NCBI RefSeq assembly: GCF_005771535.1
Contig: NZ_VANU01000004.1
Coordinates: 186,001 to 250,000, forward strand
Length of the DNA: 64,000 bases
Source: Arcobacter arenosus
Lineage (GTDB): Bacteria; Campylobacterota; Campylobacteria; Campylobacterales; Arcobacteraceae
Direction: 5' to 3'
Shown here: piece after piece, positions 1-64,000 of the stretch
Layout: each line of letters begins with the position of its first letter
Numbering within the stretch: the stretch's first letter is position 1
The notes under the pieces: generated by a model
The model's input: the letters and a program-made list of their open reading frames with translations, nothing else
What the model was told of the DNA's origin: nothing
Database searches by the model: none
Made by a program: the position numbers and the translations under genes

Positions 1-210
1 AATTATGATGTTGCTAGAAAAATCAATAATGATTTATATCCATTAAACTCTGTATTATTCTGTGAAAGTAATCCTATTCCAATTAAAGCAGCAATGTATA
101 TTGCAGGTTTACTAGACACTTTAGAGTTTAGATTACCATTAACTGCTCCAAGTGCAGAAACTATGAAAAAACTTGAAGAAACTTTAAAAAATTATGAGGT
201 AATAAAATAA
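1..210 (+). CDS. dapA: 4-hydroxy-tetrahydrodipicolinate synthase, C-terminal part
   Basis: The window opens inside this gene; the last 69 codons are present and end in TAA at 208-210. The visible tail reads NPIPIKAAMYIAG and LRLPLTA-like residues (here FRLPLTAPS), the typical C-terminal helix region of DapA, which condenses pyruvate with aspartate semialdehyde in lysine and diaminopimelate synthesis. The catalytic lysine and tyrosine lie upstream of the window and cannot be checked. The stop overlaps the next start by one base (TAATG), so it is translationally coupled to the SDR gene. The same dapA-SDR adjacency exists, as I recall, in Campylobacter jejuni. Confidence 0.85.
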   Translation, partial: NYDVARKINNDLYPLNSVLFCESNPIPIKAAMYIAGLLDTLEFRLPLTAPSAETMKKLEETLKNYEVIK

Positions 211-989
211 TGAGTAACGAAATGAAGGGGAAGACACTAGTAGTAACTGGTGGAACAAAAGGTATTGGTAAAGAGTGTGTTTATAAATTTGCTTCAAATG
301 GAGTAAATGTAGCGTTTACTTATAACTCAAATGCACAAATTGCAGAAGATATTTGTAAAGATGTTGAAGAGAAATTTGGTGTAAAATGTAAATGTTATCC
401 ATACAATATCTTAGAGCCAGAAACTGCAAAAGATTTATTTTTAGAAATCGACAAAGATTTTGATAGAATAGATTTCTTTATTTCAAATGCTATGATTTAT
501 GGAAGAGCTGTTGTTGGTGGATATGGTAAATTTATGAAATTAAAACCTAGAGGATTAAACAATATCTATACTGCAACAGTTAATGCTTTTGTTTGTGGTG
601 CACAACAAGCTGCAAAAAGAATGGAAAAAGTTGGTGGTGGTTCAATTGTATCACTTTCATCTACTGGTAACTTAGTTTATATTGAAAACTATTCAGGACA
701 TGGGACAAATAAAGCTGCTGTTGAAGCTATGGTAAGATACGCTGCTACTGAATTAGGTTCTATGGGAATTAGAGTAAATGCAGTTTCAGGTGGACCTATT
801 GATACTGATGCATTAAAAGCATTTACAAACTATGAAGAAGTTAAACAAAAAACTGCTGAATATTCTCCATTAAATAGAATTGGTCAACCAGAAGATTTAG
901 CGCAGTCATGTTACTTCTTATGTACATCTGATGCTTCATGGATTACTGGACATACTTTAATTGTTGATGGCGGGACAACATTTAAATAA
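210..989 (+). CDS. SDR oxidoreductase resembling FabL-type enoyl-ACP reductase
   Basis: A 259-residue Rossmann-fold short-chain dehydrogenase. The glycine-rich cofactor motif TGGTKGIGK lies near residues 13-21, and a C-terminal DGG lies near residue 254. The catalytic pair is spaced Tyr-x6-Lys (NYSGHGTNKAA), as in enoyl-ACP reductases FabI/FabL, not the Tyr-x3-Lys of ordinary SDRs. The stretch NAVSGGPIDTDALK closely matches what I recall of Bacillus subtilis FabL. Homologues in Campylobacter are often annotated as 7-alpha-hydroxysteroid dehydrogenase, which the active-site spacing argues against. It sits between dapA and pgsA with one-base overlaps on both sides. Likely role: NADPH-dependent reduction in fatty-acid elongation. 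Substrate is inferred only. Confidence 0.8.
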   Translation: MSNEMKGKTLVVTGGTKGIGKECVYKFASNGVNVAFTYNSNAQIAEDICKDVEEKFGVKCKCYPYNILEPETAKDLFLEIDKDFDRIDFFISNAMIYGRAVVGGYGKFMKLKPRGLNNIYTATVNAFVCGAQQAAKRMEKVGGGSIVSLSSTGNLVYIENYSGHGTNKAAVEAMVRYAATELGSMGIRVNAVSGGPIDTDALKAFTNYEEVKQKTAEYSPLNRIGQPEDLAQSCYFLCTSDASWITGHTLIVDGGTTFK

Positions 990-1531
990 TGACTAAATCA
1001 TTAAACCTTCCAAATACCCTAGCACTTTTTAGAATAGCATTAGCCCCGCTAATGCTATGGTTTTTAGTTGATAGAGATTCTACTATTTTTGCAAACTTTC
1101 ATTCCTCTTGGCTTGATTATTTTGCTGGACTTATTTTTGTAATAGCTTCTGTTACTGATTTTTTTGATGGATATATAGCAAGAGCTTGGAATCAAATGAC
1201 AAAATTAGGTGGAATATTAGACCCACTTGCTGATAAAATGTTAATGCTTGCAGGCTTTTTAGGTCTTATGGTAATTGATAGAGCAAGTGCTTGGGCTGTA
1301 TTTTTAATACTTTCAAGGGAATTTTTTATTACAGGACTTAGAGTTGTTGCAGTTGCAGAGGGGAAGAGTGTAGCTTCAACAATGGCAGGAAAAGTAAAAA
1401 CTGTAGTACAAATGATTGCAATTGGTTTTTTAATTATGAACTGGCCATTTGCTACTGAACTTCTATGGCTGGCTGTGGTTTTAACAATCTACTCTGGATA
1501 TGAATATACAAGAGACTATTTCAAAATATAA
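989..1531 (+). CDS. pgsA: CDP-diacylglycerol--glycerol-3-phosphate 3-phosphatidyltransferase
   Basis: A 180-residue membrane protein of usual PgsA length. It carries the CDP-alcohol phosphatidyltransferase signature DG-x2-AR-x8-G-x3-D-x3-D (DGYIARAWNQM then GGILDPLAD) near residues 59-82. These aspartates bind metal and the CDP-lipid. It makes phosphatidylglycerophosphate, the committed step to phosphatidylglycerol and cardiolipin, in the inner membrane. The start overlaps the upstream stop as TAATG, so it is translationally coupled. Placement beside a probable fatty-acid reductase and an envelope protease suggests a lipid/envelope operon. Confidence 0.95.
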   Translation: MTKSLNLPNTLALFRIALAPLMLWFLVDRDSTIFANFHSSWLDYFAGLIFVIASVTDFFDGYIARAWNQMTKLGGILDPLADKMLMLAGFLGLMVIDRASAWAVFLILSREFFITGLRVVAVAEGKSVASTMAGKVKTVVQMIAIGFLIMNWPFATELLWLAVVLTIYSGYEYTRDYFKI

Positions 1532-1540
1532 AGGTATATT

Positions 1541-2593
1541 GTGGGAACTATAACATTTTTATTAGTACTTTCTTTTTTAGTATTTTTTCATGAATTGGGA
1601 CATTTTTTAGCTGCAAGATTTTTTGGAGTAAAAGTTCATGTTTTCTCTATTGGTTTTGGAAAAAGAATTTTTTCAAAAGAATGGAAAGGTACAACTTGGC
1701 AATTTGCATTAATACCACTTGGTGGATATGTAAAAATGAAAGGTCAAGATGACACTAAACCAGGTTTACAAGAAGAAGGAAACGATTCATATAACAACAA
1801 AACACCTTGGCAAAGAATAGTAATACTTTTTGCAGGTCCTTTTGCAAACTTTTTACTTGCAGCTATTCTTTACTTTGTAATAGCTTTAGGTGGAGCAAAC
1901 TCTTTAAGTCCAACTATTGGGAAGGTTCAAGAAAACTCACCTGCAATGAGAGCGGGAATTAAAGAGGGAGATATAATTGTTAGAATCAATAATATTGAGA
2001 TTAAAACATGGGATCAAATAGGAAAAACTATTATCTCTTCTCAAGGTGCCCTTAAATTTTTTATTGAAAGGGATGGACAGATTATTGCAAAAACAATAAA
2101 TCCTCATATCTCTGATGCACAAAATATTTTTAGAGAAACTATTAAAAAAAGAATGATTGGTATATCTCCTGCACCAAAACTTGTAACAATATACCATGAT
2201 CCAATCTCTGCAATATCTTATGCATATGATAAAACTATTGAATCATCAAAAATGATTTTTCAAGGTGTACAAAAACTAATACAAGGTATTGTGCCTACTT
2301 CTGAGGTTGGTGGAGTTATTACAATAGGAAAAGTTATATCTGATGCAAGTGAATCAAGTATAATTGCCCTACTTGCAATTACAGCATTAATCTCTGTAAA
2401 TCTTGGAGTTTTAAATCTACTTCCAATTCCAGCCCTTGATGGTGGACATATAATGTTTAATTTATATGAAATTATTGCAAAAAGAAAACCAAGTGACCAA
2501 GTATTTATGTATTTAACTATTGCAGGATGGGTTATATTAGCTTCATTGATGTTACTTGGAATTTATAACGATATAAATAGATTATTAGGATAA
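1541..2593 (+). CDS. rseP: Site-2 intramembrane zinc metalloprotease (RseP/RIP family)
   Basis: A 350-residue polytopic protease. The zinc motif HELGH lies in the first membrane segment near residues 17-21. A single PDZ domain covers about 120-190 (AGIKEGDIIVRIN). The third zinc ligand motif LLPIPALDGGH lies near residues 293-303. RseP-family enzymes cleave membrane-embedded anti-sigma factors and remnant signal peptides. Length and single PDZ fit the shorter Campylobacterota/Gram-positive form, not the two-PDZ E. coli protein. The start is GTG at 1541, nine bases after pgsA, preceded by AAGG. No anti-sigma/sigma partner is visible here, so the substrate is unknown. Confidence 0.92.
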   Translation: MGTITFLLVLSFLVFFHELGHFLAARFFGVKVHVFSIGFGKRIFSKEWKGTTWQFALIPLGGYVKMKGQDDTKPGLQEEGNDSYNNKTPWQRIVILFAGPFANFLLAAILYFVIALGGANSLSPTIGKVQENSPAMRAGIKEGDIIVRINNIEIKTWDQIGKTIISSQGALKFFIERDGQIIAKTINPHISDAQNIFRETIKKRMIGISPAPKLVTIYHDPISAISYAYDKTIESSKMIFQGVQKLIQGIVPTSEVGGVITIGKVISDASESSIIALLAITALISVNLGVLNLLPIPALDGGHIMFNLYEIIAKRKPSDQVFMYLTIAGWVILASLMLLGIYNDINRLLG

Positions 2594-2596
2594 TAA

Positions 2597-3274
2597 ATGG
2601 ATAATAAAAAAGCAGTTGAAAACCTTGATAAAGTTATTTCAAAAGTTGAAGCAGCAAGACTAAGAGTATCAGAACACCATATCGTAAAAATTGTTGGTAT
2701 TTCTAAATATTCAAGTTCCCAAGATGTTAAATTCTTATATGAAGCTGGACAAAGAGCTTTTGGAGAAAATAAAGTTCAAGATTTAAAACAAAAAAGTGCC
2801 GAACTAGAAGACTTACCTTTAGAATGGCATTTTGTTGGAAGATTACAGAAAAATAAAATCAATAATTTAATTGATTTAAACCCAACATTAATCCAATCAC
2901 TTGATTCTTTAGAATTAGCAGAGGAATTAAATAAAAAACTAGAGGCAAAAAATAAGAAAATTTCTTGCCTTTTACAAATTAATTCAGCAAAAGAGGAATC
3001 AAAAGCTGGTGTTATGCCAGAAGATGCCATTGAAATTTATAAAAAAATACTTGAAACATGCCCAAATATTAGATTAAAAGGTGTAATGAGTATTGGTGCT
3101 CATGTTGAAGATAGAGAAACTATTAAAAACTCTTTTAAAATCACTAAAGAGATTTTTGACTCTTTAAAGGTTTATGGAGCTAAATATTGTTCAATGGGTA
3201 TGAGTAATGATTTTGAACTTGCAATTTCATGTGGTTCAAATATGATTAGAGTTGGTTCTAGTTTATTTAAATAA
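2597..3274 (+). CDS. yggS: YggS-family pyridoxal phosphate homeostasis protein
   Basis: A 225-residue single-domain alanine-racemase-like TIM barrel. The PLP-binding lysine is in GISKYSS near residue 36. The family endings SMGMSNDFELAI and IRVGSSLF are both present. YggS/PLPHP binds PLP without known catalysis and buffers the vitamin B6 pool and amino-acid/keto-acid balance. It starts 3 bases after rseP and is the last gene of the dapA operon. No clear terminator follows; the next gene has its own -10 element. Confidence 0.9.
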   Translation: MDNKKAVENLDKVISKVEAARLRVSEHHIVKIVGISKYSSSQDVKFLYEAGQRAFGENKVQDLKQKSAELEDLPLEWHFVGRLQKNKINNLIDLNPTLIQSLDSLELAEELNKKLEAKNKKISCLLQINSAKEESKAGVMPEDAIEIYKKILETCPNIRLKGVMSIGAHVEDRETIKNSFKITKEIFDSLKVYGAKYCSMGMSNDFELAISCGSNMIRVGSSLFK

Positions 3275-3312
3275 GTATATTTATTATTTAGATTTTTACA
3301 GTAAATTTTCTA

Positions 3313-3318
3313 TATAAT
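3313..3318 (+). promoter_or_regulatory. Sigma70-type -10 element (TATAAT) for the LRR gene
   Basis: TATAAT lies 25 bases before the TTG start of the next gene. The surrounding tract is A/T-rich, as in Campylobacterota promoters that lack a clear -35. An AAAAAGG ribosome-binding site follows at 3331-3337. Confidence 0.5.
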
Positions 3319-3343
3319 ATAACAATTCAAAAAAAGGTTTTAT

Positions 3344-4843
3344 TTGAATAGTATAAAAGAAATTGAAAAATGGCTAAATAAACACGAAATTACAAACTAT
3401 ACAATTTTTTCCAATTTAAATATTACAGTTGATGGTAATGTTAATCTTAGAAATAAACTAGATGAAGATGTGCTTCCTGTTAAATTTGAAAAAATTACAG
3501 GATATTTTGATATAGCTGAAAATAATCTAATCTCCCTTGAAGGCTGTCCACAAATTGTTTTAAAAGATTTTGATTGTTCTAGTAATAATCTTAGATCACT
3601 ATTTGGAGCACCCCATAGTGTTTTAGATTTTGATTGCTCAAATAATCAACTAACTTCACTATCTTATGCGCCAAAAGAAGTTGATGGGTTTTTCAATTGT
3701 TCAAATAACTTATTAACATCCATTGAAGGGACACCTAGACATATCCAAGGTTATTTCAAGTGTTCAAACAATAAATTAGTCTCTTTAAAAGGAGCTCCAA
3801 AACAAATAAAAGATTATTTTGATTGTTCAAATAACAATATCTCATCATTAAAAGATGGACCAATGAGTGTTGGACAAGATTATATTTGTCACTTAAATGA
3901 ACTAAGAAGTTTAGACGATATAGCAGATGATATTGGATGGGATGTAATAACTGATATAAATCTTAATAATATAGACTCAAGTGTTTTTGACGAAGAAAAT
4001 AAATATTGGAAATATAAGGGTAGTGAAGTTATTAAACACATTTACAAACCTGTTGTAGTGTTTGAAACAAAAGAAGATATTACTAAATGGCTACACTCAA
4101 ATAGTATTAAAGATTTTAAGATTCTAGATGATAATTCTGTAGATGTAACTGGAGATGTAAGATTATCAGGGGCACTTGAAAATTTTCAAAAATTACCAAT
4201 AAATTTCCATGAAGTAAAAGGAAACTTTGATATTAGCGATAATGTATTAACATCTTTAGAAGGAAGTCCAAAAAAAGTTCATGGTGATTTTTTAGCCCAT
4301 AAAAATGAATTAACTTCTTTAAAAGGTGGCCCTAAAGAGGTTTCTAAAAACTTTGTTGTATTAAAAAACAACATAACTTCACTTCAATTCTCCCCTTCAA
4401 TCGTTGGAGAAGATTATATTTGTTCAAATAATCCAATTAAATCATTAGAAGGTATTGTAGATGTTGGTGGTTCAATCTTTACAAGTTTATATATATCTTC
4501 TTTAAAATCAAAAGAGTTTAACTTTCACTCAATAAAAACTTATAAATATGAAGGAAGTTTAGTTATAAACTATTTAGAAAAAGAGTATGTTACATTAACT
4601 GAAGAGGAAAAAATCTATAATAAAACTAGAGATAATCTAGAAAAAGTTGTAAAAAGAATGATAAGAGATAAATCATTAAAGCCTGAAATGATTAATGATA
4701 ACTTTTTAAAAAATTTAACAAAATACAATCTATTAAACCTTAAAAAACAAGTTTTAGAAATAAAATCTCCAAAAGAGAAAAATAATAAAAAAGAGCTAAG
4801 TGAAGCTGAGATTTTAGAATCAGTTTTTAATAAGGAGATTTAA
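3344..4843 (+). CDS. Leucine-rich-repeat-like protein with internal duplication
   Basis: A 499-residue protein without signal peptide or membrane segment. Repeats of about 20 residues follow the pattern Leu-x2-Leu-x-Gly-x-Pro-x2-Val-x-Gly-x-Phe-x-Cys-Ser-Asn-Asn (for example LTSIEGTPRHIQGYFKCSNN). The protein is two copies of one larger module. Residues about 3-240 and 243-430 each begin with a helix ending in a Trp-Leu pair (EKWLNKH / TKWLHSN), then a VDGNVNL / VTGDVRL strand and a repeat array. The first array keeps CSNN in most units; the second has lost most cysteines. A charged lysine-rich tail follows. Start is TTG at 3344 with a good Shine-Dalgarno. Likely a cytosolic protein-binding scaffold; function unknown. 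It overlaps the next gene by one base. Confidence 0.8.
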   Translation: MNSIKEIEKWLNKHEITNYTIFSNLNITVDGNVNLRNKLDEDVLPVKFEKITGYFDIAENNLISLEGCPQIVLKDFDCSSNNLRSLFGAPHSVLDFDCSNNQLTSLSYAPKEVDGFFNCSNNLLTSIEGTPRHIQGYFKCSNNKLVSLKGAPKQIKDYFDCSNNNISSLKDGPMSVGQDYICHLNELRSLDDIADDIGWDVITDINLNNIDSSVFDEENKYWKYKGSEVIKHIYKPVVVFETKEDITKWLHSNSIKDFKILDDNSVDVTGDVRLSGALENFQKLPINFHEVKGNFDISDNVLTSLEGSPKKVHGDFLAHKNELTSLKGGPKEVSKNFVVLKNNITSLQFSPSIVGEDYICSNNPIKSLEGIVDVGGSIFTSLYISSLKSKEFNFHSIKTYKYEGSLVINYLEKEYVTLTEEEKIYNKTRDNLEKVVKRMIRDKSLKPEMINDNFLKNLTKYNLLNLKKQVLEIKSPKEKNNKKELSEAEILESVFNKEI

Positions 4844-5085
4844 TGAAAATTTCTAAAAATTTTAATAGATATGATTCAACAATATCACCAAATTATGATG
4901 TTCAAAGAAATTCAAAAACTAACAATGTTAGTACTATAAAAAGTTTTTTAGAAGCTTTTAGAATAGATTTAAGTGCAAGAGCTCGTGCAAGTAGTGAAAT
5001 AAATGATCCATCAATTAAATTTCCTACTTACAACGAAGATGTTTTACAATATAATCAAAATTTAAAGTTAATCTATAAACCTTAA
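4843..5085 (+). CDS. Small hypothetical protein coupled to the LRR protein
   Basis: An 80-residue polar protein that starts in the TAATG overlap with the LRR gene, behind AAGGAG. It is therefore very likely translated and functionally tied to it. No domain, signal peptide or membrane segment is recognisable. The middle ([17 protein letters not shown]) could form an amphipathic helix. Its stop overlaps the convergent trpC stop by four bases. Function unknown. Confidence 0.6.
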
Positions 5086-5876
5086 CTATCTAAAGAGTTT
5101 TTAAATTTTTTTAGTTCATCTTCAATTGAAGGAACTCTCATAAAATGTTCTCCAATTAAAAATGCGTCTGCACCAATTGAACTTAAGTTTTTTATAATTT
5201 CTGTATTACTTACACCACTTTCAGCAACTATAATTTTTCCATTTGGAATCATTGGGATTAGTTTTTCACAAAGTGTCATATCCATTTCCATTGTTTCAAG
5301 ATTTCTATGATTTATACCAATAATATGTGCTCCACATTTCATTGCCTTAGTTAAATCTTCTTTATCATGAACTTCAACTAAAACTTCAAGTCCTAAGTGT
5401 AGTGCATACTCATATAACTCTTTTAAATCTTTAGTGCTTAAACTTTTCGCAATAAGTAAAATAAAATCTGCACCATAAACTAAAGCTTCAACAATTTGAT
5501 ACTTATCTAAAATAAAATCTTTTCTTAAAAGTGGAGTTGGGACATATCTTCTAATTTGCGTAAGGTACTCTAAATCACCTTTAAACCAATGGGGTTCAGT
5601 TAAAACTGAAATTGCATTAGCACCATTATTTGAATACTCTTGTGCAATTAACAATGGATCAAAATCCTCTTTTATTATACCCTTACTAGGACTAGCTTTT
5701 TTTACCTCAGCAATAATTCTAATTGGTTCTTCTTTTGTCGAAGTTAAGTAAGGTTTTACATCCCTTGGCGCAAATGGATTTGCACTTAAACTTCTACCTA
5801 GTAAATCTAAAGGCATATCCTTTTTTCTTTTTTCAACATCCTCTAACGTTTTTTTATTAATTTCATCTAAAATCAC
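5082..5876 (-). CDS. trpC: Indole-3-glycerol phosphate synthase
   Basis: A 264-residue TIM-barrel enzyme of normal monofunctional TrpC length. The N-terminal substrate motif [15 protein letters not shown] is near residues 53-67, LLRKDFI near 116, and the end motif [12 protein letters not shown] near 234-245. It closes the indole ring from carboxyphenylamino-deoxyribulose phosphate in tryptophan synthesis. The start overlaps the upstream TPR lipoprotein stop as ATGA. trpF lies separately at 12767-13357, so the trp pathway is dispersed in this genome. Confidence 0.95.
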
Positions 5877-7183
5877 TTACTACACTCCTTAATTTTTTCC
5901 CAATGTAATTTTATTTCTTTGTCATCTAATCCAGCACTATCTACAACTTTTTTCATATTTTCATAGGCTTTTTTACAATCTTTTAATTTATATTGACCCC
6001 AAGCTAGAGAATCAATATATGCTAAATTATGAGGTGCTTTTTCCAATGCTTTTTTTACTAAAGATAAACCTTTTTTAACATCAATATCAAAATCTATTAG
6101 AATATATCCTAAATAGTTTTGATATACATGATTATCTAAAACAACCAATACATCTTCAAATTTTTTAATAACACTAGCTAAAACATCTTTTTTGTTTTCT
6201 GTCATCTCAAACTCAATCATCGCAATTTGAGCTAAATAATCTATGTTTGAGCTTTCTTTATATAATTTATTAGCTAAATCATAAGCTTTTTTATAATTAT
6301 TAGAACTTCTATATAGATTCAATAATTTTTCATTATCCGCAGTACTTTCTTCTAGAAATTTTATTGCTTCATTGATATCTTTTTTCTCTAAATAATACAT
6401 CAATAGCTTATAAACCCTATCTAAAGATAGATTATTTTCTAGATTTTTTGCTTTGTTATATGTATTTTTTAGAACTCTTATTATCCCGTCAATATTTTTT
6501 TCTTCTTGATAAAAAGTTAATAATCTAGAGCAAACTTCTTCTTGACATCCATGCATTTGGGTATGAGCTTCTAAAAGATTTATTGCTTCTTTTTTTTCAT
6601 CTAAATATATATACATTACATTTACTAAAGAAAGAAGATATCTTGGGTTTAAATCTTTTTTATAAAGTTGTTCAAAAAGCTTTGTCGCTTCAGTATATTG
6701 CTCTTTTTGAATATATATATTTCCTAACAATTCATAATTTCTATCAATCTCTTCAAGTTTTAAAAGTTCTCTTGTTTCAACTAATGCTTTATCTAAATTA
6801 GCCATTTGCATTAAAGATAAAATATAAATCTTTTTTATTTCAAGCTTTTTATCTTCTATATTTTTAATATTTGAATCTACTATTGATAAAATATCATCAT
6901 AGCTTTTTAAAGCAAATGAGATTTTGATATATTCTAATAGATATTCATCATTTGAAGTATTTTCATATAGCCTTTTATATAGCTCCCTTGCTTCTTCTTT
7001 TTGCCCTTGTCTATCAAATTCTAAAGCAAACATAATATATTTGTCTTCATGTTCAAAGGCTTTGTATTTAAACTTTTTTTTCATTAAGTTTTCAGAATAT
7101 GGCTGTGGAGGATTAACTTTTTCACATCCAGTAATAAACAAAAAGAAAAATAATACTACTAAAATACTTTTATAGCTGGACAC
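5873..7183 (-). CDS. TPR-repeat lipoprotein
   Basis: A 436-residue secreted lipoprotein. A type II signal peptide (hydrophobic LVVLFFFLF then lipobox ITGC, lipidated Cys near residue 20) precedes a long array of helix-turn-helix TPR-like units. Clear ones lie near residues 52-85 ([19 protein letters not shown]) and at the C terminus. Start is GTG at 7183 with GAGG upstream, and the gene overlaps YkgJ by 25 bases. TPR lipoproteins usually scaffold envelope complexes. The partner is not evident from the neighbours (trpC, YkgJ). Confidence 0.85.
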
Positions 7184-7539
7184 TCTTTTATTACCTCTTC
7201 TTTATGATTTTTAAAATAATCCCAAAAGGGGAAAGTTCGACATTGAATCGGCCTTGCTTCATAAATAGAACATTGTTTTTTCTCTAAATTGAAAAAAATA
7301 CATGCATAATTATCACTTGAGAGTTTTATCTCTTTTATACTGTACTTATACCCTCTTTTTTCTAAAAACCTAAATCTTAATTCTTCTAATGAAATATCTA
7401 AATGATTACTTAAGTTTTCTATCTCTTGTTTATTAATCCAAATATTTCCACTTTCACCTATACAACAATTACCTTCACAAGTATCACAACCTTGTGGGTC
7501 AAAACCAAAATCAAATCCTTCTTTTTTTATTATATTCAT
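7159..7539 (-). CDS. YkgJ-family cysteine cluster protein
   Basis: A 126-residue protein with the YkgJ (UPF0153) cysteine pattern: CDTCEGNCC near residues 19-27, then C-x8-C near 79-88 (CIFFNLEKKQCSIYEARP), then RPIQCRTFPF near 96-105 and a C-terminal Cys. The family is thought to bind zinc or iron; no reaction is established. It starts in an ATGA overlap with the methyltransferase gene and overlaps the TPR gene downstream, so the three are probably co-translated. Confidence 0.85.
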   Translation of the reverse strand: MNIIKKEGFDFGFDPQGCDTCEGNCCIGESGNIWINKQEIENLSNHLDISLEELRFRFLEKRGYKYSIKEIKLSSDNYACIFFNLEKKQCSIYEARPIQCRTFPFWDYFKNHKEEVIKECPAIKVF

Positions 7540-8246
7540 ATCTCTACTTTTATACTATGTGTTGATGATTTTTTATAAATCTCTTTTACTTCATCTGTAA
7601 AGTCATCATTTTCAAATACAATCAAAGGACTTAAAACTTTAAGTAATGACTTAGAATTTTTTCTTGCATACACTAAAACTAAAGTAGCATCTTTGCCTTG
7701 TTTTGGATGGACAAATTGTAATGATTCTATATTTAACTTTACTTCATTTAGGATTTCAATTATTTCATTTAACTGTTTTGCATCGTAACAAAAGAAAAAC
7801 TTTCCATTTGATTTTAATATCTTTGAAGTTTTTCTAACAAACTCTTTTAAAGGAAACTTATCATTATATCTAGCTACTTTGATATTTTCATTTTCACTTT
7901 TGATTACATTTCCATGATAAAAAGGTGGATTAGATACACACATATCAAACTGTTTTTCAAAATCCATTTTTAAAAATGAACCCTTAAACATAGTTGTATC
8001 AATCTTATTACATTGTGAATTTTTTAATGAAAACTCTTGAAAACTTTTTTGTATTTCACATTGATTAAGATTTAATTTTTCATACTCCCTTGCAACTAAT
8101 AAACCTAAAATTCCACTTCCGCTTCCAATATCTAAAAGCTCTCCATTTATGTTTTTAAATTTAGCAAGATTTTGTGTTATAAAATTATATAAAAAATGTG
8201 TGTCACTATTATAGCAATAACCATTACTTGGTTGATATAATACCAA
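7536..8246 (-). CDS. N6-adenine-type methyltransferase (TrmN6-like)
   Basis: A 236-residue class I SAM methyltransferase. Motif I LLDIGSGSGILGLL lies near residues 37-50, and the amino-methylating catalytic motif NPPFYHG near residues 110-116. Size and NPPF/Y-x-x-G context match TrmN6 (YfiC), which methylates A37 of tRNA1Val; a related HemK-like or rRNA target is possible. Start is TTG at 8246 behind an unusually strong GGAGGTAGG ribosome-binding site. It is the first gene of a - strand operon and faces the oor operon across a 276-base divergent region. Confidence 0.75.
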   Translation of the reverse strand: MVLYQPSNGYCYNSDTHFLYNFITQNLAKFKNINGELLDIGSGSGILGLLVAREYEKLNLNQCEIQKSFQEFSLKNSQCNKIDTTMFKGSFLKMDFEKQFDMCVSNPPFYHGNVIKSENENIKVARYNDKFPLKEFVRKTSKILKSNGKFFFCYDAKQLNEIIEILNEVKLNIESLQFVHPKQGKDATLVLVYARKNSKSLLKVLSPLIVFENDDFTDEVKEIYKKSSTHSIKVEI

Positions 8247-8378
8247 AAACCTACCTCCAAAAAAATTATAAGATTATATCCAATTTAATATTAATAAAAA
8301 TTTCTATTAGTCACGATTACTTCACGTTGATTTTGTAAACTTCCTAATTAATTTTTCAAATAAATTTACTTAAGTTCA

Positions 8379-8395
8379 TGTTTCATTATGAAACA
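8379..8395. promoter_or_regulatory. Perfect 17-bp palindrome in the oor promoter region
   Basis: TGTTTCAT-T-ATGAAACA is a perfect inverted repeat with 8-bp arms and a one-base centre. It lies 64 bases upstream of the TATAAT of oorD, between the divergent methyltransferase and oor genes. The shape is that of a dimeric repressor/activator site. The regulator is unknown. Confidence 0.45.
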
Positions 8396-8458
8396 AACAT
8401 CTTTTGAATAATTTATTTTCATAAGATTAAATTAACTTTATTTATTAGTTTTAGTTAG

Positions 8459-8464
8459 TATAAT
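8459..8464 (+). promoter_or_regulatory. -10 element of the oorDABC operon
   Basis: TATAAT within an A/T-rich tract, about 59 bases upstream of the oorD ATG. A strong AAGGGG ribosome-binding site sits just before the start. The remaining 276-base intergenic region holds the palindrome at 8379-8395 and nothing else recognised. Confidence 0.5.
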
Positions 8465-8522
8465 TAAATTGTATTTGAGATTAAAGTGTTAATTTCAAAC
8501 AAAAATTTACAAGGGGAAAACA

Positions 8523-8846
8523 ATGGCAATTAAAGAAGCTCCACTTAATACTCCAGTATGGGTAGATGAAACAAGATGTAAAGCGTGTGATGTTTGTGTT
8601 TCAGTATGTCCTGCAGGTGTATTAGCTATGAAGCAAGAGCCTACTTCTACACTTGGTGCAATGGTTTCAATCATTGCAAAAGACTCATGTATTGGTTGTA
8701 TGGACTGTGAATTATCATGTCCTGATTTTGCAATTTATGTTGCAGATAAAAAAGAGTTTAAATTTGCAAAACTAACAGAAGATGCAAAATTAAGAGGTGA
8801 AGCAATCAAAAAGAATAACTATAGAGTTTTAAGTGAAGGGGCATAA
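8523..8846 (+). CDS. oorD: 2-oxoglutarate:acceptor oxidoreductase, ferredoxin-like subunit
   Basis: A 107-residue bis-4Fe4S ferredoxin subunit. It has two C-x2-C-x2-C-x3-C-P clusters: CKACDVCVSVCP near residues 19-30 and CIGCMDCELSCP near 60-71. It carries electrons from the catalytic subunits of the oxidoreductase that converts 2-oxoglutarate plus CoA to succinyl-CoA in the TCA cycle of Campylobacterota, replacing 2-oxoglutarate dehydrogenase. It is first in the oorDABC order and is followed directly by oorA. Confidence 0.95.
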   Translation: MAIKEAPLNTPVWVDETRCKACDVCVSVCPAGVLAMKQEPTSTLGAMVSIIAKDSCIGCMDCELSCPDFAIYVADKKEFKFAKLTEDAKLRGEAIKKNNYRVLSEGA

Positions 8847-9977
8847 ATGGCAAGGGAATTAATTTCAACAGGTAATGACTTAGCTGCAATTGCAGCAGTT
8901 GATGCAGGATGCGAATTTTTTGCAGGATATCCAATCACACCATCATCTGAAGTTATGCATACAATTTCAGATCTTTTACCAAAACAAGGTTGTGCAGCAA
9001 TCCAAATGGAAGATGAGATTGCAGGAGTATGTGCTGCTTTGGGTGCTGCTATGTCAGGGAAAAGATCATTAACAGCAACTAGTGGTCCAGGAATCTCTTT
9101 AAAGGCTGAGAATATTGGTCTTGGATATATTGCAGAAGTTCCATTAGTAATTATAAATGTAATGAGAGGTGGACCATCAACAGGACTTCCTACAAGGGTT
9201 CAACAAGGTGATGTTCTTCAAGCAAAGGCACCAACACATGGAGACTATAAATCAATTACACTTTGTGCTGGAAACTTAGAAGAGTGTTATACTGAAACTG
9301 TAAGAGCCTTCAATCTAGCAGATAGATTTATGCAACCTGTATTTGTACTTTTAGATGAAACTATTGGTCATATGTCAGGTAAAGCTGTACTTCCTGATTT
9401 AGAAGAAGTAAAAGCAGGAATAAAACCAAGAAGAGTTTTTGAAGGTGATCCAAAAGAATATAAACCATATGAAGTTCCACAAGATGAACCTGCAATTTTA
9501 AATCCTATGTTTCAAGGGTATAGATATCATTTTACTGGTTTACACCATGATGCAAATGGACACCCAACAGAAGATGCAAAAAAATGTGAAGATTTAATCG
9601 AGCGATTATTTAATAAAGTTGAAGCTCATGTAGATGAGATTGACTCATATGAAGAGTATAAACTTGATGATGCAGATATTATGATTATAGCTTATGGTTC
9701 AGTTTCTCTTTCAGTTAGAGAAGCTATTAATAGACTTAGAGAAGAAGGTATTAAGGTTGGGATGTTTAGACCAATTACTCTTTGGCCAAGTCCTGAGGCA
9801 AAAATTGAAGAACTTTGTAAAAAGTATGATAAGGTATTAGTTACTGAACTTAATATGGGTCAATATATTCAAGAGATTGAAAGAGCAAGTGGAAGAAAAG
9901 ATTTCCATAAACTTTTTAAAGCAAATGGTAGGCCAATAGCTCCACTTGAAATTATAGAAAAAATAAAAGGGATGTAA
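8847..9977 (+). CDS. oorA: 2-oxoglutarate:acceptor oxidoreductase, alpha subunit
   Basis: A 376-residue subunit with the pyruvate/ketoacid oxidoreductase pyrimidine-binding domain first (GYPITPSSEVMH near residues 29-40; TATSGPGISLK near 77-87) and the transketolase C-terminal-like domain last. It pairs with OorB to build the thiamine diphosphate site. It starts immediately after the oorD stop with GAAGGGGC as ribosome-binding site inside oorD. Confidence 0.95.
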   Translation: MARELISTGNDLAAIAAVDAGCEFFAGYPITPSSEVMHTISDLLPKQGCAAIQMEDEIAGVCAALGAAMSGKRSLTATSGPGISLKAENIGLGYIAEVPLVIINVMRGGPSTGLPTRVQQGDVLQAKAPTHGDYKSITLCAGNLEECYTETVRAFNLADRFMQPVFVLLDETIGHMSGKAVLPDLEEVKAGIKPRRVFEGDPKEYKPYEVPQDEPAILNPMFQGYRYHFTGLHHDANGHPTEDAKKCEDLIERLFNKVEAHVDEIDSYEEYKLDDADIMIIAYGSVSLSVREAINRLREEGIKVGMFRPITLWPSPEAKIEELCKKYDKVLVTELNMGQYIQEIERASGRKDFHKLFKANGRPIAPLEIIEKIKGM

Positions 9978-9978
9978 G

Positions 9979-10812
9979 ATGGCTTTTAATTATGACGAAT
10001 ATTTAAGAACAAACAAAATGCCAACATTATGGTGTTGGGGTTGTGGTGATGGTGTTATATTAAAAGCACTAATTAGAGCAATTGATAAACTAGGATGGAA
10101 CATGGATGATGTTTGTGTTGTATCTGGAATTGGTTGTTCTGGAAGATTTTCATCTTATATAAATTGTAACACTGTACATACAACTCATGGTAGAACAATT
10201 GCCTATGCTACTGGTATTAAATTAGCAAATCCAGATAAGCATGTAATTTGTGTTACAGGTGATGGTGATGGATTAGCAATTGGTGGGAATCACACAATTC
10301 ATGGTTGTAGAAGAAATATAGATATTAATCACATTGTGATTAATAATTTTATATATGGTCTTACAAACTCTCAAACAAGTCCAACAACTCCTCAAGGGAT
10401 GTGGACAGTAACTGCCAAAAGAGGAAATATAGATCCAACATTTAATGCTTGTGATTTAGCAATTGGTGCAGGGGCAACATTTGTTGCAAGGGAAACAATG
10501 TTAGACCCTAAAAAACTTGAAAAGGTTTTTATAAAAGGTTTAGAACACAATGGTTATTCATTTTTTGATGTATTTTCAAACTGCCACGTTAACTTAGGTA
10601 GAAAAAATAAAATGAACTCTGCAATGGCAAATTTAGAATGGATTGATTCAATCACTATGGCAAAAACAAAATTTGACAAACTTGAAGATGAACAAAAAGA
10701 GGGACTATTTCCAACAGGAATATTAAAACAAGATAGTTCTAAAGCTGAATATACAGATTCATATAAAAAAGTTCAAGAAGCGCATCAAAACAAAACAATG
10801 GTTCAATTATAG
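9979..10812 (+). CDS. oorB: 2-oxoglutarate:acceptor oxidoreductase, beta subunit (TPP-binding)
   Basis: A 277-residue thiamine diphosphate-binding subunit. CWGCGDG lies near residues 19-25, GIGCSGR near 50-56, and the TPP/Mg motif GDGDGLAIGGNH near 93-104, followed by an Asn-rich INHIVINNFIYG strand. It binds the cofactor that decarboxylates the 2-oxo acid. It is adjacent to oorA with a one-base gap. Confidence 0.95.
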   Translation: MAFNYDEYLRTNKMPTLWCWGCGDGVILKALIRAIDKLGWNMDDVCVVSGIGCSGRFSSYINCNTVHTTHGRTIAYATGIKLANPDKHVICVTGDGDGLAIGGNHTIHGCRRNIDINHIVINNFIYGLTNSQTSPTTPQGMWTVTAKRGNIDPTFNACDLAIGAGATFVARETMLDPKKLEKVFIKGLEHNGYSFFDVFSNCHVNLGRKNKMNSAMANLEWIDSITMAKTKFDKLEDEQKEGLFPTGILKQDSSKAEYTDSYKKVQEAHQNKTMVQL

Positions 10813-10821
10813 GAGTAAATC

Positions 10822-11379
10822 ATGGCTAGAACATTAATGAGATTTACAGGAGTTGGAGGACAAGGAGTTCTTCTTGCAGGTGCAATTTTTGCAGCAGCAA
10901 AAATTAAATCGGGTGGTTATGGATTAAAAACTGCAACTTATACCTCACAAGTTAGAGGTGGCCCAACAGTAGTTGACATAACATTAGAAGATGACCCAAT
11001 TTTATACCCATATGCAAATGATGGTGAAATTGATTTTATGTTATCAGTTGCACAAGTTTCATATGACCAATTTAAAAATGGTGTTAAACCAGGTGGAACT
11101 ATAGTTGTTGAACCAAATTTAGTTACTCCAACTGAAGAAGATAGAAAAAAATGGAATATTTATGAGATTCCTATTATCACAATTGCTAAAGAAGAAGTTG
11201 GAAATGTTATTACTCAATCAGTTCTTGCCTTATCAATTGCAAATTTGATGACAGGAAATATTGTAGATAATGAAACACTAAGAGAAACAATGCTTTCTAA
11301 AGTTCCTCCTAAAGTTCATGAGTTAAACAACAAAGCTTTTGATTTAGGATTAAAATACGCTAAAGAAGCAATAGCATAA
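10822..11379 (+). CDS. oorC: 2-oxoglutarate:acceptor oxidoreductase, gamma subunit
   Basis: A 185-residue gamma subunit of the ketoacid oxidoreductase family. The N-terminal GVGGQGVLLAG lies near residues 11-21 and TYTSQVRGGPT near 40-50, both hallmarks of this CoA-proximal domain. It is last of oorDABC, preceded by AGGAG. The operon ends at the hairpin at 11378-11407. Confidence 0.95.
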   Translation: MARTLMRFTGVGGQGVLLAGAIFAAAKIKSGGYGLKTATYTSQVRGGPTVVDITLEDDPILYPYANDGEIDFMLSVAQVSYDQFKNGVKPGGTIVVEPNLVTPTEEDRKKWNIYEIPIITIAKEEVGNVITQSVLALSIANLMTGNIVDNETLRETMLSKVPPKVHELNNKAFDLGLKYAKEAIA

Positions 11380-11407
11380 ATAATTAGCTCTTTTGAGCTA
11401 ATTATTT
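11378..11407. terminator. Bidirectional terminator between oorC and the HD hydrolase gene
   Basis: AAATAATTAGCTC and GAGCTAATTATTT form a perfect 13-bp stem with a TTTT loop (11391-11394). It begins within the oorC stop codon and its right arm contains the stop of the convergent gene. The A/T-rich stem ends give U-rich tails in both directions. Confidence 0.85.
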
Positions 11408-11944
11408 GATATAAACGATATAGTTATTAATCTTTTCTTCTAATCTTTTTGAAAGATGTAAATTAGAATTTTTTAAACAAGATAAAATAAATTTAGCCTC
11501 TTTATGATAATTAAATATTTTTTCTCCATCCCAATGTTCTGGTGGTTTTTGCATATTTGTAATTCTATCTGCTAATTTAACCATTTGAATCTCATAACCT
11601 TGAGTTAATAGTTTATTAATACTATCTTCCATTTGTTCTTTTTTTGTTGGAAGCGTTTTATCTTTTGTTAAAGCATCAACTCCCTCAGCAACTTCTGCAC
11701 CAAAGTTTGAGTATAAATCATCATAAGTTACATCAGTATCTTCAATAGTATCATGTAATAAAGCAACTGTAATTGCTAAATCAGCCTTTTTATCTTCAAC
11801 TTTGCCCTCTTGGCATGCATGTATCACTTCCATAGCAACTGAAGATAAATGGGTTATATATGGCTCACCATTTGGAGTTTTTTGCTCTCCGTGAGCTTTA
11901 ACAGCATATTTTAAAGCTTTTAAATATTTTTCTTGAGAAAACAT
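11402..11944 (-). CDS. Stand-alone HD hydrolase, MESH1/SpoT-hydrolase-like
   Basis: A 180-residue HD-domain protein covering only the hydrolase part of RelA/SpoT. The signatures are HGEQKTPNGEPYITH near residues 18-32, LLHDTIEDT near 67-75 (HD and ED pair) and VKLADRITNM near 121-130. No synthetase, TGS or ACT domain follows. Small alarmone hydrolases of this layout remove pyrophosphate from (p)ppGpp; MESH1 also acts on NADPH in animals. The start overlaps the stop of the exonuclease gene by one base. Substrate inferred. Confidence 0.82.
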   Translation of the reverse strand: MFSQEKYLKALKYAVKAHGEQKTPNGEPYITHLSSVAMEVIHACQEGKVEDKKADLAITVALLHDTIEDTDVTYDDLYSNFGAEVAEGVDALTKDKTLPTKKEQMEDSINKLLTQGYEIQMVKLADRITNMQKPPEHWDGEKIFNYHKEAKFILSCLKNSNLHLSKRLEEKINNYIVYIK

Positions 11945-12762
11945 TATTTATTCTCCTCTTTTTTTTCATCTCTTTTTTTACCATTGTTAACTTCCATTCT
12001 TGGCATAACAGGTTTAGCATTTTTTGAAAAATCAATCAAATCTTCAACAGTCTTTACACTATCATCTAAATATTTAAAGGATTCTTCCAAAATATATGTA
12101 GTACTTAATGCATCACTATAAGCTCTATGATGATTATCTATATCAATATTTAAATCCTCTTTTAAATATTTCAAACCATATCTATTTGCTTTTATTGTTC
12201 TTCTTGCTAAATCGATGGTACACAATTTTCTATTTTGTAATTTTCCTAAGTCATATTTTTGTAAAGATGCAGAAATAAAATTATAATCAAATTTAATATC
12301 ATGGGCAACAAATACATCATCACTTAAAAAAAGTTTGAATTCCTCTAATACTTTTTTAATAGTTGGAGCATTTTCAAGCATTAAAGGCGTGATTTTTGTA
12401 ACTTCTTGAATATATTCAGGGATAAACTTTTCGTAAACTAAAGTTTCATATTTATCTATTATTTCACCATTTTTGTATTTAACTGCACCAATTTCTATGA
12501 TTTGATGCCCTTTTTTAACATTTCCACCATTTGTTTCAATATCAACAATACAAAAAGTTTGATTTTCTATTAAAGTTTTAGTTGTTAGTAAAATAACCTT
12601 ATCATCAATAATATCTAAAGGCATCCCATTTGATAACAAAAGTTCAAACTCCAATTGGGGATTATCAAAAAATCTCTCTTTATTTTTTGATAATAAATCT
12701 AGAAACTCTTCATAATCAATAGGATTTTTTTTAAGTTTTTCTACTAACTTCTGAAAAAACAT
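11944..12762 (-). CDS. DEDDh 3'-5' exonuclease, DnaQ-like
   Basis: A 272-residue exonuclease. The Exo I motif VDIETNGG lies near residues 73-80, Exo II VAHDIKFDYNF near 155-165, and Exo III HRAYSDAL near 217-224. This is the DEDDh set of DNA polymerase III epsilon and RNase T relatives. About 65 N-terminal residues precede the domain and a lysine-rich tail follows. It could be a proofreading subunit or a stand-alone exonuclease; the N-terminal extension favours the latter. It is cotranscribed with trpF, 4 bases away. Confidence 0.85.
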   Translation of the reverse strand: MFFQKLVEKLKKNPIDYEEFLDLLSKNKERFFDNPQLEFELLLSNGMPLDIIDDKVILLTTKTLIENQTFCIVDIETNGGNVKKGHQIIEIGAVKYKNGEIIDKYETLVYEKFIPEYIQEVTKITPLMLENAPTIKKVLEEFKLFLSDDVFVAHDIKFDYNFISASLQKYDLGKLQNRKLCTIDLARRTIKANRYGLKYLKEDLNIDIDNHHRAYSDALSTTYILEESFKYLDDSVKTVEDLIDFSKNAKPVMPRMEVNNGKKRDEKKEENK

Positions 12763-12766
12763 ATTT

Positions 12767-13357
12767 TTATATTTCTTTTACAGCTTTTACAAAATTAATC
12801 ATTTTAGTTTTGTCCTTCTTACCCTTAGAAACTTCAACACCAGAACTTACATCTACACCAAAGAAATTATATCCCTTTAAATCTTTTAGATTTGATTCAT
12901 TAAGCCCACCAGCTAAAATCATCTTTGAACAATCTATATTATCAAACCATTCTAGGGCAACTCTTTTCCCTTCCCCACCAAAGCTTTCAACAAAGGCATC
13001 TACTAAAACATAGTTTCCTTGATTTTCAATAAGGTCTTTTTTTTCTTTTGCTCTAACAACCTTAATATATTTAAAATTCAAAATATTAAAATCTGTATAG
13101 TTGTCATCATCAATGATTTGAGCTAATTGCATTTTTGCATTTGTACAAACTTGGTTTATAAAACTACTATTTTCATTTACAAAAAGTGCAACTGTTTGAA
13201 CAAAAGGTGGTAATTGTTCCACAATCTCTCTAGCTTTAAATGGATCTATATACCTTGGGCTTTTTTCGTAAAAAACAAAACCTAAAGCATCAACCCCTGC
13301 TTCAATTGCATTTAAGGCATCTTCTAAATTAGTAATTCCACAAATTTTAATTTTCAT
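12767..13357 (-). CDS. trpF: Phosphoribosylanthranilate isomerase
   Basis: A 196-residue TIM barrel, slightly short but normal for TrpF. The diagnostic KICGITN is at residues 3-9, ALGFVFYEKSPRYI near 24-37, LAGGLN near 147-152 and GVDVSSGVE near 166-174. It isomerises phosphoribosyl anthranilate in tryptophan synthesis. It lies downstream of rpe with a short gap, separate from trpC at 5082. Confidence 0.95.
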   Translation of the reverse strand: MKIKICGITNLEDALNAIEAGVDALGFVFYEKSPRYIDPFKAREIVEQLPPFVQTVALFVNENSSFINQVCTNAKMQLAQIIDDDNYTDFNILNFKYIKVVRAKEKKDLIENQGNYVLVDAFVESFGGEGKRVALEWFDNIDCSKMILAGGLNESNLKDLKGYNFFGVDVSSGVEVSKGKKDKTKMINFVKAVKEI

Positions 13358-13371
13358 ATTAGATTAAACTT

Positions 13372-14013
13372 TTAGATTTGTAAAGATTTAATTGCTTTTG
13401 AATAATCTTCATTTCCAAATACATAAGACCCAGCAACAACTACATCAACACCTGCATCTTTTAGTTCTTGGATATTCTTGTCATTTACTCCACCATCAAC
13501 TTCAATTAAACAATTTGGATTTCTTTTATTAATTAACTCTTTTAGTTTTTTAGCTTTTTCAACAACTGATGAGATAAATTTTTGTCCACCAAAACCTGGG
13601 TTTACAGACATAAGTAAAACCATATCCAAATCTTCAAGTAGATATTCTATTGTTTCAGGAGTAGTATGTGGATTTAAAACAATTCCTGGTTTAATTCCTA
13701 AACTTCTAATTTTTTGAATAAGTCTATGTGGGTGCTTTTCACTTTCAATATGAAATGTAATATATTCTGGTTTTAAAGGAGCGAAAAGCTCAACAAAAAA
13801 AGTATTATTTTCAACCATTAAATGAACATCAAGAGGTTTTGTTGCAGCCTTTGCAACAGGATTAACCACAACAGGACCAATTGTCATATTTGGAACAAAA
13901 TGTCCATCCATTACATCAACATGAATTAAATCACATCCACCATCACAGATAGCTTTTATCTCTTCAGCTAAGTTTCCAAAATCTGCTGAAAGGATTGAAG
14001 GAGCTACTAGCAT
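13372..14013 (-). CDS. rpe: Ribulose-phosphate 3-epimerase
   Basis: A 213-residue TIM barrel. LVAPSILSADF opens the protein, followed by HVDVMDGHFVPN near residues 31-42 (metal-binding His/Asp), DVHLMV near 62-67, MSVNPGFGGQ near 134-143 and EVDGGV near 171-176. It interconverts ribulose-5-phosphate and xylulose-5-phosphate in the non-oxidative pentose phosphate pathway. First gene of the rpe-trpF-exonuclease-HD - strand run. Confidence 0.96.
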   Translation of the reverse strand: MLVAPSILSADFGNLAEEIKAICDGGCDLIHVDVMDGHFVPNMTIGPVVVNPVAKAATKPLDVHLMVENNTFFVELFAPLKPEYITFHIESEKHPHRLIQKIRSLGIKPGIVLNPHTTPETIEYLLEDLDMVLLMSVNPGFGGQKFISSVVEKAKKLKELINKRNPNCLIEVDGGVNDKNIQELKDAGVDVVVAGSYVFGNEDYSKAIKSLQI

Positions 14014-14064
14014 ATATTAACCTTTTAAATAATTTTTCGCGATTATACCTAGTTTATAGTTTTA

Positions 14065-14098
14065 TTTTGCTTTTTTAGATACTATTTCAAAAGCAAAA
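14065..14098 (+). promoter_or_regulatory. Hairpin that could hide the pldA ribosome-binding site
   Basis: TTTTGCTTTT (14065-14074) and AAAAGCAAAA (14089-14098) are perfect 10-bp complements. The right arm runs into the AAAAGGA Shine-Dalgarno (14095-14101) of pldA. In a transcript that begins upstream of 14065 this weak A/U stem would compete with ribosome binding. Confidence 0.4.
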
Positions 14099-14107
14099 GG
14101 ATTCATA

Positions 14108-15094
14108 ATGAAATTAATGATTATAATATTAACAATATTTTTTACAACATTATTAAGTGCACAAACTCTTGATCTATTATATAAAAAAGCCAAAGAGTAC
14201 GAACAAAATGGTGATTTTAAAGAAGCTATGCTTGCATATAAAGAGATTGCTAACAAAGAAAGAAATATAAATAGAACTTACATAGATGAAGAGATTAAAG
14301 TTACAAATGATGTTATAACTGAAAATCTAAACCCAATTGAAAATGAGGAAACAGTTGAAACAATAGAACAAATTCTTGCTTCAAATTTCAATCTTTATCC
14401 ATACCATGAAAACTACTTATTCCCAATTTCATATGACACAAGAAAAAGAAGTGATGGAAGAAACCAAATGGAAACGAAATTCCAATTAAGTGTAAAAAAA
14501 CCAATCATCAGTAACTTTTTTGGTTTTAATGAAACTGTTTACTTTGGATATACCCACACTTCATGGTGGCAATTATATAATGAATCAGCTCCTTTTAGAG
14601 AAACAAACTATAGACCTGAAATATTTGTAAATATCCCTTATATTAGTTCAGATAAAACAGCATTAAAGGGGTTTAAATTTGGATTTTTACATGAATCTAA
14701 TGGACAAGATGAACCTAAATCAAGATCTTGGAATAGATTATATTTAGAAAGCTACTTTCAACTTGGAAATTTATTTGCTATTCCAAAGGTTTGGTATAGA
14801 ATTCCTGAAAAAGAGATAGATGATGATAATCCAGATATTCAAGATTACTTAGGTTATGGAGACTTAACCTTGGTTTATCCATATAAAAGACACACTTTTA
14901 AATTACTTCTTAGAAATAATATGAAATTTGATGATGATAACAAAGGGTTTACCCAACTTGATTGGACTTTCCCATTTTTTGGTTCTAAAAACACTTTTGG
15001 TTATATCCAACTTTCAAATGGATATGGTGATAGTTTAATAGATTATGATAAAGAGATTAGTAGAATAAACTTTGGGATATCTTTATCTAGATAA
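14108..15094 (+). CDS. pldA: Outer membrane phospholipase A
   Basis: A 328-residue protein. A Sec signal peptide (about residues 1-18, ending near LLSAQ) leads into a helical, TPR-like segment of about 80 residues and then the OMPLA beta-barrel. Motifs are YFGYTHTSWWQLY near 145-157 and the active-site HESNGQ near 198-203 (His-x-Ser nucleophile pair plus Asn-Gly), followed by the SRSWNR strand. OMPLA hydrolyses mislocalised phospholipids in the outer leaflet on calcium-dependent dimerisation. The helical N-terminal insert is larger than in E. coli OMPLA. It is a single-gene unit facing rpe. Confidence 0.9.
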   Translation: MKLMIIILTIFFTTLLSAQTLDLLYKKAKEYEQNGDFKEAMLAYKEIANKERNINRTYIDEEIKVTNDVITENLNPIENEETVETIEQILASNFNLYPYHENYLFPISYDTRKRSDGRNQMETKFQLSVKKPIISNFFGFNETVYFGYTHTSWWQLYNESAPFRETNYRPEIFVNIPYISSDKTALKGFKFGFLHESNGQDEPKSRSWNRLYLESYFQLGNLFAIPKVWYRIPEKEIDDDNPDIQDYLGYGDLTLVYPYKRHTFKLLLRNNMKFDDDNKGFTQLDWTFPFFGSKNTFGYIQLSNGYGDSLIDYDKEISRINFGISLSR

Positions 15095-15113
15095 AAGATA
15101 TGAGCAATCAAGT

Positions 15114-15686
15114 TTATGATTCTCTTTTTTCCATAAACCACATAAATGAAAACATTAAACCTGGGGTTTTAGCCTTTGATTCATCAAACATAAACTCCTT
15201 GTAATCATCAATAGGTAGATACATTAATTCTATTTGCTCATCATTTATACCTCCACCATTATGCTCTTTCATTGAATCATCAACTTGTGCATAAAAAAGT
15301 GTTTGACAACCACCACTTACCCCAACATTTGTATAAAAAGAGGTAATTTTTTCAATATTTACTAAAGGAACGTTATATCCACACTCTTCATCAATCTCTT
15401 CCTTTGCAATTTCAAGTAATGATTTATCTTTATCAACAATCCCTGCACATAATTCATAGGTGCACAATTTTGATTTATCATTTAAATAAACAGGTGGCCT
15501 AAACTGTTTTACTAGAATAAATGCATTTTTTTCACTATGATATAATAAAATAGCAACGGAATCAAAACTTTTTACTGCTTCCCAATTTTTATCAATCCCA
15601 TTTTGAGTATAAGAGATTTTTACAGGATGAACAAATTTAGTATCAACTAAATCACTAGTTTTAAATTTTTCAATTTTGTTATTCAT
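15114..15686 (-). CDS. Nudix hydrolase, NUDT14-like UDP-sugar pyrophosphatase
   Basis: A 190-residue Nudix protein from the start at 15686; an in-frame ATG at 15701 is possible, but GGAAAGG sits seven bases before 15686. Residues DSVAILLY and ILVKQFRPPVY precede the Nudix box. The box reads GIVDKDKSLLEIAKEE then IDEECGY: EExG is kept, but the usual first Glu is Lys and the usual Arg is Glu. ELCAGIVDK, CGYNVP and the closing TPGLMFSFMWF resemble human NUDT14 (UDP-glucose/ADP-ribose pyrophosphatase) more than NudF. Predicted to hydrolyse a nucleoside diphosphate sugar. Single gene. Confidence 0.82.
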   Translation of the reverse strand: MNNKIEKFKTSDLVDTKFVHPVKISYTQNGIDKNWEAVKSFDSVAILLYHSEKNAFILVKQFRPPVYLNDKSKLCTYELCAGIVDKDKSLLEIAKEEIDEECGYNVPLVNIEKITSFYTNVGVSGGCQTLFYAQVDDSMKEHNGGGINDEQIELMYLPIDDYKEFMFDESKAKTPGLMFSFMWFMEKRES

Positions 15687-15700
15687 AATTAACCTTTCCA

Positions 15701-15728
15701 TTATTTTATTGATTTTTCAATAAAATAA
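15701..15728. promoter_or_regulatory. 12-bp perfect inverted repeat in a divergent promoter
   Basis: TTATTTTATTGA and TCAATAAAATAA are separated by TTTT. The element lies just upstream of the Nudix ribosome-binding site and 48 bases before the + strand hypothetical gene. It could be an operator or a leader hairpin; pure A/T content makes chance more likely than for a mixed sequence. Confidence 0.35.
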
Positions 15729-15775
15729 GTTTAAATGAAATAATATACTTCTATAAATAAGAAAAGGATGTAATA

Positions 15776-16381
15776 ATGAAACTTAAATATACAGGTCCTA
15801 AAGAGTTAATCTCTCCACATGGAGTCAGTTTTAAAAGGGGTAAAGATGATAAATATGTTTATATTCATCCTGCAATTCAAATATATAATGCAATCCATCA
15901 TGATTATGAAAAAGATAAAATCTATACTTTAAATATAGAAGGAAAAAGATTAAATGATAATGAATTAACAGAAAAAATACTTCAATTAAAACCTGAATTA
16001 AAAGAGTATTTTGATGAAGAAATTGAGTCTATAAAAAACTACTTAGATAAAGAGATTGAGTCTATAAATGGCTTAAATGAATTTACAGAAGATGAAAAGA
16101 AAATCTATAAAAACAATCTTATTATTATGAAAAACTATCGAATTCAAAGAGCTTTTAATAAAACTGTTTATACTAAACTAATAGAAATAATAGTTGATGA
16201 TATATTTATTCATAAATTAAAAGAGATAAATGCCCCTTTTAATGAAAGATTTTGGCATATTTTCCAAACAATTCAAGGGGAATTATCAAACCACAATCAT
16301 AGATCTATTGGTTCAAAATTAGATATTCTTCATGATGATGATTATCTAAGTATATCTCTAAAAATAAACTCTATTGGCTAA
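15776..16381 (+). CDS. Hypothetical protein, soluble, helical
   Basis: A 201-residue protein with a good AAAAGGA ribosome-binding site. The N terminus (LKYTGPKELISPHGVSFKRGKDDKYVYI) looks like a small beta domain. The middle is strongly charged and helical, with a repeated DEEIESI / DKEIESI heptad-like motif near residues 81-100. The C-terminal part is helical, with FNERFWHIFQTIQGEL. No signal peptide or membrane segment. I do not recognise the family. The stop overlaps the convergent histidine kinase stop by four bases. Confidence 0.65.
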   Translation: MKLKYTGPKELISPHGVSFKRGKDDKYVYIHPAIQIYNAIHHDYEKDKIYTLNIEGKRLNDNELTEKILQLKPELKEYFDEEIESIKNYLDKEIESINGLNEFTEDEKKIYKNNLIIMKNYRIQRAFNKTVYTKLIEIIVDDIFIHKLKEINAPFNERFWHIFQTIQGELSNHNHRSIGSKLDILHDDDYLSISLKINSIG

Positions 16382-17544
16382 CAATTAAGTTTACTAAAAT
16401 CGATTTTGAAGGTAGAACCTTCATCGATTTTTGATTCTAGACTTAATTTTAGGTTATAATCTTTACAAATTCTTTTTACAATATCAAGGCCTATACCAAA
16501 ACCACCTTCATTGTTTACACCCCTTTTATATCGTTTAAAAATCTCTTCTTGATCTTTTTTTGATATTCCTATTCCAAAATCTTGTACACTTAAAACAGAA
16601 TTTTTTACACTTACATTTACAATAGAGTTTGGATTACTATATTTAATAGAGTTGGAAATTAGATTATTTACTATTTTTTGAGCCTTTGTTTTGTCCATTT
16701 TGATTAAACATTGTTCAACATCAGAATTTATCTTTATATTTTTAGTTATTGAAATATCATTAAAATACTCGACACTTTCATTAACTAAACTTGCTAAATT
16801 GAAGTTTTCAATATGACTTTCATCTATACTTGAAAAAGCTGAGAAATGAATATCATTGTATATTTGAGAGATTTGTTTAGAACTACTTAAAATATACTTC
16901 AACATCTTTTCACTATTTTTTCCTTTTTTTAACATACTAACTGATGTCATAAGAACAGAAATTGGAGTATTTAATTCATGGGCAGAATCTTTAATAAAAT
17001 TATCTAGTTGTACAACTTTTTCCCTAACTGGTTTAAGTAATATTCTTGCAAGAAAAAACGCAATAAATCCTACAAATACTGCACTTAGAAAAAATGCAAT
17101 GATAATATAAATTTTTAAATTTTCTTTACTTTGAACCCCTTGAGTCGTCTGAGTAACAATATATTTTATTGGTATATCTTTCTCATTTAAACTCTCCATA
17201 TAAAAATGGTATTTGTCTTTTCCATAAAAATCTTCATTAAACTCTACTAGTTTTTCCTCTTGTAAATATGAATAAATTGGAGATTTATCTTTATCAAAAA
17301 TTGCATAATTTATATTATTTTTCTCTAACTTTTTTGGTACAAAATTTTTATGATGCATATGGGCATTTAAAATATCATTTTTGATTTGCATTGATGCATT
17401 TTTAAGTTCCATCGTACAACTTGCTTCAAGTGATTGAACTTCATTTTTATAATATACAGATAATAAAATACCTATTAATAAAAGTGCTGATCCCACATAA
17501 ATAGTAAGAAAACTCAATAAAGCTTTTTTTTCATTATTATTCAA
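16378..17544 (-). CDS. Sensor histidine kinase
   Basis: A 388-residue membrane kinase. Transmembrane segments lie near residues 10-30 and 145-168 and flank a periplasmic sensor of about 110 residues. There is no clear HAMP; the H-box SAHELNTPISVLM follows near 187-199. The ATPase domain carries LISNSIKYSNP (N box), VQDFGIGI (G1) and FGIGLDIVKRI (G2). The H-box HELNTP variant is common in Campylobacterota kinases. It follows its response regulator with an 8-base overlap. The signal is unknown; nearby genes give no clue. Confidence 0.92.
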   Translation of the reverse strand: MNNNEKKALLSFLTIYVGSALLLIGILLSVYYKNEVQSLEASCTMELKNASMQIKNDILNAHMHHKNFVPKKLEKNNINYAIFDKDKSPIYSYLQEEKLVEFNEDFYGKDKYHFYMESLNEKDIPIKYIVTQTTQGVQSKENLKIYIIIAFFLSAVFVGFIAFFLARILLKPVREKVVQLDNFIKDSAHELNTPISVLMTSVSMLKKGKNSEKMLKYILSSSKQISQIYNDIHFSAFSSIDESHIENFNLASLVNESVEYFNDISITKNIKINSDVEQCLIKMDKTKAQKIVNNLISNSIKYSNPNSIVNVSVKNSVLSVQDFGIGISKKDQEEIFKRYKRGVNNEGGFGIGLDIVKRICKDYNLKLSLESKIDEGSTFKIDFSKLNC

Positions 17545-18196
17545 ATTTGTATCCTATTCCTCTTATTGTTTGAATTCTTTCTTTCCCAAGAATCTCCCTT
17601 AAGTTTTTAATATAAACTCTTATTGTTGCATCAGTTGGCATCTCATCATAAGCCCAAATATTTTGTAATAACTCATCGGAAGAGATAACTCTATTTTTAT
17701 GATTAAAAAAATATTTTAGAATATCCCTTTCTTTTAAAGCAATTTTTTTTGTTTTATCTTTTATCTTAATTACACAAGTATTAGGTAAAAAAGTTATATC
17801 ATCAGATATTTTAAATTCACTACTTTGTTCAATCATAAAATTTTTACAAAGTTTCATTATTCTTTGGTCTAATTCTTCTAAATCAAAAGGCTTTTTAATA
17901 TAATCATCAACTCCATTTTCAAAAGATTCTTTTAGATGCTTTATATCTTGATAAGCAGTTAATATAATTATAGGAGTATTGTTATTGTAATCTTCTCTAA
18001 GGGTTTTTAAAACCTCTAATCCACTCATTAATGGAGTATTTATATCTAATAAAGCTAAATCATATACATCGTCAAGTAAGTTTTCTAAAGCTTCTTGTCC
18101 ATTTGTACATAAAGTAACATCAAAATTTTTGTCAGTAAGGTGTTCATTTAATAAATCATTTAATGCAAAATCATCTTCTAATAGTAGTATTTTCAA
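17537..18196 (-). CDS. OmpR-family response regulator
   Basis: A 219-residue regulator. The receiver domain has acidic LEDD near residues 6-9, phosphoacceptor Asp in LALLDINTP near 52, a Thr in IILTAYQ and Lys in IKKPFDLEEL. The C-terminal winged helix ends RTIRGIGYKFE-like (IQTIRGIGYKFE), typical of OmpR/PhoB DNA binding. It is first in the pair with the downstream kinase. About 64 bases separate it from yajQ. Confidence 0.93.
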   Translation of the reverse strand: MKILLLEDDFALNDLLNEHLTDKNFDVTLCTNGQEALENLLDDVYDLALLDINTPLMSGLEVLKTLREDYNNNTPIIILTAYQDIKHLKESFENGVDDYIKKPFDLEELDQRIMKLCKNFMIEQSSEFKISDDITFLPNTCVIKIKDKTKKIALKERDILKYFFNHKNRVISSDELLQNIWAYDEMPTDATIRVYIKNLREILGKERIQTIRGIGYKFE

Positions 18197-18260
18197 AATT
18201 TATCCTTATTAAAAATACTACGATTATACTCTAGTTTTGTTTATGGAGTGTGTATTGAAT

Positions 18261-18761
18261 TTACTTGAAATTATCAAATACTAAAGGAGACTTAAATTCT
18301 AAAGATTTAAGATGTTTCATTATTGTTTGTAAATCATCAATATTTTTTCCAGTAACTCTTATCTCATCACCTTGGTTTACAGCTTTTACTTTTAATTTTA
18401 AATTTTTAATTTCAACTTGAATCTTTTTTGCTTCATCTTGTTTAATTGAATCAATTATTGAATATGAATATTTTCTATTTCCTCCTGAACTGTCCTCTTT
18501 TTTTGCTTCATCTAAAGAGTTAATAGATAAACCTCTTTTATTCATTTTAGAAATTAAAATATCATATATTGCATCTACTTTATTATCACTTGAAGAGATA
18601 ATTGTTAGTGTTTTTGCCCCTTGATTAAAATCAATTTCAGCTTTTAAACCTTTAAAATCATATCTATTATCAACCTCTTTTTGTGCTTGAATTACTGCAT
18701 TTTTCATCTCTTGCATATCAAGTTTTGCTGAAATATCAAAGCTGTGTTCTTTTGCTGCCAT
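18261..18761 (-). CDS. yajQ: YajQ-family nucleotide-binding protein
   Basis: A 166-residue protein of standard YajQ/UPF0234 length. Landmarks are SFDISAKLDMQEMKNA near the N terminus, RYDFKG near 33-38, and the final LKSLEFKSPLVFDNF. The fold is two RNP-like domains. Family members bind nucleotides, and one in Xanthomonas binds cyclic di-GMP; the role here is not known. Single gene with an AAGGAGCAG ribosome-binding site. Confidence 0.93.
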   Translation of the reverse strand: MAAKEHSFDISAKLDMQEMKNAVIQAQKEVDNRYDFKGLKAEIDFNQGAKTLTIISSSDNKVDAIYDILISKMNKRGLSINSLDEAKKEDSSGGNRKYSYSIIDSIKQDEAKKIQVEIKNLKLKVKAVNQGDEIRVTGKNIDDLQTIMKHLKSLEFKSPLVFDNFK

Positions 18762-18812
18762 ATCTGCTCCTTAATTTTTTTTTATTATAGAAAATTTATT
18801 ATACAAGGATAA

Positions 18813-19598
18813 TTAAATCCATTTTAAAATTTTGAAAAGTTTTGTTTGAATTACCATATATAACAATGAAGCACAAAAAGCTAATAAAGTACCATACAAA
18901 ATACCTATCTTTGAATATGTCATATAAACAACCAAAGAGTATATAACCACAGAACTTAAACCAAATGGTGTATTTTTTATAATAGTTCTTGCTTGTAAAT
19001 TACTATGCCTAAAATGTATTATCAATAATAAAGGCAATAAAATAGTAGGAAAAGCAGAAAAAATACCAGCAATATTTGGTGGAACTACTTTTGGTAAATT
19101 TGAAACTATCAAAAAGATAATAATGGTTAGAATAGATCTAAATAACAAATCACTAATTGTAATTTTATCCCTTTTTACTGTTGGGAAATTCTCTTTTTTT
19201 GCAAAATAAATTGAAGCTATATACATCAAAGCAATCACTACAAAAGGAGTAAAAACTATATGTGGAGGGATAAAAGATATAACTAATGCAATAAATATAT
19301 AAGAGATAAAAGAGACTAAAAGACTTAAAAATATCTCAAATTTTCCCTTATAAAAGGTGCTAATATAATAACCAATACAAAATGACAAGGCTGCAAAAAG
19401 CCCATGAATATTATACAATGCAACATGGGTTACATAATCAACACCATTTTCAATAGCAAAAAAAAGTAAGGTTATAGAGCTTCCTACTGGAAGTCCAGAT
19501 AAAACACCTGAAATTTTTGGGCTTAATTTTTCTGCTATGAAACTAAGTGTTAAAACTAAAGCCACAACTGAGATTGACTTTATAATTAAAAGTTCCAT
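18813..19598 (-). CDS. Polytopic membrane protein with an internal repeat
   Basis: A 261-residue inner-membrane protein of about eight to nine helices. Two halves share a signature: KISGVLSGLPVGSSITLLFF near residues 29-48 and NIAGIFSAFPTILLPLLL near 174-191. This suggests an ancient duplication as in small transporters and GlpM-like proteins. A basic loop (FAKKENFPTVKRDK) separates the halves. I cannot name a substrate. It lies upstream of uraA on the same strand but is separated by that gene's terminator only in the reverse order, so cotranscription is uncertain. Confidence 0.7.
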   Translation of the reverse strand: MELLIIKSISVVALVLTLSFIAEKLSPKISGVLSGLPVGSSITLLFFAIENGVDYVTHVALYNIHGLFAALSFCIGYYISTFYKGKFEIFLSLLVSFISYIFIALVISFIPPHIVFTPFVVIALMYIASIYFAKKENFPTVKRDKITISDLLFRSILTIIIFLIVSNLPKVVPPNIAGIFSAFPTILLPLLLIIHFRHSNLQARTIIKNTPFGLSSVVIYSLVVYMTYSKIGILYGTLLAFCASLLYMVIQTKLFKILKWI

Positions 19599-19632
19599 TA
19601 GGTTTTCCTAAAAATATATAAATAAAAGATAT

Positions 19633-19655
19633 TAGGAAGTGTTAAACACTTCCTA
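19633..19655 (-). terminator. Terminator downstream of uraA
   Basis: TAGGAAGTGT and ACACTTCCTA form a 10-bp stem with a three-base loop. It begins three bases past the uraA stop on the - strand and is followed there by ATATCTTTTAT. Confidence 0.7.
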
Positions 19656-19657
19656 TA

Positions 19658-20908
19658 TTAAAGAATATGGTCTTCTTTTCTTGGTTGTGGTAAGACAAGA
19701 TTTAAGATAATACCTGTAATTGCTCCAAGACCAATTCCAGAGAAAGGAACTCCACCAAAATTAAATGTCATTCCTCCAATTGAGAATACTAAAATCATAG
19801 AAACAATAATTAAGTTTCTTGGACAATTAAAATCTACATTTGCTCTAGTTAAAGTTGAGATACCAACAGAGGCAATAATACCAAATAAAAGTAACATGAT
19901 ACCACCCATTACAGGAACTGGTATTGTTGCTAATAATCCACCTAATTTACCTACAAAGGCTAAAACAATTGCCATAATTGCTGCCCATGTCATAATTGCA
20001 GGATTAAATGCTTTAGTAACAGTAACAGCTCCTGTAACTTCAGAATAAGTTGTATTTGGTGGTCCACCAAATAATGAAGCTACAGATGTAGCAAGTCCGT
20101 CACCTAAAAGAGTGTTTTTTAAACCTGGTTTTTTTAGATAGTCTTGTTTTGTAACATTTGAAATAGCTAACATATCTCCAATATGTTCAATTGCTGGTGC
20201 AATTGCAATAGGAAGAATAAATAAAATCGCTTGCCAGTTAAATTCTGGAGTGGTAAAACTTGGCATTGCAAACCATGCAGCATCAGAAACAGCTTTAAAA
20301 TCAACTAAGCCAAGAAATAAAGCAACAATATAACCAGCAACTATTCCACCTAAAATTGGAACTAATCTAAATATACCTTTCCCTAATAAAGAGATAAACA
20401 TTGTTGCAAATAATGCCACCATAGATACAATAATTGCCTTTTCAAATGGAACTAATACAATTGCTCCATCACCTGTTTTTCCCATAGCCATATTAACAGC
20501 AACAGGAGAAAGGATTAAACCAATTGAGATAATTACAGGACCAACTACAATAGCAGGTAAAAGTTTATGAATAAACCCATCACCCTTAGCTCTAATTATA
20601 AAACTAAGAACTACATAAAGTAGACCAGCTGCAACTAAACCTGACATGGTTGCAGCAATACCCCAAGTTTGAACACCATGTGAAATAGGTGCAATAAAAG
20701 CAAATGATGATGCTAAAAAAATTGGGGGAACATTTTCTTTGTTAACAAGTTGAAAAACTAAAGTACCAATACCTGCTGTAAAAAGTGCAACATTGGGGTC
20801 AAGTCCAGTTAAAATTGGTACTAAAACTAAAGCACCAAAAGCAACAAACAAGAACTGTAGACCAAGAATAGAGTCTTTGACCCTAAAATTGTAATCTGTA
20901 GGTTTCAT
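19658..20908 (-). CDS. uraA: Uracil permease (NCS2 family)
   Basis: A 416-residue, about 14-helix nucleobase transporter. The half-repeats and family motif APAIEHIGDMLAISN near residues 236-250, with the essential Glu, are visible. GDGLATSVASLFGGPPNTTYSE near 268-289 is the second substrate-binding stretch typical of UraA. It imports uracil with protons. It is divergent from upp, which salvages the imported base, an arrangement that fits shared regulation. Confidence 0.93.
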   Translation of the reverse strand: MKPTDYNFRVKDSILGLQFLFVAFGALVLVPILTGLDPNVALFTAGIGTLVFQLVNKENVPPIFLASSFAFIAPISHGVQTWGIAATMSGLVAAGLLYVVLSFIIRAKGDGFIHKLLPAIVVGPVIISIGLILSPVAVNMAMGKTGDGAIVLVPFEKAIIVSMVALFATMFISLLGKGIFRLVPILGGIVAGYIVALFLGLVDFKAVSDAAWFAMPSFTTPEFNWQAILFILPIAIAPAIEHIGDMLAISNVTKQDYLKKPGLKNTLLGDGLATSVASLFGGPPNTTYSEVTGAVTVTKAFNPAIMTWAAIMAIVLAFVGKLGGLLATIPVPVMGGIMLLLFGIIASVGISTLTRANVDFNCPRNLIIVSMILVFSIGGMTFNFGGVPFSGIGLGAITGIILNLVLPQPRKEDHIL

Positions 20909-20932
20909 ATACGTCCTCTTTTAAGTTTAAAT

Positions 20933-20949
20933 TTAGATATTTTATCTAA
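20933..20949. promoter_or_regulatory. Inverted repeat in the uraA leader
   Basis: TTAGATA-TTT-TATCTAA, 7-bp arms, lies 25 bases upstream of the uraA start in the 154-base uraA/upp divergent region. It could be a leader hairpin or operator. No pyrimidine riboswitch is recognised. Confidence 0.35.
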
Positions 20950-21062
20950 GTTTATATTAATCACGTGTAAATTAATGTGTAATTTATAAGCAATTTTTAG
21001 ATAAGATTTATTAAAATAAACAAGCTACGGTTTATAAACTCCCCTAACAAAAGGCAATTATA

Positions 21063-21683
21063 ATGTATAAAGAGAGTACAAATGTTGTTGTAAAACATTT
21101 AGTAAACAGATTAAGAGATGTAAGAACTAATTCAAATGAATTTAGACTTACAATTGAAGAGATTTCAAGAATTATTGCATCTGAAGCTTTAAGTGAATTT
21201 CCTACTATTACTACAAATATTCAAACTTGGCAAGGACCACTTGATGTTGAAGTTCTTGAGGTTCAAAAATTAGTTTTAGTTCCAATTTTAAGAGCTGGAG
21301 AACCAATGTTAACTGGTATTTTAAGAACTTTACCATATGCAAGAAGTGGATTTTTAGCTATGAAAAGAGATGAAGAAACTGCTCAAAGTAAACTTTTTTA
21401 TGAAAATATCCCACCTTTAGAAGATAAAGCTGTACTTTTGCTTGACCCAATGGTTGCAACAGGTGGTTCATTAATTGATGGAATAGATTACTTAAAAGGA
21501 AAAGGTGCAAAAAAAATCATCTCATTAAATATTTTAGGAGCTCCTGAAGGTGTAAAAGCGGTTCAAGAAGCCCACCCTGATGTAGATATCTATATTGCAC
21601 AAATTGATGAAAGATTAGATGAAAACAAATATATTAGACCTGGTCTTGGTGATGCAGGAGATAGAGCATTTAATACAAACTAA
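21063..21683 (+). CDS. upp: Uracil phosphoribosyltransferase
   Basis: A 206-residue PRTase of standard Upp length. The PRPP loop LLDPMVATGGSLI lies near residues 126-138 and the uracil-specific tail GLGDAGDRAFNTN closes the protein. It converts uracil plus PRPP to UMP. Divergent from uraA, so it forms a uracil salvage unit. The AAAAGG ribosome-binding site is at 21050-21054. The stop overlaps the convergent stop by four bases. Confidence 0.96.
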   Translation: MYKESTNVVVKHLVNRLRDVRTNSNEFRLTIEEISRIIASEALSEFPTITTNIQTWQGPLDVEVLEVQKLVLVPILRAGEPMLTGILRTLPYARSGFLAMKRDEETAQSKLFYENIPPLEDKAVLLLDPMVATGGSLIDGIDYLKGKGAKKIISLNILGAPEGVKAVQEAHPDVDIYIAQIDERLDENKYIRPGLGDAGDRAFNTN

Positions 21684-22441
21684 AGATAATCAAGAGGATT
21701 TTGGTATTTATACCTAAATCCCAATCTTTCAATTTTACTTCCATCTATAATTCTATTAGGATAATCTTTTTTATTTTCAAATATTGGTTTATCAAATCTA
21801 TACTTTTTTGCATTGTGCAAATATATCTCTTTTTTTGTTGGATGAAATTTTGAACATAAATTAAAAACACCATTAATATTTTTTTCAATTACAAACTTTA
21901 CTGCCTCTATTAAATCATCCCTATGAATATAATTGATTTTTGAATCTTCACAATCTAAAGTTTTTCCTGCAAAATATTTTCCAGCAACTCTATCATATCC
22001 CATAAGCCCAGAGCATCTAAATATTACATCAGTTTGTGATTTAACTAATTCTTCTGCTTTATACACTAAAGATGAATTCAACTCACTTAATATTGAATTT
22101 TCATCATAAATTCCCTCTTTATCAGGATATATTGAAGTTGAACTAATAAATATAATTTTTTGATCTTTTGATTTGATATTTGAATAAATTTTATCTAAAA
22201 AGCTAATATAGTTTTTTGATTTTCTAGGGGGAAAGTTTATAAATATATAATCTGATTCAAGTAAAGAGTCTAGGTTTTCTAAGTTTTCTTCATCAAGTAA
22301 GTAAGGGTACAATCCCTCACTTACCATAAATTTTTCTTTTTTTAAATCTCTAATAGATACTTTTACATGATAATCTTTTTTTAACTTTTTTGCTAAAGCT
22401 AAACCCAACCATCCTGTACCTAAAATAGAAAAAGTTTTCAT
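21680..22441 (-). CDS. Atypical SDR / NAD-dependent epimerase-like protein (YeeZ-like)
   Basis: A 253-residue Rossmann protein. The cofactor motif ILGTGWLGLALA lies at residues 6-17, FINFPPR near 73-79, and IIFISSTSIYPD near 99-110. The active-site Tyr/Lys context is weak, which fits the atypical SDR group around E. coli YeeZ. Function is unknown, perhaps nucleotide-sugar or redox related. It overlaps the downstream end of the channel gene by one base (TAATG-type junction), so it is cotranscribed with it. Confidence 0.75.
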   Translation of the reverse strand: MKTFSILGTGWLGLALAKKLKKDYHVKVSIRDLKKEKFMVSEGLYPYLLDEENLENLDSLLESDYIFINFPPRKSKNYISFLDKIYSNIKSKDQKIIFISSTSIYPDKEGIYDENSILSELNSSLVYKAEELVKSQTDVIFRCSGLMGYDRVAGKYFAGKTLDCEDSKINYIHRDDLIEAVKFVIEKNINGVFNLCSKFHPTKKEIYLHNAKKYRFDKPIFENKKDYPNRIIDGSKIERLGFRYKYQNPLDYL

Positions 22442-23244
22442 TATTCTTTTTTCTCTTTTAACTGTTTAACTTCTTCTCTTAAACCTTTAATTTCTAAAAG
22501 TAAAACATCTAACTTTTTACTATCTTCATGCATCTCATCGTGGAAATCTGATTCTTGTATTTTTTGCATTTCACCAATAATAACAGCAACAAATAAGTTA
22601 AAAAATACAAATGCAGCAATAATTACAAAAGATACAAAATAAACCCATGCCCATGGATATACTTCCATTGCTTCATACATTACATCTGTCCAATCTTCAA
22701 AGGTTAAAACCCTAAATAGCGTAAGCATTGAAACTAAGAAATCTTTCCAAAGCCCAGATGGTAAATCATGGAAATAAAAGTTACCAACAATGGCATAAAT
22801 ATAAAAAATTATAAACATTAAAATTACAATATCAATAATTGAAGGGATTGCCTTAATTAGCATATCAATAATTGCTTTTAATTCAGGTCTTGCTGTAAAC
22901 AATCTTAAAACCCTAAATACCCTTAACATCCTTGCAATTGCTGCAAATCCAGATTGTTCTAATGGTAAAAGTGTAATTACAACTATTACAAAATCAAAAA
23001 CATTCCATCCTGATTTAAAGAAATTAATAAACTTCTTCTCAGCAACCATTTTAATAGCTATCTCAAAAACAAAATAGATTGTTACAAAAACATCAGCAAA
23101 TTGTAAAAATAATGCATAATTGGTTTCAACCTCACCAATAGTTTTAAAACCTAATACAGAGGCATATGCTAAAATGATAAAAGTTGTAAGATTAGAAAAC
23201 CATCTTGAGTCTCTAATCTCTTGAATTTTTTCCATTGTAGTCAT
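22441..23244 (-). CDS. Voltage-gated cation channel of the NavBac family
   Basis: A 267-residue single six-helix subunit that would assemble as a tetramer. S4 near residues 101-117 has four arginines at every third position (RMLRVFRVLR). The pore filter is TFEDWTD at 181-187 (22684-22704), compared with TLESWSM in NavAb. Downstream VYP-x-AW and S6 NLFVAVIIGEM match NavAb closely. The C terminus (LLLEIKGLREEVKQLKEK) is a predicted four-helix coiled coil. Start chosen at 23244 with AAAGGA nine bases upstream; a longer in-frame reading to 23403 would run through the DUF423 gene. The filter has extra acids, suggesting calcium permeability. Confidence 0.9.
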   Translation of the reverse strand: MTTMEKIQEIRDSRWFSNLTTFIILAYASVLGFKTIGEVETNYALFLQFADVFVTIYFVFEIAIKMVAEKKFINFFKSGWNVFDFVIVVITLLPLEQSGFAAIARMLRVFRVLRLFTARPELKAIIDMLIKAIPSIIDIVILMFIIFYIYAIVGNFYFHDLPSGLWKDFLVSMLTLFRVLTFEDWTDVMYEAMEVYPWAWVYFVSFVIIAAFVFFNLFVAVIIGEMQKIQESDFHDEMHEDSKKLDVLLLEIKGLREEVKQLKEKKE

Positions 23245-23249
23245 TAAGT

Positions 23250-23636
23250 TTAATCCTTTAAAATAGATATAGCTAATAAAACCCAACCAATAATTTGTAA
23301 GGTTCCACCTATTGGAGTAATTGCGCCTAAATAAGGTGCATTTAAAATCACTAAAAGATATAATGAAAATGAAAAGATAATTGTACCAATAAAAATTAGC
23401 CAAGAGGCTACTACAGCTTTTTTAGAGTTTTCTTTTAAAAACATAACAAAAGAAGCGGCAAAAAGTCCAAGTGTATTATAAAAATGGTATTCAACACCTG
23501 TGTGGTAAGTTATTAGAAGTTTTGGTTCAACAATTGATTTTAAACCATGAGCCCCAAAAGCACCAATAGCTATTGCTAATGCCATCATAAATGAAGCAAT
23601 AGTTAAAAATCGTTTTACGTTATTATTAATAATCAT
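23250..23636 (-). CDS. DUF423 family small membrane protein
   Basis: A 128-residue protein with four predicted membrane helices. Family landmarks are AIAIGAFGAHGLK near residues 20-32, YHTGVEYHFYNTLGLF near 44-59 and the end TPIGGTLQIIGWVLLA. The same family includes E. coli YgdD. Function is unknown. It is six bases upstream of the channel gene and carries that gene's ribosome-binding site in its last codons, so the two are probably coexpressed. Confidence 0.88.
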   Translation of the reverse strand: MIINNNVKRFLTIASFMMALAIAIGAFGAHGLKSIVEPKLLITYHTGVEYHFYNTLGLFAASFVMFLKENSKKAVVASWLIFIGTIIFSFSLYLLVILNAPYLGAITPIGGTLQIIGWVLLAISILKD

Positions 23637-23715
23637 GTTCTTTCCCTAAATTTTTTTGGGAAGATTATCAAATATTACTTAAATAAATACTTTATTTATA
23701 AATTAAGCTATTAAA

Positions 23716-23979
23716 TTAGTCTTTATCTTTTTTTGCAGAAAAACCTGCACCTTTTTTTTCTTTTTTTGTAAGTTCTAAATCATTGATTAATTCTTTATAA
23801 TCAATTCCCTCTTGATTCATTTTAGCAAAACATGCAGCACAAGCTGCAATTGCATTTGGAACCTCTTTTTTCTTTTTATATGATTGAATATTTTTTTCAC
23901 TAACTTTAATTAAAGCTGTAAATTTGGGTATTGTAAGTTCTGCATCAAGTAGTAGTTTCTTAAAATCGATAAAAGTCAT
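23716..23979 (-). CDS. Small hypothetical, helical, HTH-like
   Basis: An 87-residue basic protein. The first half (FIDFKKLLLDAELTIPKFTALIKVSEKNIQSYKKK) has the spacing of a small helix-turn-helix, as in phage Cro-type regulators. The middle holds a Cys pair (AACAACFA) and the tail is lysine-rich. It may bind DNA; I do not recognise the family firmly. Single gene between DUF423 and the purine salvage pair. Confidence 0.6.
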   Translation of the reverse strand: MTFIDFKKLLLDAELTIPKFTALIKVSEKNIQSYKKKKEVPNAIAACAACFAKMNQEGIDYKELINDLELTKKEKKGAGFSAKKDKD

Positions 23980-24078
23980 TTATATTTTCCATTCTCAAAA
24001 TTTCAAATATTATACAACAAATATCTTGATTTTTTTCTAATTTTACAATTGAATATATATTTTATATATAATTTATAG

Positions 24079-24108
24079 AAAAAGATTGGAATTTAATCCA
24101 ATCTTTTT
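24079..24108 (-). terminator. Terminator of the purine salvage pair
   Basis: AAAAAGATTGGA and TCCAATCTTTTT make a perfect 12-bp stem with a six-base loop. The stem touches the stop codon of the - strand phosphoribosyltransferase gene and ends in CTTTTTC on that strand. Confidence 0.8.
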
Positions 24109-24557
24109 TATTTTACGTCTATTTCCCAGAAAAATTCAATCCAAGAATTAGCTTCTTTTACTGCGTAATCAGGTTGTAAAACAGCAGTTTTTTTATAGAA
24201 GATTGTTGCAAGTTTAAATTCAACCTTTGGGAATTTTTCCCTTAATATTCTAAGAATCTCTTCCATAGTTTCACCTGAGTCAACTATATCATCTATTAAT
24301 AAAACTCTTTTTGCATGAGAAACATCTGGAATATTAAAAATATTGAAAGTATCTAGTTTTATTTCACCTTCATAGTGAATTGAATTAAGTGTATAAAGAT
24401 TTCTCATCTCCATTGCTTCTGACATTAAATGTCCTAATGTTAGTCCACCTCTAGCAATTGCTAATAAAATATCAGGTTCAAACTCTTCACATTTTTTTAC
24501 AAGAAGTTTTGTATCTTTTACACACTCTTCATAGCTATAGTAATACTTTTCAGCCAA
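24108..24557 (-). CDS. Purine phosphoribosyltransferase (xanthine/hypoxanthine-guanine type)
   Basis: A 149-residue PRTase. The PRPP-binding loop VLLIDDIVDSGETMEEI lies near residues 85-101, and an early ARGGLTLGHLMSE near 35-47. Size and the closing SWIEFFWEI match the Gpt-like xanthine/guanine group. It turns an imported purine base plus PRPP into a nucleotide. It lies 27 bases downstream of an AzgA-type permease, so the pair is a purine uptake and salvage operon. Exact base preference is not decidable by eye. Confidence 0.85.
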   Translation of the reverse strand: MAEKYYYSYEECVKDTKLLVKKCEEFEPDILLAIARGGLTLGHLMSEAMEMRNLYTLNSIHYEGEIKLDTFNIFNIPDVSHAKRVLLIDDIVDSGETMEEILRILREKFPKVEFKLATIFYKKTAVLQPDYAVKEANSWIEFFWEIDVK

Positions 24558-24584
24558 TTTAGTCCTTTTTATTTTTTATTTATT

Positions 24585-25871
24585 TTACAATATAAATGCA
24601 AGAAAACTAATAAATGTAATAGCTAGAATTCCAACATTTAAATCTTTATATTGATTTTTTGCAATTTTAATTATTGTATAAACTAAGAATCCAGCGGCAA
24701 TACCATTTGTAATAGAAAAAGTTAAAGGCATTAAAATTACAATTAAAAATGCCCCTGCACTTGTTGCTAGATCTGAATCTTCAAAGTTGATTTTACCAAG
24801 TTCTGTAAACATCAATACACCAACAACTACTAAAACAGGGTAAATTGCATTTCCAGGAACTGCTTTGAAAAGTGGTAACATAAATAAAGTACCAACAAAG
24901 AATAATGCTGTAAATACTGCAGTTAAACCAGTTCTACCACCCTCTTCTACACCACTTGCACTTTCAATAAATGCTGTTGTTGTTGAAACACCAAGTAAAG
25001 AACCTGCTGTTGTTGCCATTGCATCTGCTTCTAATGTTTTTTGTAAAGATTTATCATCTTTATTGTTTTCTTGGAAAAGATTTGCCCTTGTTCCTACACC
25101 TGTTAATGTACCTAAAGTATCGAACATATCAGTAATTAAGAATGTTATAATAACAGGTAATAAAGATAATGATAAGGCACTTGTAATATCAAGTTTAAAT
25201 AAAATTGGCTCAATAGAAGCTGGTGCACTTAGATAACTTTCAGGGAAGCTTCCAACACCAAATGTCCAAGCTATAATTGAAGTAATAACAATAGATAAAA
25301 TAAAAGCACCTTTGATTCTATATGAATAAAAAGTAAAAGCAAGAATTAATCCAATTACTCCAATTTGAACTTCTAATTTTGAAAAATCACCTAAAGAAAC
25401 TAAAGTTGCTGGGTTATCAACAATCATACCCATTTGTTTTAATCCAATAAAGGCAATAAACGAACCAATACCCGCACTAATTGCACGTCTTAAATTCATA
25501 GGAATTGAAGTCATAATCCAAACCCTAAAGTTTGTAAATGAAAGGATTACGAATAAAATACCAGAAAGAAAAACAATACCTAAAGCAGTTTCCCAAGGTA
25601 TTTTCATCCCTAAAACTAATCCATATGAAAAGTAGGCATTAAGACCCATACCAACTGACATTGCAATTGGTGTATTTGACCACAATCCACTAAAAAGTGT
25701 AGCAAGAATTGTAATTAATGCCGTTGCCGTTACTACTGCTTCCATTGGAAGTCCAGCATCAGCTAAGATAAATCCATTAACGGGAACAATATACATCATT
25801 GTAAGAAATGTTGTAAATCCCGCACTTAGCTCAGTAAAGACGTTTGTGTTATGTTCTTTAAGCTTAAACAT
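24585..25871 (-). CDS. AzgA-family guanine/hypoxanthine permease
   Basis: A 428-residue polytopic transporter of the AzgA/GhxP branch. The N-terminal ELSAGFTTFLTMMYIVPVN is near residues 14-32. MSVGMGLNAYFSYG near 71-84 and FLITDMFDTLGTLTGVG near 240-256 are strong family signatures, and TTTAFIESASGVEEGGRTGLT near 296-316 closes the binding site. It is a proton-coupled importer of guanine, hypoxanthine or adenine. First gene of the operon with the phosphoribosyltransferase. Its promoter faces the DUF89 gene. Confidence 0.92.
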   Translation of the reverse strand: MFKLKEHNTNVFTELSAGFTTFLTMMYIVPVNGFILADAGLPMEAVVTATALITILATLFSGLWSNTPIAMSVGMGLNAYFSYGLVLGMKIPWETALGIVFLSGILFVILSFTNFRVWIMTSIPMNLRRAISAGIGSFIAFIGLKQMGMIVDNPATLVSLGDFSKLEVQIGVIGLILAFTFYSYRIKGAFILSIVITSIIAWTFGVGSFPESYLSAPASIEPILFKLDITSALSLSLLPVIITFLITDMFDTLGTLTGVGTRANLFQENNKDDKSLQKTLEADAMATTAGSLLGVSTTTAFIESASGVEEGGRTGLTAVFTALFFVGTLFMLPLFKAVPGNAIYPVLVVVGVLMFTELGKINFEDSDLATSAGAFLIVILMPLTFSITNGIAAGFLVYTIIKIAKNQYKDLNVGILAITFISFLAFIL

Positions 25872-25984
25872 AAATTATCCTTAAGATTTAAAATTAAGGT
25901 ATAATTATACGGAAAACTTGATGTATTTATACTGAAAAATTGTATAAAATATGTAACTTTCAAATAAAAAACGGGTAACTTATA

Positions 25985-26842
25985 ATGAATATAACTGATG
26001 AATGTGTAAGATGTATAACAGGTCAAATAGACAAAGCAACAAAGCTTTTAAACTTAGAAGAAAACCTATCAAATGAGATAATGAAAGAGGTAAAGACAAG
26101 AGCCAAAAAATTTGATTTTAATAGAACTCCACCTTATGTAGCAAAAGAGGTTTATGAACTTTTAGCTCAAAAAGCAAAATTAAAAGATCCTTTGGAAAAC
26201 TTAAAACAAGAATCTATAAAAAAAGCAACAACTTATATTCCATATTTAGAAGAAAAGATAAAAAATAGTGAAGATAAATTATTTGCAAGTATAAAAGCAG
26301 CCGTTGCTGGTAATGTAATCGATTTTGCAACTACACAAGAGTTTTGCTTAGATGAAGAGATAAACTCAATTTATGAAACAAATTTTGCAATAAATGATTA
26401 TAAAATTTTTAAAGAGGAGATTCAAAAAACAAATCAACTTATTATCTTAGCAGATAATGCAGGGGAAAATGTTTTTGATAAAATTTTAGTAAAAACATTA
26501 AAAGAGCTTTTCCCAAAACTTAAAATCTATTATGCAACCAGAGGAAAAGCAATTATTAATGATATTACCACAAAAGAGGCTTTACAAGTTGGCATCGATA
26601 AGTATTGTGAAGTGATTAGTTCTGGGGTTGATACACCAGGACTAGAAAAGTCTCAAGCAAGTATAGATTTTTTAGAACTTTTTAACAAAACACCTTTAAT
26701 ACTTTCAAAAGGTATGGGTAACTTTGAGTGTTTAGAATCTTACAAAGATAAAAAAATCTTCTTTTTATTTAAAGTAAAATGTGAAGTTGTAGCAAATAAG
26801 ATTTCAAGAAATCTAGGGGAAATTATATTAAAAAGAGGCTAA
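25985..26842 (+). CDS. DUF89 family metal-dependent protein (ARMT1-like)
   Basis: A 285-residue protein. CVRCITGQ near residues 8-15 gives the Cys pair of the prokaryotic DUF89 subgroup. AGNVIDFA near 113-120 and LADNAGENVFDKIL near 155-168 are the metal-binding core residues (Asp/Asn). Family members such as human ARMT1 and plant/yeast homologues are metal-dependent phosphatases that clear damaged sugar phosphates. Whether this subgroup does so is not proven. Single gene, divergent from the purine permease. Confidence 0.85.
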   Translation: MNITDECVRCITGQIDKATKLLNLEENLSNEIMKEVKTRAKKFDFNRTPPYVAKEVYELLAQKAKLKDPLENLKQESIKKATTYIPYLEEKIKNSEDKLFASIKAAVAGNVIDFATTQEFCLDEEINSIYETNFAINDYKIFKEEIQKTNQLIILADNAGENVFDKILVKTLKELFPKLKIYYATRGKAIINDITTKEALQVGIDKYCEVISSGVDTPGLEKSQASIDFLELFNKTPLILSKGMGNFECLESYKDKKIFFLFKVKCEVVANKISRNLGEIILKRG

Positions 26843-26858
26843 TTAGCCAGCCTCTTTT
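26831..26858. terminator. Bidirectional terminator at two convergent stops
   Basis: AAAAGAGGCT and AGCCTCTTTT make a perfect 10-bp stem with an eight-base loop that contains the junction of both stop codons. It has a U-rich tail on both strands and is stronger on the - strand. Confidence 0.75.
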
Positions 26859-27970
26859 ATTTTATACTCCTCTAAAAGTTCTGCAATTTTTTTAACTCCT
26901 CTTTCTATTTGTTCAAAAGTTGAATTTGTAAAATTAAACCTTGCTTCACAAGAATCTTGATTATCATGGAAAAATACCTTTGCAGGAACAAAAGCTATAT
27001 TGTTTTCAATAGCTTTTTTTGCAAGTTCAAATGTATCTTGTTCAAATTTTCCATAAATAAACATTCCACCCTTTGGAACTTCAAATTGAAAACTTGGAAT
27101 ATATTTATTAAAACATTTAGCCATAAATTCCATTTTTGATTTATAGTCATCTCTAACTATTTTTATATGTTCAAAAACATTAAATTGATTTAAATACTCA
27201 TTTAAAATCATTTGATTAAAAGTTGGCGTATGTAAATCTAAAGCTTCCTTAGAAGATAAAATCTGTGAAATCAACTCTTTTTTTGCTCTTATCCAACCAA
27301 CTCTAAGTCCAGGAGCTACAATTTTAGAAAAAGAACCTAAGTGAAAACTGTTTTCATACATTGCACTAATTGGTTTTTTAATCTCACCTTCGAAATCTAA
27401 TAATGAATAAGCTCCATCTTCAATCAAAATTGGACCATTTTTTTCTAAAACATGGGCAATTATTTCTCTATTTACTTCATCAATTGATTCAGAAGTTGGG
27501 TTCTGAAAATCACTCATAATATAAACAGCCGAACTTTTTTTCAACTCTCTATTTAAACAACTATGATTATTGAAACCTTTAACTTTTAAATCAAGAACCT
27601 TAAAGGCACTTAATGCACCAATATATGTTGGAGTTTGAACAAAAATTTCATCTTCTATAAAAGTTTTAGCAATAATATCAAAGGCTTGTTGACTACCTGT
27701 TGTAATTAAAATCTCATCTTTTGTTGTTGGAAAATTAAACTTTTCATTGTATATTTTTGCAATATGTTCCCTTAAACCATCTAATCCTTGAGATTTTGAA
27801 TATTGCATTGATAAAGAGTTTTTTAAAACTTTATTTGATGCTTGTTTTAATTGCTCCATTGGAAATAGTTTTTCATTTGGTAAACCACCTGCAAAGGAAA
27901 TAGTTTCTTCATTTATTGCATCTAATATCTCTCGTATATATGATCTTTGAATTTTTCTTGCCATATTCAC
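26843..27970 (-). CDS. PLP-dependent class I/II aminotransferase (LysN/2-aminoadipate type)
   Basis: A 375-residue fold-type I aminotransferase without a DNA-binding domain. SFAGGLPNEKLFP near residues 21-33 is typical of the 2-aminoadipate/aromatic group. ITTGSQQAFDII near 89-100 and the PLP lysine in HLGSFSKIVAPGLRVGW near 209-225 are clear. Substrate range is unknown; relatives act on aminoadipate, aromatic or branched amino acids. Single gene, convergent with DUF89. Confidence 0.88.
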   Translation of the reverse strand: MNMARKIQRSYIREILDAINEETISFAGGLPNEKLFPMEQLKQASNKVLKNSLSMQYSKSQGLDGLREHIAKIYNEKFNFPTTKDEILITTGSQQAFDIIAKTFIEDEIFVQTPTYIGALSAFKVLDLKVKGFNNHSCLNRELKKSSAVYIMSDFQNPTSESIDEVNREIIAHVLEKNGPILIEDGAYSLLDFEGEIKKPISAMYENSFHLGSFSKIVAPGLRVGWIRAKKELISQILSSKEALDLHTPTFNQMILNEYLNQFNVFEHIKIVRDDYKSKMEFMAKCFNKYIPSFQFEVPKGGMFIYGKFEQDTFELAKKAIENNIAFVPAKVFFHDNQDSCEARFNFTNSTFEQIERGVKKIAELLEEYKIKEAG

Positions 27971-28069
27971 TCCTAATTTTTTTAAATTATATTTGAAAAA
28001 AAAAATTTATTCTTTATCCTAAATTTCAAAATAATTGTTCTATATTGCTTTTTTTGATATAATCCTATT

Positions 28070-28927
28070 ATGAAAAAAGAAACTATTCATCTAAGACATA
28101 AAATTGTAAATGACACCTATTACTATATATATAAAAATTTAGAGCATCAGATTACTCTTGATGAATTAGCAAAACTAAATAAAGTTAGTAAATACCATTA
28201 CCATAGAATTATAAAAGAGGAAACTTCCTTTACCTTATTTGAAATAATCACTTCAATTAGACTTCAAAAGGCTGCAAATCTTTTACTTACAAATAACCAC
28301 TCCACAATAAGTGAAATTGCTAGTTTATGTGGATATATGTCCCATTCTTCATTTATAAAAGCTTTTAAACAAAGATTTAAACACACTCCAACAGCTTGGA
28401 GAAAAGGTGCTTTTAAAAGCTATTCAAAACAACTTCTTGAAAAATTTCCCACATCTAAGGATTTTTCAAATATTGAACCCCAAATTAAAGTCTGTAAGGC
28501 AATTAAATGTACATATATAAGACATAAAGGTTATGATAAAAAGATAAAAAATACATGGGAAAAACTCTATGCAATAGCATATGAAAACAATATTACAAAT
28601 TTTAAACAAATAGCTTTACACCATGATAATCCAACAATTACACCTTTAGAGGATTGTTCTTATGTTGCAGCAATTAGTATAGATAAAGACTATAAAAACT
28701 TAAATATTCTAGAAATCCCCGAATCTTTAAATGCAGTTTTTGAATTAAAAGGCGTATATGGTGATGTTTTAAATTTCATAAGATATGTATACCATTATTG
28801 GTTACCAAACTCTGGATATGAAACAAGTTCTATTCCTTGCTACACAATTTATGAAAAAAACCATTTTACAACTGGTTTTGAAGATTTTAATCTAAAGTTA
28901 TATTTACCTATAAAAATTGCCTTTTGA
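28070..28927 (+). CDS. AraC-family regulator with GyrI-like effector domain
   Basis: A 285-residue regulator. Residues 8-110 hold the double helix-turn-helix AraC domain (ITLDELAKLNKVSKYHYHRI and ISEIASLCGYMSHSSFIKAFK). The C-terminal half is a GyrI-like/SOUL small-molecule domain, as in Rob and SbmC relatives (DFNLKLYLPI end). Such proteins sense hydrophobic drugs or stress compounds. TATAAT lies at 28055-28060, only nine bases before the ATG, so the mRNA is nearly leaderless or another promoter is used. No obvious target neighbour. Confidence 0.9.
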   Translation: MKKETIHLRHKIVNDTYYYIYKNLEHQITLDELAKLNKVSKYHYHRIIKEETSFTLFEIITSIRLQKAANLLLTNNHSTISEIASLCGYMSHSSFIKAFKQRFKHTPTAWRKGAFKSYSKQLLEKFPTSKDFSNIEPQIKVCKAIKCTYIRHKGYDKKIKNTWEKLYAIAYENNITNFKQIALHHDNPTITPLEDCSYVAAISIDKDYKNLNILEIPESLNAVFELKGVYGDVLNFIRYVYHYWLPNSGYETSSIPCYTIYEKNHFTTGFEDFNLKLYLPIKIAF

Positions 28928-29105
28928 TATTTAATATATTTTATAATTATAAATTATATTTTATAACAAAAAATAATATTTTTAGAAAAGTAATCTCTTA
29001 GTAAACACCCCTACTTGTGGTATATTTATTAATTATTAAAATGCTATAATTAGAATATTATAAGTTTTTTACTGAAAATAATACTATTTGAATACTATGT
29101 ATTAG

Positions 29106-29111
29106 TATAAT
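29106..29111 (+). promoter_or_regulatory. -10 element (TATAAT) of the chemoreceptor gene
   Basis: It sits 41 bases before the ATG at 29147, so transcription would begin near 29118-29120. That makes the upstream ATG at 29120 an unlikely start. The remaining A/T-rich 28928-29105 stretch shows nothing else; I see no sigma28-type element. Confidence 0.45.
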
Positions 29112-29146
29112 TTTAAGTAATGAGACTTTTTTATGAAGGAGAAGGG

Positions 29147-31501
29147 ATGTTTAAAAATTTGTCAATTAAAATTAAATTGTTGATTAGTGTTATTGGTGCA
29201 ATAATAATTGTTGCTTTAATAAATCAGATTCAATCAATTTATTCACTAAAAACAGAAGCAGAACAAATAATAAAAAGTTCTGAAAAAAGTGCATACGAAA
29301 CAAAACAAGAAGAGCTTAAAAATTATGTCTCATTAGCTTATAAAATCGTTGATTCTTACTATTCGAAAACCGAAAAAGGGAAAATCAAAGATGCAGTACA
29401 AAAAGAAATAAAAGAAAAATCAGATTTTTTATTTTCTATTATTGAAGCTGAATATAAAAAATATAATGGAGTTATCTCAGATTCTGAACTTAAAGAAAGA
29501 ATTAAAGAGATTGTAAAATCAACTAGATATGGAAAATCTGGATATTTTTGGATTAATGATTTTAATTACAAAATGATTATGCACCCGATAAAAGAAGAAC
29601 TAACTGGAAAATTTTTTAAAAATACACCAAAGGTTCCATTTGTTGAATTAGGTGTTGAAGAATTAAATAAAACAAAAAAAGATGTAGGTTTTATTGAATA
29701 CTCTTTTTATAATCCAAGTAGTAAAAAAACTGTCTTCAAAGCTTCTATTGTAAGAGTTTTTAAACCATATAATTGGATTTTAGGAACTGGTGCATATATT
29801 GATGATGTATCAGAACAAATGAAAGCAGAAGCTTTAAAAGCTGTTGCGGAAATGAAATTTGGAAAAACTGGATACTTTTGGGTTAATGATTCAAACCATG
29901 TAGTATTAGCCCATGGAGCAAATGCTTCACTAGTTGGTAAAAATATGGTTGATTTACAAGATAAAAAAGGTACATATCTTTATAGAGAGATTGTTAAAAC
30001 TGCAAATGCAAAAAATGAGGGAGGAATAGTAAAGTATTTTTGGACTATTCCAGGGAAAGAAGGTACCTATGAAAAATACTCTTATGTTCAAAATTTTAAA
30101 CCTTGGGATATGATTATTGGAACAGGTGCATATGTTATTGAGATTGAAAATAATGTAGCAGCTATGAGAGATAATATTAGAGAAAGTATCAATTCAAAAA
30201 TATTAAACTCATTACTTATAATTGCTTTTATAATAGTTATTACAGCATTAGTAATTATTCTTCTTCTTAATAGAATTGTGATTAATCCATTAAATAAATT
30301 TCAAAATGGTTTATTAGAATTTTTTAAATACATAAATAAAGAAAAAGTTGATATCCATGAAATGGATATTTCAGCAAATGATGAAATTGGTAAAATGACC
30401 ACATTAATTAATGAAAATATCATTAAATCAAAAACTATTATAGAACAAGACAACAAATTAATAGAAGATGTAAAAGCTGTTGTAAATCATGTAGGTGAAG
30501 GTTATTTAGATAAGAAAATTACTTCTTCAACAAATAACGAATCTCTTGAAGAATTAAAAAGTTTATTAAACCATATGCTTGATAATCTTCAATCATTAAT
30601 TGGTAAAAATATTAATGTGTTAAGCCAAACTCTTCAAAGTTATGCAAACAGAGACTTTACAGCTAAACTTCACAAAGATAGTGGTACAGTTGGTGAAAAC
30701 ATAATAAATATGAATAGAATGATTACAAAAATTTTACAAGACAATCAAGAAGATGGTTTAACATTACAAAAAAATTCTAATGAATTAACAATAAATGTTC
30801 AAACATTATCTTCAAATGCAACTTCACAAGCGGCATCTTTAGAAGAAACAGCTGCAGCTATTGAAGAGATTACTGGAAATATTAGACAAACAAGCCAAAA
30901 AGCCCAAGAGATGTCAACTATCTCTTCAAAAACTAAACAGTCAGCAATCACAGGAAAAGATTTAGCAAGTAAAACTGTAAATTCTATGGAAGATATAAAT
31001 AACACTGTTATAAATATAAATGAAGCAATTACTGTAATTGATCAAATTGCCTTCCAAACAAATATTTTATCTTTAAATGCAGCAGTTGAAGCAGCAACAG
31101 CAGGGGAAGCTGGAAAAGGTTTTGCAGTTGTAGCACAAGAAGTAAGAAATCTTGCAGCAAGAAGTGCAGAAGCAGCAAAAGAGATTAAAGATTTAGTTGA
31201 AAGTGCAACAATTAAAGCAAATGAAGGAAAAGAGATAAGTAGTACTATGATAAAAGGTTTTGAGGAGTTAGAAACAAATATCACGGGAACAAACCTTTTA
31301 ATTGATGATGTTACCTTTGCTGCAAAAGAGCAAGATGTAGGAATGTCACAAATAAGTGATGCTATTAATAAATTGGATAAATTTACACAAGAGAATGCTT
31401 CAATTGCCGAAAAAACAAACTCTATTGCAAAAGAAACAAACTCTATTGCAAACGATATAGTTGAAAATGTAAATTTAAATAATTTTGAAGGAAAAGCCTA
31501 A
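29147..31501 (+). CDS. Methyl-accepting chemotaxis protein with tandem Cache sensor
   Basis: A 784-residue chemoreceptor from the start at 29147, which follows AAGGAGAAGGG. Membrane helices near residues 10-30 and 345-365 bracket a periplasmic sensor with two sCache_2-type repeats. Each has the signature [20 protein letters not shown] and [19 protein letters not shown] near residues 130 and 245. A HAMP region and a long helical linker lead to the signalling domain, whose hairpin tip [29 protein letters not shown] lies near 635-663 (quoted in part: [14 protein letters not shown]). There is no C-terminal CheR pentapeptide. Ligand unknown; such tandem sensors often bind small organic acids. Confidence 0.93.
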
Positions 31502-31553
31502 AAAACTTCAAAAAAAAAGAAAATAATACTATTGTGATACTATTTTCTTGTAA

Positions 31554-31591
31554 AATATTCTCATAATTAAAGGATTAATTATGAGAATATT
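31554..31591. promoter_or_regulatory. 38-bp palindrome enclosing a start codon
   Basis: Left arm AATATTCTCATAATTAA (31554-31570) and right arm TTAATTATGAGAATATT (31575-31591) are perfect 17-bp complements. The four-base loop is AGGA, the Shine-Dalgarno, and the right arm holds the ATG at 31581. As RNA it is a strong hairpin that buries the start codon; as DNA it is a long operator-like palindrome. It also lies 53 bases past the chemoreceptor stop. Confidence 0.8.
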
Positions 31592-32162
31592 AATTTTTAA
31601 CACCAATGAAAAAGATACTCAAAATTTAATTTCAATGATAAAAATCTTTCCAATCGACATTATTGTTGATAAAGCATCCACTTATTTTGATACTATGAAT
31701 TTTTATAAAAACCATTCTTATGAAAAAGTTTTTATTGATATGGATAATGATGAAGGGAAAAAAATTACAAAAGAGATTTTAGATATTTATCCAAATCAAA
31801 AACTATTTATGATGGGAGATGATTATAACTGCACTTTAGAAAAAAACTGTAACTCATGTGGAAAGGAACATTCAAAAAGTTTAATTATAAAACCAATATC
31901 ACAAGTAGAACTATGCAAAGTGATGAATAATAGCTTTGAATGTGAATGCAAAGGTAAGTCAATGAAACAATTTGCCATTGATAAAATTAAAAAAAATATT
32001 CAAAAAGAGTTTCCTTATTTTGATTTTGAAATTAACCAAAAAGAAAAGATAATATCATCAAGCCCTATGTCGATGCAAATATTAGTTTCATTTATAAGTC
32101 AGTTAGAAGAAAATGATATCTCATATGAGGTTGAAAACTTTGAAAGAATAAACCTAAAATAA
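31581..32162 (+). CDS. Receiver-like protein with cysteine cluster
   Basis: A 193-residue protein. Residues 1-110 follow a receiver (CheY-like) pattern: MRILIFNTNE strand, phosphoacceptor-like Asp in FIDMD near 53, and Lys in IIKPIS near 104. The acidic pair after strand one is missing (NTNE), so it is probably degenerate. Inserted near residues 84-97 is C-x5-C-x2-C-x3-H, with further cysteines near 112, 121 and 123, enough for a zinc or iron site. The C-terminal 60 residues form an unassigned alpha/beta segment. Placed after a chemoreceptor, it could be a redox-sensing chemotaxis adapter; that is inference. The start codon is in a long palindrome. Confidence 0.6.
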   Translation: MRILIFNTNEKDTQNLISMIKIFPIDIIVDKASTYFDTMNFYKNHSYEKVFIDMDNDEGKKITKEILDIYPNQKLFMMGDDYNCTLEKNCNSCGKEHSKSLIIKPISQVELCKVMNNSFECECKGKSMKQFAIDKIKKNIQKEFPYFDFEINQKEKIISSSPMSMQILVSFISQLEENDISYEVENFERINLK

Positions 32163-32197
32163 TATAAATCTTATATCCTTTAAGATACCATTTCAAA

Positions 32198-32872
32198 ATG
32201 GAACTACTTGATAAAGAACACCTTATTTATCTTCTTGATTTTGATAACTTTGATTTCCCTAGTTTAGACATGATGAATGATGATCTTGTTGCTGTTGGAG
32301 GAGATTTTCATCCACAAAGATTAATCAATGCTTACAAAAATGGAATCTTTCCTTGGTTTATTGATGAATATAATCATATTCATTGGTTTAGCCCTCAAAA
32401 AAGGATGGTTTTATACCCAGAAGAATTCAAATTAACAAAAAGTCTTAAAAGAACAATAAATAATAAAGGTTTTGTTATAAAAAGTAACACTTGCTTTGAA
32501 GAAGTTATAAAAAGTTGTTCAAATATAAAAAGAAAACATGAAGATGACACATGGATTGATGAAAATTTCATTATTGCATATACAAATCTTCATAAACTTG
32601 GAATTGCCCATTCTATAGAGGTTTTTATGGATGAAAAACTTGTGGGTGGACTATATGGTCTAGTAATTAATAATATTTTTTGTGGAGAAAGTATGTTTTC
32701 TCTTGAAAGAGACGCTTCAAAAGTTGCTTTTTACTATTTATGTAACCAAACGAAACAAAATAATATAAAACTAATAGATTGTCAAGTATATAATGACCAT
32801 TTAGCCTCACTTGGAGCAAAAGAAATAACAAGAAAACACTATTTTGAATTATTAAAAAGCACTAATTCTTAA
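32198..32872 (+). CDS. aat: Leucyl/phenylalanyl-tRNA--protein transferase
   Basis: A 224-residue enzyme of normal length. AVGGDFHPQRLINAYKNGIFPWF near residues 32-54 (quoted core: LINAYKNGIFPW), HWFSPQKRMVL near 63-73, and GGLYGLVINNIFCGESMFS near 151-169 are the hallmark segments. It transfers Leu or Phe from tRNA to N-terminal Arg/Lys, making N-degron substrates for ClpS/ClpAP. Weak ribosome-binding site; the start codon is the only in-frame ATG fitting family length. Confidence 0.95.
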   Translation: MELLDKEHLIYLLDFDNFDFPSLDMMNDDLVAVGGDFHPQRLINAYKNGIFPWFIDEYNHIHWFSPQKRMVLYPEEFKLTKSLKRTINNKGFVIKSNTCFEEVIKSCSNIKRKHEDDTWIDENFIIAYTNLHKLGIAHSIEVFMDEKLVGGLYGLVINNIFCGESMFSLERDASKVAFYYLCNQTKQNNIKLIDCQVYNDHLASLGAKEITRKHYFELLKSTNS

Positions 32873-32968
32873 AAATAAAATTACAAACTCCTATTCACTA
32901 CTAATTAAGTCAAGTATCTCTACTATAAATCATTACTTTATTAGGTATATAAAAAATAAGGAGTGGAA

Positions 32969-33265
32969 ATGAAGAGGATTCTTGCGACATTAGCTTGTCT
33001 TTGTAGTTTATCTTATGCAGTGGATTATGACCCAGTAAAAGGTAGTATGTTGTCACTATCTTGTGCATCATGTCATGGAACAGATGGAAAATCAGTAGCA
33101 GTTACACCATTGATTGCAGGACTTGGTCAAAAAACAATGTACAATATTCTATTAGATTATAAATATGATAGAAGACCTGGTACTATGATGCCTAAACACG
33201 CTAAAGGTTTTAGTGATGAAGAGTTAGAGCAAATTAGTTATTACTTTTCGAAGATAGAAAGATAA
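32969..33265 (+). CDS. fccA: Monoheme cytochrome c, sulfide dehydrogenase partner
   Basis: A 98-residue secreted cytochrome. A signal peptide (MKRILATLACLCSLSYA) precedes one heme-binding CASCHG near residues 30-35. A distal Met in GTMMPKHAKGF near 72-82 would complete the heme ligands. Start taken at the ATG 32969 behind AAGGAG; a GTG two codons earlier is in frame but overlaps the ribosome-binding site. It lies 12 bases before a flavocytochrome c sulfide dehydrogenase-like flavoprotein, so it likely accepts electrons from it in the periplasm. The symbol follows that pairing. Confidence 0.85.
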   Translation: MKRILATLACLCSLSYAVDYDPVKGSMLSLSCASCHGTDGKSVAVTPLIAGLGQKTMYNILLDYKYDRRPGTMMPKHAKGFSDEELEQISYYFSKIER

Positions 33266-33277
33266 GGGGTAAATATC

Positions 33278-34561
33278 ATGATGAATAGAAGACATTTTAA
33301 CAAAATACTTGCAGGTTCATTTGCACTTTCACTTGCTGCATGTAGTAGTGTGACAAGTATGACATCAACATTACCTAAAAATAAAAAAAGAGTTGTTGTT
33401 GTTGGTGGTGGTTTTGGTGGTGCTACAGCGGCTAAATATATGAAAAGATATTCTCCAAATACAGAAGTTATTTTAATAGAACAAAATAAAGAGTATTACA
33501 CTTGTCCATTTGGAAACACTGTAATTGCAGGGATGAATGACTTAGATTATATTAAACATGATTACAAAACTTTAGAGAAAAAATATAAAATCACTGTAAT
33601 ACATGAAAAAGTAGCACGTGTAGATGGGGCAACACATACAGTTGTGTTAGAAAATGGAGATATTATCCCTTTCCATAAAGCAATTGTTTCACCAGGAATT
33701 GATTTTAAATATGAAAAAGGTTATGTTGAAGGTTCAGAACTTTTAGCACCTCATGCCTATAAAGCTGGAGCGCAAACACAACTTTTAAGAGAACAATTAG
33801 AGGGAATGAAAAATGGTGGGACTTATGTAATGGTAGCTCCTGCTAATCCATTTAGATGTCCTCCTGGACCATATGAAAGAATCTCTTTAGTTGCTCATTA
33901 TATAAAAAACAACAAACCTGATTCAAAAATTATCATATTAGACCAAAAAAATAAATTCTCTAAACAAGGATTATTCCAAGAGGGTTGGGAAAAACTTTAT
34001 GGTGATTTAATTGAATGGAGAAGTTCTGAATTTGGTGGAAAAGTTGTATCAGTTGACCCTAAAAAACTTGAAATTACAACAGAAGATGAAGTAGTTAAAG
34101 CAGACGTTTTAAACTATATCCCAAATCAAAAAGCTGGAAAACTTGCATTTGATTCAGGTTTAACAGAGGGTGATTGGTGTCCAGTTAACAAAAAAACATT
34201 TGAATCAAAAATTGCAAAAGATATCCATGTAATTGGTGATGCAGCTATTGCAACAAAAATGCCAAAATCTGGTTTCTCAGCTAACTCACAAGCAAAAATT
34301 GCTGCACTTCAAATAAGTAGAATGTTACAAGATAAACCAGTTGTAAATCCTCCAAAACTAGCAAATACATGTTATAGTTTAGTTGCTCCAAACTATGGTA
34401 TATCTGTAGCAGCTGTATATGAAGCAAAAGAGGATATGATTGAAAAAGTTCCAGGGTCTGGAGGATTAAGTCCTATGAATGCAGATGAAGGAATTAGAAT
34501 GGCTGAAGCTGAATATGCTGTAGGTTGGTATAAAAACCAAACTGCTGATATTTTCCAATAA
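33278..34561 (+). CDS. fccB: Flavocytochrome c sulfide dehydrogenase, flavoprotein subunit
   Basis: A 427-residue exported FAD protein. The twin-arginine-like N terminus MMNRRHFNKILAG is followed by a hydrophobic stretch and a lipobox-like LAAC. The FAD motif VVVVGGGFGGATAAKY lies near residues 38-53, the catalytic Cys in EYYTCPFGN near 75, and the second in NTCYSLVAP near 362-370. The C-terminal domain is the FCSD flavin-binding type. It oxidises sulfide to sulfur and passes electrons to the cytochrome upstream. It could instead be a SoxF-like partner of the Sox system, but no sox genes are in view. Confidence 0.9.
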   Translation: MMNRRHFNKILAGSFALSLAACSSVTSMTSTLPKNKKRVVVVGGGFGGATAAKYMKRYSPNTEVILIEQNKEYYTCPFGNTVIAGMNDLDYIKHDYKTLEKKYKITVIHEKVARVDGATHTVVLENGDIIPFHKAIVSPGIDFKYEKGYVEGSELLAPHAYKAGAQTQLLREQLEGMKNGGTYVMVAPANPFRCPPGPYERISLVAHYIKNNKPDSKIIILDQKNKFSKQGLFQEGWEKLYGDLIEWRSSEFGGKVVSVDPKKLEITTEDEVVKADVLNYIPNQKAGKLAFDSGLTEGDWCPVNKKTFESKIAKDIHVIGDAAIATKMPKSGFSANSQAKIAALQISRMLQDKPVVNPPKLANTCYSLVAPNYGISVAAVYEAKEDMIEKVPGSGGLSPMNADEGIRMAEAEYAVGWYKNQTADIFQ

Positions 34562-35935
34562 TCAAATTATTGATTCAAGCCAGATTTTAGAAAATGCCTT
34601 TATGGCATTTTCTATTTCATTTTCTTTAAAACCACCAAACCCTAACCTACAAGCTTCCCAGTCTCCACCTGAAACATCAGATGCAAAATACAACTTGATT
34701 TTATTTTCTTCACCTAAATTTTTAAACTTCTGCCAATCAAAATTTGTTTTTGGATAAATATTTATATTAAGACCTGCCCCTTCACTTAAGATATTTACAT
34801 ATTCTCCTAGATAATTTTCAATTGCTTTTTTCATAAGATTATGTTTCTTTTTATTTATGGTTCTAATTTTTCTTAAATGTTTTTCCCAAAACCCTTTTGC
34901 CATAAACTCCTCTAACGTCTTTTGTAAAGTTAAATCAACCCTTGAGATTGAACTATCATAAAGTAAATTGTATTTTTCAAGTAAAGTATTGGGTAAAACA
35001 ACATAACTAACTCTAATTGCAGGTGAAAATGATTTAGCAAAAGTTCCCATATAAATAACCCTTTGGTTTTTATCTAAACCTTGCATACTTGGTATTGGTT
35101 TATTTACAAAACTAAGCTCACTATCATAATCATCTTCGATAATATATCCATCATTTAACTTTGCCCATTCTAGTAGTTTTATCCTTTTTGAAATTGATGT
35201 AGTAACTCCTGTGGGGTATTGATGAGATGGAGTTATATACACAATTTTAGAATTAGAATTTTCTAAAAATTTTATATCAAGTCCATTTTTTTCTATTGGA
35301 ATTTTATCAATCTTAAAACCATAATCTTCAAATACCCCTTTTACAATATAATAACCAGGATTTTCCATAGCTAAACTTTTGTATTCATCTTTTAAAATTC
35401 TTGCAATTAGACTTGTTGCATTTGGGAAACCTGAACAAACAACTATTGAAGAGGGATTACAATTTACTCCTCTTGATTCAATTAAATATTTGGATATCTC
35501 TTTTCGTAAGCCAAATTCCCCTTGACCATCTTGGTATTTTCCAAGATGTAAACTATCATTGATAACTTTATTGTAAACCCTCTTCCAAATTTTTAAAGGG
35601 AAAGTATCTGAAGAGAGTCTTGCAGGATAAAAATCATAAAGATATTCAAACTCTTTTTCTTTTTTGATTTCTTTTGTTTGCTCTAATGCTATACTACTAT
35701 ATAAATCTTCACTAACAAAAAAGCCACTTTTAGGAATACTTTCAATATACCCTTCAACTACTAATTGGGAATATGCATTTTCAACAGTTATTTTACTTAT
35801 GTTGTAAGTTGATACAATTTTTCTTATTGAAGGTAATTTATCCCCTGCTTTCATTGCAGATAAAATATCTTTTTTTAGTTCTTCATAAAGTTGAATATGT
35901 AAAGGCTTAGAATCATTTTTATTAATTTTAAGCAT
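34562..35935 (-). CDS. MocR/PdxR-type GntR regulator with aminotransferase domain
   Basis: A 457-residue fusion. An N-terminal GntR winged helix (LHIQLYEELKKDIL and ISKITVENAYSQLVVEGYI, residues 12-70) joins a fold-type I aminotransferase domain with the PLP lysine in MGTFAKSFSPAIRVSY. MocR proteins sense PLP or an amine adduct; PdxR members control PLP synthesis. Start placed at 35935 (MLKINKND, AAGGAC upstream); the longer frame to 36079 would overlap the divergent gene and lacks a signal. It faces an FMN-binding oxidase-like gene across 88 bases, which is its likely target. Confidence 0.88.
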   Translation of the reverse strand: MLKINKNDSKPLHIQLYEELKKDILSAMKAGDKLPSIRKIVSTYNISKITVENAYSQLVVEGYIESIPKSGFFVSEDLYSSIALEQTKEIKKEKEFEYLYDFYPARLSSDTFPLKIWKRVYNKVINDSLHLGKYQDGQGEFGLRKEISKYLIESRGVNCNPSSIVVCSGFPNATSLIARILKDEYKSLAMENPGYYIVKGVFEDYGFKIDKIPIEKNGLDIKFLENSNSKIVYITPSHQYPTGVTTSISKRIKLLEWAKLNDGYIIEDDYDSELSFVNKPIPSMQGLDKNQRVIYMGTFAKSFSPAIRVSYVVLPNTLLEKYNLLYDSSISRVDLTLQKTLEEFMAKGFWEKHLRKIRTINKKKHNLMKKAIENYLGEYVNILSEGAGLNINIYPKTNFDWQKFKNLGEENKIKLYFASDVSGGDWEACRLGFGGFKENEIENAIKAFSKIWLESII

Positions 35936-35968
35936 AACTGTCCTTATAAAATTTAAATAATCTGTATC

Positions 35969-35983
35969 TTGTAATATATACAA
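35969..35983. promoter_or_regulatory. Inverted repeat in the MocR/oxidase divergent promoter
   Basis: TTGTA-ATATA-TACAA, 5-bp arms. A further TTACAA at 35985-35990 and ATACAA near 35996 repeat the half-site. The 88-base intergenic region between the MocR gene and its divergent neighbour fits direct-repeat plus inverted-repeat sites known for this family. Confidence 0.45.
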
Positions 35984-36023
35984 TTTACAATTATAATACA
36001 AAAAAAGCAAAAAAGGATTATTA

Positions 36024-36620
36024 ATGAAAAAAGCATTTGAAATAACTAATAAAGAACAAATATTAGAGGTTTTAAACAATAGTTCCTTTGGAACACTCTG
36101 TTTATGTTTTGATAATAAACCCTACTCTATTCCTTTAAATTTTGTAGAATTTGAAAATGAGATATATTTTCATGGAGCAAAGAAAGGTAAAAAAATGGAT
36201 ATTATAAAAGATAATACTTATGCATCTTTTTGTATGGTTGAAGATTATTCATTATTACCATCTTATTTTAGTAGTGATAAAGGTGATGCTTGTCCTGCAA
36301 CACATCTATTTAAATCTGTAATAATTAATGGTCAAATAAAAGTACTTGAAGATTACAATCAAAAAGCTAATGCCCTAGAGATGTTAATGCAAAAACTTCA
36401 AAAAGAGGGAAAATATATTCCACTAAATAATGAGATGTATAAAAAAGCCATTAATGCAACTTGTGTTTATAAATTAATTCCAACTAACACTACTGCAAAA
36501 TTCAAACTTGGTCAAAATTTCAATGAAGAGAGATATAAAAGAGTTGTAAGTCATTTAAAACAAAGGGGAACAAAAAAAGATTTAGAAACACTAGAACTTA
36601 TTGAACTTTATAAAAAGTAG
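36024..36620 (+). CDS. Pyridoxamine 5'-phosphate oxidase-like FMN-binding protein
   Basis: A 198-residue split-barrel flavoprotein of the nitroimidazole-resistance/PNPOx-like branch. NSSFGTLCLCFDNKPYSIPLNFVE near residues 18-41 and EIYFHGAKKGKKMD near 44-57 are the FMN-binding strands. The acidic C-terminal helix is unremarkable. Members bind FMN or heme and reduce small molecules. Divergent from a MocR regulator that senses PLP, so a link to B6 or amine metabolism is plausible but unproven. Confidence 0.82.
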   Translation: MKKAFEITNKEQILEVLNNSSFGTLCLCFDNKPYSIPLNFVEFENEIYFHGAKKGKKMDIIKDNTYASFCMVEDYSLLPSYFSSDKGDACPATHLFKSVIINGQIKVLEDYNQKANALEMLMQKLQKEGKYIPLNNEMYKKAINATCVYKLIPTNTTAKFKLGQNFNEERYKRVVSHLKQRGTKKDLETLELIELYKK

Positions 36621-36676
36621 TATTGCAAATTGTAATAAAATTGACCCTAAGTTTTTTTCTAGTGTAGAATATCTTT

Positions 36677-37918
36677 ATGAGAAAAGATATTTATGAAAAA
36701 ATGCAAATACTAGCAGATAGTGCAAAATATGATGTTTCATGTAGTTCAAGTGGAAGTGATAGTAACTACAAAACAGGAGAACTTGGAACAACCCATAAAA
36801 GTGGAATATGTCATACCTATACAGCAGATGGAAGATGTGTTTCACTTTTAAAAGTTCTACTAACTAACTTTTGTATCTATGATTGTGCTTATTGTATAAA
36901 TAGAAAATCAAATGATATTAAAAGAACTGCTTTTAGTCCAAGAGAATTAGCTGATATCACAATAAACTTTTATAAAAGAAATTATATTGAGGGTTTGTTT
37001 TTAAGTTCGGGGATAATTGACAATGAAGACCATACAACAATTTTAATCCTAAGAGTTTTAAAAATATTAAGAGATGAGTATAAATTTAATGGCTATATTC
37101 ATGTAAAACTTATTCCCGGAGCAGATGAAAAATTAATAGAGCAAGTTGTAAATTTAGCCAATAGAGTTAGTTCAAATATAGAACTTCCAAGTGATAAATC
37201 TTTAAAACTTCTAGCCCCAAATAAAACAAGAGAATCTGTACTTCAACCACTAAAATATGCTAGAGATATCTCCCTTGAAAAAGATATCAAACCAATAGGA
37301 ATGAGTACTCAACTAATTGTTGGGGCAACACCTGAAACTGACAAAGATATTTTAAAACTAAGTTCAGTTATGTATGATAAAGCACTACTAAAAAGGGTTT
37401 ATTATAGTGCATATATTCCAGTAAATGATGATAAAAATTTACCTGCAATTATAAATAAGCCACCACTTTTAAGGGAACATAGACTTTATCAAGCAGATTG
37501 GCTCTTGAGATTTTATGATTTTACCTATGATGAGATTGTAAGTGATGAATTTCCAAATTTAGATGAAGAAGTTGATCCTAAAACATCTTGGGCATTACAC
37601 AATCTAAAATATTTTCCAATGGAAATAAATTCTGTATCAAAAGAGGAACTTCTTCGAATCCCAGGGATAGGAGTAAGGGGTGTATTTAAAATTCTAAAAG
37701 CAAGAAAATTTAAATCTTTAGATTTCGATGATTTAAAGAAATTAAAAATCTCACTAAAAAGAGCAAAATATTTTATTACATGTAAAGGAAAATACCAAAA
37801 GGAAATCCCCTTCGAGGATGATAGAATAAGAACTGCACTAATCAAACCAAGCCCTAAAAAAATTCAACAACCAAGTCTATTTGATTTACAATATAGTCCT
37901 ATTACAGGTGAATTATGA
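36677..37918 (+). CDS. Radical SAM protein, putative DNA modification/repair (TIGR03916-type)
   Basis: A 413-residue radical SAM enzyme. The cluster motif CIYDCAYC is C-x3-C-x2-C at residues 66-73. The N-terminal Cys residues at about 22, 45 and 54 are extra. The core ends near residue 290 and is followed by a helix-hairpin-helix DNA-binding motif (LLRIPGIGVRGVFKILKARKF). This layout matches the family named putative DNA modification/repair radical SAM protein, always linked to a TIGR03915 partner. Chemistry unknown, perhaps lesion reversal like spore photoproduct lyase. It overlaps the partner as ATGA. Confidence 0.88.
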   Translation: MRKDIYEKMQILADSAKYDVSCSSSGSDSNYKTGELGTTHKSGICHTYTADGRCVSLLKVLLTNFCIYDCAYCINRKSNDIKRTAFSPRELADITINFYKRNYIEGLFLSSGIIDNEDHTTILILRVLKILRDEYKFNGYIHVKLIPGADEKLIEQVVNLANRVSSNIELPSDKSLKLLAPNKTRESVLQPLKYARDISLEKDIKPIGMSTQLIVGATPETDKDILKLSSVMYDKALLKRVYYSAYIPVNDDKNLPAIINKPPLLREHRLYQADWLLRFYDFTYDEIVSDEFPNLDEEVDPKTSWALHNLKYFPMEINSVSKEELLRIPGIGVRGVFKILKARKFKSLDFDDLKKLKISLKRAKYFITCKGKYQKEIPFEDDRIRTALIKPSPKKIQQPSLFDLQYSPITGEL

Positions 37919-38664
37919 TTCTAGTTTATGATGGAAGTTTTGAAGGTTTTCTAAGCTTAGTTTATGATGTGTATTATGAGAAACTAAATCCAAATAAAAT
38001 CTGTAGACAAGTACCACAGGTTTTGATTTTAGAAGAGATAAAACATATTGAAACAGAAGAACAAAAAGCTTTAAAAGTATTAGATGCTATAAAAAACAAG
38101 TTTCCTAAAAAAGCCTTTGATACTATTCGAAATACATTTATGTGTGACTCAAAAGAGTTTGAACTTTATTTATTAAACTATATTATCTTGGGATTTAAAG
38201 ATAAAAACCAACTATTTAATATAAATGATGAAAATGTAATGTATTTACAAGATTTACAAAAAGAGTTAGGAAAGCATATTCATAAGATGTATGCCTTTGC
38301 TAGATTTCAAGAACTAGATGATGGAACCTTATATTCTAAAATTGAATCAAAATTTAATGTAATATATTTTTTAGGACGCCATTTCTTTAAAAGATTTAAC
38401 AATCAAAAATTTATCATCCATGACTTAGATAGAAAAATTGCCTTTATTAAAAATGAATCTTATCTAGGTATTCAAAATGTAGCTTCCTTTGAATCTCCTA
38501 ACATATCTTCAAATGAAGAAAAATTTGACAAACTTTGGAAAACATTTTTTGAGGCTGTTTCCATTGAAAGTAGAAAAAATATCAAATGCCAAAAAAATTA
38601 TGTTCCGTTAATTTATAGAACATATATGAATGAATTTGATACAATTTCAAAAAACAAAAAGTAG
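37915..38664 (+). CDS. Partner of the radical SAM DNA protein (TIGR03915-type)
   Basis: A 249-residue soluble protein. The opening ILVYDGSFEGFLSLVYDVYYEK and the closing HDLDRKIAFIKN / KLWKTFFEAVSIESRKN / MNEF-like end match the probable DNA metabolism protein linked to radical SAM enzymes. In many bacteria this protein carries a fused uracil-DNA glycosylase-type domain after about residue 250. Here the protein stops before it, so the glycosylase part is absent or encoded elsewhere. Translational coupling to the upstream gene is by ATGA overlap. Confidence 0.85.
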   Translation: MILVYDGSFEGFLSLVYDVYYEKLNPNKICRQVPQVLILEEIKHIETEEQKALKVLDAIKNKFPKKAFDTIRNTFMCDSKEFELYLLNYIILGFKDKNQLFNINDENVMYLQDLQKELGKHIHKMYAFARFQELDDGTLYSKIESKFNVIYFLGRHFFKRFNNQKFIIHDLDRKIAFIKNESYLGIQNVASFESPNISSNEEKFDKLWKTFFEAVSIESRKNIKCQKNYVPLIYRTYMNEFDTISKNKK

Positions 38665-38668
38665 AAAT

Positions 38669-39238
38669 ATGGCACAAAAAGACAAAGAAAAATGGGATAA
38701 AAAATATAATGAAACTCCAAGACTTATGAAAGATAGGACACCTAGTCCAAAAGTAGTTGAGGCAATACAATATACAAGAGGTAAAAAAGCTTTAGAAATA
38801 GCTTGTGGAACAGGTAGAAACTCTATTTTTCTTGCAGAAAATAGATTTGAGGTTGAAGCTTTTGATATCTCAGAAGTTGCAATTAATCATCTAAAAAAAC
38901 AAAATATAAAAAACTTAACTGCTATCCAAAAAGATTTAGAAAACTTTGACATAGAAAAAAATAGTTTTGATTTAATTGTACAAACAAATTACCTAGATAG
39001 AAAGATTTTCCCAAATTTAAAAGAAGCTTTAAAAAAAGATGGAATTATTGTAATAGAAACTTATATGAATCATAAAGAAAATGAAAAGCCACCTTCAAAT
39101 CCACTATTTTTACTCAAAGAAAATGAATTAAAAGAGATTTTTTCTGATTTTGAAATAATAAAATATGATGAATATTTCAATGAAAAACACGAATTATATA
39201 AAATGAGAAAACAAGCAATAATCGCAAAAAAACTATAA
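38669..39238 (+). CDS. SAM-dependent methyltransferase (TehB/thiopurine type)
   Basis: A 189-residue class I methyltransferase. Motif I ALEIACGTGRNSIFLA near residues 39-54, acidic FDISEVA near 62-68, and a DLIVQTNYLDR post-I segment near 99-109. Start taken at 38669, five bases after the previous stop; the in-frame ATG at 38630 lies inside that gene. Substrates of relatives include tellurite, thiols and small acids. Cotranscribed with the radical SAM pair, but a functional link is not shown. Confidence 0.8.
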   Translation: MAQKDKEKWDKKYNETPRLMKDRTPSPKVVEAIQYTRGKKALEIACGTGRNSIFLAENRFEVEAFDISEVAINHLKKQNIKNLTAIQKDLENFDIEKNSFDLIVQTNYLDRKIFPNLKEALKKDGIIVIETYMNHKENEKPPSNPLFLLKENELKEIFSDFEIIKYDEYFNEKHELYKMRKQAIIAKKL

Positions 39239-39319
39239 TAACATATTTTAAATTTGCAATTTGTAATACTTTTAAAGATTTGTTTTGAATTTTGTTAATA
39301 TAAAAAAAACACAAAAGGT

Positions 39320-39655
39320 ATGAAAATGGATGGCAAAATTATTGTAACGTACAAGATAGTTTGTAAAAATGATTTTAATTTGGAAATAACATTAGAAAAA
39401 CTACTTGAAAATGAAAAAATCTCAAAGTCAATAAAAAACGAATTTTCTAAAGGGATTAGAAATATTGACATAAACACTAAAAATCTAGATTCAATAATAA
39501 AAATAGAAACAAAAAAAGAGTTATACCAATTTGAAGTTAATAAAGATGATTTCCCTGACTTAATCTCATTGGCTGAAGAGGACGCAACTTCAAGAAAGCT
39601 GGTAAAAAAAGAGTGTTCTCATATTGAACTAGTTAATATAGAAACTATCAATTAA
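39320..39655 (+). CDS. Small hypothetical protein
   Basis: A 111-residue charged protein with an AAAAGGT ribosome-binding site. It mixes predicted strands (KIIVTYKIVCKN; SIIKIETKKELYQFEV) with helical acidic segments, an alpha/beta sandwich by eye. No signal peptide, no membrane helix, family not recognised. A strong terminator follows 34 bases after the stop, so it is a monocistronic unit. Low-complexity Lys/Glu/Ile codon use matches the orphan neighbours. Confidence 0.6.
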   Translation: MKMDGKIIVTYKIVCKNDFNLEITLEKLLENEKISKSIKNEFSKGIRNIDINTKNLDSIIKIETKKELYQFEVNKDDFPDLISLAEEDATSRKLVKKECSHIELVNIETIN

Positions 39656-39688
39656 ATTCTAAAAAAATCTAAGTTATCAAACTGTATC

Positions 39689-39725
39689 AATTAGCACTTT
39701 AATATATTAAGTGCTAATTTTTATT
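39689..39725 (+). terminator. Rho-independent terminator
   Basis: AATTAGCACTT (39689-39699) and AAGTGCTAATT (39709-39719) are perfect 11-bp arms with a nine-base loop. A T-rich tract continues to about 39732. It ends the 111-residue gene. Confidence 0.85.
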
Positions 39726-39800
39726 GTTTTTTAAGTTCTTAATATCTAAAATTCTAATAACTTTAGTTTATTTCACTAAAGTAAAAACTTTTTTGTATTC

Positions 39801-39940
39801 AAGGAGGTAGATACTGAGGTTGGAGAAATTAAACTAATAAATATAGTATGCTAGCAGTAAAACCTCAAAATGAATTTAGCACTCATTTTTTAGATTACTG
39901 CTAGTAAAAATTAGCACCTAGTAATTTATAGTGCTAATTA
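39801..39940 (+). other. Structured intergenic region with nested inverted repeats
   Basis: No gene is visible in 39656-39966. A full Shine-Dalgarno AAGGAGG stands at 39801-39807 with no sensible frame after it. TGAGGTT (39815-39821) pairs with AACCTCA (39861-39867). CTAGCAGTAA (39851-39860) pairs with TTACTGCTAG (39895-39904), enclosing AAAATGA/TCATTTT (39867-39873 / 39883-39889). AATTAGCAC (39909-39917) pairs with GTGCTAATT (39931-39939). Together with the upstream terminator, TTAGCAC or its complement occurs five times within 250 bases. This could be a small RNA, an attenuator for the next gene, or the remnant of a small mobile element. Confidence 0.55.
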
Positions 39941-39966
39941 TATAAAAATATTTAGAAGGAATATTT

Positions 39967-40416
39967 ATGAATAATTTAAATTTAAAAAAAATAAAAATTG
40001 TTGATGCTATTACAAAATATCAATTATATTATCATATTTCTTTAGGTAATTTTGTACATGAAACTTTTTTAGATTTAAATGAAACAGTTGGAAAAATACA
40101 AGAATTAAATCTTTTTAAAAACCTAGAAATATCAATTAATAAAATACAAGAGATAATTAAAAATTCTAAAAATGAAAAAGATATTGAGGAATCAATTAGA
40201 AAACTTGCAATGAAAGATGCTTTAAAAGATTTCGTTGAAAATGATAAAGATTTATTAAACAAAGATTTCTATTACAAACAAAGAATGAAAGATATAGAAG
40301 AAAACTCATACTTTAATGATAAAATGAAATACAACTTTGAAATAAATTACCAAAAAACATATGAGTATTTTAACAATATTATAAATGACACACAAATAAA
40401 TAGTTGTTTTATTTAA
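39967..40416 (+). CDS. Hypothetical protein, helical, orphan-like
   Basis: A 149-residue very lysine/asparagine/isoleucine-rich protein, helical throughout, starting behind AGAAGGA. No signal peptide, membrane helix or known motif. Its base composition appears even lower in G+C than the neighbours, which with the repeats upstream suggests recent acquisition or rapid divergence. Convergent with the next gene. Confidence 0.55.
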   Translation: MNNLNLKKIKIVDAITKYQLYYHISLGNFVHETFLDLNETVGKIQELNLFKNLEISINKIQEIIKNSKNEKDIEESIRKLAMKDALKDFVENDKDLLNKDFYYKQRMKDIEENSYFNDKMKYNFEINYQKTYEYFNNIINDTQINSCFI

Positions 40417-40424
40417 TAATATAA

Positions 40425-40919
40425 TTAAAACAGAAGTGTCATTTTATGATAAAGATTAAAATGTTTTATATATTTTATGTTTTTCACAAACTTTCTAATA
40501 ACACTTGGAATAACAATAGCAAATGGTGCTATTAAGATAAATATAAATGAAAATACAAATCTTAAAAAAAGATATTTAAAAGCTTTTTTTACATAATCTT
40601 TTTTAACTGAATGTTTAAAATTCACCCTTAGATATTTAAAAACAAAAAAACTTTTGTTTAAAAAATTTGAATTTTTAATTGAATAGATAAAATATTTAAT
40701 ATTTATCGTTAAAAAAACTACACAAAAAAGTAAAAAATTTAAAAATGTATTTATTTGAATTAGTTCTTTATTTATGTAAAAAACAATTATTGAAGATAAA
40801 ATAGATGTAATAAAAAATAAGATTAACTCTTTATCTTCCTTTGTAAAATCTTCATTATCATATCTATATCTTTCTTCCAATGATAAGTTTTCTAATTTTA
40901 TATTTGATAGATTATCCAT
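40425..40919 (-). CDS. Hypothetical membrane protein
   Basis: A 164-residue protein with a short acidic N terminus (LSLEERYRYDNEDFTKEDKE). Two adjacent hydrophobic helices lie near residues 28-48 and 57-77, a basic linker follows, and another strong hydrophobic stretch (FLRFVFSFIFILIAPFAIVIP) lies near 112-132. The layout is an inner-membrane protein with cytosolic basic loops. Family not recognised. The ribosome-binding site AAAGGAGAG is strong, so it is probably real. Confidence 0.55.
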   Translation of the reverse strand: MDNLSNIKLENLSLEERYRYDNEDFTKEDKELILFFITSILSSIIVFYINKELIQINTFLNFLLFCVVFLTINIKYFIYSIKNSNFLNKSFFVFKYLRVNFKHSVKKDYVKKAFKYLFLRFVFSFIFILIAPFAIVIPSVIRKFVKNIKYIKHFNLYHKMTLLF

Positions 40920-41271
40920 TTTCTCTCCTTTATATTTTATTCATTTCTTAAACTTAGTATAAACTAATACAATTTTCATTAAATATTGATTAAATCTTAC
41001 AAAAACTTATTAAAAAATTATAAATTTGAATATTTCCTATTTTTTGGCGTAAAAAAAATTATCAATTATTTCTTTTTTATTAAGTAACTGCAAGTTTTAG
41101 TAGATTTATTTAAATCGCAATGATACTTAATTTTTCTGAATCTATTATGAAAAAAAACATAAATTTATTAATTAAGAATATAAATCTTAAAAGGTGAAAA
41201 ATACATCATATAAGTACTATTTAGATAAAATATTCACCTTAAAATAGTTATTAATCAAAGGTTAATTAAAA
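40920..41271 (+). promoter_or_regulatory. Long leader/promoter region upstream of glnS
   Basis: A 352-base A/T-rich stretch without an ORF or RNA gene that I can recognise. It holds an inverted repeat AAGGTGAA (41191-41198) / TTCACCTT (41233-41240) with a 34-base spacer that contains an ATAAAAT-like -10. It may be a leader hairpin or operator site for glnS. Confidence 0.35.
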
Positions 41272-43542
41272 ATGAGTGAACATAAAGATTTCTTACGTGT
41301 TATTGTTGAAGAAGATTTAAAAGAAAATAAATATCAAGAGGTTATTACAAGATTTCCCCCTGAACCTAATGGTTTTCCACATATTGGACACGCTAAATCT
41401 ATTTGTATCAACTTTGGTATTGCAAGGGACTATAATGGTTTTTGTAATCTTAGGATGGATGATACAAACCCAACAACAGAAGATACTAAATATGTTGAAG
41501 CATTAAAAGATGCAGTTGAATGGCTTGGCTTTGAATATAAAGATGAAGTTAAATATACATCAGATTATTTCCCAAAAATTTATGAATATGCAGTTGAATT
41601 AATTAAAATGGGAAAAGCCTATGTGGATAGTATTACTGAAGAACAAATGAAAGAGTTTAGAGGTACAGTTACACAAGCAGGGAAAAGAAGTGAATTTGCT
41701 TCAAGAACGATAGAAGAAAATTTAGACCTTTTTGAAAGAATGAAAAATGGTGAATTTAAAGATGGAGAACATGTATTAAGAGCAAAAATTGATATGTCAG
41801 CTTCGAATATGAAAATGAGAGATCCACTTTTATATAGAATTAGACATGCCCACCACTTTAGAACACAAAACCAATGGTGTATATATCCTATGTATGATTT
41901 TGCACACTGTTTAAGTGATTATATAGAAGGTGTAACACACTCTATTTGTACTTTAGAATTCGAAAATAATAGAGATATTTATGATTGGGTTTTAAATGAA
42001 TTAAACCTTACTCCACCAAGACCCTATCAACATGAATTTGCTAGACTTGGAATTAACTACACAGTTATGAGTAAAAGAAAACTTCTTGAACTTGTAAATG
42101 GTAACTATGTTAGTGGATGGGATGACCCAAGAATGCCTACAATTGCAGGATTAAAAAGAAGAGGATATACTAAAGATTCTATAATCAATTTCTGCGATCA
42201 AATAGGTATTGCAAAAGCAAACTCGATGGTTGATGTTTCACAATTAGAGTTTTGTATTAGAGATGATTTAAATACTAAAGCACCTAGAGTTATGTGTGTA
42301 TTAGACCCTATAAAAGTTACTATAACTAATTATGAAGGAAGTGAAGATATTGAAGCTTCATATTATCCCCATGATGTACCCAAAGAGGGTTCAAGAAAAA
42401 TTCCTTTTTCAAATGTTGTATATATAGAAAGAGAAGATTTTTCTGAAAATCCAGTAAAAGGTTATAATAGATTAACTCCAAATCAAGCAGTTAGACTAAG
42501 ACATGCTTATATCATAACTTGTGAAGAGATTATAAAAGATGAAAATGGAAAAATAATTGAGATTAAGGCTCTTTATAATCCAAACTCTAAAAGTGGAAAT
42601 GATACAAGTGGTATAAAAGTAAAAAGTGCTATACAATGGGTAGATGCAAATAATTGTAAAAAAATCGAAGTAAGACTTTATGATAGATTATATAAAAATG
42701 AAGCTCCTGAAGGTTTAGAAGATTTAAATCCAAATTCATTGTCAATAATCAAAGATGCATTAATTGAGCCAGCGGTTATTACAGACAAAGTTGATGAAAG
42801 ATTTCAATTTGAAAGACAAGGTTATTTTTATGCTGACCCAATTGATTACAGTGATGAAATACCTGTATTTAATAAAATAGTTGGACTTAAAGACTCTTGG
42901 GCTAAAAAAACAAAAACACAAGAAAAACCAAAAGAAGAAATTGAAAAGAAACAAGAAGTAGTAAAAAAAGAGATTGTCCATGGTGAAGCTCAAGCAATGA
43001 CTAGTGAACAACATGCTTTATTTACTATGTATACAAGTGAACTTGAACTAAATAATGAGGTATCAAATATTTTAGCAAGGGATGAAAATCTATCATTTTT
43101 CTTTGAAGAGGGTTTACTTTTAATAAATAGTCCTGTTACCCTAGCAAATATTGTTGCAAATGATATTGCAAAGGAATTAAAAGAAAAAGATGTAGATGAA
43201 TTAAAGTTTAGTGCAACAGAAATAGCTGAACTTGTAAAAATGATAGATGAAGAAACTATCTCTACAAAAATTGCAAAACAAGTTTTTGAAGAGATGGTAA
43301 AAACAGGTGAGACTCCATCAAAAATAGTAAAAGAGAAAGGTCTTGTACAAATTAGTAATCCAGAAATTTTAATTCCAATTATTGATGAAGTGATTGAAAA
43401 AAACCCAGAAAATGTTGAAAAATATAAAGATGGTAACCAAAAACTTTTTGGATTTTTTGTTGGTCAGGTTATAAAAGCAACTCAAGGAAAAGCAAATCCT
43501 AAAATTGTAAATGAACTAGTTACTAAACAATTAAACTCTTAA
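41272..43542 (+). CDS. glnS: Glutaminyl-tRNA synthetase with C-terminal YqeY-like extension
   Basis: A 756-residue class Ic synthetase. The catalytic HIGH-like motif PHIGHAKSI is near residues 36-44 and MSKRKL (KMSKS equivalent) near 264-269. The family anticodon-binding barrels run to about residue 545. A charged linker rich in Glu/Lys joins a tail of about 150 residues that resembles the GatB/YqeY helical domain (ISTKIAKQVFEEMVKTG and the closing GFFVGQVIKATQGKANP). The tail makes the protein about 200 residues longer than E. coli GlnRS. A similar GlnRS-YqeY fusion is known from Deinococcus, where it aids tRNA binding. Confidence 0.93.
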   Translation: MSEHKDFLRVIVEEDLKENKYQEVITRFPPEPNGFPHIGHAKSICINFGIARDYNGFCNLRMDDTNPTTEDTKYVEALKDAVEWLGFEYKDEVKYTSDYFPKIYEYAVELIKMGKAYVDSITEEQMKEFRGTVTQAGKRSEFASRTIEENLDLFERMKNGEFKDGEHVLRAKIDMSASNMKMRDPLLYRIRHAHHFRTQNQWCIYPMYDFAHCLSDYIEGVTHSICTLEFENNRDIYDWVLNELNLTPPRPYQHEFARLGINYTVMSKRKLLELVNGNYVSGWDDPRMPTIAGLKRRGYTKDSIINFCDQIGIAKANSMVDVSQLEFCIRDDLNTKAPRVMCVLDPIKVTITNYEGSEDIEASYYPHDVPKEGSRKIPFSNVVYIEREDFSENPVKGYNRLTPNQAVRLRHAYIITCEEIIKDENGKIIEIKALYNPNSKSGNDTSGIKVKSAIQWVDANNCKKIEVRLYDRLYKNEAPEGLEDLNPNSLSIIKDALIEPAVITDKVDERFQFERQGYFYADPIDYSDEIPVFNKIVGLKDSWAKKTKTQEKPKEEIEKKQEVVKKEIVHGEAQAMTSEQHALFTMYTSELELNNEVSNILARDENLSFFFEEGLLLINSPVTLANIVANDIAKELKEKDVDELKFSATEIAELVKMIDEETISTKIAKQVFEEMVKTGETPSKIVKEKGLVQISNPEILIPIIDEVIEKNPENVEKYKDGNQKLFGFFVGQVIKATQGKANPKIVNELVTKQLNS

Positions 43543-43548
43543 AATAAT

Positions 43549-43576
43549 AAAGAAAAGCTATTTTAGCTTTTCTTTT
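43549..43576 (+). terminator. Rho-independent terminator of glnS
   Basis: AAAGAAAAGCTA and TAGCTTTTCTTT are perfect 12-bp arms with a TTT loop, followed by TACTT. It lies seven bases past the glnS stop. Confidence 0.85.
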
Positions 43577-43636
43577 ACTTCATAAAAATTTTACTATTTT
43601 CAAATATAATATATAAATAAAAACATAGGAATAGTT

Positions 43637-44356
43637 ATGAATAAAGTTGGATTAAAAGAAAAATCAATAATTTTTTCAATTTTTCTTTTTGTTATTTATC
43701 TTTCATATACACAAATTAATAAACAAAAACCAAAGATAGAAATAAAAAAAGAAGAACCAAAAAAAATTGTTGTAAAAAGTTCAGATAAAAAGGAAAAATT
43801 TAAAAAAATTTTTGTTCCAGTTATCACAAAAGTTTATAATCAAAGATATGAAGAGTATCTAAAAATAAAAAATTTAATTGAAATTAATTCTGAAGATGAA
43901 AAACTTATTGAACTAAAAAATAAATACAATTTAGATTCAAATGAAGAACTTTTGATAGTTTTAAAACCCCATCCTATAAGCATTGCCTTAGCACAAGCAG
44001 CAATTGAAAGTGCTTGGGGAACATCAAGATTTTTTAAAGAAGCTAATAATATTTTTGGGGTATGGTCTTTTAATAAAAATGAACCAAGAATAGCCGCAAA
44101 TGTAAAAAGAGAAGAGGAAACTATTTACCTAAAAAAATTTGATAGTATTGAAGCAGCTGTAAGTCAATATTTCAATATGCTTTCAACAAAAAAAATATAT
44201 TTTGAGTTTAAAAAAGAAAATTATTTTAACACTGATATTTTTCAAATTGTAAAAAAACTAGATAGGTACTCAGAAGAAGGTGAAGAGTATATAGAAAAAA
44301 TTATATCAGTGATTAAGTATAATAACTTCCATAAATATGATAAAATATTAGGGTAA
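43637..44356 (+). CDS. Bax-like glucosaminidase (peptidoglycan hydrolase)
   Basis: A 239-residue protein. One N-terminal membrane anchor (residues about 8-26) is followed by a lysine-rich linker and a mannosyl-glycoprotein endo-glucosaminidase-type domain. ISIALAQAAIESAWGTSRFF near residues 115-134 (quoted core AQAAIESAWG) contains the catalytic Glu, and NNIFGVWSF near 139-147 follows. It would cleave peptidoglycan glycans in the periplasm while anchored. TATAAT at 43605-43610 marks a promoter for this gene and the rim operon 25 bases downstream. Confidence 0.87.
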   Translation: MNKVGLKEKSIIFSIFLFVIYLSYTQINKQKPKIEIKKEEPKKIVVKSSDKKEKFKKIFVPVITKVYNQRYEEYLKIKNLIEINSEDEKLIELKNKYNLDSNEELLIVLKPHPISIALAQAAIESAWGTSRFFKEANNIFGVWSFNKNEPRIAANVKREEETIYLKKFDSIEAAVSQYFNMLSTKKIYFEFKKENYFNTDIFQIVKKLDRYSEEGEEYIEKIISVIKYNNFHKYDKILG

Positions 44357-44381
44357 ATTTGTTTAAAAATAAGGACTTTAA

Positions 44382-44828
44382 TTGAATAAAATAATTGTAG
44401 GTAAAAAAGAAAAAATTTCTATAATTAGTTTAGAACTTTTTGATCTTGACGCAAAAGTTGATACTGGAGCAGATTCAAATGCTTTACACTGTGATAATAT
44501 AAAAATTGATAAAGAAAATAACTTAGTTACATTTTGTCTACTTGACGAAGTACATCCTTCTTATCATGGTAAAACGATGACTTATCCTATATATAAAATG
44601 AAAAAAGTAAAGAGTTCAAATGGTCAACTACAAATAAGACCATCAATAAAGGTTGAAGTGGAATTTTTTAACAAAACTTATGAAAGTGTGATTTCATTAA
44701 CAAATAGACAAGATATGAAATTTCCAATGCTTATTGGAAGAAAGTTTCTAGATGGGAAATGCTTAGTTGATGTGTCAGAAGAATATTTATCAGAACAAAC
44801 GACAAAAATAAAGGAAGAATCTTGTTAG
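44382..44828 (+). CDS. rimB: RimB-like retropepsin-type protease
   Basis: A 148-residue clan AA aspartic protease-like protein (COG4067, the family called ATP-dependent zinc protease). The active-site motif [13 protein letters not shown] lies near residues 22-34 and the second turn [10 protein letters not shown] near 116-125. In Pseudomonas, RimB acts with RimK and trims the poly-glutamate tail RimK adds to ribosomal protein S6. Start must be TTG at 44382 (AAGGACTTTAAT upstream); no ATG precedes the active site. It overlaps rimK by seven bases. Confidence 0.85.
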
Positions 44829-45766
44829 TTTACGTATTATCTAGAAATGAAAATCTTTATTCAACAAAAAGACTTGTTGAAGCAGGAGTACAAAGAGGTT
44901 GGAGAATTGAAGTTATAGATTTTTTAAAATGCTCTATTGAGATTATGAAAGGTGAATTATATATTAATTATAAAGGGAAATCTCTACCAAAGCCAGATGC
45001 AATAATCCCTAGAATTGGTGCAAGCAGAACTTTTTATGGAACTGCTATTGTAAGGCACTTTGAGGTTATGGATGTATTTTCAACTTCAGGAAGTTTAGCA
45101 ATAAATAGAAGTAGAGATAAACTTAGAAGTTTACAAGTTCTTTCAAAAAGAGGTGTAGATATGCCAAAAACTGTATTTGCATCAAATAAATCTAGTGCAA
45201 AAGACGTTATTGAATTAAGTGGTGGTGCACCATTAGTTTTAAAAATTTTAGAAGGAACTCAAGGGGTTGGAGTTGTTTTGGTTGATAGCGAAAAAGCGGC
45301 TAAATCAGTTCTTGATGCCTTTTATGGAATGGAAGTTAACTTATTAGTTCAAGAGTTTATTGAAGAAGCAGGAGGAGCTGATATTAGAGCGTTTGTTGTT
45401 GATGGTGAAGTTGTAGGAGCTATGAAAAGACAAGGTGCAGAGGGCGATTTTAGGTCAAACTTACACCAAGGTGGTACTGCAAAAATTCATAAACTGACAA
45501 GAAAAGAAAAATCTACTGCCCTAGCAGCAGCAAAAGCTATGGGATTAGGAGTTTGCGGAGTTGATATGATTCCATCAAAAAGAGGTCCACTTGTTATGGA
45601 AGTAAACTCTTCTCCTGGATTAGAGGGTATTGAAAAAGCTACACAACTTGATATTGCCAGTAAAGTTATGGACTACATTGAAAAAAATGTAACAACAAGA
45701 AATGAAAACAATGAAATTGTTAAAAAAACAACAAGAAAAGCTAAAAAAGATAATATTGGAGTATAA
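44822..45766 (+). CDS. rimK: Ribosomal protein S6--L-glutamate ligase
   Basis: A 314-residue ATP-grasp ligase. The pre-ATP segment has [13 protein letters not shown] near residues 58-70. [13 protein letters not shown] near 139-151 forms the ATP loop, [19 protein letters not shown] near 176-194 (core [14 protein letters not shown]), and the metal triad ends in [13 protein letters not shown] near 259-271. It adds glutamates to the C terminus of S6. Start is TTG at 44822, behind AAGGAAG and inside the rimB end. The lysine-rich tail after residue 290 is longer than the E. coli protein. Confidence 0.94.
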
Positions 45767-45769
45767 ATA

Positions 45770-46816
45770 TTGGATGATGTACTAATTATTGGTGGAGAAG
45801 AGATAAAAAAAGGTGAAAACAAAAATATTGATATTGAATTACCTAGTTTATATAATACCCCATCAACTTTGAGAGTTAATGTCATCAGAGGAAGAAGAAG
45901 TGGACCTACAGTTTTTGTAAGTGCTGCTATCCATGGTGATGAAATTAATGGAATTGAAATAATTAGAAGATTAAAAAAACTAAATATCTTAAAAAGATTA
46001 AGGGGGACATTAATACTAGTCCCTGTTGTTAATGTTTATGGCTTAGTAACCCTATCAAGATATTTACCTGATAGAAGAGATTTAAATAGATCATTTCCTG
46101 GAAATGAGTCGGGTTCACTAGCAGGAAGAATAGCAAGAATATTTTTTAAAGAGATTGTATTAAATTCAGATTTAGGTATTGATTTGCATACAGGAGCAAT
46201 ACATAGATCAAATTTACCACAAGTTAGAACAGATATCAAAAATGAATTTACCTATGATTTAGCAAAAGCTTTTGAAGCACCTGTAGTGTTACACTCTGCG
46301 TTAAGGGATGGATCACTAAGATCTCAAGCAATGGAGAAAGGTAAACCCATTTTACTTTATGAGGCAGGAGAAGCACTAAGATTTGATGAAACAAGTATTA
46401 GAATTGGTGTAAAAGGTATTGTAAATGTTCTAAGAAAAATGGAAATGCTTGCACAATCAAGTAAAAAAAGTAAAATCAGAATACCTGTAATAGCAAAAAA
46501 ATCAACTTGGACAAGGGCAACACAAAGTGGTTTATTACGTTCTGTAAAATCATTAGGTGATACAGTTGAAAAAGGTGAGATTATTGCATATATAAATGAA
46601 CCTTTAGAGGATGAAGGAGATACAGTTATAGCTCCTTTTGATGGAATTATTATTGGAAGAAGTGAACTTCCACTTGTGCAAGAAGGTGATGCAACATTTC
46701 ATATTGCGCAATTCAATGACCTAGAAAAAGCTGAGAATAAAATAGAATATTTTAGTGAAGAGGTTATTGAAAGAAGTGAGTTTCAAGAACTTAATGAAGA
46801 ACAAATGATTGAATAG
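45770..46816 (+). CDS. Succinylglutamate desuccinylase/aspartoacylase-family hydrolase
   Basis: A 348-residue zinc hydrolase. The metal motif HGDEINGIEI is near residues 55-64 and IDLHTGAIHR near 138-147 supplies a second His. The C-terminal 90 residues form a barrel-sandwich domain (DTVIAPFDGIIIG) as in longer AstE/AspA relatives. It would cleave an N-acyl or glutamyl-type amide. Sitting three bases after rimK, it may process glutamylated products; that is inference. Start is TTG at 45770 with GGAG upstream. Confidence 0.85.
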   Translation: MDDVLIIGGEEIKKGENKNIDIELPSLYNTPSTLRVNVIRGRRSGPTVFVSAAIHGDEINGIEIIRRLKKLNILKRLRGTLILVPVVNVYGLVTLSRYLPDRRDLNRSFPGNESGSLAGRIARIFFKEIVLNSDLGIDLHTGAIHRSNLPQVRTDIKNEFTYDLAKAFEAPVVLHSALRDGSLRSQAMEKGKPILLYEAGEALRFDETSIRIGVKGIVNVLRKMEMLAQSSKKSKIRIPVIAKKSTWTRATQSGLLRSVKSLGDTVEKGEIIAYINEPLEDEGDTVIAPFDGIIIGRSELPLVQEGDATFHIAQFNDLEKAENKIEYFSEEVIERSEFQELNEEQMIE

Positions 46817-46824
46817 GAAAATTA

Positions 46825-47868
46825 TTGACTCAATTTTATGATATTTTAAAACAGCTACTTAGAGTTCCAAGTGTAGTTGGTGCAGAGCACCCTTTTCTTA
46901 TATATTTAAAAAGGGAATTGGAAGAACTAGAATTAGAAGTTGAATTTTATGATGGTTTATTAGTTGCAAAAGGTTCAAATCCAGAATCTGGATATTTATC
47001 AGCCCATGCTGATAGACATGGACTTATTTGTACAGGGAAAAATGAGTTCCAATATGCTGCATTTTTAGCTAAAAACCAAACAAATATAAAAGAACAATCA
47101 ATACAAGCAGATGAATTATTAAAAAACTTTACAAAAAGATTTGTGGATGAAAAAGTTCAAGCTTATGAGCCATATAGTGGTAGTTATATGGGAATGGGAA
47201 CGATTAAAGAAACTTATCTTTGTGAAAGAAGAGAAAATATTATCTTTAAAATAGATGGCTTAAGTCATATTCATCCAGGAACGCCAATTGCATTTATGGA
47301 TAAACTTTCTATCAAAGAAGATACTATTTATGCTCAATTAGATAATACAATTAGTGTTGCATGTATATTATATCTTTACCAAAAAGGATACCAAGGAACT
47401 GCATTTTTTACAGCAAGTGAAGAAGCTGGAATGAGTTGGATTTATCTACTTGATTATTTTAAAAAATATGATTTAAGTACAAATGAACTATTGGTTTTAG
47501 ATACAAGTCCATATAAAACAAAAGAAGAGATTGACCTTTTAGATATTGTATTAAGAAATAGAGATCAAAATGGATATTTCAAATCTCCCCTAAAACAAAA
47601 AATTAAAAGAATAGCTATTGAAAGAGGGATTAAATATCACTATAAAGATGAGTATTTAAAAAGTTTACACAATCAAAATAACCCAAATAATACAAAAGCT
47701 AAACTTGGGATTACAGAGCTTGGAAGAATAATAAAAGCCTCTAAAGGAAGTGTACAAGGTACAACCTTACAAATTCCAACAATTGGTTATCATACTTCAA
47801 ATGAAACAGCTAATAAAAAATCAATCAAATTATTTATTGAAGTACTAAAAAAGGTTTATAATTTATAA
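46825..47868 (+). CDS. M20/M42-type metallopeptidase
   Basis: A 347-residue cocatalytic metallopeptidase. Likely metal ligands are HADRHG near residues 61-66, LDNTISVA near 171-178, TASEEAGMSW near 195-204 (Glu-Glu) and IGYHTSNE near 330-337 (final His). The M42-like middle lid seems reduced. It would act as an aminopeptidase or deacylase. Last of the bax-rimB-rimK-hydrolase-peptidase operon. Start is TTG at 46825 (AGGAAAATTA upstream). Its last codons form part of the terminator. Confidence 0.8.
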   Translation: MTQFYDILKQLLRVPSVVGAEHPFLIYLKRELEELELEVEFYDGLLVAKGSNPESGYLSAHADRHGLICTGKNEFQYAAFLAKNQTNIKEQSIQADELLKNFTKRFVDEKVQAYEPYSGSYMGMGTIKETYLCERRENIIFKIDGLSHIHPGTPIAFMDKLSIKEDTIYAQLDNTISVACILYLYQKGYQGTAFFTASEEAGMSWIYLLDYFKKYDLSTNELLVLDTSPYKTKEEIDLLDIVLRNRDQNGYFKSPLKQKIKRIAIERGIKYHYKDEYLKSLHNQNNPNNTKAKLGITELGRIIKASKGSVQGTTLQIPTIGYHTSNETANKKSIKLFIEVLKKVYNL

Positions 47869-47885
47869 ACCTCTTTTAGACTTTT
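47848..47885 (+). terminator. Terminator of the rim operon, overlapping the last codons
   Basis: AGGTTTATAA (47852-47861) and TTATAAACCT (47863-47872) are perfect arms around a single T. An outer AAAA/TTTT pairing flanks one mismatch. CTTTTAGACTTTTTTATTT follows. The stop codon (47866-47868) is inside the right arm. Confidence 0.75.
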
Positions 47886-48221
47886 TTATTTAAAGTCATT
47901 TTCATAAATAAATTCAGATATCTCTTTTAATGTTCTTTTGTCAAAAGCTAGTTCTGGCATAAGTTCATATTTTTCTATTGCATCCATCATCAATGAAGTA
48001 TTTGCATCTGGTTTTAAAACCCAATTACTCATATACTCTACAAAATCTTTTTTTAGTGGAAAAGCTTCTATATATCTTTGTTTTACCTCTTGAATTGTAG
48101 GTGCAGATTTATTTAAATTATCAACACTATGACAAGTTATACAATTACCATTAAAGAGTAATTCATTGTAGTTACAAAAACTACTTGTAAAAATAAGAGT
48201 TAATATTAAAAAATATTTCAT
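47886..48221 (-). CDS. Small c-type cytochrome
   Basis: A 111-residue secreted monoheme cytochrome. A signal peptide (MKYFLILTLIFTSSFC) is followed by heme-binding CITCHS near residues 32-37. A possible distal Met near 75-90 (NTSLMMDAIEKYELMPEL) completes the site. It lies two bases after nadE on the same strand. Electron partner unknown; not a recognised oxidase subunit. Confidence 0.8.
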   Translation of the reverse strand: MKYFLILTLIFTSSFCNYNELLFNGNCITCHSVDNLNKSAPTIQEVKQRYIEAFPLKKDFVEYMSNWVLKPDANTSLMMDAIEKYELMPELAFDKRTLKEISEFIYENDFK

Positions 48222-48222
48222 A

Positions 48223-50115
48223 TCAATCTAAAACTTTAATCCACTCTTGAAAACTTGCATCACTTGGCATTCTCCAATCTGCTCTAGGACTTAAACTAAT
48301 AGTTCCCACCTTTACACCATCAGGTATTGCATTTCTTTTAAATTGTTGAGTAAAAAACCTTTTTACAAAAATATCAAACCATTTTTTTATCTCTTCTTTT
48401 GAATACTCATCAAAAGCTTGAGAGGCTAAAAATAAAATCTTTTCAGGTTTTGCACCATATCTTATAAAATGGTATAAGAAAAAATCATGCAATTCATATG
48501 GTCCAATTATAGTTTCTGTTTCTTGTGATATTTTATCACTATCATGGGGTAAAAGTTCAGGTGAAATTGGAGTATTTAAAATGTCAGTTAAAACCTCTTT
48601 TATCTCTTGCTTATAAGTAAAATATTCAACTAAATATGAAATTAAAGTTTTAGGAATCCCACTATTAAGTGAGTACATACTCATATGATCTCCATTGTAA
48701 GTACACCATCCAAGAGCAATTTCACTTAAATCTCCAGTTCCAATAACGATTCCACCCTCTTTGTTTGCTAAATTCATCAAAATAGATGTTCTAGCCCTTG
48801 CTTGAACATTTTCGTATGTAACATCATGGATATCTTTATCATGACCTATTGCTTCAAACTCTTTTAAAGAAACTTCACTAATTGGTATCTCTTTAATTGT
48901 TACACCTAAAGCTTCACAGAGTTTTATTGCATTTGATTTTGTTCTACTAGTTGTACCAAAGCCAGGCATAGTAATAGCGATAATACCTTTAACATCAAGA
49001 TTTAATATCTCAAAAGCTTTATATGTAGCAAGTAGTGCTAAAGTTGAATCTAATCCACCAGAGATACCTATCACAACTTTTTTTGAGTTTATGTGAGTTA
49101 ATCTTTTGATTAAACCGTGAGCTTGAATATTTGTAATCTCTTCACAAACCTCTTTTTTAATCTTTTCATCACTTGGCACAAAAGGATGTTTATCTATAAA
49201 TCTATTTAGTTTAGATATTCTAACTGTTGATTCAAATTTTATTATTCTAACATCACTTGGAATACTATCTCCAAAATAAGACTCATGGTTTCGTAACCAA
49301 ATAAGTTTTTCTAAATCAACATCAGCTCTAATTGTTTGATTTTCCAAACAAAATCTTTGACTTTTAGCTAAAATCGAACCATATTCACAAATTAGGGCAT
49401 CCCCACTAAAAATAGTATCACTACTTGATTCCCCTACTCCACTTGAACTATAAATATAAGCACAAACTAATCTTGCACTTTGGGTTTTTACTAATTCTTG
49501 TCTATATGAAGATTTTCCAACCAGTTCATTTGAAGCTGATAGATTGAAAATCATATTTGCACCATTTATTGCCATTTGATTACTTGGGGGTAAAATTGAC
49601 CATAAATCTTCACATACTTCTATTCCAAAGGTAATATCATTTTCATCAGAAAATAATAAATCAACCCCAAAAGGAATCTCTTGAGAAAGTAATTTTAATG
49701 TCTTTAATTTTAGACGAAGACCCGATTGAAAATATCTTTTTTCATAAAACTCATTTTTATTTGGAAGATAACTTTTTGGAACTATTCCTAAGATTTTTCC
49801 ATTTTGAATAACTGCCGCACAATTATATAGTCTATGTTCAAATGAAACAACTATTCCCACAATTGCAATAGTTGAAATACCAATAGATTTTTTTACTAAT
49901 TTTTCTAAAGCATTATTTTGTGATTCAAGTAAGTTTTGATTTAAAAAAAGATCACCTACTGTATATCCTGTAATACATAGTTCAGGGAAAAGTACAATTG
50001 AAGTTTCATTTTCTGATTCTTGTTTAAAAATATCAATAATCTCTTCAATATTTTTACCACTGTTTGCAATTTGAACCTTTGGTACACTTGCGGCAATTCT
50101 ATAAAAACCATACAT
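48223..50115 (-). CDS. nadE: Glutamine-dependent NAD+ synthetase
   Basis: A 630-residue two-domain enzyme of the long glutamine-dependent type. The N-terminal nitrilase-like glutaminase domain supplies Glu (FPELCITGY near residue 44), Lys (VPKSYLPN near 118) and Cys (GIEVCEDLW near 168). The C-terminal synthetase has the PP-loop GISGGLDSTLALL near 351-363 and GTGDLSEIALGW near 458-469. It amidates NaAD to NAD+ using glutamine ammonia. Stand-alone apart from the downstream cytochrome. Confidence 0.95.
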   Translation of the reverse strand: MYGFYRIAASVPKVQIANSGKNIEEIIDIFKQESENETSIVLFPELCITGYTVGDLFLNQNLLESQNNALEKLVKKSIGISTIAIVGIVVSFEHRLYNCAAVIQNGKILGIVPKSYLPNKNEFYEKRYFQSGLRLKLKTLKLLSQEIPFGVDLLFSDENDITFGIEVCEDLWSILPPSNQMAINGANMIFNLSASNELVGKSSYRQELVKTQSARLVCAYIYSSSGVGESSSDTIFSGDALICEYGSILAKSQRFCLENQTIRADVDLEKLIWLRNHESYFGDSIPSDVRIIKFESTVRISKLNRFIDKHPFVPSDEKIKKEVCEEITNIQAHGLIKRLTHINSKKVVIGISGGLDSTLALLATYKAFEILNLDVKGIIAITMPGFGTTSRTKSNAIKLCEALGVTIKEIPISEVSLKEFEAIGHDKDIHDVTYENVQARARTSILMNLANKEGGIVIGTGDLSEIALGWCTYNGDHMSMYSLNSGIPKTLISYLVEYFTYKQEIKEVLTDILNTPISPELLPHDSDKISQETETIIGPYELHDFFLYHFIRYGAKPEKILFLASQAFDEYSKEEIKKWFDIFVKRFFTQQFKRNAIPDGVKVGTISLSPRADWRMPSDASFQEWIKVLD

Positions 50116-50235
50116 TTTAATTACTCTTTTTTTTTATTTTATAAATATGATTATAGCCTTTGTTATTTTAATTAACGTAAAAGCGTAGGTTTTAACTTTA
50201 AGAAATCATTAATCTTTATTATATATAATATTATT

Positions 50236-50249
50236 CGAACATTTGTTCG
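50236..50249. promoter_or_regulatory. Operator-like palindrome (site A) before the MFS/aldo-keto reductase genes
   Basis: CGAACA-TT-TGTTCG is a perfect palindrome, flanked by TTATT and TAT. It lies next to a GTATAAAG -10-like element, about 150 bases before the MFS start. A related copy is at 54357-54370 (11 of 14 positions equal). The rest of the 283-base gap (50116-50398) shows no gene. Confidence 0.55.
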
Positions 50250-50398
50250 TATAAAGTTAGTGGAAGTTATTTTATTGTACTCCTTAAATTATATTAAGTA
50301 TATTTCCCATTAACTTTTGATTTTAGGGTTGCTTCTTATAGTTTTCTTGTGGTTATTAAATCTTTTGCAATCCTAATCTCTAAAAGCTAAGGATATAA

Positions 50399-51541
50399 AT
50401 GAACAACAATAAGTCTTATCTGATTATTATCTTATCAATACTTTCAGCTATAGCACCTATTTCTATTGCAACTTATCTTCCTTCAATGCCTATAATGGCT
50501 GAACACTATAAGGTTAATATCTCTGATATAGAATTAAGTTTATCTATTTTTATGTTTGGATTTTCAATAGGACAAATTTTTGGAGGACCATTTTCAGATG
50601 CAAAAGGTAGAAAACTATCTTCACTTGTTGGTCTTTTAGGTTACTCAATTTTCAGTTTTTTAATTACATCTTCAACATCAGTTTATGAATTATGGATATA
50701 TAGATTTTTCGAAGCATTTTTTGGTGGATTAATTATAGTTAATGCTGCTGCAATTATTAGAGATTTATATTCGGGGAAAGAAGCAGCTAAATATTTCTCA
50801 ATTTTAGGAAGTTTAAGAACGATAGTACCTATGTTAGCTCCTGCTTTAGGAGCATTAATATTATTTTTCTTTACTTGGGAGAAAATATTTATCTTTTTAG
50901 GACTTTATTCAGCATTTGTTGCTTTTTTAATTTTTAAAGATTTCAAAGAAACATATACTTACTCTAAAAAAAATATTATTCAATCATATTTAATCGTCTT
51001 ATCCAATAAAAAAGCGATGACAATGATGTTTGTACTTGCCCTTGGGTTTTCTAGTATGTTTTCTATTGTCACTAAATCTTCATTTATATACATTGAATAC
51101 TTAGGCTTAAGTGTAAATCAATTTGCTTTTTTTCAAGGCCTCAATTTTGTATTTTTTATGTTAATCGCTGCACTTAATGTCAAATTTTTAAATTATTTCA
51201 AAGCAAAGAAAATACTTCAATTTGCTGTTTTATCACAGATTATACTTGCATTTTTATTTTTAATTTTAAATGATTATATAGGATTTATTTTAGTGATATT
51301 TTTTATTGTAAGTTATATCTCAATGAATGGTTTGATTTATGGAAATGCAACAGCACTTATTATGGAAAACTTTCCTCATAATGCAGGAGTAGCTTCTGCT
51401 TTAATTGGAGTTTTACAATATGGAACTGCTTCAATTATCTCATCTATAATTGTCAGTTTTCACTCAAATAGCTTAATTTCTGTAGCATTTGGAATGTTGA
51501 TAATTTCAAGTGTTGCATTTTTAGTACTAAAAAAATATTAA
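50399..51541 (+). CDS. Bcr/CflA-type MFS transporter (paralog 1)
   Basis: A 380-residue, 12-helix drug/proton antiporter of the Bcr/CflA group. IATYLPSMPIMAEHY near residues 23-37, the GQIFGGPFSDAKGRK loop near 58-72 and WIYRFFEAFFGGLIIVNAAAIIRD near 100-123 (core YRFFEAFFGG) are family features. It closely resembles the - strand paralog at 54831-55988. Being in a catabolic locus, it may export toxic aromatic acids or aldehydes. Cotranscribed with the aldo/keto reductase 18 bases downstream. Confidence 0.9.
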   Translation: MNNNKSYLIIILSILSAIAPISIATYLPSMPIMAEHYKVNISDIELSLSIFMFGFSIGQIFGGPFSDAKGRKLSSLVGLLGYSIFSFLITSSTSVYELWIYRFFEAFFGGLIIVNAAAIIRDLYSGKEAAKYFSILGSLRTIVPMLAPALGALILFFFTWEKIFIFLGLYSAFVAFLIFKDFKETYTYSKKNIIQSYLIVLSNKKAMTMMFVLALGFSSMFSIVTKSSFIYIEYLGLSVNQFAFFQGLNFVFFMLIAALNVKFLNYFKAKKILQFAVLSQIILAFLFLILNDYIGFILVIFFIVSYISMNGLIYGNATALIMENFPHNAGVASALIGVLQYGTASIISSIIVSFHSNSLISVAFGMLIISSVAFLVLKKY

Positions 51542-51559
51542 ATCAAAGAAAGGATAAAA

Positions 51560-52579
51560 ATGGAATATAGATATATAGGAACAAGTGGACTTAGAGTTAC
51601 TCCAATTTGTTTAGGAACAATGACCTTTGGAAGAATGGCAACAAAAGAAGAAGCTTTTAAAATCATGGATAAAGCATATGACGCAGGTATTAACTTCTTT
51701 GATAATGCAGAGATGTATCCTGTACCTCCAAGGGCTGATTTAGTTGGTTTATCAGAGGAGATTATGGGTGAATGGATGAAAAGTAAACCCAGAGAATCTT
51801 TAATTGTAGCAACTAAGGTTGCAGGTGCAGCAAATGGAAGATTTGCAGCTCCTGTTAGGCATGGATTAACTGCTATTGATAGATTTCATATTGAAAGAGG
51901 AATTGAGGGAACTTTAAAAAGACTAAAAACTGATTATATTGACCTTTATCAAGTTCACTGGCCAGATACAGTTGTACCATTAGAAGAATCAATGGAAGCC
52001 ATGGATAGATTAGTTAAAGCTGGAAAAGTTAGATATATAGGAACAAGTAATGACTCAGCATATGGGCTAACAAAAGCAAATGAGATTTCAAAATACAATA
52101 AACTAGCTAGATTTCAATCTATTCAAAATAACTTCTCATTAAATGAGCCTAGATTTTTTGATGAATTAGCACATGTTTGTAGAAAAGAAAAAATTTCACT
52201 TTTACCATATTCACCACTTGCAGGAGGAGTTTTAACGGGGAAATATCAAGATGGAACTTTACCTAAAGGTTCTAGATTTAATGAATACAAATCTTTAAAT
52301 ATTCCAAGATTAGACGCTATGAGAAATAGATTTATAAATGAAAAAACTCTAAGTACAACTGAAAAATATATGCAAATTGCAAAAGAACACGATATAAATA
52401 TTACAACTTTAGCTGCGGCTTGGAGTAAACAATGGGATTTTGTAGCTAGTACAATTATTGGGGTTAGAACTGCCGAACAATTAGATGATATTTTACCAGC
52501 ATTAGAACTTACATTAAGTGATGAGATAATGGACGCTTGTAAAAAAGTACAACAAGAGATTTTATACCCTATGGGATAA
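51560..52579 (+). CDS. Aldo/keto reductase
   Basis: A 339-residue TIM-barrel NADPH oxidoreductase of the Tas/YajO-like branch. It opens YRYIGTSGLRVTPICLGTMTFG. The catalytic Asp/Tyr is in FFDNAEMYP near residues 46-54, the Lys in ATKVAG near 86-91, and the His in YQVHWPDT near 131-138. It would reduce aldehydes or ketones. Beside the aromatic-aldehyde-forming genes it could detoxify excess aldehyde to alcohol; that is inference. Confidence 0.9.
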   Translation: MEYRYIGTSGLRVTPICLGTMTFGRMATKEEAFKIMDKAYDAGINFFDNAEMYPVPPRADLVGLSEEIMGEWMKSKPRESLIVATKVAGAANGRFAAPVRHGLTAIDRFHIERGIEGTLKRLKTDYIDLYQVHWPDTVVPLEESMEAMDRLVKAGKVRYIGTSNDSAYGLTKANEISKYNKLARFQSIQNNFSLNEPRFFDELAHVCRKEKISLLPYSPLAGGVLTGKYQDGTLPKGSRFNEYKSLNIPRLDAMRNRFINEKTLSTTEKYMQIAKEHDINITTLAAAWSKQWDFVASTIIGVRTAEQLDDILPALELTLSDEIMDACKKVQQEILYPMG

Positions 52580-52584
52580 ACAAT

Positions 52585-52615
52585 AAAAAGGATAGCTTAA
52601 AAGCTATCTTTTTTT
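52585..52615. terminator. Bidirectional terminator between aldo/keto reductase and iclR
   Basis: GATAGCTT (52591-52598) and AAGCTATC (52601-52608) form the stem with an AA loop, extended by a G-T pair and A/T pairs. TTTTTTT follows on +, AAAAA on the other side. It overlaps the convergent iclR stop. Confidence 0.8.
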
Positions 52616-53432
52616 AATAGTGTTGAAGTAATTTAATAGCTTCAGATGTTTCTTTTGCAGCTTCAATTAAAAGAGGCAATACCTTTTTCTTTAATGTTTC
52701 TGTATTTTTGTAACTTAGATGGGAACCTATATTCATCGCCCCAATCATCTTATTTTCTCTATTGTAAATTGGTGCAGCAATAGAAAGAAGACCATCTTCA
52801 ATCTCTTCTTCAACAATTTGATAACCTTGATTTTTTTCAGCTAATAATTTTTTATATAAAGAATCAGGGTCTTTAATACTCTTTGATGTATATTCTTTGT
52901 AAGGTAATTTTAATAGATAATTATAAAGTTCTTTTTCTTCCATATGAGACATAAATAATCTTCCCGTTGCTGTATATGCTGCTGGAAGTCTAGAACCAAC
53001 ATGAATACCCTCATTTAAGATTCTTGTAGCAGGTACTCTCATAATACAAATAACATTTTGTCCATCTAAAATAGAAATAGAACATGATAAGGTACACTCA
53101 TCAACTACTCTTTTAATATTTTTATATGCAATATCTGTCCATGGTAAAGAAGCAAAATAACTATATCCCAACTCTATTACTTTTGGAGTTAAAGAAAAAA
53201 AGTTATCAGTGTGAGAAACATAACCTAAAGATTCTAAAGTTAATAGAAGTCTTCTCGCACTTGCTCTTGTAATATCAACTTTCTTTGCAACATCAGAAAG
53301 GGTCATATTTGTATTTTCGTGATCAAAAGCTTTTATCACACTAAGACCTTTAATAAAAGCTGTAACTATCTCTTTATTGTCAATTTCATTTTCTACTTTT
53401 GAAGTCATAAGTTTATTTTTTTTCCTTGGCAA
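52614..53432 (-). CDS. IclR-family transcriptional regulator
   Basis: A 272-residue regulator. The winged helix-turn-helix near residues 28-85 (FIKGLSVIKAF, LSDVAKKVDITRASARRLLLTLE) is followed by an IclR effector domain near 95-265 with the end LLSIAAPIYNRENKMIGAMNIG. It resembles PcaR/PobR-type regulators of aromatic catabolism. Start is TTG at 53432, supported by AGGAGGAATTTTAA; an ATG at 53408 is the alternative. It overlaps the EamA gene by 20 bases, so it is cotranscribed. Probable regulator of the surrounding aromatic cluster. Confidence 0.9.
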   Translation of the reverse strand: MPRKKNKLMTSKVENEIDNKEIVTAFIKGLSVIKAFDHENTNMTLSDVAKKVDITRASARRLLLTLESLGYVSHTDNFFSLTPKVIELGYSYFASLPWTDIAYKNIKRVVDECTLSCSISILDGQNVICIMRVPATRILNEGIHVGSRLPAAYTATGRLFMSHMEEKELYNYLLKLPYKEYTSKSIKDPDSLYKKLLAEKNQGYQIVEEEIEDGLLSIAAPIYNRENKMIGAMNIGSHLSYKNTETLKKKVLPLLIEAAKETSEAIKLLQHY

Positions 53433-54297
53433 TTAAAATTCCTCCTGAAATAATAGCTAAAATTCCTATGATTCCCAAATAGCTTGGAAAATCATCACCT
53501 AAAATAAGTCCAATAATTAATGAAAATATGATTACTGAATAACCTGTAGCACCTACAATACCTGCTCTAGTAACTCCATATGCCTTAGTCATATATATTT
53601 GTCCTACTGATGCGGTAAATCCAATTCCACCAATCAAAATCCATTGAAAAGTGTTTGGTAGTACAAACTCTCCCATCATAAAATCAAAAAATTCACTATG
53701 ATAATTTATTGATAATAACATAGAAGCCAAGGGAACAATTGAACCTATTCCCATAAAACTTAAAACAATCACTCTGGTATCATAATATTTTCTTAATTCT
53801 CTAATACTTGTAAATGCTAAAGCCGCACATACTGCATTTAAAATACCAAATATATGTGATTTTTCAAAAACCATTCCATCTGGATTCATAACCATAAACA
53901 TACCACTAAATCCTAGTAATATTGCTAGCCACCCTCTTCCTCCAATTTTTTCTTTTAAAAACCACATTGCAAAAATTGCAGTAAAAATAGGAGACATTCT
54001 AGAATATGTAACAGCATCTGCTAAAGATATATTTGCAATATTATAGAAAAAACTCAACATAGCAATTAAACCAATAAATGCTCTAAAAAAAAGTAATAAA
54101 GGCTTTCCCCCTGTTTGTTTTAAAGGTGATTTGAAAAATGTTAATAATACAATACAAATACCAATAAAATTTCTAAAAAAAACTATCTCAATTGTGGGTA
54201 AACTTTCCGCTAAAACTTTAGCCATTGCACTCATTAAAGCTAAACAAATTGAAGATATTAACATAAATAATACGCCTTGATTTATTTGTTTAAGCAC
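53413..54297 (-). CDS. EamA-family (DMT) transporter
   Basis: A 294-residue ten-helix permease with two EamA repeats. The signature lies near residues 5-140 (ALMSAMAKVLAESLPTIEIVFFRN) and 150-285. Members export or import metabolites, often amino acids or aromatic compounds. Start is GTG at 54297, behind AAAGG; -10 TATAAT for the - strand is at 54322-54327. Expressed with iclR, so it is probably controlled by the same signal. Substrate unknown. Confidence 0.88.
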   Translation of the reverse strand: MLKQINQGVLFMLISSICLALMSAMAKVLAESLPTIEIVFFRNFIGICIVLLTFFKSPLKQTGGKPLLLFFRAFIGLIAMLSFFYNIANISLADAVTYSRMSPIFTAIFAMWFLKEKIGGRGWLAILLGFSGMFMVMNPDGMVFEKSHIFGILNAVCAALAFTSIRELRKYYDTRVIVLSFMGIGSIVPLASMLLSINYHSEFFDFMMGEFVLPNTFQWILIGGIGFTASVGQIYMTKAYGVTRAGIVGATGYSVIIFSLIIGLILGDDFPSYLGIIGILAIISGGILIAKEKK

Positions 54298-54356
54298 TGA
54301 GAAACCTTTTATATTTTAGGAATTATATTAATTTTTTACTTAATATGTTATTATTA

Positions 54357-54370
54357 CGCACAATCGTTCG
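54357..54370. promoter_or_regulatory. Operator-like element (site B) in the EamA-iclR / thioesterase divergent region
   Basis: CGCACAATCGTTCG is an imperfect palindrome sharing 11 of 14 positions with site A at 50236-50249. It keeps the GTTCGTAT flank. It lies upstream of the - strand -10 (54322-54327) and before the thioesterase start at 54392. Confidence 0.5.
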
Positions 54371-54391
54371 TATTTATAAAAAAGGTTACAA

Positions 54392-54823
54392 ATGGAAATA
54401 TGGAAAAAAAAATTTACACTAGAAGAGATAAATGAATCTAGTAAAAATACAGCCACTGAAAATTTAGAAATTGTAATTACTAAATTGACAGAAAATAGCT
54501 TAGAAGGTCAAATGCCAGTTAATGAAAAAACTTGCCAACCAAAAGGTATTTTACATGGTGGAGCATCGGCTTTAATGATTGAAACATTAGGAAGTTTTGC
54601 AGGGTATTTAGCGGCTCCTATTAATGATGGTATTGTTGGAATAGAAATAAATGCAAACCATATTGCAGGTGTAAAAAAAGGAAACTATGTAAGAGGAGTT
54701 GCAACACCTTTACACATAGGGAAAACAACACATGTATGGGAAGTTAAAATTTATGAAAATGATACCAATAAACTTTGTTGTGCGGGAAGAATTACTCTTG
54801 CTGTGATAAAAGAACAAATATAA
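54392..54823 (+). CDS. PaaI/MenI-type hotdog thioesterase
   Basis: A 143-residue single hotdog domain. The active-site motif ILHGGASALMIETLGSFAG near residues 50-68 has the conserved Glu of the YdiI/PaaI group. It hydrolyses acyl-CoA or aryl-CoA thioesters. Next to a CoA-dependent aromatic pathway it may release stalled CoA intermediates. A ribosome-binding AAAAAAGG and site B lie just upstream. Convergent with the second MFS gene; only seven bases separate the stops. Confidence 0.88.
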   Translation: MEIWKKKFTLEEINESSKNTATENLEIVITKLTENSLEGQMPVNEKTCQPKGILHGGASALMIETLGSFAGYLAAPINDGIVGIEINANHIAGVKKGNYVRGVATPLHIGKTTHVWEVKIYENDTNKLCCAGRITLAVIKEQI

Positions 54824-54830
54824 GGAGAAT

Positions 54831-55988
54831 TTAATTCTCTTTATACTTTCCTAATATAAAAAAAGAAGCTAAGGTTAAAACTAAAATACTTATTGCTAAA
54901 ATAAAAAAATCTTCACTTTTAAAACTTAATACAATTGCAGAAACTAAAGAGGCCATTCCAAATTGAAGAACACCTGCAACCGAAGAAGCAACCCCTGCAT
55001 TTTTTGAAAAAGAGTTCATTGCAAGAGCCAAAGAGTTACCAAAAATAAAACCCATTAGACCAGTATAAATTATTAGATAAATCATTGTTTCTATTAAAGT
55101 TATATCTTTATAATTTAATAAAAAAAGTATACAAATAAAAACTTGGATTAAAAGTGTTATTTTCATGATTTTTATAATCTCAAAATGTTTCAATAAAGTA
55201 ATATTAAATTTTGTAAATACCATTAATGCTACAAAATGAGAACTAAAATATAAAGGGAATAAATCTGTTGAAATATTAAATGATTCAATATAAATAAAAG
55301 AAGCTTTTGAAATAAAAACAAATATACCCGAAAAACTTAACCCCAATACAAACATAGAAATCATAGCTTTTTTATTAGATAAAACCAAATAAAATGAATT
55401 CAAAATATTTTGTTTTTCATCACTTTTTGTATTATCTAAATATTTTTGAACAATAAACAAAATTATAAGAGGATATACTGTTAAAAATATAAAAACTGCT
55501 TCCCATGGGAAGAAATGGATTATAAAAGCACCAATAGCTGGAGCTATTAAAGGAGCTACACTTCTAACTGTACCAATTATTGAAAAGACTTTTGCAGCTT
55601 CATTACCTTTAAATTTATCCCTAACAACAGCAGAAGCATTTACTAAAACAATACCCCCACAAAATGCCTCAAAAAATCTATATATCCAGATTTCATAAAT
55701 TGAATGACTAAATATAATTAAGAAACTAAAAAAAGAAAATCCTATTAAACCATAAATAGAACTACTTCTTCTTCCAAACCTATCTGAAATCACTCCACCA
55801 AAAATTTGCCCAACAGATAAACCAATTAAAAAAATAGCTATAGATAATTCTACTTTTTCGATAGATACATTAAAAGAAGATGAAATATCTGGAATAGAGG
55901 GGATATATGTATCAATTCCCATTGGACCTAATGAAGCTAAAAGAGCTAATAATATAGCTAAATAGATATGATTAGTTAATTTTTTCAA
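54831..55988 (-). CDS. Bcr/CflA-type MFS transporter (paralog 2)
   Basis: A 385-residue, 12-helix antiporter, end gene of the - strand hydroxycinnamate operon. IDTYIPSIPDISSSF near residues 24-38, GQIFGGVISDRFGRR near 60-74 and WIYRFFEAFCGGIVLVNASAVVRD near 101-124 are near-identical in pattern to the + strand paralog at 50399. The two genes flank the locus, which suggests a local duplication. Probable export of aromatic acids or aldehydes. Confidence 0.9.
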   Translation of the reverse strand: MKKLTNHIYLAILLALLASLGPMGIDTYIPSIPDISSSFNVSIEKVELSIAIFLIGLSVGQIFGGVISDRFGRRSSSIYGLIGFSFFSFLIIFSHSIYEIWIYRFFEAFCGGIVLVNASAVVRDKFKGNEAAKVFSIIGTVRSVAPLIAPAIGAFIIHFFPWEAVFIFLTVYPLIILFIVQKYLDNTKSDEKQNILNSFYLVLSNKKAMISMFVLGLSFSGIFVFISKASFIYIESFNISTDLFPLYFSSHFVALMVFTKFNITLLKHFEIIKIMKITLLIQVFICILFLLNYKDITLIETMIYLIIYTGLMGFIFGNSLALAMNSFSKNAGVASSVAGVLQFGMASLVSAIVLSFKSEDFFILAISILVLTLASFFILGKYKEN

Positions 55989-56009
55989 AATTAAAAACTT
56001 TTAGGATTT

Positions 56010-56057
56010 ATAGGAATACCTTTAAATGACTGATTCATTTTCAAAGGATATTCCTAT
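56010..56057 (+). terminator. Long hairpin between the CoA ligase and MFS genes
   Basis: ATAGGAATA (56010-56018) and TATTCCTAT (56049-56057) pair, extended inward by CCTTT...ATGA / TCAT...AAAGG with a small bulge. A run of seven T follows on the + strand, so termination is favoured in + direction (antisense to the operon). On the - strand the hairpin sits between two operon genes and could reduce expression of the MFS gene. Confidence 0.55.
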
Positions 56058-56061
56058 TTTT

Positions 56062-58197
56062 TTAATCTAATACAACAAGTGCATCAAGGGCAAAAACACC
56101 TTCAGCTTTTGCAACTAAAGGATTAATCTCTACTTCAGAAATTCTTTCATTTGATACAATTAAATCAGCAATTTTAGTTACTGTTTGAGCAATTGCTTTA
56201 ATATCTACAACTTCGGCACCCCTTGCACCTTTTAATAATGCTGCTGATTTTAAAGATGAAATTTCATCAACTATTGCATCAACTCCCAAATCAGGAGTAA
56301 TTAAACAAACATCTTTTAAAATTTCAATCCAAATTCCACCAAGTCCAACTAAAACAACTGGTCCCCATTGTTCATCTCTTCTTGCACCAATTACAATTTC
56401 AGGACCCATTTGAGCCATACCTTCAATTAAAATACCATCTAATTTTATACCTATAGCTTCAATATCTGTCATCATCTTATTAAAAGCAATTTTTAATTCA
56501 TCATCACTTTTAATATTTAACACAACTCCACCAGCATCAGTTTTATGAGCTAGTTTTGCTGATTGTGCTTTTAAAACCACGGGGTATGATAATTCATTTG
56601 CAATTTTTATAGCTTCATTTTCATCTTTTGCTAAAGCACCCTTTGGAATAGGAATATCAAGTTTTGCTAAAATCTCTTTTGACTTATATTCAGGTACATT
56701 TCCTGAATCAAGTTGTGAAATCATATCAATTTTGATAATTTCATTTTCCCTTCTTTGTTTAGATTTATTTCTACAAAGTTTGTCAACATTTGATAAGGCT
56801 TTTACTGCACTTTCCATTGATTTACCTAATACTACACCATTATCTCGAGCAAGTGTCATAAATTCAGGTTCATAAATATTTGATTCATCTAAAGGTACAT
56901 AAATAGCAGGTTTTTCTGGATGTTTTTTCATACTATCAATAAAACCATTTAAAAATATACTTTTTGTACCAATATCTTGGTCAGTTGGTAAAACAACTAA
57001 GGTAGACCCAATTTTAGGTTCAGTTAATAAAAGGTCTAATCCCTTTCCCACAAGCTCTGGATCTCGTGCAGCTTCAACACCTACATCAAAAGGATTTCTA
57101 GCAGGTAAATACTCAGGGATAATCTCTTTTAGTTTTTCTTCAATATCACTTGATAATGCAGCCATAACTAAATTACAATCTTCAAATTGATCAGTTGCAA
57201 TTGCACAAACTGCACCTGAGTGTGTTAATAAACCAACTTCTCCACTTACAGGTTTTGGAAACCTAAGTAGTAACTCACTCAAAGTGATTAATTCATCTAA
57301 TGAATTAACCATAGCAACCCCAGCATTAAGAAGTTTTGTTTCCATTAGAGTATAATCACCTGTTAAAGAACCTGTATGTGATTGAGTAATACTTCTTGAA
57401 GCTTCACTTCTTCCTGAATGCATTAAAATTACATTTTTATTAACTGCATTTGCTCTTTTAACTGCATTTAGTAGGTTTTGTGGATTTTTAATCTCTTCTG
57501 CATAAATTGCAATTGCCCCTGTGTATTCATCTTCAATAAAAAAATCAATTAAATCAGATAACTCAATATCTGCTTGATTTCCAATTGTTACAGAATAACT
57601 TGTAGGAACTGCTCTTTTACCTAATGATTGACCAATAAATAAACCAATTCCACCACTTTGAGTAATAATTGCAACCCCTTTTGAACCATTTTTATCAAAA
57701 GGAACTTGTTTTGGTAAATCAATCAATACAAGATGAAAATTGTTAACATAATTAAAATAACCAATGCAATTTGGTCCAACTAATCTTATGTTATTTTCAT
57801 AGGCATATTTACCAATTTTATCTTGTAAAGCGTGACCTTCCTCACCTAATTCTGCAAAACCAGCACTCATACAAACAACGGTTTTAACATCAATAGATTT
57901 TAAATCAACTATTGCATCATAAACACTTGCTGCAGGGATTGCTAAAATTCCTAAGTCGATACCTTTTGGTAAATCATTAAGACTTGTCTTAATCTCAATT
58001 CCATCAATATCTCCACTATTTCTACCAAGTAAATTTATCTCCCCTTTATAACCATTTAGTTTTAAAGTTTTAATAATATTTCTTGCACTAGAACCAGGTT
58101 TTGCAGAGGCTCCTAAGATTACAACTGATTTTGGATTCAATAATGAAGAGATAGATTCAACTGTCTCTTCATTAGTTCTTCTTATTGCTTTATTCAA
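56062..58197 (-). CDS. ADP-forming acyl-CoA synthetase, FerA-like
   Basis: A 711-residue fusion of the NDP-forming acyl-CoA synthetase alpha and beta parts. A CoA-binding Rossmann domain (VVILGASAKPGSSARN near residues 25-40), a ligase domain with the phospho-His in SHTGSLTG near 274, and a C-terminal ATP-grasp domain near 500-711 (YPVVLKAQSAKLAHKTDAGG) are in order. It would make an acyl-CoA from acid, CoA and ATP, releasing ADP. In Sphingobium SYK-6, FerA of this superfamily activates ferulate; most other bacteria use an AMP-forming ligase. Start is TTG at 58197 with AAGG. The adjacent hydratase-lyase and aldehyde dehydrogenase suggest hydroxycinnamate as substrate. Confidence 0.82.
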   Translation of the reverse strand: MNKAIRRTNEETVESISSLLNPKSVVILGASAKPGSSARNIIKTLKLNGYKGEINLLGRNSGDIDGIEIKTSLNDLPKGIDLGILAIPAASVYDAIVDLKSIDVKTVVCMSAGFAELGEEGHALQDKIGKYAYENNIRLVGPNCIGYFNYVNNFHLVLIDLPKQVPFDKNGSKGVAIITQSGGIGLFIGQSLGKRAVPTSYSVTIGNQADIELSDLIDFFIEDEYTGAIAIYAEEIKNPQNLLNAVKRANAVNKNVILMHSGRSEASRSITQSHTGSLTGDYTLMETKLLNAGVAMVNSLDELITLSELLLRFPKPVSGEVGLLTHSGAVCAIATDQFEDCNLVMAALSSDIEEKLKEIIPEYLPARNPFDVGVEAARDPELVGKGLDLLLTEPKIGSTLVVLPTDQDIGTKSIFLNGFIDSMKKHPEKPAIYVPLDESNIYEPEFMTLARDNGVVLGKSMESAVKALSNVDKLCRNKSKQRRENEIIKIDMISQLDSGNVPEYKSKEILAKLDIPIPKGALAKDENEAIKIANELSYPVVLKAQSAKLAHKTDAGGVVLNIKSDDELKIAFNKMMTDIEAIGIKLDGILIEGMAQMGPEIVIGARRDEQWGPVVLVGLGGIWIEILKDVCLITPDLGVDAIVDEISSLKSAALLKGARGAEVVDIKAIAQTVTKIADLIVSNERISEVEINPLVAKAEGVFALDALVVLD

Positions 58198-58218
58198 TTT
58201 AAAAACCTTGATTCAAAA

Positions 58219-59667
58219 TTAAAATGGATAAGGATGATTACCTAAAGCTTCAACAGTTACCCATTTAAGTTCAGTCATCTCTTCAATAGAGAAGTGCCCA
58301 CCTTCTCTACCCATACCACTATCTTTAATTCCACCAAATGGGATATGAGCTTCATCCATGATTGTAGGTCCATTAATATGAACCATTCCAGCTTCAATCT
58401 CTTCTGATAGTTTTAAAGCATTTCCAATATCATTAGTTACAACTGCTGAACTTAATCCATAATTTGTCATATTTGCAACTTCAACTGCTTCTTCAACAGT
58501 TTTAACTTTAATTAGTGCCGCAACAGGACCAAATGCTTCATCATGATAAACTTTCATCTCAGATGTTACATCAGAAATAACAGTTGGCTCATAGAAACAT
58601 CCTGAATGAGAATTACCACATAACACTTTAGCACCTTTACTAACAGCATCATTTACTAATCCATCAATAAAACTACATTGTGCTTCTTCAATAAGTGGTC
58701 CAACAATAGTTGTAGGTAAACTTGGATCAGAAGCTTTGATTCCAGAAATTTTAGCCGCAAATTTTTGAGCAAAGGCATCAAAAATCTCTTCTTGAACAAT
58801 AATTTTAGAACCAGCCATACAAATTTGACCTTGGTGCATAAAAATAGAAAATGCAGCAGTATCAACAGCATAATCAACATCAGCATCATTTAAAATAATC
58901 ATTGGAGATTTTCCACCAAGTTCAACTGTAAATTTAGTTAAATTAGCAGCTGCACTTGAAGCAATTAATTTACCAGTTGCAGTTGACCCAGTAAAGGTAA
59001 TCATCTTAACCCTCTTATCTGTTTGGAAAGTTTCACCTAAAACTGAACTTGAACAAGGGATTACATTAAATACTCCATCAGGAAGTCCAGCTTCTTTAAA
59101 AATTTCTCCAAAAATAAGACCTGTAATTGCAGTATTGCTTGAAGGTTTTAATACAAAAGTGTTACCAGCAGCAATTGCAAATGCAAACTTTTTAGAAGAT
59201 AAAATCATAGGTGCGTTAAAAGGAGCAATTCCAGCAATAACACCTAATGGTCTTCTAACACTATAAGATAACATACCAGTTTCATTTGTAGCATGTGTAT
59301 ATCCAGATACTCTTCTACATTCACCAGCAGCTACTCTAAAGATATCAGCAACTAAACCAATTTCAAACATAGATTTACCAAAAGCAGAACCTGTTTCTGT
59401 AATTAGGATTTCTCTAATCTCTTCTGTTCTACTTTCAAAAATATCAGCAGCTTTTAAAAGAATTGCTTCTCTTTGTCTTGGTGTTGTATTTGCCCAAGAT
59501 TTTGATGCTTTATGAGCGGCATCAATTGCAGACTCAATATCTTCTTTACTAGCCATATGAACTTTTGCAAAAGCCTTTCCAGTAGAAGGAGAGATATCAT
59601 CAATTATAGTATTTGATGATGAAGGAACATCTTGACCATTAATAAATAGTTTGTATTCTTTTTTCAT
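58219..59667 (-). CDS. Aldehyde dehydrogenase, vanillin/benzaldehyde type
   Basis: A 482-residue NAD(P)-dependent aldehyde dehydrogenase. The NAD-binding FTGSTATGK lies near residues 224-232, the general base Glu in VELGGKSP near 248-255, and the nucleophile Cys in HQGQICMAGSK near 282-292. Length and the end VTVEALGNHPYPF resemble salicylaldehyde/vanillin dehydrogenases. It would oxidise the aromatic aldehyde released by the hydratase-lyase to a hydroxybenzoate. It is 21 bases upstream of the CoA ligase on the same strand. Confidence 0.85.
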   Translation of the reverse strand: MKKEYKLFINGQDVPSSSNTIIDDISPSTGKAFAKVHMASKEDIESAIDAAHKASKSWANTTPRQREAILLKAADIFESRTEEIREILITETGSAFGKSMFEIGLVADIFRVAAGECRRVSGYTHATNETGMLSYSVRRPLGVIAGIAPFNAPMILSSKKFAFAIAAGNTFVLKPSSNTAITGLIFGEIFKEAGLPDGVFNVIPCSSSVLGETFQTDKRVKMITFTGSTATGKLIASSAAANLTKFTVELGGKSPMIILNDADVDYAVDTAAFSIFMHQGQICMAGSKIIVQEEIFDAFAQKFAAKISGIKASDPSLPTTIVGPLIEEAQCSFIDGLVNDAVSKGAKVLCGNSHSGCFYEPTVISDVTSEMKVYHDEAFGPVAALIKVKTVEEAVEVANMTNYGLSSAVVTNDIGNALKLSEEIEAGMVHINGPTIMDEAHIPFGGIKDSGMGREGGHFSIEEMTELKWVTVEALGNHPYPF

Positions 59668-59676
59668 TTTTATACC

Positions 59677-60708
59677 TTATTGATTTGCTATAGATTTTTT
59701 AACTGCATCAACGATTTTTTGTCCGTCGATACCTTTACCATTCATTTCAGCAACCCATCTTTGAACAGTTTTTTCACCTGCTGCATCAAATTTTGCTGTT
59801 TCTTCTTCACTTAAAGTAATAATCTCACCACCAGATTTAACTTGTAATCCTTTTCCAATTGCTTCAAAATCATCTGCTAATTTTGCAAATTTAGCAATTT
59901 GTTTTTTTCCAGTAGTTTGAGCTAATACATCTTTTAATTCTTGTGAAAGACTTTCATATTTTTCTTTATTCATTAGTAGTAAAAGAACAGAACCACCAAA
60001 TCCTCCACCACCTTTGATTTCAGTAGTGTATTTAGTTAATTGTTGAAACTTAAATGCTGGGAAAATTTCCATTGGTAAAGCTGCACCATCAACTGCACCT
60101 TTAGATAAAGCTTGAGGAGCCGCAGGTAAAGGCATACCAACTGGCTCAGCACCTAATTCTTGAATATACCAAGCACCAGTTCGAGAAGGAGATCTTAATT
60201 TTAATCCTTTAACTGCATCTAATGAGTCAACTTTTTTACTAACTGTACTTAATTGGTATGGACCAGCCATTGCAATAACAAGTGGATGTACATCTGTAAA
60301 GTCATCTTTTAATAAATCAAAGTTGTCTTTTGCCGCCATTGCAGTTTTTAAACTTGAGTTTGTATGTACAGTTGGTAATTCTAAAACTTCTGTTCTAGGG
60401 AAAACACCTGGAGTATAACCTGCAACTGTATAAACAATATCAGCAACACCATCTCTAGCTTGTTTGTATAATTCATTTGGTTTACCACCCATACTCATTG
60501 ATGGAAACATTTCAATTTTAATTTTCCCTTGTGATAGTTTTTCAACTTCAGCTGCCCATGGCTCTAAAAGTTTAGCATATGGCGGTGCTTTTGGACTTAA
60601 AAAAGTATGCATTGTAAGAACTGTCGCTTTTTCTGCACCCCATAATGAGCTTACTAATAACATTGACCCAGCTAAACCTAGTGTTGCTTTTTTAACTAAC
60701 TTATTCAT
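59677..60708 (-). CDS. TRAP transporter substrate-binding protein (DctP family)
   Basis: A 343-residue periplasmic protein. A Sec signal peptide (residues 1-24, ending SLWGA) precedes the DctP/TAXI-like fold. IKIEMFPSMSMGG near residues 59-71 and the ligand-binding Arg in KGLKLRSPSRTGAWY near 170-184 are typical. TRAP proteins that bind aromatic acids such as p-coumarate have this layout. The membrane subunits DctQ and DctM are not within the window, so the permease must be encoded elsewhere. It lies between the hydratase-lyase and aldehyde dehydrogenase genes. Confidence 0.88.
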   Translation of the reverse strand: MNKLVKKATLGLAGSMLLVSSLWGAEKATVLTMHTFLSPKAPPYAKLLEPWAAEVEKLSQGKIKIEMFPSMSMGGKPNELYKQARDGVADIVYTVAGYTPGVFPRTEVLELPTVHTNSSLKTAMAAKDNFDLLKDDFTDVHPLVIAMAGPYQLSTVSKKVDSLDAVKGLKLRSPSRTGAWYIQELGAEPVGMPLPAAPQALSKGAVDGAALPMEIFPAFKFQQLTKYTTEIKGGGGFGGSVLLLLMNKEKYESLSQELKDVLAQTTGKKQIAKFAKLADDFEAIGKGLQVKSGGEIITLSEEETAKFDAAGEKTVQRWVAEMNGKGIDGQKIVDAVKKSIANQ

Positions 60709-60791
60709 AATTGTCTTTCCCTTTTGTAATATATTTACCTACTGATTATAACGTCCCACCATAGCAAATAAATAACATTAATAAGAACTTA

Positions 60792-61619
60792 TTATCTTTC
60801 AATATCTTTGTTATAAGCACCTAAACCTGGCTTATAAGTTTTCTCATAAATAAACTGTTTAATTCCTTCTTTTCTACCAGTATTATCAAAATAATTTGCT
60901 GCTTCTTGAGCTTTTACTAAATACTCTTCTGCATTTTGATATGTCATTTCAGAAACTTTTCTAACTGCTTGTTTTGTAGCATGTAAAGCAACTGGGTTTT
61001 TCTCTTTTAACACATTACAAACTTCGATAACTCTATCTTTAAGTTTGTCTGAATCACAAGCTTCATTTACTAATCCCCATTGAGCAGCTTTTTCACCATC
61101 TACATTTTCCCCCATCATTGAATGATACATTGCATCTCTAAAACTTAATAATTCAACAGCAACTTTTGTCGCACCTCCACCTGGTAAAATTCCCCAGTTG
61201 ATTTCAGATAATCCAAACTGTGCATCTTTTGCAGCAAATGCTAAATCACAAGCGAATAATGGTCCATAAGCACCACCAAAACACCATCCATTTACCATTG
61301 CAATTGTTGGTTTATAAAAATCTCTTAGTCTTTTCCACCATCCATAAGCTTCCCTTTGAGATTGTCTAATTGCACCTAAACCTTTTGCTTCATTTTCAAC
61401 AAAATACTCTTTTAAGTCCATACCAGCACTAAATGCAGTACCCTCACCTGTTAAAACAAGAACAGAAACATCATCTGAATACTCTAACTCATCAAGAATC
61501 TCCATCATTCTTCTATTAACAGCTGGACTCATACAATTTCTTTTTTCTGGTCTATTATAAGAAACCCATGCAATTCCATCTACTACTTCGTACTTTACTA
61601 CGTCTTTTTCACTACTCAT
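60792..61619 (-). CDS. Hydroxycinnamoyl-CoA hydratase-lyase (enoyl-CoA hydratase family)
   Basis: A 275-residue crotonase-fold enzyme. NRPEKRNCMSP near residues 22-32 and GMDLKEYF near 66-73 form the CoA pocket. VNGWCFGGAYGP near 109-120 makes the oxyanion hole, and the catalytic Glu lies in FGLSEINWGILPGG at about residue 139. These match Pseudomonas hydroxycinnamoyl-CoA hydratase-lyase (Ech/HCHL) closely, including the KPGL-x-AY end. It hydrates feruloyl- or coumaroyl-CoA and cleaves it to vanillin or 4-hydroxybenzaldehyde plus acetyl-CoA. The second active-site tyrosine of HCHL is not certain by eye. Confidence 0.87.
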   Translation of the reverse strand: MSSEKDVVKYEVVDGIAWVSYNRPEKRNCMSPAVNRRMMEILDELEYSDDVSVLVLTGEGTAFSAGMDLKEYFVENEAKGLGAIRQSQREAYGWWKRLRDFYKPTIAMVNGWCFGGAYGPLFACDLAFAAKDAQFGLSEINWGILPGGGATKVAVELLSFRDAMYHSMMGENVDGEKAAQWGLVNEACDSDKLKDRVIEVCNVLKEKNPVALHATKQAVRKVSEMTYQNAEEYLVKAQEAANYFDNTGRKEGIKQFIYEKTYKPGLGAYNKDIER

Positions 61620-61651
61620 ATACTTTTCCTTTTATTAAATTTATTTTTTAT

Positions 61652-63673
61652 TTATTTGATTTGCCAATCATGTGCAAATGGTTCTAGCTTAACATCTTTG
61701 ATTAATGTACTAGTTCCATTTTGTGCATCATCACCTACCTCTTTAAGAAATCTTCTTAAATTTTCAGTAGAAGATAAACCTTTTAATACCTGAATACCCT
61801 CAATTTCAACTTTTAGTATTTCAGAATATAAAGCTGCAATTGATTGTTGAGACTTATCTATTTTTGATGCATGTGCACAAAGTGCAAGCATCGCAACAAG
61901 AAGTTCAATTTTTTTACCCAATCTATGGATTGGAACCTGTGCACCAGTTTGTTCTAATTGATAATACAAACTCATACCTAGGTAAAGCCATTTACATTTT
62001 CGTAGATTTCTTTCTGCATATTGAACATATGGTTTTAAATCTGCTGGAATTTCGTCATATCTAGATTTCATAGATACAGGAACTAATCTTCCTAATAGAT
62101 GTGGAATCTCCTTTAAACCATTTCCTATAATCCAAGAGATTAATTTATAAAATCCCGGTTTTGCAAGTAATTTTAAAGTTGCCGTTGTACATCTACCTGG
62201 ATATTTCATAAAAGTTTTTAAATCGATTTTTAAGATTCTTTCATCTTTTTCAACAGGCTCTCCGTTTTTCATGTTAGCTTCTTGTAAAACACTTAACATA
62301 CTTGCAACATTGTCTTTTGTGAAATTAGAAGTAATATCTTTAATCATACCCATCAAAATCAAGTCATTTTCACCCTCAACAATTCCAAATACATGGATAT
62401 TTGCTCTAGCTTCTGTAACCCTTGAACTTCTATCAAAACTTCTTCCACCAATAACTCTTTCACAAGAGATTAATGATTCTAAAGCTGAACTTGCTGCAAA
62501 AGATTTTGAGATATCTCTTAAACCAGCTAAATCAACTCCATTTTTATCTTGATTCAAAGAAAGGTGAGATAATGCTTGAGATGTTAATGCACCACCTAAC
62601 ATTTTTCCAATTCTTAAACGAGGTAATTCATGTTTGATAATAGGACCACCTACTCCTAATCTTTTAATTGCATAATTAACAGAATCTGATGCCATCATTC
62701 TTTGATAACCTGCACACATTGCAGTTAACATACATCTACCCATTCTAAGGCAATAAAATAAAACCTCTACTCCATCAGCTTTGATTTCATTTTCTACTGG
62801 AATTGGGAAGTTTGAGAAAGTAATTCTTGTGTTATAAATTGATTTAAAAGCATCAGAATTTGAAGAAACAATATTAAAACTATACTCATCATTTGAAATA
62901 TCTCCCTCAGGAAGTTCAATGATAAATAAACCAATTTTTTTACCACCTTTTCCAATTCTTGCGGCAATAGCCATTATTCCACCATAAATAGCACTAGTAA
63001 TATAATGTTTATTTGCAGCTCCTTCGGCAAATAGTCTATAGCAATTATTCTCTTCATCTTTTTCAACATATGCTTGAATTTTTTTAGCATTTACACCAAC
63101 ACCAACTTCAGTTAATGCAAAAGATGTGATTCTTCCCCCAGAAATCATTGGTAAAAATATAGATTTTTGTCTATCATCTCCATACCCAAGTAATGAACTT
63201 GAACCAATTGTCAATTGTCCAGATATTTCAACAGCTAGTGCTCCTATACCATTTGCCGCCAATGATTCTTCCATAATTGCTAATTGATTATAGTTTAGAC
63301 CTAAACCATTATATTCTGCTGGGACAGTAAATCCATAAGCATTTTTCTTAGATACTTCTTCCCTTAAAGTATTTGATAGTTTCCCATCAGCTTCAAAAGC
63401 TTGTCCACTTTCTAATAAATTTAATGCAGTTTCTAAAATCTCATCAGCTTCTTTTGTTTTTGCATTTTGCATCTCAACTGAACCAGCTGAGATTTCAGAT
63501 AAATCTGGTTGTGGACCATAAATTAATCTTTCAACTAAACTTGATTTTGTAACATTTAGTTTTTTCATTGCATCAGACATTGCTGAATCTAAAGCTCCAA
63601 CATCAGCAGCTTGTAAATGATCACCTGCCGCAGCTAAAGCTTCCGTTGCAGCTGATTGTCCATTTTTCCCCAT
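61652..63673 (-). CDS. Acyl-CoA dehydrogenase-family protein
   Basis: A 673-residue, unusually long acyl-CoA dehydrogenase. About 90 N-terminal residues precede the FAD/acyl-CoA core (GFTVPAEYNGLGLNYNQLAIMEE near residue 115; FALTEVGVGVNAKKIQ near 188). The helical core has RVTEARANIHVFGIVEGENDLIL near 422-444 (core EGENDL), and a long C-terminal helical domain follows. Such long forms exist in ferulate loci of pseudomonads beside fcs, vdh and ech. It may oxidise a saturated phenylpropanoyl-CoA to the cinnamoyl form. Start is 63673 (AAGGAAGAGGA upstream), not the ATG at 63700, which lacks a signal. First gene of the operon. Confidence 0.85.
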   Translation of the reverse strand: MGKNGQSAATEALAAAGDHLQAADVGALDSAMSDAMKKLNVTKSSLVERLIYGPQPDLSEISAGSVEMQNAKTKEADEILETALNLLESGQAFEADGKLSNTLREEVSKKNAYGFTVPAEYNGLGLNYNQLAIMEESLAANGIGALAVEISGQLTIGSSSLLGYGDDRQKSIFLPMISGGRITSFALTEVGVGVNAKKIQAYVEKDEENNCYRLFAEGAANKHYITSAIYGGIMAIAARIGKGGKKIGLFIIELPEGDISNDEYSFNIVSSNSDAFKSIYNTRITFSNFPIPVENEIKADGVEVLFYCLRMGRCMLTAMCAGYQRMMASDSVNYAIKRLGVGGPIIKHELPRLRIGKMLGGALTSQALSHLSLNQDKNGVDLAGLRDISKSFAASSALESLISCERVIGGRSFDRSSRVTEARANIHVFGIVEGENDLILMGMIKDITSNFTKDNVASMLSVLQEANMKNGEPVEKDERILKIDLKTFMKYPGRCTTATLKLLAKPGFYKLISWIIGNGLKEIPHLLGRLVPVSMKSRYDEIPADLKPYVQYAERNLRKCKWLYLGMSLYYQLEQTGAQVPIHRLGKKIELLVAMLALCAHASKIDKSQQSIAALYSEILKVEIEGIQVLKGLSSTENLRRFLKEVGDDAQNGTSTLIKDVKLEPFAHDWQIK

Positions 63674-63742
63674 TCCTCTTCCTTTTCTTTCACATTTCAT
63701 TTTATATATTGTCAGTTTATCAACAAAAAACTTAAATTTATC

Positions 63743-63760
63743 TTACTAGTAAAGTACTTT
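63743..63760. promoter_or_regulatory. Overlapping palindromes in the acyl-CoA dehydrogenase promoter region
   Basis: TTACTAGTAA (63743-63752) and AAAGTACTTT (63751-63760) are two adjoining perfect palindromes in the 164-base divergent region. A TATAAA lies at 63701-63706 on the - strand. They differ from sites A and B, so this operon may answer to another regulator. Confidence 0.4.
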
Positions 63761-63837
63761 TAAATGAAATGTAAAATATTTTTAAGATACTTATATTTTT
63801 TATAGAAGATTAATTTAAGTTTCGCTATTCTTTTGCT

Positions 63838-64000
63838 ATGGATAAAAAAGAATTAGAATTAAGAATCGAAAGGGTTAAAGAAAAAAAACCCGAAATTTAC
63901 AATGATGTTTTGACTATTGTAGTCCCTTTTTACATGTTTCATAATGATTTAAGGGAAGGTATTACAAAAATACAAGAGACTAAATATAATATTACAAATA
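63838..64000 (+). CDS. Partial unknown protein, N terminus
   Basis: An open frame of 54 codons runs off the window end. It starts MDKKELELRIERVKEKKPEIYND and continues into a mildly hydrophobic VLTIVVPFYMF segment. The charged N-terminal helix gives no family. The ribosome-binding site is poor, so the true start is uncertain. Divergent from the acyl-CoA dehydrogenase operon. Confidence 0.5.
   Translation, partial: MDKKELELRIERVKEKKPEIYNDVLTIVVPFYMFHNDLREGITKIQETKYNITN

Follow-up and report, generated by a model that had tools for sequence, protein, structure and literature searches.

A perfect 38-bp palindrome over the start codon of a receiver-like gene in Arcobacter arenosus, possibly a start-occluding boundary hairpin

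Introduction

In IS10 and IS50, read-through protection is provided by a start-region structure that acts on RNA entering from outside, and RNA thermometers and other 5'-leader switches use an A-U-rich stem over the Shine-Dalgarno sequence (SD) or the AUG. In phage T4, the start-occluding hairpins of genes e, soc, 49 and I-TevI act only in longer, upstream-initiated transcripts (PMC3014915, PMC2988022), and the late promoters of gene e lie within the DNA of the inhibitory stem's 5' strand (PMC3014915). The tnp gene of ISPpu9 has a translation-blocking structure in its own leader, which is opened by a small RNA (PMC8450116).

Here, a palindrome over a start codon of Arcobacter arenosus is compared with these systems. 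It lies in a stretch of 64,000 nucleotides (contig NZ_VANU01000004.1, positions 186,001 to 250,000), which is called the window and whose numbering is used throughout. As in T4 gene e, the predicted hairpin pairs the SD and/or the AUG, a candidate promoter element lies in the DNA of the 5' strand, and short transcripts would escape. The T4 hairpins, however, are demonstrated and kept in related phages, whereas the A. arenosus promoters are predicted and the palindrome is without conservation. The A. arenosus stem also differs in being nearly all A-U, chromosomal, and situated between a chemoreceptor gene and a receiver-like gene. With ISPpu9 tnp it shares a structure over the start region and lower translation, both predicted here, but unlike for ISPpu9, IS10 and IS50, no mobile element and no antisense RNA were seen at the locus.

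Results and discussion

Palindrome and predicted fold

The genes and hairpin elements of the locus are the following:
29120-31501, plus strand: chemoreceptor gene (dCache_2, MCPsignal), co-directional and upstream, source of possible read-through RNA
31484-31515 (approximate), plus strand: weak hairpin at the chemoreceptor stop codon, -6 kcal/mol, without a T run
31554-31570, plus strand: 5' arm AATATTCTCATAATTAA, bases 1-3 being the final three of the -10-like TAAAAT
31571-31574, plus strand: tetraloop AGGA, most of the SD AAAGGA
31575-31591, plus strand: 3' arm TTAATTATGAGAATATT, carrying the ATG at 31581 and codons 2-4 (Arg-Ile-Leu)
31581-32162, plus strand: gene for a 193-aa degenerate receiver-like protein with a CxxC motif (PF00072, E=0.065; homologue alignment)
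32198-32872, plus strand: aat (leucyl/phenylalanyl-tRNA-protein transferase; TIGR00667, 2e-58), downstream gene

A preliminary description of the window had reported a perfect 38-bp palindrome with 17-bp arms and an AGGA loop, and the palindrome search bears out both the structure and its coordinates: AATATTCTCATAATTAA AGGA TTAATTATGAGAATATT is a perfect inverted repeat at 31554-31591 with arms of 17 nt that are 100% complementary, without G-U pair or mismatch. Only two pairs of the stem are G-C. RNA of 31545-31610 is predicted to fold at -17 kcal/mol (z -4.5), equalled by 0 of 200 shuffles. The description also held that the hairpin buries the SD and the start codon. This applies to RNA begun upstream of ~31556, in which the ATG is fully paired, but the SD core AAAGGA lies partly in the loop. 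In modelled RNA starting at 31550 the ATG stays paired at 10-37 °C, so a simple RNA thermometer is not predicted; unlike in RNA thermometers, there are no mismatches or bulges for gradual melting. An Rfam scan of 31300-32400 with E up to 1 gave no match to any covariance model.

Candidate promoters

Since the effect of such a hairpin depends on which RNA carries it, candidate promoters were scored with a -10 motif, TTTTTTGnTATAAT, learned from 575 A. arenosus upstream regions. The motif agrees with that of C. jejuni, gnTAnaAT, which is used without a -35 box (PMC3847290). Two candidates were obtained:
31538-31543, plus strand: P1, extended -10 TGaTACTAT, best score (5.44), predicted start ~31550
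31551-31556, plus strand: P2, -10 TAAAAT, second score (3.71), predicted start ~31563, in the 5' arm

P1 lies 13 bp upstream of P2, and its predicted RNA includes the whole hairpin. The P2 box overlaps the 5' arm, so an mRNA from P2 would lose most of it. In the model, the ATG has a pairing probability of 1.0 in RNA starting at 31550 or upstream (z -5.6 for the 31550 transcript). From a start at 31563 the 17-bp stem is gone, and the local fold of about -3.6 kcal/mol (z -0.7) is no better than that of shuffles. If transcription started at 31561, ten pairs of the stem would remain and the ATG would still be paired, so that the outcome hinges on a few bases.

Elsewhere in the genome, elements of the P1 type resemble real promoters, judging from aat, which has GATACCATTTCAAAATG and little room for another promoter. 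In this sequence, at 32182-32198, a -10-like box stands ~7 nt before the ATG, and the aat mRNA is probably leaderless or nearly so, with a very short leader at most.

The translational switch considered in the preliminary description is possible, but the hairpin may be missing from the gene's own mRNA, as the 5' arm may contain the -10 box from which that mRNA is made. If transcription instead starts from P1 (~31550), the hairpin would head every own transcript, and translation would have to wait until heat, a protein, a helper RNA or cleavage opened it. Such a leader switch is a doubtful alternative. P1 is the top promoter match, its TGATAC element is common to A. arenosus and the homologues L002 and L009, and a predicted fold of -17 kcal/mol would strongly inhibit. 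Yet there is no known opener, and both the empty Rfam scan and the stem that stays closed at all modelled temperatures count against it.

Frequency in the genome and the terminator reading

The survey covered 2.45 Mb of the 3.13-Mb A. arenosus genome (GC 28%) and found 107 perfect palindromes with arms of at least 13, the longest arm being 19. Eighty-five are found no more than 90 nt from a gene 3' end, 12 are intragenic, 9 are elsewhere intergenic, and one, 31554-31591, covers a start codon; these classes are approximate, since the script used to call gene starts was a simple one that took the longest ORFs and weighted the start by its SD. In 1.25 Mb of the genome there are two palindromes with arms of 17, and four order-2 Markov simulations gave ~0.5 palindromes with arms of at least 16. 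Of the start-covering repeats at the 1308 genes whose upstream gap is 40 nt or longer, the one described here has by far the longest arms, 17 against 13 in the next. Start-covering repeats of at least 10 number 8, against 0.8 in shuffles that do not keep promoter words (~10-fold). The excess is the same for divergent and co-directional neighbours (4 vs 0.4 expected in each class); the idea that it was specific to co-directional neighbours was tested and rejected, divergent genes being equally enriched. By these measures the palindrome exceeds chance. The preliminary description needs one correction: long palindromes are common in this genome in the form of terminator-like hairpins, and the position is the unusual part.

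The high share of palindromes near gene 3' ends bears on another proposal of the preliminary description, a terminator of the chemoreceptor mRNA. The palindrome begins 52 nt after the chemoreceptor stop, and in size, A/T-richness and distance from the upstream stop it is ordinary among the terminator hairpins of this genome. Its G-C pairs (2), tail (T at 7/12) and energy (-16) fall within the range of 227 hairpins at the genome's own gene 3' ends. Moreover, the chemoreceptor stop-codon hairpin, -12 to -19 kcal/mol in five related genomes, is weak (-6) in A. arenosus. A Rho-independent chemoreceptor terminator that overlaps the next gene's start by chance is nevertheless unlikely. Two G-C pairs are few, the tail AATATTAATTTTT is interrupted by A's, and a consensus scan finds no terminator. 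A transcript from P1 would be ended too, and no other perfect palindrome of this size among the 107 overlaps a start.

Gene order varies in this region. In A. arenosus the 193-aa gene lies between the chemoreceptor gene and aat (31502-32197 compared with L057-L063 and L066). In G005, the orthologue adjoins aat and a GGDEF gene separates it from the chemoreceptor gene, and in several other same-genus genomes aat directly follows the chemoreceptor gene. With 80% identity between its aat and the aat of a Halarcobacter MAG, the A. arenosus genome falls in the Arcobacter group.

Start regions of homologues

The homologue search covered 60 relatives, the 16 genomes of the same genus and 104 of the family. 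Only 2 of 39 distinct homologue starts, those of A. arenosus and L009, have a perfect inverted repeat with 6 or more pairs over the ATG; the other 37 of the 38 remaining starts, L002 included, are without one. The orthologues retain the 3' arm, which is coding, but not the 5' arm, so that on the sequence side the independent drift of the arms, named in the preliminary description as evidence against a functional stem, is largely observed. On this sequence comparison the palindrome is not a conserved element, and as nearly all related genes are without it, it may be an oddity of one species. In G005 the syntenic orthologue (48-49% identical) keeps TGATAC at nearly the same distance from its ATG (about 45 nt, against 43 in A. 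arenosus), has no palindrome, and has a divergent upstream gene. In L003-L007, orthologues from the same genus, TACAAT or TATAAT stands 5-6 nt ahead of the ATG, and these genes are probably leaderless.

The exception to the lack of conservation is the distant L009 (24% identical, other genus), with ATACTTTCAT...22 nt...ATGAAAGTAT over the start. Compared by eye with the A. arenosus stem, two pairs are changed on both sides, G-C to A-U and A-U to G-C. L009 and A. arenosus also have the promoter element CTATTGTGATACYATTT in common. A -10-like hexamer stands at the 13-nt spacing of P2 in both L002 (TAAAAT) and L009 (TATACT), and in L009 the P1-type promoter scores 6.92 and the P2-type 4.71. The L009 repeat with its two covarying pairs would speak for a leader switch. 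However, the modelled L009 leader from the P1-type promoter prefers another fold in which the ATG is only partly paired, and the absence of the repeat from L002 and 36 other homologues argues against it.

A restriction to one species would also be expected if the palindrome arose by replication template switching or arm homogenisation, without selected function, the 5' arm being copied from a 3' arm that is pinned by coding sequence and SD. Template switching makes perfect hairpins in one event, and a single event would leave perfect arms in one species (PMC8794818). This is what the palindrome looks like, with its restricted occurrence and its arms without G-U pair or mismatch. In addition, A/T-rich -10 boxes (..AAT) and start regions (ATG..ATT) would be prone to mutual complementarity. 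Against such an origin, the palindrome lies exactly over the promoter and the start codon, and start-covering repeats are in excess over shuffles, with the reservation made above on promoter words. The distance from TGATAC to ATG, counted by eye, is also about equal in A. arenosus, L002 and L009 (roughly 43, 45 and 46 nt), so nothing was simply inserted. This origin is considered rather unlikely.

Just upstream of their TACAAT box, which ends 5 nt before the ATG, L003, L004, L005 and L007 have two 11-bp direct repeats GAGACACTTTT (10-11/11 identical). The promoter there is probably controlled by an activator and leaderless. In L016, AGTACCTTTTA occurs twice. The tandem repeat of L003-L007 (GAGACACTTTT twice) was considered as an activator site common to all homologues and dropped; the A. 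arenosus repeat is 9/11, which 11% of shuffles match, so such a common site is not claimed.

The encoded protein and the operator reading

Across nine homologues, the best PF00072 match has an E of 7e-4. In this protein family C90 and C93 are invariant and a KP motif is conserved (alignment A1), and above cut-off it falls under no Pfam or NCBIfam family. Within the Arcobacteraceae it is patchy, with multiple paralogues in some genomes and five in G024. A protein search of named genome contigs gave no close relatives of the 193-aa protein, and the family profile had no match in the aat-anchored contigs L179-L197 (Halarcobacter, Poseidonibacter, Arcobacter and others). A single-sequence structure prediction reached a pLDDT of 43 and was set aside.

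The dyad symmetry across the -10 region and start site could suggest that a repressor, possibly the 193-aa protein itself, uses the palindrome as its DNA operator, and an autoregulatory operator had indeed been proposed. The analysis gives this no support. Domain searches matched the 193-aa product to no DNA-binding family, and a perfect 17-bp symmetry with coding sequence in one arm exceeds what a dimer site needs. No second operator-like copy was found in the genome: with 0-1 mismatches the two arms themselves are the only matches, and with up to 2 mismatches there are 10, at the level of the reversed control (12). An operator is therefore very improbable.

A possible start-occluding boundary hairpin

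The analysis shows the palindrome, how rarely one covers a start, its predicted fold and the order of the genes. The gene's own start site, the read-through and the repression are inferred, and we tentatively read the palindrome as an RNA-level start-occluding boundary hairpin (probability about 0.36). Transcripts entering from upstream, above all chemoreceptor read-through, would fold the 17-bp stem. This would pair the AUG and hold the SD in the 4-nt loop, and the 193-aa protein would not be made from upstream-started RNA. The hairpin may also end part of the transcription arriving from the chemoreceptor gene. The gene's own RNA, by contrast, would start in the 5' arm from P2 at ~31563, keep a weak A-U remnant only and thus be translatable.

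This reading is the first choice because the chemoreceptor gene is co-directional, its stop is 52 bp away and its stop-codon hairpin is weak. It is also favoured by the resemblance of the palindrome to the genome's own 3'-end hairpins in G-C pairs, tail and energy, and by its absence from G005, where the upstream gene is divergent. The perfect stem over the AUG (z -4.5 to -5.6) is lost from a 31563 start, the -10-like TAAAAT overlaps the 5' arm, a -10-like hexamer stands at the same spacing in two homologues, and the layout is that of T4 gene e and T4 I-TevI (PMC3014915, PMC2988022).

Several points stand against the boundary hairpin. P1 outscores P2 in both A. arenosus and L009, and a P1 mRNA would carry the whole hairpin. 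Start-covering repeats are as enriched at divergent neighbours, where read-through matters less, and in L009, where alone among the homologues a similar repeat is found, the upstream gene is divergent too. The remnant predicted from a start at 31561 would still pair the ATG. Finally, the palindrome is conserved in no close relative.

A possible wider class

It can be asked whether the A. arenosus palindrome is the extreme case of a class. In A/T-rich Campylobacterota, the -10/start-site DNA of some genes might be complementary to the start-codon region, whereby only RNA from the own promoter would be translated and upstream-initiated RNA silenced, a chromosomal, promoter-coupled form of the T4 gene e device. 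Such a class is quite unlikely, and an RRM RNA-binding-protein gene of A. arenosus (G000:C2:145792-146055, minus strand) would be another member. This gene has AATGTTCATTA...TAATGAACATT, the 5' arm starting in the -10-like GGCATAAT and lying upstream of the predicted transcription start. An inverted repeat of -10/discriminator DNA with the start codon is present in 5 of 16 same-genus genomes (L258, L269-L272) and absent from 11. In the four genomes other than A. arenosus the repeat is 9 bp long; three of them share AATGTTCAT...ATGAACATT, and the fourth has AATATTCAT...ATGAATATT, changed on both sides (one pair, in L272). This repeat fits the boundary-hairpin idea, though as weak evidence. An acetyltransferase-like gene (G000:C3, start 278574, minus strand, joined contig) has a 13-bp repeat TTTTAAAATCACT...AGTGATTTTAAAA over its GTG start, with the 5' arm upstream of a TATAAT box.

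Conclusion

The palindrome is real and odd in its position, and the boundary mechanism is plausible and of a known kind, though unproven and without conservation. If the hairpin silences upstream RNA while the gene's own RNA starts inside it, the device of T4 gene e would also insulate chromosomal genes, and such insulation would concern neighbouring genes in gene-dense, A/T-rich bacteria. If it does not, the locus is a clean natural case in which a palindrome covers a start codon. It would then also caution that predictions of start-occluding hairpins in such genomes stand or fall with the position of the RNA 5' end.
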